A stretch of DNA of 22,859 nt from a virus. Below are positions 1 to 22,859 of this stretch, piece after piece (position 1 is the first letter of the stretch; every line of letters begins with the position of its first letter). The stretch covers positions 1 to 22,859 of the IMG/VR virus record IMGVR_UViG_3300037507_000968, one strand, 5' to 3'. The position numbers were made by a program, and so were the translations under genes. The notes under the pieces were generated by a model. That model was not told where the DNA came from, searched no databases, and worked only from the letters and a program-made list of their open reading frames with translations.

Positions 1-259
1 TGACGCCAATGTGCTTCTGCGAGGCGACGGTGAGCGTGGTGAACTGCTCGTTGTCGTCCTGCACCTGAAGCGCGGCGCCGTCGGTCACAAGGGCGCGATC
101 CGGCAGACGGATGCGGAGGGTCGAACCGATCTTGGCACCTTCGACAGCAAAGCTGTCGTCGTACTGACGGTTGACGTTGCGGGTGATCACAAGGTTGTTC
201 TCAAGGATTTCGAGAGCCTTCCTCGTGATCATGTCAATAGTAAGAAGTGTATTAGCCAC
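1..259 (-). CDS. P22-type major coat protein, N-terminal part (cut by window edge)
   Basis: This is the first 86 residues of the protein that would form the icosahedral shell. It begins MANTLLTIDMITRKALEIL and continues with NRQYDDSFAVEGAKIGSTLRIRLP, which I recognise as the N-terminal signature of the P22 coat protein (gp5-like) family in many podovirus-like phages. The start is GTG, supported by a GGAG Shine-Dalgarno about 7 bases upstream and by the family's usual MANT start. The C-terminal part, which would hold most of the HK97-like fold, lies outside the window. It follows the scaffold gene directly, the standard scaffold-coat order. Family assignment rests on N-terminal resemblance only. 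Confidence 0.87.
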   Translation of the reverse strand, partial: MANTLLTIDMITRKALEILENNLVITRNVNRQYDDSFAVEGAKIGSTLRIRLPDRALVTDGAALQVQDDNEQFTTLTVASQKHIGV

Positions 260-279
260 AATATGTCTCCAAAAAGAAG

Positions 280-1056
280 TTAGCGGTTACGTCGCGCTTC
301 CCACTGCTTAATCTGTCGCAGACGCTCGGCTTCGATCCACTCTGACGTGCTCATGTCCTTGACAGAGCGTGGGTCAGTCGTGTCTCGGGCCGGTGCGCCG
401 ACGGTTTTAGCCGTCACAGGCTTAATCGGCGGGGGCGCATTGGTTGTCCTTTTAACCGGCGGATTGTCGGCCAATCTGACCTCAATCTTGCCGATCTCCT
501 TGGCTTGCAGGTATGGCGACAAGCGGGAAATACGTTCAGCTTCGCGGGGGTTGGAACCTAAGTAGTACGCTACGTCGGGTCCAAGCTCCGAAGCCTGAAT
601 CGTCTCGGCCATCACGTTCGTAATTGGCAGCGCCTTGTTGTACACGACTTGCTCAAAGTCGTCGTACTTCTCAAAGGCCGCTTCCTCACGTTCCTTATAG
701 GCCGTCAATAGCTCGCGCTGTTGCCGTTCTGCCTCACGCTGGGCTAGCAACTCCTCGGCTTTGCGGGCCGCAAGGGCTTCCGCATACGCGTCGGGGTCAG
801 TGTCCCGGTCAGGCAGCGTGGCGGGCGTCTGGGCTTGTGGCTCAGGCGCTTTTAACGCTTGCTCTCGCTCCCACTTGCGACGTTCCCGTGCAAGTCGTTT
901 ACCTACCAGCGCGTCGAGCTCCTCTTGGGAGAACGTTTTGGCAGGCTTTTCCTCCGGCTGTACTGCCTCTTGGGCAACAACTTCGGGTTCCGGTGCAGCC
1001 GTAGCAACCGGTTCCGGCGCGGGTACTTGTTCCGCTACTACTTCAGTTTCAGACAT
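280..1056 (-). CDS. Scaffold-like protein
   Basis: The 258-residue protein would guide coat assembly and then leave the procapsid. The N-terminus (about residues 1-45) is rich in Glu, Pro, Ala and Val. It is followed by KTFSQEELDALVGKRLARERRKWERE, a charged helical segment typical of phage scaffold proteins, and then a long Glu/Arg/Gln-rich probable coiled coil. The C-terminus is basic (IKQWEARRNR), as expected for a coat-binding tail. An in-frame ATG lies 11 codons upstream, but the MSETE start is preferred because AGGA sits about 7 bases before it. It lies immediately before the coat gene, which supports the role. No enzymatic motif is visible. Confidence 0.8.
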   Translation of the reverse strand: MSETEVVAEQVPAPEPVATAAPEPEVVAQEAVQPEEKPAKTFSQEELDALVGKRLARERRKWEREQALKAPEPQAQTPATLPDRDTDPDAYAEALAARKAEELLAQREAERQQRELLTAYKEREEAAFEKYDDFEQVVYNKALPITNVMAETIQASELGPDVAYYLGSNPREAERISRLSPYLQAKEIGKIEVRLADNPPVKRTTNAPPPIKPVTAKTVGAPARDTTDPRSVKDMSTSEWIEAERLRQIKQWEARRNR

Positions 1057-1101
1057 TTTGATTCCTGATGAATCCCTGGTGAACTGCACCAGTACAGGTA
1101 A

Positions 1102-1129
1102 ATCTTACGTTGTTGCGTCAAAACGTCAA
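1102..1129 (-). promoter_or_regulatory. Candidate sigma70 promoter ahead of scaffold and coat
   Basis: Reading leftward there is TTGACG, a 16-base spacer and TAAGAT, giving a start about 40 bases before the scaffold ATG. A perfect 6-bp hairpin (CTGGTG/CACCAG, loop of 5) lies in the predicted leader at 1076-1092. The position would allow extra transcription of the scaffold and coat genes, which are needed in large amounts. The match is good but not perfect, so it remains a candidate. Confidence 0.35.
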
Positions 1130-1149
1130 GTAATTATGAGTTTGACCTA

Positions 1150-2619
1150 TTACGAAATTGGATAGGTTAAAGTTATCAATAACTCGTCGTTTGCGGCCCA
1201 TGAAAACGGAATAGTCGGGCTAAAAGAACTGCCATTGTTATTAGTGTAACAACCAAGATTGCTGCCCGCTGACACTTTGCACGCGCCGATGTAATACGCC
1301 GTTCCAGAGTCGAGCGCCCACACTGAGCCTACTGCCGGACCTGTAGACGGAATAGGAAGCGAAAATAACCATTCGCCAGTTCCGAAAGTTGTGGTGCTAC
1401 CGGCCGTTAAAGAAATTGTGTAGTGGCAAAGCCCGTTCACAACATCGTAATTTGAAGTAAGGGCGCCGTTTCCAATCGCCGGGGCAACGGTTGTTGCTGT
1501 CCACGTTACCGCTTGGTTTCGTTTTGCATCGCCAAGGTAAAACTTTGTTGGAATCGTTGAATTAAACGCAAAGTTTTTGCCGCTTGTAAAATTCAAAATT
1601 CCTTTTGACGCATACGACGCGGTGATTTCAACGGGTGTAGCCTGGGCATCGCATGACCCAGATAGCGTAATGTCATAAACCAAATTCGACGATGCAGCCG
1701 AAGTTGGGCTGCCGCCAGAACCAGAATAATTTATAAAGTTAACCGGCGAATACGCCGCAGAAGACTCAATATCTAAGTCTATCTTAATGCCGCTGATCGT
1801 TCCACCAAGCAAATCAATGTGGTTGATGTTTACATGGTTGATTGGCGTTGCGGTGTTATCTCTTGAAACATAGCTGACTTCAATGCCTTGTGTATCAAGG
1901 CCGCCTGGAGATCGGCTAATGTTGACCGCGCCTGAAGTGCTGCGATTAGCGCGGTTAAATATCTTTACTTTATGACCTGTCGCACCGTATACGAAATACG
2001 GGCGATAATTTTGGAAGGCAATCAAATTGTCTATTTTTACGCCGTCGCCTTGGTTTTGCGAATTAAAACCGTAGTAGCAGTTATTTGAGAATAACTGCTT
2101 AATGTGTATACCGCGTACTCGTGCAGAACTATCGCCGCCACTTAAAACCACACACGCAACTAATCCGTCGCAGAATATGGAATCAAAAACTACGTCGCCC
2201 CAGCCGCCAGTTCCAGGGAGCGCCTCTAGTTGAAACGCAAAAGCACCGCGAAAGTTTACATTCGGGTCATATCCGGTATCAGTAAATTTGATAGGCCCGC
2301 AAGTAAAGTGGCTGTTGTTAAGAAGATAGAAAAACTTGGGGATAACACTTGCGGTTGTTTGGCAACGTAATTCAACAGATTTATCCGTTAAAACCGATAT
2401 GTTGCTGCCCAAACTGGATAGATCAATAATTATTTCGGACGTAGAGTATTGACCCAACCAGTAAACGCCGGACGGAAAATAGACTTTTTTTGCACCTGAA
2501 TTGAAAGCGGCCTGTATTGCAGCCCTATCGTTAGCAACGCCGTCACCCACCGCGCCAAAGTCTTTGACGTTGGCAGGTGCGCCGTCAATTAGAGCATAAG
2601 TTGCTTTAGTTAAGGCCAT
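1150..2619 (-). CDS. Beta-helix receptor-binding/tailspike-like protein lacking an anchor domain
   Basis: The 489-residue protein starts almost directly with NVKDFGAVGDGVAND (about residues 17-31), the entry motif of the pectate-lyase-like right-handed beta-helix (Pectate_lyase_3) seen in phage tailspikes and depolymerases. The middle is rich in Asn, Gly, Ser and Ile, as expected for beta-helix rungs. The C-terminus (after about residue 385) looks like a separate trimerisation or receptor-binding part. Unlike its two upstream neighbours it has no KIS-type N-terminal module. The start MALTK was chosen over an ATG 24 codons upstream because AAGAG precedes it and the family motif follows at once. 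It probably binds or cleaves a surface glycan; catalytic residues cannot be identified by eye. Codon use is more AT-rich than in the packaging genes. Confidence 0.72.
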   Translation of the reverse strand: MALTKATYALIDGAPANVKDFGAVGDGVANDRAAIQAAFNSGAKKVYFPSGVYWLGQYSTSEIIIDLSSLGSNISVLTDKSVELRCQTTASVIPKFFYLLNNSHFTCGPIKFTDTGYDPNVNFRGAFAFQLEALPGTGGWGDVVFDSIFCDGLVACVVLSGGDSSARVRGIHIKQLFSNNCYYGFNSQNQGDGVKIDNLIAFQNYRPYFVYGATGHKVKIFNRANRSTSGAVNISRSPGGLDTQGIEVSYVSRDNTATPINHVNINHIDLLGGTISGIKIDLDIESSAAYSPVNFINYSGSGGSPTSAASSNLVYDITLSGSCDAQATPVEITASYASKGILNFTSGKNFAFNSTIPTKFYLGDAKRNQAVTWTATTVAPAIGNGALTSNYDVVNGLCHYTISLTAGSTTTFGTGEWLFSLPIPSTGPAVGSVWALDSGTAYYIGACKVSAGSNLGCYTNNNGSSFSPTIPFSWAANDELLITLTYPIS

Positions 2620-2694
2620 TTTATTTGCTCTCTTAAACAGTAAACAAACTTTTAATCTTAAATCGACGATATGTTTTTTGACGCGCAACAATAG

Positions 2695-3591
2695 TTAAAC
2701 TTGGTAAGTCAACGTAAATCTCAGATCGACGCTGCCACCCGACGGCATATCTGCGGAGTCTATGAAATCGCCGTTTTGGCCGCTCCCGGATGCGTAAATA
2801 AGAACCAAAGATGGAGCCCCATCTTCTATTGACGCAACAAAATTAGTGTAATTTGCTTTTGTTATGCCTTGAAAATATAGCGCACCAAGGTTTTGCCGCC
2901 CAGCCGCATTAGTTGCCGTAAACGGAATGCCGGTAATGGCTAAATACCCTGACGCAGTAGAGTGCGTAAAGGCTGAGGTTTTAACAAATCCTTGCAAGAT
3001 TACGCGGTTGCCGATTCGAGTGTAAGCTCCAGCTTGAGTAGTGTAGGTTACAGACAAATCGCCGGGCGTTTGAAAAGTAATTGCCGGCGTCCAAGTGCCT
3101 TCCTCGTACCAGTTCAGCAACTCGCTGGTCATTCCCGCCGCGTGGGTGTTAGCGGAGAAGTCGATGCCTTTGGCGGCGGTGCCGACAATAAAGTTTCCTT
3201 GAACTGCGCGAACATTTTGACTTGAATCTGCACGCAACACTTCTTTGCTGGCGGTATCGTCATACAACGACCATTCGCCATTGCCGATCACATAGTTGTT
3301 GCCGATGCGCCAAGTACGTCCGTTAGCGGCGGAATTGGTCATCGCAAACGAAGTGCCGTTTGAAGACGACGACGAAATACGGCTTTGAACGCCAGTTGAG
3401 TTGTCTGTTACGTCAAGCGCGTAAGTCGGGCTCATGCCCAAACCAAGCTTGGTAGCAGAAACGGTGCGCCCCGCCGTAAGATCAGAGACGGCGACTTTTA
3501 CAGTGCTGCCGCTTTGCACAATTGGCAAAACTTCTGTGCCAGCAAGCGGCGTGGTTGCGCCAGTTAATTGCGAGATTTTTTTGTCTGCCAT
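2695..3591 (-). CDS. Tail fibre-like protein with KIS-type N-terminal module
   Basis: The 298-residue protein begins MADKKISQLTGATTPLAGTEVLPIVQSG, a module common at the N-terminus of phage fibre and minor tail proteins and probably the virion-attachment end. The middle (about residues 40-150) is Ser/Thr/Asn-rich and beta-prone. From about residue 165 the segment GTWTPAITF followed by YTRIGNRVILQGFV recurs in phage receptor-binding tips. The Shine-Dalgarno AAGGAAG lies 9 bases before the ATG. It sits 12 bases after the upstream tailspike stop, in one operon. The N-terminus resembles that of the 641-residue neighbour, suggesting both dock on the same virion part. No enzymatic motif is recognised. 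Confidence 0.7.
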   Translation of the reverse strand: MADKKISQLTGATTPLAGTEVLPIVQSGSTVKVAVSDLTAGRTVSATKLGLGMSPTYALDVTDNSTGVQSRISSSSSNGTSFAMTNSAANGRTWRIGNNYVIGNGEWSLYDDTASKEVLRADSSQNVRAVQGNFIVGTAAKGIDFSANTHAAGMTSELLNWYEEGTWTPAITFQTPGDLSVTYTTQAGAYTRIGNRVILQGFVKTSAFTHSTASGYLAITGIPFTATNAAGRQNLGALYFQGITKANYTNFVASIEDGAPSLVLIYASGSGQNGDFIDSADMPSGGSVDLRFTLTYQV

Positions 3592-3603
3592 GTTGATACT
3601 TCC

Positions 3604-5529
3604 TTAAGTAATCTGTTTCCAATCAGAGGGAGCAGACGTTCCAACTGCAATGTACGCGTCCGTTCCAACTACCGCAAGTTGACCGATATATTCAGGATTA
3701 GACGCAATGGTTGTTTCTGCTCCGGTTTGACCAAATGCTTTCCAAGTGCCTGGAGAACCCGACGTTACACAAACCCATCCAACTGGCGAACCTTCATTTG
3801 GCTGGTCTTTCCATACAACGTCGCCACGAGTCCACTTTCCCGTTGAGGGAATGTTAACGCTCCAATCTATTCGAGGTGCGGCGTAGCGGGACATCGTATT
3901 GCCAAATGCCACGACGCCCGATGCAATGTTGAAATACGTGGTTGCCCCAGAGGCGTAATACACGTCGTTGTTGTAAAACGTGTTCTCGTCTCCAAGCACG
4001 TTAATGCCGTACTGCATACCTCCGGCAAAGTTTTGTTCAATGCAGTTATTAGAAATGTTGTTAAAAACGCTTCCTGCGTTAATTCTAATTCCGCTATAAA
4101 TTGACCCATCTGTTGAATACAGCGCGTTTACGCAATTAATGTTGTTTCCAACAATTTGGTTACGCAACGCATTATTAGTTAGCAAAATACCGTCAGCGCG
4201 TACAAAGTGAATGTTGTTGTTTGCAATCAACAACCCATCAGCGCCATCAATGTAAATTCCCCAACCATCCAAAAACGCGCTAGTAAATGTGCCGCTAATA
4301 TCGCCAATCACATTGTTAGTTACAGACCCGGATACCAAATCAGACGTATCGCCAGAGTCTTGAATCTTAATAGCTGTTTTTCTGTTGCGCTGAATTAAAT
4401 TGTTAGATACTTGGCTTCCGTGACCTAATGCACCATCAAAAAAGAATTTGCAGTCATCCGCGTAGTTGTTGATGACTTGGTTTAAAATGGCAACTACGGA
4501 AACAAACTTAATTGCTGTAGCGTTTGCAACAGACGAATTTGTAGATACGCCGCCTATGATATGAAAGCGGTTTCCATCAATTACATGCCCGCGAAATTCT
4601 GTCGATCCTCGGCGATCTAAGTAAACGCCGTATATGCTTCGCTGGAAAGTATTGTTGTGGATTTTAAGGTTTGCGCCTGTTCCCTTAACGCCAACCGCAA
4701 GTTGGTCAAAAAAACAGCCTGTAACTTCAGAATCAATGTCTTTACTGCCGTCGTTTCTAAAGAATACCGCGCCACCGCAGGTCGTATTTTCGCCAAATAC
4801 TGACGTTGTTTCGTATCCTTGAAACACCAGATTGCTAATAAAAACGCCGTAACTGCCAATCGTTAAAATGTCAAAATTTGGAGCGCCAGCTTTGAGCATT
4901 GTGCCATTCAAGTACGCCGCGTCACCATACAACCGAATAGTGTTGGTAGATACCGTCAAACCGGACGTTATTAAATAAGTTCCAGCGGGAAAATAAACCC
5001 CGCCGCCAGATGTTGCGGCGTTGATTGCGGCTTGAACAGCAGCGGTATCGTTTGTGACGCCATCGCCAACAGCTCCAAAGTCTTTAACGCTAACAATGTC
5101 GCGTTCTTTAGACTGCACGCTACGCGCAACCGCTCCCGTGCCAGCTTGCAGGAACGTCACTGCGCCCGCGTTAGCAACAGAAGACGTTTGCGTCTGTACG
5201 GTTGAAAACTTAACGACAGCGCCTAAATGCAACCCTTGGGTAAACGTAACGGTATTGTTATCGGTTTCTGTATACGCCAACCCTTCGTATTGGTTTACGC
5301 CGTCAACAAACACTTGTAAGTTGTTTGCGCCAGCCGCATAGGTCATTGTCGTAAGGTTAAAAACCGTCTGACCGGCGGTCGCGTATTGGACTTCTTCGAA
5401 GCCCACATAGGTCTGAATGTCGCTAGCGTACGCCTTCTTTGTCACGTTGTCTTGAACGACAACGAACAGATCGGTGCCTTCGACCGGCGAGTCTACGAGC
5501 GGAAGGTCTGAAATCTTAACGATTGCCAT
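3604..5529 (-). CDS. Tailspike with virion-anchor module and pectate-lyase-like beta-helix
   Basis: The 641-residue protein has several modules. Residues 1-42 (MAIVKISDLPLVDSPVEGTD) are a KIS-type anchor like that of the next gene. Residues 45-112 look like a small beta domain (GQTVFNLTTMTYAAG, QVFVDGVNQYEG). Residues 148-161 are VKDFGAVGDGVTND, opening a long Asn/Gly/Ile-rich right-handed beta-helix to about residue 560. The last 75 residues (KWTRGDVVWKDQPNEG, GTWKAF) form a C-terminal module. It likely recognises, and may degrade, host surface polysaccharide. GGAG lies 7 bases before the ATG. Base composition is clearly more AT-rich than the packaging genes, as is common for exchangeable fibre modules. 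Depolymerase activity is inference. Confidence 0.8.
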   Translation of the reverse strand: MAIVKISDLPLVDSPVEGTDLFVVVQDNVTKKAYASDIQTYVGFEEVQYATAGQTVFNLTTMTYAAGANNLQVFVDGVNQYEGLAYTETDNNTVTFTQGLHLGAVVKFSTVQTQTSSVANAGAVTFLQAGTGAVARSVQSKERDIVSVKDFGAVGDGVTNDTAAVQAAINAATSGGGVYFPAGTYLITSGLTVSTNTIRLYGDAAYLNGTMLKAGAPNFDILTIGSYGVFISNLVFQGYETTSVFGENTTCGGAVFFRNDGSKDIDSEVTGCFFDQLAVGVKGTGANLKIHNNTFQRSIYGVYLDRRGSTEFRGHVIDGNRFHIIGGVSTNSSVANATAIKFVSVVAILNQVINNYADDCKFFFDGALGHGSQVSNNLIQRNRKTAIKIQDSGDTSDLVSGSVTNNVIGDISGTFTSAFLDGWGIYIDGADGLLIANNNIHFVRADGILLTNNALRNQIVGNNINCVNALYSTDGSIYSGIRINAGSVFNNISNNCIEQNFAGGMQYGINVLGDENTFYNNDVYYASGATTYFNIASGVVAFGNTMSRYAAPRIDWSVNIPSTGKWTRGDVVWKDQPNEGSPVGWVCVTSGSPGTWKAFGQTGAETTIASNPEYIGQLAVVGTDAYIAVGTSAPSDWKQIT

Positions 5530-5532
5530 TCA

Positions 5533-5694
5533 TCACTCCAACAGCAGCAAGCCGCCGTTCTCTTGCACCAAGTTTTCGCCGGTTTCGGTTTCCAAATTGC
5601 CAAATATCACGTCGCTTGCGTAGCCCGTCAGAAACGAAGCAATGCCGCCAAGCCCTAGCCCGACCGCATTTCGCAAACCAACTCCGAAGCTCAT
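5533..5694 (-). CDS. Small hypothetical virion-operon protein (53 aa)
   Basis: The frame reads MSFGVGLRNAVGLGLGGIASFLTG and ends GGLLLLE. The first half is Gly-rich and hydrophobic, possibly one membrane-active or buried helix; the second half is acidic (ETETGENLVQE). Its ATG overlaps the upstream stop as ATGA, and its own stop lies 3 bases before the tailspike ATG, so it fills the gap exactly. That tight fit is the main evidence that it is real. No function is recognised. Confidence 0.6.
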   Translation of the reverse strand: MSFGVGLRNAVGLGLGGIASFLTGYASDVIFGNLETETGENLVQENGGLLLLE

Positions 5695-5993
5695 CGGATG
5701 TTAATGGGCTTGGCGTACAAGTCGCCGTCAGCCGTTACGCGAATGGCACTCACTCGCCAGGGCGCGCCAGTGCCTTGCGGCACGATGAACGGAATTGGCG
5801 TGTTGGCCGGGATCGGAGTGCTGGAAGTCGTTGCCGTCACGCCCTCACCCACGACCACGTACGCGGCTGACGTACACCATACCACTACGCCCTGCGGGCC
5901 GGACTGCCAAGTCGCCGTAGAGCCTGCGGTGCCCGTGTACGCTACCGTACGACCGGGGTATACGGCATCGGCCATCGGATTAAGAAGTTCCAT
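5691..5993 (-). CDS. Conserved phage hypothetical protein, possible virion accessory (100 aa)
   Basis: The protein reads MELLNPMADAVYPGRTVAYTGTAGS and contains QGVVVWCTSAAYVVVGEGVTATT and PQGTGAPWRVSAIRV. It is beta-rich and Gly/Thr/Val-rich with no membrane segment or signal peptide, so a small beta-sandwich such as a decoration or connector protein is plausible. I have the impression this type is common in P22-like metagenomic phages, but I cannot name the family. GAGG precedes the first ATG by about 7 bases; an internal ATG at residue 7 is a less likely start. It is followed by a 4-base overlap with the next gene. Confidence 0.65.
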   Translation of the reverse strand: MELLNPMADAVYPGRTVAYTGTAGSTATWQSGPQGVVVWCTSAAYVVVGEGVTATTSSTPIPANTPIPFIVPQGTGAPWRVSAIRVTADGDLYAKPINIR

Positions 5994-6002
5994 GTTCTAC
6001 CC

Positions 6003-6365
6003 TCACGCTAAGAAGCGCAGTTTATAAATGGTCGTAAGATACAACGTCAGTATCTCATCAATCAAATTTTGTAAAGGGCTGTCCTCTTTACTACAAACCG
6101 TGTAACGCATTTCCTCAAGCGTCTTTAGTTCGTCCTGCAAAAAGTCGAGCACATTGTTCGTCTTTTTAGCCGTTTGTAACGCAATCGGACCAATCAGGCC
6201 GTAACGGCCCTGATAGGCCTCTGCGAAGCTGTCTGCGAGCGGAATGACCCCTTCGTAAAACTTCTGCAACGCCTTGTGTTTCGCATAGTTACGCGTGTTG
6301 AGGTGCGTAGAGTGCGTCACGTCGCGTGCAAGGAACAAGTGCCCAATAAAGACTTCGCAGGTCAT
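6003..6365 (-). CDS. DUF5856-type phage protein
   Basis: The 120-residue, probably all-helical protein begins MTCEVFIGHLFLARDVTHSTHLNTRNYAKHKALQKFYEGVIPLAD and has AEAYQGRYGLIGP around residues 48-60. This matches my recollection of the DUF5856 family of phage proteins. Spacing of His, Glu and Asp on two helices (HSTHLNTRNYAKHKAL, FYEGVIPLADSFAEAY) is reminiscent of ferritin/Dps-like bundles, but metal binding is inference. The start overlaps the portal stop as ATGA, so the two are probably translated together. Its place beside the portal suggests a virion or assembly role. Confidence 0.7.
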   Translation of the reverse strand: MTCEVFIGHLFLARDVTHSTHLNTRNYAKHKALQKFYEGVIPLADSFAEAYQGRYGLIGPIALQTAKKTNNVLDFLQDELKTLEEMRYTVCSKEDSPLQNLIDEILTLYLTTIYKLRFLA

Positions 6366-8527
6366 AGCGGCATCCCTTCAGGCGGCACGGCCATCTCGCG
6401 GGGGGCGCTAGGCGCCACAAGCTCACCGGTCGATAGCATGCCGGCTAGCGTGCCCATAATGATGTCCTGCACCTGCTCCTGAGTTAGACCGCTCTCGACC
6501 GCTTTAATTCGATCCGTCTCGGCATTGTACGCCTTGACCTGAGCCTCAAACTCCTTAATCTGCACCTCGCGGGCTTCCATCGACTGCTGCACGCGGCGGA
6601 GCATGTCCTGCATCATCTGCATCTCTTGCGCCATCACTTCCATCTGCTGATTGGCGGCTTGCAGGGCTGGGTCTTCCTCGTCCGCAAGCAGCTTCGGATC
6701 AATCATCTTCTGAAGCCGCTTGCTGATCTCCTGAGCGCCCGGCCAGTCCATGTTCTTGACAAACAGGTCGCCGGCCACCGCCCAAAGCTGCGGGTTGGCC
6801 TGCAAAATTTGCCCCATGGCGTCCATGGCTTCCTGCCGCTTGGTCGCGTAGGACGGGCCAGTCGTGACCGCCACGTCGTACTTACCGACAGATGGGTTGT
6901 AAATTTTTTCGATCACGATACCCGTCTCGTCCATGATCCGGCGGACCGGCTCGGCTTGCATCGGGTCGATGCGAACCGTGTTGGTTTCGCCGTCAATGCC
7001 AATGATGCGCGCAATGCGCTGGGTGTCGTAAATCTTCGGGATCAAGTCAACGAGTTGGCGCGTCCCATAGCGAATGGCCCGAGCTAGGTTATCTACGAAG
7101 TGGTATGTGCCTGTGTCGCCTTGCCGTTCACGCGCCAAAATGGCCCGACCGGTGCGCTCGTTGGAGCGGATGCCAAGACTTGCATCGTACTGGCCCGTAG
7201 AGGCCTTGATGTCGTCGGCAGCGCCCATCTTCGCCTGGATCAAGCCCGTCTGGGCGAGCGGCGGCGGAGCACGTTGTGGCAGCGGTAGGACTGCGCCCTG
7301 TCCGTCTGTCACGTCGGGGTTAACTTCTAAGTACGGCCAGTTGGTCGTGTTGGCCGTCTTCCACTGGTTCTCATAGCCTTCAAACTGACCGCCGTAACCA
7401 ATGAACGGCGCCTTGGGCGCAAGCGCAAGCATCTCTGCTTCCTGCGATACCCAGTAGTTGTACATGCGCTGGGCGTCCTTGGCGTTACGCACAAGGCCCG
7501 ACACGTACATACGACCGTCTACTTCAAACTCGTTGCCGATCACGCGGATCACAGGTATCCACTTGCCCGGCCATTCGGATTCTTCAAGGATTTCATAGCC
7601 GTTTGTCTTCAGCCACTTGACGCGCTTAACGTCTACCTCGCGCTTGCGAATGGGCTGAAGGCCCAGCATCTCAAGCTCTTGCGCTTCCGGTGAACCTTCA
7701 AACGCCGTTTGGTTGCCGGCGTACAGATTCAGCGTTTCTTTGCTGTGTTCTTTGTAGAAATACTCAGCAATTCGCACCGTATCTTGGTTAATCCACTGCG
7801 AAAGCGCCTGATCGCCGACTCCACGCTGCAAAACCGACGAAATCGGCTCTGCGTTAGGGTACATGCGCTCAAAATCCGACTTTTGGATGTCTTCGGTGAT
7901 GAAGCACCACTCCGCATCCGCCCCGCAAGGGTCTTGGATGGTCGGGTCCATGTACACACTGAAGCTATTTCGGATGCGACCGATACGAAGGTCTTGGTCA
8001 AACGTATTTTCGTCGCAGTATTCCGTCAAAATGCGGAAATACCCTTCGCCATACGTGACTTGGTTGTCGCATGCGGTGTCATACGCCACATCCGCATCTG
8101 AAATATACTCAATGTGACGGACAATTCCGTCAAAAATCTCCGCGACCTCAATGTCCGCCTTGTCATCGACGGGGATGACCTTACCGGCGGGCCGGTTCTG
8201 TCGCTGATCGTTCGTCACCTGCCGCACATGCTGCGGGAGCTTGTTGATCGTGAGGCACGGACGCGCGTTGAGCGTCTGTCCTTGCACCGACCCGCGCTGC
8301 GCCAGCACGTCTTGTGGCCACTGCCACTGGTTGTCGGGCGAACCTGCCATGAAGCGCAGGTCATCTAGCTCGTCCTCACGGCTGTCTGAGTACGCCGCGA
8401 GGGCGGAGGTCAACCGCGAACGGGCCGTAGCCAGTACGTCCGCCGGGTCGCGCGACATTTTGCCTTTGTTCGTCGGCGTGTTGGCGACGCGCGCAGCGCC
8501 GCGCAGCCCTGTGGGGTCTTTAGCCAT
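6362..8527 (-). CDS. P22-type portal protein
   Basis: The 721-residue protein would form the dodecameric ring at one capsid vertex through which DNA enters and leaves. P22-portal-like signatures include the early segment EDELDDLRFMAGSPDNQWQWP, then RPCLTINKLPQHVRQVTNDQRQNRPAGKVIPVDD, and later SNERTGRAILARERQGDTGTYHFVDNL. The last 150 residues are a Gln/Met/Glu-rich probable coiled coil (NQQMEVMAQEMQMMQDMLRRVQQ) resembling the P22 barrel helix. Length is close to P22 gp1. Its ATG overlaps the upstream stop as TAATG and the Shine-Dalgarno is weak (AAGAAG), so coupling probably sets expression. It lies downstream of the terminases, as expected. Confidence 0.92.
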   Translation of the reverse strand: MAKDPTGLRGAARVANTPTNKGKMSRDPADVLATARSRLTSALAAYSDSREDELDDLRFMAGSPDNQWQWPQDVLAQRGSVQGQTLNARPCLTINKLPQHVRQVTNDQRQNRPAGKVIPVDDKADIEVAEIFDGIVRHIEYISDADVAYDTACDNQVTYGEGYFRILTEYCDENTFDQDLRIGRIRNSFSVYMDPTIQDPCGADAEWCFITEDIQKSDFERMYPNAEPISSVLQRGVGDQALSQWINQDTVRIAEYFYKEHSKETLNLYAGNQTAFEGSPEAQELEMLGLQPIRKREVDVKRVKWLKTNGYEILEESEWPGKWIPVIRVIGNEFEVDGRMYVSGLVRNAKDAQRMYNYWVSQEAEMLALAPKAPFIGYGGQFEGYENQWKTANTTNWPYLEVNPDVTDGQGAVLPLPQRAPPPLAQTGLIQAKMGAADDIKASTGQYDASLGIRSNERTGRAILARERQGDTGTYHFVDNLARAIRYGTRQLVDLIPKIYDTQRIARIIGIDGETNTVRIDPMQAEPVRRIMDETGIVIEKIYNPSVGKYDVAVTTGPSYATKRQEAMDAMGQILQANPQLWAVAGDLFVKNMDWPGAQEISKRLQKMIDPKLLADEEDPALQAANQQMEVMAQEMQMMQDMLRRVQQSMEAREVQIKEFEAQVKAYNAETDRIKAVESGLTQEQVQDIIMGTLAGMLSTGELVAPSAPREMAVPPEGMPL

Positions 8528-8667
8528 TATTTGCGCTTCTTACCTTGTGCTTTACGCTTGACCGAGTAGGCGATCGCCACCGCTTGCTTCTGCGGCTTGC
8601 CCGCCTTCATCTCAGCCTTGATGTTCTTACGAAAGGCAGCCTTGCTGGCAGACTTAACGAGGGGCAT
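8527..8667 (-). CDS. Small basic phage protein (46 aa)
   Basis: The protein reads MPLVKSASKAAFRKNIKAEM, then KAGKPQKQAVAIAYSVKRK and a basic tail. I recognise this as a frequent small phage protein type (PLVKSASKKAF...KPQKQAVAIAYSVKR) without an established function. It is very Lys-rich, predicted helical, and could bind nucleic acid. GAGGA lies about 8 bases before the ATG. Both ends overlap neighbours by a single base (TAATG), which strongly supports the frame. Confidence 0.75.
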   Translation of the reverse strand: MPLVKSASKAAFRKNIKAEMKAGKPQKQAVAIAYSVKRKAQGKKRK

Positions 8668-8855
8668 TAGCGTTTCCTCATCGGTGTGGGCCGAAAGTCA
8701 ACAGTTGTACGTACAACGTCAGGACGCCGCATCGGCATACGCATCGGTCGCGCCGGGCGCTGCGTCTGCTGCGGTGAGGGTTGCGCCTGAATGATCGCGT
8801 CGCCCAGCACGGCGCGCGGACCAATACCCATGCGATCGTAAGGATTGTTAGGCAC
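8667..8855 (-). CDS. Small Pro/Arg-rich hypothetical protein (62 aa)
   Basis: The protein starts at GTG (residues MPNNPYDRMGIGPRAVLGDAI) with GAGGT about 7 bases upstream. The C-terminal half is Pro/Arg/Met-rich (RPARPMRMPMRRPDVV) and likely disordered and basic. Its stop overlaps the next ATG as TAATG, and it begins 5 bases after the previous stop. No family is recognised with certainty. The position between large terminase and portal and the net positive charge hint at a role in packaging or DNA contact, which is inference. Confidence 0.65.
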   Translation of the reverse strand: MPNNPYDRMGIGPRAVLGDAIIQAQPSPQQTQRPARPMRMPMRRPDVVRTTVDFRPTPMRKR

Positions 8856-8860
8856 CTAAC

Positions 8861-9013
8861 TTACCTCTTTTTAGCCGTTTTGGCCGACTGCCGGAACGCT
8901 TTAGCGGTCGGCGCGCCCTTAGACCCAGGCTTGCGCATCTTCTCACCGCTGCCGGCCTTGATCCGCTCGCGTTTAGCGTGGATGTTACTATATAACCCGC
9001 GTTTAGCTGCCAT
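8861..9013 (-). CDS. Small basic phage protein (50 aa)
   Basis: The protein reads MAAKRGLYSNIHAKRERIKA followed by GSGEKMRKPGSKGAPTAKAF and ends KTAKKR. It closely resembles a small protein common in phages next to terminase and portal genes. It is strongly basic. The frame extends 24 codons further upstream, but this ATG is preferred because it lies one base after the previous stop (TAAC-ATG) and matches the familiar N-terminus. A 60-residue reading in another frame over the same bases was rejected. Function is unknown. Confidence 0.75.
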   Translation of the reverse strand: MAAKRGLYSNIHAKRERIKAGSGEKMRKPGSKGAPTAKAFRQSAKTAKKR

Positions 9014-9014
9014 G

Positions 9015-9278
9015 TTAGCCACACTTCCATCGTCTGAGTGACGCCTTGGCGCGTTCAGCCGGCCCCTTGGCCTTGGCCACCACACCCTTCATTCGCGCGC
9101 AAAAAGACTTCTTACGCCCTGCATCCGCCTTAGTCTTCGGACTGGGTGCCGGAGCCTTCAAGTTGCTACCCGTAGCGCGGTTATACTTAGCGCGTCCCTT
9201 CGCCGTCAAGCCCGCACCCTTAGAGACGGGTTGCTTCTCACCGCGACCGACTGACAGACTGACCGATTTGCGTGCCAT
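9015..9278 (-). CDS. DUF6321-like basic protein (87 aa)
   Basis: The protein begins MARKSVSLSVGRGEKQPVSK and contains GAGLTAKGRAKYNRATGSNLKAP and RKKSFCARMKGVVAK, ending SLRRWKCG. The segments LTAKGRAKYNRATGSNLKAP, KKSFCARM and the terminal SLRxWKC are what I recall of the DUF6321 family. There are two Cys, in FCARM and at the end (KCG), and a high Lys/Arg content. The start five codons inside the longer frame is preferred because GGGAG lies about 6 bases before it and it overlaps the terminase stop as TAATG. Function is unknown; a nucleic-acid-contacting virion or packaging accessory role is a guess. Confidence 0.78.
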   Translation of the reverse strand: MARKSVSLSVGRGEKQPVSKGAGLTAKGRAKYNRATGSNLKAPAPSPKTKADAGRKKSFCARMKGVVAKAKGPAERAKASLRRWKCG

Positions 9279-10804
9279 TAGGCTCCCATCCAACTGCTTG
9301 TCACACCCGACCCGCGCTCGGTGACGATGCGTCTTGGCTTCTCTCGCGCCTCACGGCTTGCGAGCGGGTAGGCGAAGGTGACGGCGAGTGCGTCGGCGGC
9401 GTCTGGTGACGCTTGCCCGCGTGCCTTCATCTCCTTCTTCCCTTCCAAGAACAGCGTACCTGACGAGTTAGGCTTGACGTGTGGCCCACAGAGGTCAGAC
9501 TTGAGGAGCCGATCGCTTGGGATGCTCGCCGAGCGTAGCCATTCCCGCATGTCGCCCCACATCTCTGCCCGCTTGTTGCCCCACATCACCGGGTTCTTCG
9601 CCTTCCAGCCAAAGTTTACCCCACGCACCTTATACCGCTGCTCTTTAAGGCGGTCAAGTATGCCGTAGCCTAGTCCACCCTCGTCGATGACGGTGAGCGC
9701 CGGATTGAACTCCTCGATCGCGTCGATGACGCGTCCCACCGTTGTCATCGTATCGTCGCCCCGGTAGCGTCGGATAGCGATCACGTCGCGTCCTTGCCTT
9801 ACGACGATGACTGTCGAGTCTGCTCCACTTCGCGCTGGATCGACTCCGACAACGCGTGGCGCGCTCTCGTCCTTGTACCGAGGCCTTGCCATAGCCTCCT
9901 CCACAATTCGCGGAGCAATAAACTGGTCGTCTCCGTCTGAAGGAAACTCCCCGTAGACCTCAACCTTTGCCTGGCTACTATCTGCTCCATACTCAGCGAT
10001 GATTTGCTCGTAGACGGCTTTGTCGGTGTCTTCGACTTGCCGCGCGTCGATGCTTTGCGTCGTCCAGAACTCTCTTTTGGCGTTGAAGCACTCATAGAAA
10101 TACCCCTCGTTGCGTCGCGGGTTGCTGAAGGCCATCCAGAAGCGATGCGGTGTGTTCTCCGTAAAGAAGCCCGCCGTGACGGACCAGATGCTGTCTGGGA
10201 TACCACTGGCCTCATCGAATATGACCATCACACCGTCGTGGTTGTGCACGCCCGCGTACGCGTCGGGGTTCTCCTCCGACCACAGCCGGCCTTCGACCGA
10301 CCAGTACCGCGTGCCTTTCTTAAGGTCTCGCTCGACGATCTCCGCGAGCCACTTGGCCGGCATCACGCGTGTGGCGGACACCTCAAACCAATGCGAGTTG
10401 ATCAGCAGCGCCAGCCACTTAGTCACCTCGGCCCATGTGACCGAGCGTAGCTGCGCCTCGCTGTTAGCCGACACGATGGTCGTCGAGCCGATGCGCGTCG
10501 AGAGCATCCACAGGATGAGCCAACTGACGAGGGCTGACTTACCAATGCCGCGCCCCGAGGCGGTGGCCATGCGCAAGACCTCATAACTGGTCGCCGTTTT
10601 GTTCTTGGCGATGTGCGCGGCGATGTCCCGCAGCACCTTGCGCTGCCACCGCCTCGGGCCGTCAAAGTGCTCAAGCGGCGTGCCCTTTTGCTTCCAAGGG
10701 AAGGCGAACAGCACGAACGCCTCGGGGTCGTCCTTGACAGACGGCGCCCAGAGCCGGGACATGATCTGCTGCTCGTCGTCGGCGCTATAGATCGGCGTTT
10801 GCAT
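9278..10804 (-). CDS. terL: Terminase large subunit (packaging ATPase-nuclease)
   Basis: The 508-residue motor pumps DNA into the procapsid and cuts the concatemer. The ATPase domain has Walker A SGRGIGKS at 83-90 and Walker B VMVIFDEA at 192-199, with catalytic Glu198. The RNase H-like nuclease domain shows VVGVDPARSGAD with Asp322, TVIDEGGLG with Asp374, and SPDAADALAVTF with Asp468 and Asp471. Length is normal for the family. The ATG lies inside the end of the small terminase gene (20-base overlap). The nearest good Shine-Dalgarno (GGAG) is about 13 bases away, so coupling to the small subunit is likely. Confidence 0.95.
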   Translation of the reverse strand: MQTPIYSADDEQQIMSRLWAPSVKDDPEAFVLFAFPWKQKGTPLEHFDGPRRWQRKVLRDIAAHIAKNKTATSYEVLRMATASGRGIGKSALVSWLILWMLSTRIGSTTIVSANSEAQLRSVTWAEVTKWLALLINSHWFEVSATRVMPAKWLAEIVERDLKKGTRYWSVEGRLWSEENPDAYAGVHNHDGVMVIFDEASGIPDSIWSVTAGFFTENTPHRFWMAFSNPRRNEGYFYECFNAKREFWTTQSIDARQVEDTDKAVYEQIIAEYGADSSQAKVEVYGEFPSDGDDQFIAPRIVEEAMARPRYKDESAPRVVGVDPARSGADSTVIVVRQGRDVIAIRRYRGDDTMTTVGRVIDAIEEFNPALTVIDEGGLGYGILDRLKEQRYKVRGVNFGWKAKNPVMWGNKRAEMWGDMREWLRSASIPSDRLLKSDLCGPHVKPNSSGTLFLEGKKEMKARGQASPDAADALAVTFAYPLASREAREKPRRIVTERGSGVTSSWMGA

Positions 10805-11264
10805 ATTCGGAGTGCTGCTCCAGGTTTACAAGCCTTGGCGATGCGTCTTGAATCAGTGCAGCCGGTGCTGGCGACAATATTCGGCCATTAATGACGCGAG
10901 ACTCCGCCTCTTGCAGCGCCGCGATGACGCTGATCTGCTGCGTGACATCCACTTGGACCTGCTGCTTCGCCACCCAGCCATGCACGTGCTGAAGGATAGC
11001 GAGAGCCGCCTTGCTATCGCCATTTCTAGCCGCCTCGCGCAGCTGAACGGCGGCTTCAACCTCCCCATCGGCGCGGCCTTTGGCTTCGGCCATCTCGGCC
11101 ATGGGGTCCATTTGGCATAAACGACGGTATTCCGTAGGCAGCATCCCCGCCGCCAAGGCGAGCCTATCACCTTTCAGCCCGAGCGCCGCCGCGTCATAAA
11201 TTGCTTGAAGCCGCGATTCGGTCGCCTTGATCTCGCGGGGCTCAAACGGGAGCGATTTGAACAT
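10785..11264 (-). CDS. terS: Probable terminase small subunit
   Basis: The 159-residue protein would recognise the packaging site and load the large subunit. It has an N-terminal helical region with LGLKGDRLALAAGMLPTEYRRL (about residues 29-50), which looks like a helix-turn-helix, then AEAKGRADGEVEAAVQLREAARNGDSKAALAILQHVHGW, a helical oligomerisation-like core seen in phage small terminases. The C-terminus is probably flexible and interacts with the large subunit. It is the first gene of the leftward operon and overlaps terL. AAGG lies about 11 bases before the ATG. The assignment combines sequence pattern and position. Confidence 0.8.
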   Translation of the reverse strand: MFKSLPFEPREIKATESRLQAIYDAAALGLKGDRLALAAGMLPTEYRRLCQMDPMAEMAEAKGRADGEVEAAVQLREAARNGDSKAALAILQHVHGWVAKQQVQVDVTQQISVIAALQEAESRVINGRILSPAPAALIQDASPRLVNLEQHSEYANADL

Positions 11265-11302
11265 GTCGCAACACTACCTTTCGTGTAAGGCAATAGCAAG
11301 CG

Positions 11303-11455
11303 ATGTGCAGGATTGTCCTGCCGGGAGGCCGCGATCCACAACAACCGTGTGACCTGTGTGCCGGGGCGGAGTGCCTTAGATGGTGGGCTATAGCCCTTCA
11401 GCTACCTCCCGGTCGCTACGTGCGCATCACGTCAGACATCGCAAGTAAAGGATAA
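11303..11455 (+). CDS. Possible small Cys-rich protein (50 aa), uncertain
   Basis: An open frame reads MCRIVLPGGRDPQQPCDLCAGAECLRWWAIALQLPP and continues GRYVRITSDIASKG. It contains CDLCAGAEC, a CxxC-type arrangement that could bind zinc, and a WW pair, which looks less random than most shadow frames. An AAGG about 11 bases upstream is a poor Shine-Dalgarno. It would be transcribed rightward, away from the terminases, with no promoter seen. No family is recognised. Treat as tentative. Confidence 0.28.
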   Translation: MCRIVLPGGRDPQQPCDLCAGAECLRWWAIALQLPPGRYVRITSDIASKG

Positions 11456-11476
11456 CGGCAAAACCTTTATTAGCAA
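11449..11476 (-). promoter_or_regulatory. Weak candidate promoter for the leftward virion operon
   Basis: Reading leftward, TTGCTA is followed 16 bases later by TATCCT. This would start transcription about 180 bases before the small terminase gene. The match to sigma70 consensus is only partial. It is listed because the virion operon must start in this region and no better leftward candidate was found. The -10 lies within one copy of the AGTAAAGGAT direct repeat. Confidence 0.22.
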
Positions 11477-11535
11477 GAGGCGTTAGTAAAGGATGCGGGC
11501 TGTAAGGTAAGGGCTTGCAGACTTTTTTTAAAAAA

Positions 11536-11554
11536 TTACAAAAAATTTTTGTAA
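11536..11554. repeat. AT-only-core perfect palindrome in AT-rich block
   Basis: TTACAAAAAATTTTTGTAA is a 9-bp perfect inverted repeat around one central base. It is directly preceded by an A/T tract (TTTTTTTAAAAAA at 11523-11535). Together they make a 30-bp, nearly pure AT segment in an otherwise GC-rich genome, placed beside the 9-bp repeat array. It could be a DNA-unwinding element or a protein-binding dyad; it has no long stable stem as RNA. Confidence 0.6.
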
Positions 11555-11710
11555 GGCCTCCGATACAGGTACAGGCCATCGCGCGGGTCGGCCCACCCCA
11601 TCAGTTGCAAATGATTCCCGTTTGCATCCAGTCGCGGCGTTGTGGGCAATCGGCCATGCCCCACGATGCCCGCAAGCTGTCGGCCAGGACGCATGCGCGC
11701 CGCGTGGTTC

Positions 11711-11757
11711 TGTGGGCAATGTGGGCAATCGAAAACAAATTGCCCACATTGCCCACA
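11711..11757. repeat. Perfect 19-bp inverted repeat built from the 9-bp motif
   Basis: Two forward motif copies (arm 11711-11729) face two reverse copies (arm 11739-11757) across a 9-base A-rich loop, CGAAAACAA. The arms pair perfectly over 19 bp. As DNA it could extrude a cruciform; as RNA it would be a very strong hairpin. No T-run follows on either strand, so it is not a standard intrinsic terminator. It may be the central binding site of the array. Confidence 0.85.
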
Positions 11758-11852
11758 GGCATGCGGGCGTGGGCATTTGTGGGCAATGTGGGCAATGTGG
11801 TCATGGAAAAAAAATTGATCCAGCGTCTACAAATGCGCGTCACATATTCACA

Positions 11853-11872
11853 TACTGTACGCCTATACAGTA
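11853..11872. promoter_or_regulatory. LexA/SOS-box-like operator
   Basis: TACTGTACGCCTATACAGTA is a 20-base dyad with 7-bp perfect arms. It has the CTGT-N8-ACAG spacing of the enterobacterial-type LexA box and matches TACTGTATATATATACAGTA at 16 of 20 positions by my count. A perfect -10 hexamer TATAAT follows at 11875-11880, and a third half-site TACTGT lies at 11886-11891. No good -35 accompanies that -10. A phage repressor operator of similar shape is the alternative. Confidence 0.6.
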
Positions 11873-12062
11873 CATATAATTTTTATACTGTTAAATAAAA
11901 AGCATTACCCACATTACCCACAACGCATGTTTACGCCTATTTTTCTAGTCACTTGCGCGTGGGCAATTTGTCCGCGTTTCATTACCCACACCATTACCCA
12001 CATTGCCCACACCTTGCCGCTGTCCGCACAGTGGCCGCATTTTACTATTTGTAAGAAATTGT

Positions 12063-12091
12063 TTGACAACGTGGCGCGAAGCTGTTTTAAT
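12063..12091 (+). promoter_or_regulatory. Strong sigma70-like promoter for the rightward small-gene block
   Basis: A consensus -35 TTGACA is followed after exactly 17 bases by TTTAAT, five of six matches to the -10 consensus. The start would be near 12098, about 27 bases before the first ATG of the block. This is the best-formed promoter seen in the rightward direction here. It lies just beyond the last repeat of the 9-bp array, so proteins bound to the array could influence it. Confidence 0.65.
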
Positions 12092-12124
12092 TGCTCCATC
12101 GACAACGTACCTGGAGCACTCACT

Positions 12125-12274
12125 ATGACTCGCTACTCCCATGCCCTCGCCGCTATCGCTCTCCCCTGCCTACTCGCCGTGCCGTTCGTTGCCGTCGAGC
12201 TCCACATGCAAGTGTGGGCCGTCGGCGCAAGTGCGGCGCTCTGCGCTGTCATCTTTCGCCTTGCAAACGATTGA
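12125..12274 (+). CDS. Small membrane protein (49 aa)
   Basis: The protein reads MTRYSHALAAIALPCLLAVP, then FVAVELHMQVWAVGASAALC and AVIFRLAND. Two hydrophobic stretches (about residues 6-25 and 29-45) suggest a two-span inner-membrane protein, or a signal-anchor plus helix. GGAG lies 8 bases before the ATG and the strong promoter is just upstream. The frame stays open further upstream through the repeats but without a ribosome-binding site. No family is recognised. As the first gene of an early-looking operon it could be a host-interaction protein, which is inference. Confidence 0.6.
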   Translation: MTRYSHALAAIALPCLLAVPFVAVELHMQVWAVGASAALCAVIFRLAND

Positions 12275-12326
12275 CTGTCTACCGTAAACTAAAATCGTAC
12301 AATCAACTAAACTGGAGTCCACAACC

Positions 12327-12734
12327 ATGACAACTGCAACCACACTTGACCTTGCCGCCGACATCATCGACGTCCGCGACATCATCGCTCGCGTTGAAGA
12401 CTTGGAAAGCGTGATCGACACCGCACCCGAAGACAACATATGGACGCTGGAGGAGCAAGCTGAAGCCAACCGCGAACGGATCGCGCTAGAGGCCATCCTC
12501 GACGAACTCAAGGGCTATGGTGGCGATGAACAATGGCGCGGCGATTGGTACCCCGTGACGTTGATCGACGACGCTTATTTCGTGGACTACGTGCAAGATA
12601 TGCTTGCCGATTGCGGCGTGGTGCCGCGCGACCTACCGCACTATATCGAAATAGACTGGCGCGCCACGGCGCGCAACGTCCAGACGGATTATTCATCCGT
12701 TGAAATCGACGGCCGCACGTACTGGTACCGCTAA
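12327..12734 (+). CDS. Very acidic hypothetical protein (135 aa)
   Basis: The protein starts MTTATTLDLAADIIDVRD with GGAG 9 bases upstream. Residues 1-62 are helical and Glu/Asp-rich. After KGYGGDEQWRGDWYPVTLI comes a compact C-terminal module: YFVDYVQDMLADCGVVP, YIEIDW, DYSSVEIDGRTYWYR. I count 31 acidic against 11 Lys/Arg residues, roughly -20 net charge. Proteins with this C-terminal pattern occur in phages and plasmids as hypotheticals. The charge would suit a DNA mimic such as an anti-restriction protein, but I see no defining ArdA or Ocr motif, so function is left open. Confidence 0.8.
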   Translation: MTTATTLDLAADIIDVRDIIARVEDLESVIDTAPEDNIWTLEEQAEANRERIALEAILDELKGYGGDEQWRGDWYPVTLIDDAYFVDYVQDMLADCGVVPRDLPHYIEIDWRATARNVQTDYSSVEIDGRTYWYR

Positions 12735-12735
12735 C

Positions 12736-12963
12736 ATGGACAGCCAACGATACGTAGTCCTAACCCTGTGCGGCCACCATTACGAAAACGTATGGGAGCT
12801 CGACGGCGAGCCGGAAGTTTTCGAAAGCGCCGGCGAGGCTGAGGCCGCATTGGCCGAACACTTGCGCGAGTGCCAGTGGGCCGTAGACGCCGGGCACCTT
12901 GACACCATGCCAACGCGCGATCAGTTCCACGTCGCGCCGTACGTGGGCGAGGTGGCCGCATGA
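12736..12963 (+). CDS. Hypothetical protein (75 aa)
   Basis: The protein reads MDSQRYVVLTLCGHHYENVWELDGEPEVF, then SAGEAEAALAEHLRECQWAV and AGHLDTMPTRDQFHV. The pattern of a short beta strand (YVVLTLCG), an acidic helix and a final strand suggests a small alpha/beta fold. It has two Cys and several His (CGHH), a possible metal site. The ATG lies one base after the previous stop (TAAC-ATG) with no clear Shine-Dalgarno, so coupled translation is likely. It overlaps the next gene as ATGA. No family is recognised. Confidence 0.72.
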   Translation: MDSQRYVVLTLCGHHYENVWELDGEPEVFESAGEAEAALAEHLRECQWAVDAGHLDTMPTRDQFHVAPYVGEVAA

Positions 12964-13160
12964 GTAGCTACCGCGACGCTATCGAGCGTTACATGGATGA
13001 AGGTCTACGCCGCCACGCCGCTGAAATTGAAGCGGCGTTGGATGACATCGGCCAACAACCAAAGCGCCGGCGGGGGTGGATAGACCCCCGCGACCCCGCC
13101 TACCCTTTTGACGATGACGACACGACAACTAACCAACCAACTGGAGACAATAGACTATGA
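12960..13160 (+). CDS. Hypothetical protein (66 aa)
   Basis: The protein begins MSSYRDAIERYMDEGLRRHAAEIEAALDDIG, a likely amphipathic helix pair. It then has a basic turn KRRRGWIDPRDPAYPF and an acidic, Thr/Asn-rich, probably disordered tail. GAGG lies about 7 bases before the ATG, and both ends overlap neighbours as ATGA, which supports the frame. No family or function is recognised; the split basic and acidic character suggests a protein- or nucleic-acid-binding adaptor at most. Confidence 0.68.
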   Translation: MSSYRDAIERYMDEGLRRHAAEIEAALDDIGQQPKRRRGWIDPRDPAYPFDDDDTTTNQPTGDNRL

Positions 13161-13513
13161 AAACTGCAATCATCACGGCCGTGCTGGCCGCTACACTCAC
13201 CACGGCCGCACATGCGGACACGTTCGCCACGGCGGCCGTTAAAGGTGAGCCCAAAGGCAAGACGATCCTCACGACCGACGCGTGCACGCTCGCGCTCGAC
13301 CCTGTGGTGCTAGGCACCACAGCCGGCAACCTTACCGGCATGCGCCGCGCGTTCTACTACACAGACGCCGGCGCGACGGAGGAGGGCTGCTGGAGGCACG
13401 ACGCGGGCACGGTACTGCTAGCGTGGCCAGCGTCTAAGCTGCTGCGCCGTTGGCCCATCGCTAACTTCAAGCTCGCTGAGCGCAAGGACAACGCGTGGGA
13501 GGTGCTGCGATGA
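13157..13513 (+). CDS. Secreted/periplasmic hypothetical protein (118 aa)
   Basis: A clear signal peptide is visible: MKTAIITAVLAATLTTAAHA, with AHA before a likely cleavage after residue 20. The mature part, about 98 residues, has two Cys (43 and 78) that could form one disulfide once exported. It contains the segments GKTILTTDACTLALDP and MRRAFYYTDAGATEEGCWRHDAGTVLLAW, a beta-rich pattern. GGAG lies 10 bases before the ATG and the start overlaps the previous stop as ATGA. A periplasmic phage protein in an accessory operon could act in superinfection exclusion or envelope modification; this is inference. Confidence 0.75.
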   Translation: MKTAIITAVLAATLTTAAHADTFATAAVKGEPKGKTILTTDACTLALDPVVLGTTAGNLTGMRRAFYYTDAGATEEGCWRHDAGTVLLAWPASKLLRRWPIANFKLAERKDNAWEVLR

Positions 13514-13731
13514 GCGGCAAGCGTTGGGTCATTCAATATACCATCGGCGGCCCTGAGTACGAGGGCCGCTACCTAACACTCGACCGTGACGCTGAGGGCG
13601 CCTATACCGGCACGTCACGGCCGGTTGAGCGTGTTGAGGACGCGCTACGCATGACGCAGAGTCAAGCTGACGCGATCGTAGCGCTGGCCTTGGGCTGCAA
13701 GGCGATCGAGCTACCCGAGGGCGTAGCGTGA
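13510..13731 (+). CDS. Hypothetical protein (73 aa)
   Basis: The protein reads MSGKRWVIQYTIGGPEYEGRYLTLDRDAEG, then TGTSRPVERVEDALRMTQSQADAIVALAL. It looks like a short beta-sheet followed by a helix. The start inside the longer frame is chosen because a strong GGAGGT lies about 7 bases upstream and the ATG overlaps the previous stop as ATGA. The protein ends through a GTGA overlap into the next gene. No family is recognised. Confidence 0.7.
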   Translation: MSGKRWVIQYTIGGPEYEGRYLTLDRDAEGAYTGTSRPVERVEDALRMTQSQADAIVALALGCKAIELPEGVA

Positions 13732-13859
13732 GCCGTTGGTTCGCGTGGCTGCGCACCGTGTTGCGTCGCATGGACGCCGCACGGCGTGACGAGTGGCGCC
13801 GCGTGCCGCCTCCAAACTGGGCGTGCAGTCGGCGGCGTTGGGGTGGTGACTACTGGTGA
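13728..13859 (+). CDS. Small Trp/Arg-rich protein (43 aa)
   Basis: The GTG start overlaps the previous stop as GTGA, with GAGG about 7 bases upstream. The product begins MSRWFAWLRTVLRRMDAARR and ends with a Trp-, Arg- and Pro-rich tail (NWACSRRRWGGDYW). It is strongly basic with seven Trp, unlike neighbours. It fills the gap between two coupled genes exactly, which is the main support. An amphipathic membrane-binding helix is possible (residues 1-20). Function is unknown. Confidence 0.55.
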   Translation: MSRWFAWLRTVLRRMDAARRDEWRRVPPPNWACSRRRWGGDYW

Positions 13860-13870
13860 GGACCATAACT

Positions 13871-14332
13871 ATGGACATACGCATGACGTTCGATGAGTGG
13901 GACGCGTTCCAACGTGACATGGGCCGGCCGGCTGATCCATTTGAGAGTAAGCCGCCTATAGACCCCGAGACTATGTACCGAGCGCCCGAGAGCCGCTTGG
14001 AGCGCACCTGTAGGCTGACCAAAGAGGAGATCGACGCCGTGATGGCTGAGTACAACGCGTGGCCCTATGGGAGCGACAGTACGCACGCCGAGGCTGACAG
14101 TACGCCCGACGCGATCAACCCCGACCATTACAAAGTCGGCGGTATTGAAACGATTGACTACATGAGGGCTAAGAGTACGCCCGAGGAGTTCGAGGGCTAC
14201 TTGCGCCTATCGGCGCTCAAGTACCTTTCACGCGTCGGCCATAAGCACGGCGACCACGACGCCGCACGCGCTGAGGAGTATAGAAAAGCTCTGTGGTTCA
14301 TTGATCGCCTAGTGCGAGAGGTGGAGCGATGA
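13871..14332 (+). CDS. DUF3310-domain protein
   Basis: The 153-residue protein carries a C-terminal DUF3310 domain (about residues 82-150). Its signature is INPDHYKVGGIETIDYM, then TPEEFEGYLRLSALKYLSRVGHKHG and KALWFIDRLVRE. This domain is common in phages and is sometimes annotated as nucleotide-kinase-like, but a biochemical role is not firmly known to me. The N-terminal 80 residues are acidic and variable. GAGGA lies 8 bases before this ATG; a GTG five codons earlier overlaps the previous stop as GTGA and is the alternative start. It overlaps the next gene as ATGA. Confidence 0.82.
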   Translation: MDIRMTFDEWDAFQRDMGRPADPFESKPPIDPETMYRAPESRLERTCRLTKEEIDAVMAEYNAWPYGSDSTHAEADSTPDAINPDHYKVGGIETIDYMRAKSTPEEFEGYLRLSALKYLSRVGHKHGDHDAARAEEYRKALWFIDRLVREVER

Positions 14333-14523
14333 GCGACAACCTAACGCGCGATGACTACGGCCGCGTGGTGAAGCTTTACACGGAAGCAGTATACAAGCTG
14401 CTGCATTACGAGGCGGCGCTACACACCATTGCTAACATGAGCCGCGATCAGTGCGAGGACGCGCACGCGATCGCCAGGCGCGCGCTGCAACGGGTAGACC
14501 GTGGCGCGGACAACACTCACTGA
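14329..14523 (+). CDS. Small helical hypothetical protein (64 aa)
   Basis: The protein reads MSDNLTRDDYGRVVKLYTEAVYKLLHYEAALHTIANM, then CEDAHAIARRALQRV. It is almost entirely helix-forming, like a short helical hairpin. GAGAGG lies before the ATG and the start overlaps the DUF3310 gene as ATGA. No family is recognised with confidence. Confidence 0.68.
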   Translation: MSDNLTRDDYGRVVKLYTEAVYKLLHYEAALHTIANMSRDQCEDAHAIARRALQRVDRGADNTH

Positions 14524-14704
14524 CTGGTGGGTCCGGCGCATGTGGCGCTGGATCGACGTGGCGCGCAAGGACGTGCGCCAAGGCAAGGGGCGGCGCTACA
14601 AGGCGCCGACCGCCTTGCAGCATGTGACCGCTCGATACAATCAACTAAAGGCCAATAAGCGTGACGTACTTACTCTTGACTATCGGCGCCGCCATCCTCG
14701 TTGA
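14501..14704 (+). CDS. Small basic hypothetical protein (67 aa), start uncertain
   Basis: From a GTG start the product reads MARTTLTDWWVRRMWRWIDVARKDVRQGKGRRYKAPTALQ and ends DYRRRHPR. It is Trp- and Arg-rich, as is the 43-residue protein upstream. The frame overlaps the previous gene by 23 bases and the Shine-Dalgarno is weak; an ATG at 14540 is an alternative start. Its 3' end overlaps a tiny frame that may also be translated, and it nearly meets the convergent primase-helicase gene. Function is unknown. Confidence 0.5.
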   Translation: MARTTLTDWWVRRMWRWIDVARKDVRQGKGRRYKAPTALQHVTARYNQLKANKRDVLTLDYRRRHPR

Positions 14705-14723
14705 CTGGCTACTTGACGACTGA
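14661..14723 (+). CDS. Possible 20-residue membrane micropeptide
   Basis: A GTG frame with AAGG nine bases upstream encodes MTYLLLTIGAAILVDWLLDD, a single hydrophobic helix ending in two Asp. It lies in another frame over the end of the preceding gene and overlaps the convergent primase-helicase stop by 15 bases. The clean transmembrane character and the ribosome-binding site make it better than a random frame, but length alone gives no statistical support. Confidence 0.35.
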   Translation: MTYLLLTIGAAILVDWLLDD

Positions 14724-17003
14724 CAATGCAGGCGCCTTGTCCTCGGCCATGTGCCGGAGCTCCGACTTCGTGAGGCTCGCAAACTGCGGATGGCAGAACA
14801 CATGCTTACGTGTCGGCCACTCGCGTGAGTGCAAGCGTCCACAATCGACCCACTCAGCCTCGCGTATCGCGTGCATGAGCGCCGGCGGTACGACCTTAAC
14901 GCCCGTGGGCGCAAGGCCTTGCAGCCGATCGCAGATGGCATAGAACGGTGAGGCGATCACGCCCTTGGCAAAGTCACCCTGCCGCGTGCGGATCATTTCG
15001 ACTAGGAACGACTCGGCCGTACTCATGGCCGACTCGATCATAATCATTTTAGCCTCAGTCATCGGCGGCGCAGCGCCGGGGTTGAACGCCGACACGTCAC
15101 GGGCATCAAGCCACGCGGCGACCGACTCAAACCCGCCGGACTTGTACCACGCCCAGATGTGCTCGGCGTCCTCGGGGCGCATGCGCTCGGCCTCAGACCA
15201 CACGACGAACCAGCGGCGATCGTCTCGCGGTAGGCTGATGGCCGCGCGCTCGTTTGAGAACGACAGTACGAACACACGATTAAGCGCGTCGTACGGGTGC
15301 ATGCCCTTACGGTTGACCGACAGTAGTTCAGGCGGCGCGGCGATCACGGGCTTCAAACTATTCTCAAGCGCGCGACGGTCTTTGGCCTCGGCCTGTCTGA
15401 GCTCGTTGATCACGATCACTTCAGACTCCAGCGCGTAGCCCCACTGCGAATTGAGTTCCTCGTTCTTGACGATCGCCACGTTAACGTGCGTATTGCCACC
15501 GATCGACCACAGGAACGGCGCCCAAAGCGTGTCCTTGCCGCTACCAGGACGACCGGCGTGCAGGACGGCGTGGTTGATCTTCTTCTCGGGGTGCTGGCGC
15601 TTGTAGGCCATCACGTTAAGCACATGCTCGCGCTCGATAGGGTCTGGGATCATGCGCTCGGCGTGCTGTAGCCAGATGGATACGTCGCCCTCGGCGGCGG
15701 TCGGGCGCGCGTCGCGCCAGCGGTTGCCGTAGACAAGGCCGTTGCGTGAGACAAGGATCGACTCGCCGGCGGCGAACGTGACGCCGACCAACGAGTGAGC
15801 GCCCATCGCCTGACGGTTCTCGTCAAAGCAGATGGAGGCTTCAATGTTGCGGTTTGAGCGGATGCTGCGGCATGGGATGTGACGGAACAACGCGTTAAAC
15901 GTCTGCCGGCTGATCTCGCGCCGATCAATCATGTCGAAGTAACTGTCATCGTCTTGGATGTAAGCAAAGCGTTCGTACCATTGCGATCGCTCGACGCGCC
16001 CGAGCTCGCGGCGCTCGACCTCCTCGATCACCTTGGCGGCTTCGTCTGGGAACTCAGTTGTGGGCGTAATTTTACTCAACGCGGCCTCCATCTTTTTTGC
16101 GAGCAGGTCATCGCGCAGACCATAGCCCGTCTTGGGGCCGCCCTCGGCCTCGACCCATCGCAAAAATTTCTCGCTATTCCAGTCACCACAGTGACCGTGG
16201 AAGCAGGTGTAGCTACGGGATACGGGATTGTAACGCCCGCCGGGGTCGCCCGTCGTGTGCGCCGCATGGTTAGGACACACTACGCCGTACCAGCCCTCGC
16301 CGTTGGCCTTATCGAGCAGCAGCCCGCGCTCGCGGACCCACTCTAGCACCGTGTCAAGGCCATCGTCCTCAAGGTATACGCCGCGTATATACGCCGTATC
16401 AACAGGACCGGGCGTGACGCCCAATGCTTGACAAATATGGGCCAGTGTGTACTCGCGCTCGGGGTGGAACTCGGTCAGGATGGAGGCGAAGTTGTGGCGC
16501 CCTTCCTTTAGGTTGATGCTGCCCTCGATGCGGAAGTTGCGCACCGGGTTGATCGCGCCGGGGTCGGTGTAACCGGCTTCAGCGATCGCTTTGATCGCCG
16601 CGCTGAACTCGCCCTTGGTCGGCTGGTCATCGAGGCCGAACGTGTAGCCCCACTGATAGTTGCCGGGGCTCGTCTCCATCTTCCACGTCGGCTCCAACGG
16701 CGGCACCTTGGACTTGGTGCCGACATCATCGAGCACCATGAACGCAACGCGCTCGCAGTTGGCCGCAGAGGCCGAGAGGCCATCGGCCATGCGATCGACG
16801 ATGAAGCAACCGGTGTTGGCGTACCACGCCCCTTGCGGGCGGCGCTGGTAACGGTCAAACAAGGCCGGCGGCCAGGTGTACTTCAGCGTGCCGTCGTTGT
16901 GTGCAAGCTGCTCGCCGTTACGCATGAGCGGCTTCTGACGGACGAACAGGATAACTTCCCCTTCTGGGGCGATGCTGTTAAGATAATCGGCGAATCTCAT
17001 CAT
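14709..17003 (-). CDS. Primase-helicase: AEP-type primase, zinc finger and SF3-like helicase
   Basis: The 764-residue protein probably primes and unwinds at the replication fork. The N-terminal primase looks RepB/archaeo-eukaryotic type: MVLDDVGTK (89-97) provides the paired Asp, and VRNFRIEGSINLK (154-166) resembles the conserved Arg/Asn/Lys motif. A zinc-finger-like region follows (Cys243, His246, Cys267, His269/271, Cys272). The helicase has Walker A GRPGSGKD (484-491) and Walker B-like EVIVINE (528-534), resembling the virulence-associated/DUF5906 phage helicases. GGAG lies about 8 bases before the first ATG. It is last in the leftward replication operon, behind the HNH gene. The fused form with family A polymerase would supply most fork functions. 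Confidence 0.85.
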   Translation of the reverse strand: MMRFADYLNSIAPEGEVILFVRQKPLMRNGEQLAHNDGTLKYTWPPALFDRYQRRPQGAWYANTGCFIVDRMADGLSASAANCERVAFMVLDDVGTKSKVPPLEPTWKMETSPGNYQWGYTFGLDDQPTKGEFSAAIKAIAEAGYTDPGAINPVRNFRIEGSINLKEGRHNFASILTEFHPEREYTLAHICQALGVTPGPVDTAYIRGVYLEDDGLDTVLEWVRERGLLLDKANGEGWYGVVCPNHAAHTTGDPGGRYNPVSRSYTCFHGHCGDWNSEKFLRWVEAEGGPKTGYGLRDDLLAKKMEAALSKITPTTEFPDEAAKVIEEVERRELGRVERSQWYERFAYIQDDDSYFDMIDRREISRQTFNALFRHIPCRSIRSNRNIEASICFDENRQAMGAHSLVGVTFAAGESILVSRNGLVYGNRWRDARPTAAEGDVSIWLQHAERMIPDPIEREHVLNVMAYKRQHPEKKINHAVLHAGRPGSGKDTLWAPFLWSIGGNTHVNVAIVKNEELNSQWGYALESEVIVINELRQAEAKDRRALENSLKPVIAAPPELLSVNRKGMHPYDALNRVFVLSFSNERAAISLPRDDRRWFVVWSEAERMRPEDAEHIWAWYKSGGFESVAAWLDARDVSAFNPGAAPPMTEAKMIMIESAMSTAESFLVEMIRTRQGDFAKGVIASPFYAICDRLQGLAPTGVKVVPPALMHAIREAEWVDCGRLHSREWPTRKHVFCHPQFASLTKSELRHMAEDKAPALSVVK

Positions 17004-17025
17004 GTGACTTCTCCAGTCCCCTATT

Positions 17026-17055
17026 AGCCCGGCCTAACCCGCCGGGCTTTTTTTT
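17026..17055 (+). terminator. Intrinsic terminator acting rightward
   Basis: AGCCCGGC pairs with GCCGGGCT over 8 bp with a 7-base loop, followed by seven further T residues on the plus strand. Read leftward the hairpin has no T-run, so it should not stop the leftward replication operon, whose primase ATG lies just beyond it. It would stop transcripts coming from the rightward block through the convergent, antisense primase gene. It is the best-formed terminator in the window. Confidence 0.7.
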
Positions 17056-17062
17056 AGCCCTA

Positions 17063-17578
17063 TCAAACATGCCGCCAGCACATTCGTTTACGAATTGCAG
17101 CTACATGATCCTTTGAAACTTGGTACATTTTTGCAAGCTCCGTACTAGTGCGGTTGCTTGATCGAATATGCGCCACCGCGTCTTCATCCAATTTAGCGCG
17201 CGGATGACTAGCACCAAACCGTTGCCGACCATGACGTTTAGTATCTGCCACATTGTCGGCAGGAGTTCCGTAACGCAAATTGCTATAATGATTGTTTGCT
17301 TTGTCGCCATCGCTATGTAAAACGTGTAAGCCTATAGGGCACTCACCAATAAATGCCCGCGCGACTAAACGGTGTACAGCAATTTGCGGCCGGTTAACGC
17401 CATCCGTCAAAGTTACACAAAAATATCCGTTATTTTTTCTGACCGGGGCTAATGCGCGACCTTTACGGACAGCGGTTTTTCCGCTTTTGGCGCCAACAGT
17501 CATATCTTTAGACCGAATATCACCAAATTCGCTGATTTTGTATCGCGTTTCCCAACCAGGTATACCGACCCATTTCAT
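17063..17578 (-). CDS. HNH homing endonuclease (NUMOD4 + HNH_3 type)
   Basis: The 171-residue selfish nuclease begins with a NUMOD4-like DNA-binding module (WVGIPGWETRYKISEFGDIRS, about 3-23). The HNH_3 core is VHRLVARAFIG (68-78) and HVLHSDGDKANNHYSNLRYGTPADNV (85-110), with His69, His88 and Asn96/Asn100 as expected active-site or metal ligands. The C-terminus (144-171, TSTELAKMYQVSKDHVAAIR) looks like a helix-turn-helix. Its ATG overlaps the polymerase stop as ATGA, so it is a free-standing gene fitted neatly behind the polymerase. The local sequence is more AT-rich than the polymerase core. It probably cuts polymerase or flanking DNA in related phages lacking it. Confidence 0.88.
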   Translation of the reverse strand: MKWVGIPGWETRYKISEFGDIRSKDMTVGAKSGKTAVRKGRALAPVRKNNGYFCVTLTDGVNRPQIAVHRLVARAFIGECPIGLHVLHSDGDKANNHYSNLRYGTPADNVADTKRHGRQRFGASHPRAKLDEDAVAHIRSSNRTSTELAKMYQVSKDHVAAIRKRMCWRHV

Positions 17579-19533
17579 TTTCCGTAACGCTCCATAATTT
17601 TACATTCAGCTCGAAGCGGAAACCCCTGCGCCCAATCCGGCGAAGTTTGCATAATCGCCATTAAACGCTCTTTTGTACGTTCCGCTTCACTTATGGAACA
17701 TTCTATCACTATCTCGTCATGTACTGTAAGGATAATAACATGCCCTTCAGCGTCTAACTCACGCAGACTGTGCCGCAGCAAATCATTGGCGGTGGCCTGT
17801 GTGATGTTCTCGCAAGCCAAGCCTTTCCACAGTCGCGCACGCGGCCATTCAGTCGCATCTTGCGCGGGCTTCCAAGCAGCTTTGAGATAACTCACACCGT
17901 CCGACTCCAGACGGGCGAACGGATAACATAGCACGCGGCCCGAGGGCAGGGCGTACCATAAATGCTGACCGTCGTACATGTACGCCACGCGGCCAGCTTT
18001 GAACTCAGTGTTGACATTTCGCATGGCGCGGGTGTAGGCGTCTTCTAATCTTTGCCAGTAGCGCACCGCCCACGGGTTCGCACGACGCCAGCGGTCAACA
18101 ATACGCTGCGCCTCGGCCTCGCTCATGTTGACGCCATACGCGCGGCCCATCGCGCTGAACGCACCGACGCCGCCGGCAAAGCCTAGTGAAAGGATAGCGA
18201 CCTTGCCGATCTGGCGCTGCTCGTCGTTGACCTCGGTAGGCCCGACGCCGTAGATGCCAGCGGCCTCACGCTTGTAGATGTCACCGCCGGTGCGGAAGAT
18301 TTCAAGGACAGGCTCGGCGAGCGGGTCGGCTGAGAGCCACGCGGTCGCGCGGGCTTCGATCGCCGCCCAATCGGCCACGACGAACGCGTTGCCTTTAGCC
18401 GGGATCAGCGCCGGGCGTAGCATGGACTTGAGCACGTCCGTGACGCGGATTCCGTATCGCGGAACGATCGCATGCCCGCGCACAAGCGCCTGGCGTACGG
18501 CCTCGGGCTCCTTGTGGCACTTGCGGGTGAAGTTGTGGACCTGCGCGCCGTAGCTCGACGCGCGGCCTGTGGCGCTGCCGCCTGCAAAGATAAACGCACC
18601 GCGCACGCGGGCGTCCTCGACATCGGCGAGTTGCTTCAAGCGGTTGAACTTAGCGACGGACGAGGCCCACAGGTCATCCGCACACTGCACGACATCGGCC
18701 ACGTCGGGCGGCACTTCGTCGGCGTTGTCCATAGCGAGCAGGTTGGCCCGCACGGTCTTGTCAATGCTGTACTTCTTCTCACCGTCCTTGTAGACGGTCA
18801 TCAGCTTCTTAGCCTCGGGGCCGACGCGCTCCAGCACCCACTCGCGCATTTTGGGCGAGCGAACGGTCTGTATCACACCTAGTGTGACCTCTGAGACGAT
18901 CTTCTCAATCTCTTGCAGTTCGTCCTCGGCGTAGCGCACGGCGGCCTCGCAAAGCGGCACGTCTACCCTGACACCCGCGTCGTTGATCCGCTCGTTGACG
19001 TGGTAATCGGCAAGCTCGGTGTCTGACAGGTCGCGCATCGCCTTGCTGATCTCGCGCATGGCGCGCACGTCCTGCTCGCAGTAGGCAATCATCTCGGCCA
19101 TCAGCGCAGGGTCGTTGTTGAACGTCCCATCCGCGCGAGGGATGGAGAGTTGACGGATCAACTGCGAGCCGCGATGGTCCTTCTTCATCTTAGACGAGAG
19201 CGCACGGCCAATATCCTCAAGGCTACCGGGTAGACAGTTGGCCCGTGCCTGTGCGGCCGTGCAGTAAAACTGTGTCAAGTCGAAGTTGATCTGACACACG
19301 TACCAAAAGATGAGCCGCTCAAACGCAGCGTTGTGTGCGCGTATCTGACCCTTGAAGTTGGCCACGCGCTCGGGGAACGGATACTTGGGCAACCACGTTG
19401 CCACCTCGCCGTCATCGAACGCGTAGGACATGCAAAGCACCTCGGTGCTCAAGTCTTGCGCGTAGTTGTACGCACCGGCTGACGGCAGGTCGCACCGGCT
19501 ACGGGTTTCAAAGTCTATCCAAAGTATTGCCAT
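17575..19533 (-). CDS. Family A DNA polymerase with 3'-5' exonuclease
   Basis: The 652-residue replicative polymerase has an N-terminal DEDD exonuclease: WIDFET with Asp7/Glu9, and YCEQDVRAM with Asp155. The palm and fingers show motif A VVADWAAIEARA (Asp388), motif B RQIGKVAILSLGFAGG (Arg440, Lys444) and motif C TVHDEIVIE (Asp606). There is no 5'-3' exonuclease domain, as usual for phage enzymes. The frame runs 18 codons further upstream, but MAILWIDFET matches the typical family start. The Shine-Dalgarno is weak, and a 19-base overlap with the methyltransferase gene suggests coupling. Confidence 0.95.
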   Translation of the reverse strand: MAILWIDFETRSRCDLPSAGAYNYAQDLSTEVLCMSYAFDDGEVATWLPKYPFPERVANFKGQIRAHNAAFERLIFWYVCQINFDLTQFYCTAAQARANCLPGSLEDIGRALSSKMKKDHRGSQLIRQLSIPRADGTFNNDPALMAEMIAYCEQDVRAMREISKAMRDLSDTELADYHVNERINDAGVRVDVPLCEAAVRYAEDELQEIEKIVSEVTLGVIQTVRSPKMREWVLERVGPEAKKLMTVYKDGEKKYSIDKTVRANLLAMDNADEVPPDVADVVQCADDLWASSVAKFNRLKQLADVEDARVRGAFIFAGGSATGRASSYGAQVHNFTRKCHKEPEAVRQALVRGHAIVPRYGIRVTDVLKSMLRPALIPAKGNAFVVADWAAIEARATAWLSADPLAEPVLEIFRTGGDIYKREAAGIYGVGPTEVNDEQRQIGKVAILSLGFAGGVGAFSAMGRAYGVNMSEAEAQRIVDRWRRANPWAVRYWQRLEDAYTRAMRNVNTEFKAGRVAYMYDGQHLWYALPSGRVLCYPFARLESDGVSYLKAAWKPAQDATEWPRARLWKGLACENITQATANDLLRHSLRELDAEGHVIILTVHDEIVIECSISEAERTKERLMAIMQTSPDWAQGFPLRAECKIMERYGK

Positions 19534-20093
19534 TGCTCTGCCATCGCTTCCGCTATTCCAGTGTACGTAACGCTGCGCAGTTTCCATCTATCAGGAGACG
19601 GCGGCAGTTTGTGAACCCGCGCTTCTCGACCCTCTACAATGTTTGTCGGCTTTAATTTCGGTAGATTCTTTAGCCAGAGACACGTTGCCTTTGTTTCTCC
19701 GTGTCCAAACTGCCAAGGCTGAATGACCTGATCCGGCTTTCGGATGCGCGAAGAAATAATGCTAACCGGATTTTCCAACGCAATACGCGGGATAGGTGCA
19801 TCCAAAAGAAAACGTACAAACTCTAAGGCTTCCGCTTGCTCGGCTTGCTTGTTTTTAAACCATCGAGCTCCGCTTACGGCAAGGTGAGTGCACGGTGGAT
19901 GTGCAATCATTAAGTCCCACGGCAAGATTGCCCATGGCTTGCCTCTGCCTAAGACATTTCGCACGTCGTCTTGATAGTGGTACTCGCTACCGTCATCAGC
20001 GGGCAACAAGTCGCATGACCACGCGTCATGCCCGCGCTTGCGAAAAGCATCGCGTACCACACCAGAAAATTCGCAGGCTACTAATACACGCAT
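19515..20093 (-). CDS. Small cytosine-C5-methyltransferase-like protein
   Basis: The 192-residue protein starts VLVACEFSGVVRDAFRKRGHDAWSCDLLP, a Rossmann SAM-binding motif I region with Asp28. It then has MIAHPPCTHLAVSG (63-75), whose Pro-Pro-Cys resembles the catalytic motif IV of C5 methyltransferases, and ALENP (105-109) in the place of motif VI ENV. The segment QFGHGETKATCLWLKNLP is typical of a phage-borne group of these proteins. It is much shorter than standard enzymes and shows no clear target-recognition domain. It could protect phage DNA or make a modified base; which is unknown. Local composition is more AT-rich than the polymerase. It overlaps the polymerase gene. Confidence 0.75.
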   Translation of the reverse strand: MRVLVACEFSGVVRDAFRKRGHDAWSCDLLPADDGSEYHYQDDVRNVLGRGKPWAILPWDLMIAHPPCTHLAVSGARWFKNKQAEQAEALEFVRFLLDAPIPRIALENPVSIISSRIRKPDQVIQPWQFGHGETKATCLWLKNLPKLKPTNIVEGREARVHKLPPSPDRWKLRSVTYTGIAEAMAEQWQYFG

Positions 20094-20102
20094 TGAAGAA
20101 TC

Positions 20103-20122
20103 GGGGGCCGTTGCCGACCCCC
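20103..20122 (-). promoter_or_regulatory. Intercistronic GNRA-loop hairpin ahead of the methyltransferase-like gene
   Basis: On the leftward transcript GGGGGUCG pairs with CGGCCCCC (one U-G wobble) around a GCAA tetraloop. A good Shine-Dalgarno, AAGGGAG, lies just upstream and the ATG 9 bases downstream. The 29-base linear gap shrinks to about 10 when the hairpin folds, so the stem may place the ribosome-binding site correctly. A weak terminator is less likely because the following bases GATTCTTCA contain few consecutive T. Confidence 0.55.
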
Positions 20123-20128
20123 GCTCCC

Positions 20129-20770
20129 TTACGCAGCGCGTCGCCGACGAGCCGAAGCGGCCGGTGGGGGCTCATCGCCCTCCGGTGCTGACGGACCCTC
20201 GCCATCCATGGACACCCAATCGACGATCTCAAAGACCGGCGTGTAGATGCGGCCATAGGACTTGTGCTGGTAGTGCTCCTTCTTCAGAACCACGACCGGC
20301 ACCGGCTTGCTCTGGTCACGCTCGACCTGGGCTGCGATGGCCGCCGCCAAGGCCTGCACGGCACGCTTGCCGCCCACCGACGTGGTGCTGTAACGAGCCT
20401 CAAGGCCCGCGTCCTCACCCGTGATGCACTTCAAGCTCATGCCGACTTGCGTTTCCCAACCCTTCTTGCTCTGCGGGGGAGCCGGTTCAAGTTCCGGCAA
20501 CGGCTGTGACACCGACACCATCTTCTCGCCAAGCACCTCGCCGTCGCCCCAAGCAATGAAGCCGTGAACGAACGAGAAAGGATTAACTGCCCACTTGCTG
20601 TTTTCCTCAGCCTCGGTTTGATCCGCGCCAAAGACCCAGTGACCCGTCTTATCCATCTTGAGGATCGCCGACCCGACCGGGCCGACCTCCACTTCGATGT
20701 TACGCAGGGCGGTGGACAGGGAAGACACAGCGGGAAGACCCGCCTTACTGAACGCAGTGATATTGGACAT
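20129..20770 (-). CDS. Replication-module protein, probable DNA-binding (213 aa)
   Basis: The protein begins MSNITAFSKAGLPAVSSLSTALRNIEVEVGPVG and has conserved-looking blocks GHWVFGADQTE, WAVNPFSFVHGFIAWGDGEVLGE and KEHYQHKSYGRIYTPVFEIVDWVSM. The C-terminus is a flexible Pro/Ala and Arg-rich tail. Aromatic beta-strand blocks and the tail recall single-stranded DNA-binding proteins, and it lies between Cas4-like nuclease and polymerase genes, where such a protein is expected. I cannot name the family, so the role is inferred from position. A strong AAGGAG lies 8 bases before the ATG. Confidence 0.7.
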   Translation of the reverse strand: MSNITAFSKAGLPAVSSLSTALRNIEVEVGPVGSAILKMDKTGHWVFGADQTEAEENSKWAVNPFSFVHGFIAWGDGEVLGEKMVSVSQPLPELEPAPPQSKKGWETQVGMSLKCITGEDAGLEARYSTTSVGGKRAVQALAAAIAAQVERDQSKPVPVVVLKKEHYQHKSYGRIYTPVFEIVDWVSMDGEGPSAPEGDEPPPAASARRRRAA

Positions 20771-20781
20771 TACTCTACTCC

Positions 20782-21906
20782 TTACACTAGTTTAGAAAGG
20801 GCCGCAGTTAACTGCTGCCCGATTTGCAACACGGCGGGCCGGGGATCGCTCTCCGGCGCCAACGTGGTGCCCGATGAGACGGAGATAATCTGATCGTCCG
20901 GCATGGGGAGCTTCAGCTTCTTCAGCTTCTTCTCCGCCTGTGCTGGCGAGATCAAATACGTCTCCATCACGTCAGTCATTGACAGGTGCTGCAAGAGCGC
21001 CTGTTTCGCTGATTCTTCGTCCTTCCATTGACGCGTCGCGCGTTTCTGGACGAGCTTATAGCCCGGTACAGGATTGCCCGACTCTAACACTTGCAGCGCA
21101 AGCGCACGCAAGTCGCTGATCCAATCTTCAAGCACGTCCGCACGCTGGAGCATGTCACCAAGTTGCGTGACATCTAGCTCCTTAATCTGCGTCTGCGTCG
21201 CGCGATCGACCGCACCCGTCATCAGCGGGCAAATAGGCTTGGCTGCACACCAGCGGCAGTGATCGCCGATCTTGAGCGGCGCGTCGGGCTTGGCCGACTG
21301 TTTAACGGCATACGTTAACTCGCGCTCAAACTGTCGCACGCGATCAAACGATGTCACCCAACGCTTGATCTTCGGCGGCTGGACGATGATGCACTCGATT
21401 TCTTTGGCGTCCTTGAAGACCCATTCCAGCGCCGGCGTGCGGATCGCCGCAGCCGTATAGAATAGTAACTGAGAGTTTTCTTCAGCTTCGACGGCCACGC
21501 CGTCACCAAATTTCCAATCAAGTATGATAGCGCGATCGCCAATGCGACCGATAAGATCACAAGAACCAAAAACACCCGGAATAAGATCACCGAAACTGAC
21601 GGTTTGTTCGACTGCGAATTCAAGCTGTGCGTCTGGGTCGATTTCATTGATGGCGTCCAGTGCAGGGCGAACCTTCTCGTCGATCAGCTCGCCGGTGAGT
21701 TTGATGCCGTTGTACTCCATGTCGAGCACATGGCGGAGTTCCTTGTCGCTGCCAAGCATCTCGGCCATGACGTTATGCAGCAGCGTGCCTTCGTCGGCGT
21801 ACTTGCTGCTTGGCTTAGGCGGGACTTTTTGGCAGAGCGCGACACTGCCGGGGCAGTTGATCACGCGTTTGGCGGTGGACCCGCCAACGATATTGCTATG
21901 ACTCAT
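20782..21906 (-). CDS. Cas4/RecB-like nuclease (DUF2800-type), iron-sulfur protein
   Basis: The 374-residue protein has PD-(D/E)XK nuclease signatures: DEGTLLHNVMAE with His44, GSCDLIG with Asp117, ILDWKFG with Asp130 and Lys132, and SQLLFYT with Gln146/Tyr150. Four Cys (one early at 18 in INCPG, three late at 217, 220 and 226 in HCRWCAAKPICP) match the split 4Fe-4S cluster arrangement of Cas4 and AddB proteins. It likely processes DNA ends during replication or recombination. It is first in the leftward replication operon, with AAGGAG about 9 bases before the ATG and a consensus -35 promoter upstream. Confidence 0.88.
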   Translation of the reverse strand: MSHSNIVGGSTAKRVINCPGSVALCQKVPPKPSSKYADEGTLLHNVMAEMLGSDKELRHVLDMEYNGIKLTGELIDEKVRPALDAINEIDPDAQLEFAVEQTVSFGDLIPGVFGSCDLIGRIGDRAIILDWKFGDGVAVEAEENSQLLFYTAAAIRTPALEWVFKDAKEIECIIVQPPKIKRWVTSFDRVRQFERELTYAVKQSAKPDAPLKIGDHCRWCAAKPICPLMTGAVDRATQTQIKELDVTQLGDMLQRADVLEDWISDLRALALQVLESGNPVPGYKLVQKRATRQWKDEESAKQALLQHLSMTDVMETYLISPAQAEKKLKKLKLPMPDDQIISVSSGTTLAPESDPRPAVLQIGQQLTAALSKLV

Positions 21907-21935
21907 CGAGGACTCTCCTTTACTGTGTTTGCGCT

Positions 21936-21964
21936 AGCCTAGAGCCGGCTGATTTACTTGTCAA
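21936..21964 (-). promoter_or_regulatory. Leftward promoter of the replication operon
   Basis: Reading leftward there is consensus TTGACA, a 17-base spacer and TAGGCT, with a start about 22 bases before the nuclease ATG. The -10 is imperfect but the -35 and spacing are ideal. It shares its -35 bases with the opposing rightward promoter. Confidence 0.55.
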
Positions 21965-21986
21965 GCATTGTTTTATCGCATAGGAT
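21958..21986 (+). promoter_or_regulatory. Rightward promoter of VRR-NUC and helicase genes
   Basis: TTGTCA, 17 bases, then TAGGAT gives a start about one base before the VRR-NUC ATG, so the transcript would be leaderless or nearly so. The AGGA that would serve as Shine-Dalgarno lies inside the -10. Either the gene is read from a leaderless message or transcription begins further upstream. Confidence 0.45.
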
Positions 21987-21993
21987 TCTCAAC

Positions 21994-22281
21994 ATGAGAG
22001 AGAAGACGATCGAGGAGTATTTGACCTGGGCGGTCGAGCGCGCCGGTGGCGTGACGTTTAAGTTCCGCTCGCCCTCGCAGCGCGGCGTTGCTGATCGGAT
22101 CGTGTGCTTGCCGAACGGCGAGACGTGGTTCGTGGAACTGAAAGCCGAGCGCGGGCGGCTGTCGCCCTTGCAAAAGGTGTTTGCGTCCGTGATGGCGCAG
22201 ACGAATCAGAAGTACAAAGTGCTGTATCGCATAGAGGAAGTCGATGCTTTCGTTGCGTCCGTATCAAGAGAGCGCGGCTGA
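21994..22281 (+). CDS. VRR-NUC nuclease
   Basis: The 95-residue stand-alone VRR-NUC protein begins MREKTIEEYLTWAVERAGG. Core motifs are SQRGVADRIVCLPNG (Asp34), TWFVELKAERGRLSPLQ (Glu48, Lys50, Gln60), the PD-(D/E)XK-type active site of this family, which cuts branched DNA. Length is typical for phage versions. A longer frame starts 12 codons upstream, but the ATG with AGGA 8 bases before it matches the family start. Its end overlaps the helicase gene by 38 bases, and such nuclease-helicase pairs are common in phages, suggesting a joint role in fork or recombination intermediate processing. Confidence 0.92.
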   Translation: MREKTIEEYLTWAVERAGGVTFKFRSPSQRGVADRIVCLPNGETWFVELKAERGRLSPLQKVFASVMAQTNQKYKVLYRIEEVDAFVASVSRERG

Positions 22282-22859
22282 CTTCCTGTACGAGCACGAC
22301 CGCGCAATGGTGCTGGCGCCCGTAGGCGCTGGCAAGACGGCGCTCACCCTCACGGCCATGCAGGACGCCTTGCAAGACGGTGTGGTGTCACGCTGGCTGG
22401 TCGTGGCGCCGTTACGGGTAGCCCAGCACGTTTGGCCGGTCGAGGCGACCAAGTGGGCACCCGGCCTCAAGCTCGCGGTAGCGATCGGTGCAGCCACTTG
22501 GCGGACTAAGGCGCTTGAGTCCGATGCCCGCGTGGTGGTCACGAACTACGATAACTTGCAGTGGCTCGCCAAGCAGAAGCTCGACTTTGACGGCGTGGTG
22601 TTCGACGAGCTCACGCGCCTCAAGAACCCCTCGGGCGTGCGGTTTAAAGCGATTTTGAAGGCGCTGGAGCCGGTCAAGATTCGGTGGGGGCTGACGGGCA
22701 GCTTTACCTCAAACGGCCTAGAGGACGTGTTTGGGCAATGCAAGATCATCGACCAAAGCCTACTCGGCCGCAGCAAGGGCGCCTTTTTGCAGCAGTATTT
22801 TATCTGCCTCAACCGGGAGTATGGCGAGTGGATACCCGCTACCGGCGCGTTAGCACAGG
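22244..22859 (+). CDS. SNF2-type helicase/ATPase, N-terminal part (cut by window edge)
   Basis: The visible 205 residues start MLSLRPYQESAADFLYEHDR, with RPYQ as the typical entry. They contain Walker A APVGAGKT (25-32), motif Ia WLVVAPLRVAQHVWPVEATKW, motif II VVFDELT (118-124) and motif III RWGLTGS (147-153). DELT instead of DEAH or DESH at motif II is seen in phage SNF2-like proteins. The C-terminal RecA-like domain lies beyond the window. GAGGAAG precedes the ATG, which lies within the VRR-NUC gene. It probably translocates on double-stranded DNA during replication or repair. Confidence 0.9.
   Translation, partial: MLSLRPYQESAADFLYEHDRAMVLAPVGAGKTALTLTAMQDALQDGVVSRWLVVAPLRVAQHVWPVEATKWAPGLKLAVAIGAATWRTKALESDARVVVTNYDNLQWLAKQKLDFDGVVFDELTRLKNPSGVRFKAILKALEPVKIRWGLTGSFTSNGLEDVFGQCKIIDQSLLGRSKGAFLQQYFICLNREYGEWIPATGALAQ

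Follow-up and report, generated by a model that had tools for sequence, protein, structure and literature searches.

A two-strand array of 9-bp repeats in a phage family is a probable iteron-type replication origin recognized by the phage primase-helicase

Genes and repeat array of the window

The DNA considered here (the window) is the whole of IMG/VR record IMGVR_UViG_3300037507_000968, a stretch of 22,859 bases that is classed as linear, a class that often denotes a fragment. Leftward from about 11.3 kb the window encodes terS (the small terminase subunit), terL, the portal, and other structural genes; the names of terS and of most of the structural genes rest on position and on relatives, and the terS product has no Pfam or PHROG match. 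Rightward from about 12.1 kb lies a block of small ORFs, one of which (118 aa, 13157-13513) has a start that looks signal-peptide-like by eye. Leftward from 22 kb are genes for a DUF2800 protein, a PHROG 9528 protein, a family-A DNA polymerase, and a 764-aa primase-helicase.

The initial annotation had described about a dozen units of a 9-bp motif, in both orientations, between the divergent operons, and 13 exact GTGGGYAAT units (6 on the plus strand and 7 on the minus strand) are indeed present in 11642-12010, to the right of the leftward terminase genes (terS start at 11264) and to the left of the rightward small ORFs. A scan of the whole 22.9-kb record found no exact unit outside this interval. 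In 200 second-order Markov simulations the mean number of exact units was 0.21 and the largest 3; when one mismatch was allowed, the window had 20 matches as compared to a mean of 7.86 and a largest value of 18 in 100 shuffles. A perfect inverted repeat with a 9-base loop had also been described, and it is there, although its arms measure 20 bp rather than 19; each arm is a tandem pair of units. The AT-rich palindrome that had been placed to the left of the array was found as well. A conserved RNA structure was considered and set aside: there was no Rfam match at the gathering threshold in 11200-12500, and the hairpin is missing in some relatives. The features of the window that are discussed below are as follows.

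10785 to 11264, minus strand: small terminase subunit gene (terS), assigned by position and synteny, beside TerL in the window and in relatives
11520 to 11604, no strand: conserved element between terS and the array, an AT-rich tract (containing the palindrome on the next line) and then GGCCTCC...GGCCCACCCC
11536 to 11554: AT-rich palindrome TTACAAAAAATTTTTGTAA
11642 to 11796, no strand: left iteron block, drawn from unit positions and from the layout common to 178 distinct arrays
11642, 11712, 11721, 11779, 11788, and 11959, plus strand: exact GTGGGCAAT/GTGGGTAAT units
11739, 11748, 11904, 11913, 11981, 11993, and 12002, minus strand: exact GTGGGCAAT/GTGGGTAAT units
11769, plus strand: variant unit GTGGGCATT
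11710 to 11758, no strand: perfect inverted repeat, with arms at 11710-11729 and 11739-11758
11797 to 11903, no strand: AT-rich spacer between the inward-facing blocks, a candidate DNA-unwinding element
11855 to 11870, no strand: CTGT-N8-ACAG dyad CTGTACGCCTATACAG in the AT-rich spacer, followed by TATAAT at 11875-11880
11904 to 12010, no strand: right iteron block, with units at 11904, 11913, 11981, 11993, and 12002 on the minus strand and at 11959 on the plus strand
14709 to 17003, minus strand: 764-aa primase-helicase with a DUF5906 helicase part, the proposed initiator (Pfam PF19263, 3.7e-9; PHROG 1156 DNA primase, 3.2e-25)
14709 to 15086, minus strand: C-terminal winged-helix domain of the primase-helicase (residues 640-764), predicted from AlphaFold2 models and weak winged-helix matches
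14811 to 14831, minus strand: predicted wing (codons 725-731), in which H725, R727, and P730 covary with unit positions 3, 1, and 5, respectively

Arrays in related phages

A DNA search with positions 11300-12300 returned no match in phage records. A scan of viral contigs (IMG/VR) for the double unit yielded 101 stretches, of which 76 had a TerS match, 75 had a unit at most 1 kb from TerS, and 48 had a primase match; in these 48 stretches the median distance from the primase homolog to the nearest unit was 2.9 kb. Nine of the 101 stretches had no match to any window protein. Scans with primase homologs enlarged the set to 434 oriented loci, which include several stretches of the same contigs. 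The array place was defined as the region to the right of terS, or to the left of the primase where terS was missing, and at this place one 9-mer was repeated six or more times, with one mismatch allowed, in 314 of the 434 loci; these 314 loci represent 243 distinct array regions. The caller found fewer than six copies in the other 120 loci, in some of them because the array lies outside the fragment or is of another form.

Counted by distinct regions, the 9-mers were GTGGGCAAT (61), GTGGACAAT (53), GTGGGTCAT (17), TTGGGTCAT (13), GTTGGCTAT (13), AATTGTCAT (12), GTAGGCAAT (10), TGTAGTCAT (6), and others. It should be noted that the first 101 loci were fetched with the window's own double unit, so that the GTGGGCAAT class is over-represented, and that the motif caller was limited to 9-mers of the form nnn[GAT]n[CT][ACT]AT, so that other forms are poorly called. 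Conservation of the 9-mer in relatives had been proposed as a check on the origin reading; the 9-mer itself differs by lineage, whereas the array, its place, and its layout are kept. The nearest record in the phage collection, MW202483 (Manatee Spring), which is annotated as P22-like and is 67%, 71%, and 51% identical to the window in TerS, TerL, and primase, respectively, is an example of a form that the caller handles poorly: it lacks GTGGGYAAT, and the corresponding place holds an array whose units resemble GTTTAYGTAAAC. Phage DSL-LC05, with a TerL that is 69% identical and a primase without a blastp match to that of the window, has its own CAGTGGGTCA repeats at the array place beside terS (L112, 33560-33980), indicating that the array place is not tied to this primase family.

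Some further arrays are recorded here as observations. One array (L161, 4836-5786, reverse complement) holds two unit families, GTTAGTGAG-like and GTGGGTCAT/GTGGACAAT, and is perhaps a switch in progress. Outside the viral contigs, the 19-bp double unit occurred in 50 contigs of the genome_contigs collection, 44 of them with one match only, from diverse bacteria and archaea, and tblastn (E 1e-3) of the window query proteins against stretches fetched from these 50 contigs gave no match. A Bacteroidales contig (L318, 6250-7000) has a two-strand TGTGGGTAAT array with an AT-rich middle; it was rejected as a relative, given that its neighbors are annotated as Omp85, a glycosyltransferase, and HisG, with no primase among the ORFs scanned. 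Long head-to-tail runs of 9-mers were likewise seen in L278, L282, L285, and L309.

The layout was compared among 178 arrays that had at least eight units and were distinct in sequence. Units of the left block were on the plus strand 941 times and on the minus strand 291 times, and those of the right block 157 and 534 times, respectively. The spacer had a median length of 99 bp, and its best 60 bp had a median of 75% AT versus 50% in the surrounding region. Same-strand units were spaced by 9 bp 550 times, and the next commonest spacing occurred 35 times. A particularly close correspondence is that between the window (GTGGGCAAT) and L141 (TTGGGTCAT), which share the order tandem pair, short loop, inverted tandem pair, spacer, and inverted pair, with a lone plus-strand unit about 45 bp beyond the inverted pair in both. 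Different letters in a fixed layout imply that about a dozen dispersed sites have changed together. The 20-bp hairpin is not essential to this layout, since the left blocks of relatives such as L017 and L054 consist entirely of direct repeats.

Conserved elements in the spacer and beside terS

The CTGT-N8-ACAG dyad of the spacer matches the LexA SOS box. Within the window's clade, 27 of 35 arrays contain it, with conserved arms and a variable center, and only 31 such dyads were counted in all 348,823 bases of the window-clade loci. More broadly, the dyad is present in 49 of 178 arrays, among them 31 of 50 GTGGGCAAT arrays versus 1 of 44 GTGGACAAT arrays. That a host repressor acts in the middle of the putative origin is plausible, as an inference from sequence alone.

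The second element, between terS and the array, has the family form GGGGGTAGGGCC...AATTTTTT on the terS strand and is seen with many unit classes. In another set of 178 loci (TerS present, at least seven units, distinct), GGCCC-N0-3-CCCC was found at most 450 bp from terS in 103 loci, as compared to 2 occurrences elsewhere in the loci in 1,991,023 bases. No consensus RNA fold was obtained for this element in 29 sequences. It is possibly a packaging site or a late-operon leader.

Covariation of the unit with the primase-helicase

Every well-filled alignment column of six phage proteins was compared with every unit position, using arrays with at least seven units (270 loci) after near-identical entries (98% identity and the same 9-mer) had been collapsed, which left 146 primases. 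For unit position 1, primase column 817 (R727) reached a normalized MI of 0.46, where the mean over 2,623 columns was 0.040 (sd 0.039). Primase columns 815 (H725) and 820 (P730) ranked first for unit positions 3 and 5, respectively, and a wing column was also first for position 6. This ranking has no control for relatedness, and in it the top columns for positions 2, 4, and 7 lay outside the wing (in TerL, the polymerase, and primase residue 280).

The associations can be read directly from the 146 non-redundant phages. Of the 114 rows with Arg727, 106 have G at unit position 1, while G is absent there from all 31 rows in which residue 727 is Lys, Gly, Ala, Thr, Ser, or His (T, A, or C is found instead); the single Glu727 row has G. 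These nine exceptions in 146 rows were kept in all counts, and several of them look like miscalled frames or 8-bp units (TGTAGTCAT, TGTTGTCAT, ATGGACAAG). G at position 3 accompanies Lys725 in 60 of 64 rows and His725 in 15 of 15, and A at position 5 accompanies Asp730 in 46 of 60. The window fits, having R727, H725, and P730 together with G at unit positions 1, 3, and 5.

Relatedness was controlled with a tree built without the primase C-terminal domain, on which the minimum number of changes per trait was 19-27. In independent tree pairs, R727 and position 1 changed in the same sense in 13.9 and in the opposite sense in 0.2 of 18; the values were 15.3 and 0.1 of 22 for Lys/His725 with position 3, and 14.4 and 0.4 of 19 for Asp730 with position 5. 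Control pairings of a wing residue with the wrong unit position were weaker, yet they were also positive (10.0/0.3 of 18, 11.9/1.0 of 22, and 11.1/0.4 of 19), because the letters of the unit change together. These data therefore identify the protein more securely than they do the individual base contacts.

A scan of closest pairs across the six proteins (2,273-2,646 columns) likewise placed the top column in the wing for positions 1-6. Residue 727 differed in 28 of 33 pairs discordant at position 1 versus 5 of 67 concordant pairs. For position 7, primase column 340 came first in this unmatched scan. When pairs were matched for identity, which was done for primase columns only, the wing led throughout, with a strong lead at positions 1-5 and a weak one at 6 and 7; the values were 16/21 versus 2/51 for R727, 22/26 versus 8/47 for H725, and 28/31 versus 12/51 for P730.

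Predicted structure of the primase-helicase

The window primase-helicase was modeled with 62 relatives in AlphaFold2 (mean pLDDT 84.6, pTM 0.51). Its C-terminal domain is predicted to comprise helices 687-695 and 706-715 and strands 719-724 and 733-737, with the wing (725-732) between the strands, and a winged helix was likewise obtained when the domain was modeled alone. As modeled, the domain thus has what defines a winged helix, namely a helix-turn-helix followed by a beta-hairpin wing. Helix 706-715 has invariant A708, L709, H711, and A712, and the wing is variable. In the primase part, residues 243-272 include the invariant C243, H249, C267, H269, and C272, an arrangement that resembles a zinc site.

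In Foldseek searches the best PDB match was the CTR of NrS-1 polymerase (6k9c, C-terminal region 305-718, 1.7e-16); the SaPI5 primase-helicase (7ola, E 2.4e-7), mpox E5, vaccinia D5, and ASFV PrimPol were also matched, and the RepB-primase-like protein A0A6J7WX72 was a structural match with a TM of 0.93 on the target. The C-terminal domain alone gave weak PDB matches, many of them to winged-helix proteins (best Z 6.2, rmsd 3.7, 92 aligned).

Prediction of units in held-out phages

Further scans provided 120 new loci, of which 42 were usable; excluded were 51 with an array region already in training, 16 without primase or TerS, 7 duplicates, 3 with fewer than seven units, and 1 without a full primase frame. 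The baseline for each locus was the letter of the nearest training phage as judged by the rest of the primase. The rule pairing Arg727, and no other residue, with G at position 1 held in 42 of 42 held-out loci, as compared to 32 of 42 for the nearest neighbor, and in all 10 loci where the baseline disagreed. The rule pairing Asp730, again exclusively, with A at position 5 was right in 40 of 42 (nearest neighbor, 32 of 42) and in 9 of the 10 disagreements. A two-way rule equating Lys or His725 with G at position 3 succeeded in no more than 16 of 42 loci, where the nearest neighbor succeeded in 40 of 42, and was withdrawn, its failure being that Ala725 with Gly or Ser727 also goes with G. The one-way rule, from Lys or His725 to G at position 3, stands; all 12 held-out Lys rows have G, and there were no His rows.

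Two groups of loci mark the reach of this code. With the C-terminal domain left out, the primases of L522, L523, L527, and L531 are 94-98% identical to the L383 primase (98% for L522), but wing and units are both exchanged (TTGGGTCAT versus GTGGACCAT). The cluster around L159 (primases 96-100% identical to that of L159) has the wing segment GRLASREYQTKKH in 25 of 25 loci, while its called units vary among GTTGGCTAT, GTTGGCAGT, GTTGGCAAT, GTGGGTCAT, and GTAGGTCAT, with some arrays weak or hybrid. In the stronger arrays of this cluster, whose wing has Ala725 and Arg727, G is fixed at positions 1, 4, and 5 and the variation lies at 3, 6, and 7. One wing with several units indicates that part of the unit variation is drift within one specificity, that one reader tolerates several units, and that homogenization within an array adds to the variety.

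The initial annotation had left open whether the primase-helicase or a host factor recognizes the array. Covariation and the held-out test favor the primase-helicase over a host factor, and the phage protein is most likely the reader, to the extent that this can be judged from aligned sequences. The N-terminus of the protein had been suggested as the part whose binding should be tried; the covarying residues are instead in the C-terminal winged helix.

The array as a putative origin and competing explanations

In light of these comparisons, the array is probably an iteron-type replication origin recognized by the phage's own primase-helicase. This reading, which had been raised at the outset, is supported by the retention of the array and its layout, by the covariation, and by the held-out prediction, whereas origin activity, like protein binding and the start of replication, is inferred. 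A turning point of GC skew at the array had also been anticipated and was not seen, the extremes of cumulative skew lying elsewhere in ten genomes (nine long contigs of relatives and MW202483). The skew follows a mostly one-way coding strand and, as we read it, is therefore no test of an origin.

The explanation that competes best, which is nonetheless improbable, is that the array is an operator at which the primase-helicase, or a protein sharing its DNA-reading domain, controls divergent promoters for the late operon and the rightward small genes rather than the start of replication. The array does lie between divergent transcription units, a conserved LexA-like dyad is followed by TATAAT, and binding by the primase-helicase would explain the covariation equally well. 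A strict promoter scan of 11200-12500, however, found 0 sigma-70-like sites where 0.9 were expected, and two inward-facing blocks around an AT-rich spacer are a usual form of an origin. A helicase with a fused primase would be unusual as a dedicated repressor. Operator and origin roles can coexist.

Packaging sites are often found in or near terS, and the array is about 380 bp upstream of that gene, which raises the alternative of a pac or cos site read by the adjoining small terminase subunit. However, the best TerS column reached a normalized MI of only 0.13 and no TerS column was among the six best for any unit position in the closest-pair scan. Moreover, L006, L020, L023, L082, and L083 have a different TerL of 419 aa, with 96-100% identity within this group, and lack a TerS homolog, but they keep GTGGGYAAT units together with a homologous primase-helicase and polymerase. 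(The portal of L020 is SU10/P22-like.) The absence of comparable covariation and the persistence of units and primase in phages with a replaced terminase make TerS a very unlikely reader, and the separate, unit-independent element between terS and the array is the better candidate for packaging.

It is equally doubtful that the units are start sites at which the primase part uses a single-stranded template, in the manner of NrS-1 polymerase, a PrimPol that starts at 5'-TTTGGTTA-3' and 5'-GTGG-3' (PMC8718748). The CTR of that enzyme is the best PDB match, and TTTGGTTA and GTGG resemble the units. Against this, the covarying residues are in the C-terminal winged helix and not in the primase part, and both the two-strand layout and the 9-bp phasing point to duplex DNA. 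Primase-part residues 239-304, which had been linked to position 7 in the unmatched scan, were rejected as candidates, as they were not among the leaders with identity-matched pairs.

Recognition by host DnaA has the least to recommend it. The DnaA box consensus is TTATNCACA, or TGTGGATAA on the given strand of the array, and TGTGGGYAA units could be taken for degenerate boxes, particularly as GTGGATAAT is the called unit of two loci, TTATCCACA occurs in the L234 array, TGTGGACAA is a common class, and small DnaA domain IV proteins occur in MW202483 and in 1 of 49 records of relatives; but the window units read TTGCCCACA or TTACCCACA and do not match a DnaA box, classes such as TTGGGTCAT and AATTGTCAT are far from one, and host DnaA is an unlikely reader because the letters of the unit follow residues of the phage primase-helicase. 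No Bac_DnaA_C match was found in the window record (a fragment) or in 48 of the 49 relatives' records (many of them fragments). DnaA domain IV (PF08299) proteins were noted in L110 (31423-31719), L114 (28052-28519), and the record behind L193, and one is so annotated in MW202496.

Comparison with known initiators

A primase-helicase that itself reads short iterons in two orientations has a counterpart in the P4 alpha protein, which recognizes short both-orientation iterons (ori and crr) via its C-terminal part; P4, unlike the present phages, is a satellite, and it has two cis regions.

The array with its proposed reader is best read, by analogy, as working like the origins of SaPI Rep and SCCmec Cch2, although binding, ring loading, and the start of synthesis are all inferred. 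These proteins are described as self-loading initiator helicases whose C-terminal domain binds short origin repeats (PMC7581432). The window protein is of that type in being a D5-like helicase, here the proposed initiator, of a kind that is often primase-fused, as in SaPI5, and the array in having several short repeats beside AT-rich DNA. That a C-terminal domain reads the repeats is likewise satisfied, on covariation and held-out prediction and not on binding. The array is on the downstream side of the primase-helicase gene, but it is 2.7 kb from the 3' end of that gene, beside terS and with small ORFs between (12010 to 14709), and not directly after the gene. Further differences from SaPI Rep and Cch2 are that the present system occurs across a large family of phages, which the annotation of MW202483 would place as P22-like, that its 9-bp units are phased at 9 bp in inward blocks, and that its specificity, which maps to the wing, has switched many times among family members.

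NrS-1 polymerase is similarly a phage primase with a C-terminal helicase ring (PMC7102993; PMC8718748); the NrS-1 genome has two copies of an 8-nt template site, and neither an iteron array nor winged-helix specificity was found in the parts of these two sources that were available. For switching, the nearest precedent is RepA/ori of PLE, in which the DNA-binding domain of the initiator and the origin covary and are swapped as a module, with the origin-directed nuclease Odn of ICP1 thought to select such swaps (PMC8263062). The PLE system involves a RepA_N initiator, iterons of about 30 bp, a satellite, and two specificity groups among five PLEs (PMC8263062), as compared to a primase-helicase wing, 9-bp units, and about 20 or more changes in the present phages. 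Geminivirus iterons are also conserved in place and pattern and diversified in sequence with Rep specificity, in plant ssDNA viruses rather than phages, and in TYLCV iteron sequence identity is reported not to have been essential for replication (PMC12548392).

A literature search found no description of the origin array or of a wing code in these phages, but subscription journals were mostly not covered and absence is unproven. An iteron origin read by a primase-helicase is of a known kind; what looks new is a specificity that is encoded in the wing and repeatedly switched across a large family.

Proposed mechanism and implications

As an inferred mechanism, Arg727 would contact the G at unit position 1 and Lys or His725 the G at position 3, residue 730 would lie near position 5, and the conserved recognition helix (706-715) would hold the less variable end of the unit. 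The winged helix may gather subunits on the inward-facing tandem units, after which rings would load on either side of the AT-rich spacer and open it, and the fused primase, together with the family-A polymerase of the phage, would then begin synthesis. The LexA-box-like dyad in the spacer of the window's clade may allow a host repressor to gate the opening step or a promoter located there.

A broader and more tentative proposal, offered as one possibility, is that the wing and the roughly one dozen dispersed units form a rapidly switching lock-and-key, that switching is driven by origin conflict (from rival phages, from satellites borrowing the replisome, or from nucleases or repressors aimed at the origin), that the unit class amounts to a replication-compatibility type, and that a wing code of few residues makes much of this predictable. 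Some switches separate phages with primases that, the C-terminal domain excluded, share 95-98% identity.

Initiator-origin pairs of the present kind have so far been known one or a few at a time. In this phage family more than 200 distinct arrays are available from nature along with their proposed readers; sequence alone suffices to locate the reading residues, and predictions can be checked on unseen genomes. The family makes testable how the wing of a winged helix recognizes a 9-bp unit, how some dozen scattered sites change in step with their reader, and what makes origins diversify faster than the surrounding primase, terminase, and polymerase genes. It also provides a route to finding origins in unannotated phage contigs and to sorting those phages into likely replication-compatibility groups.
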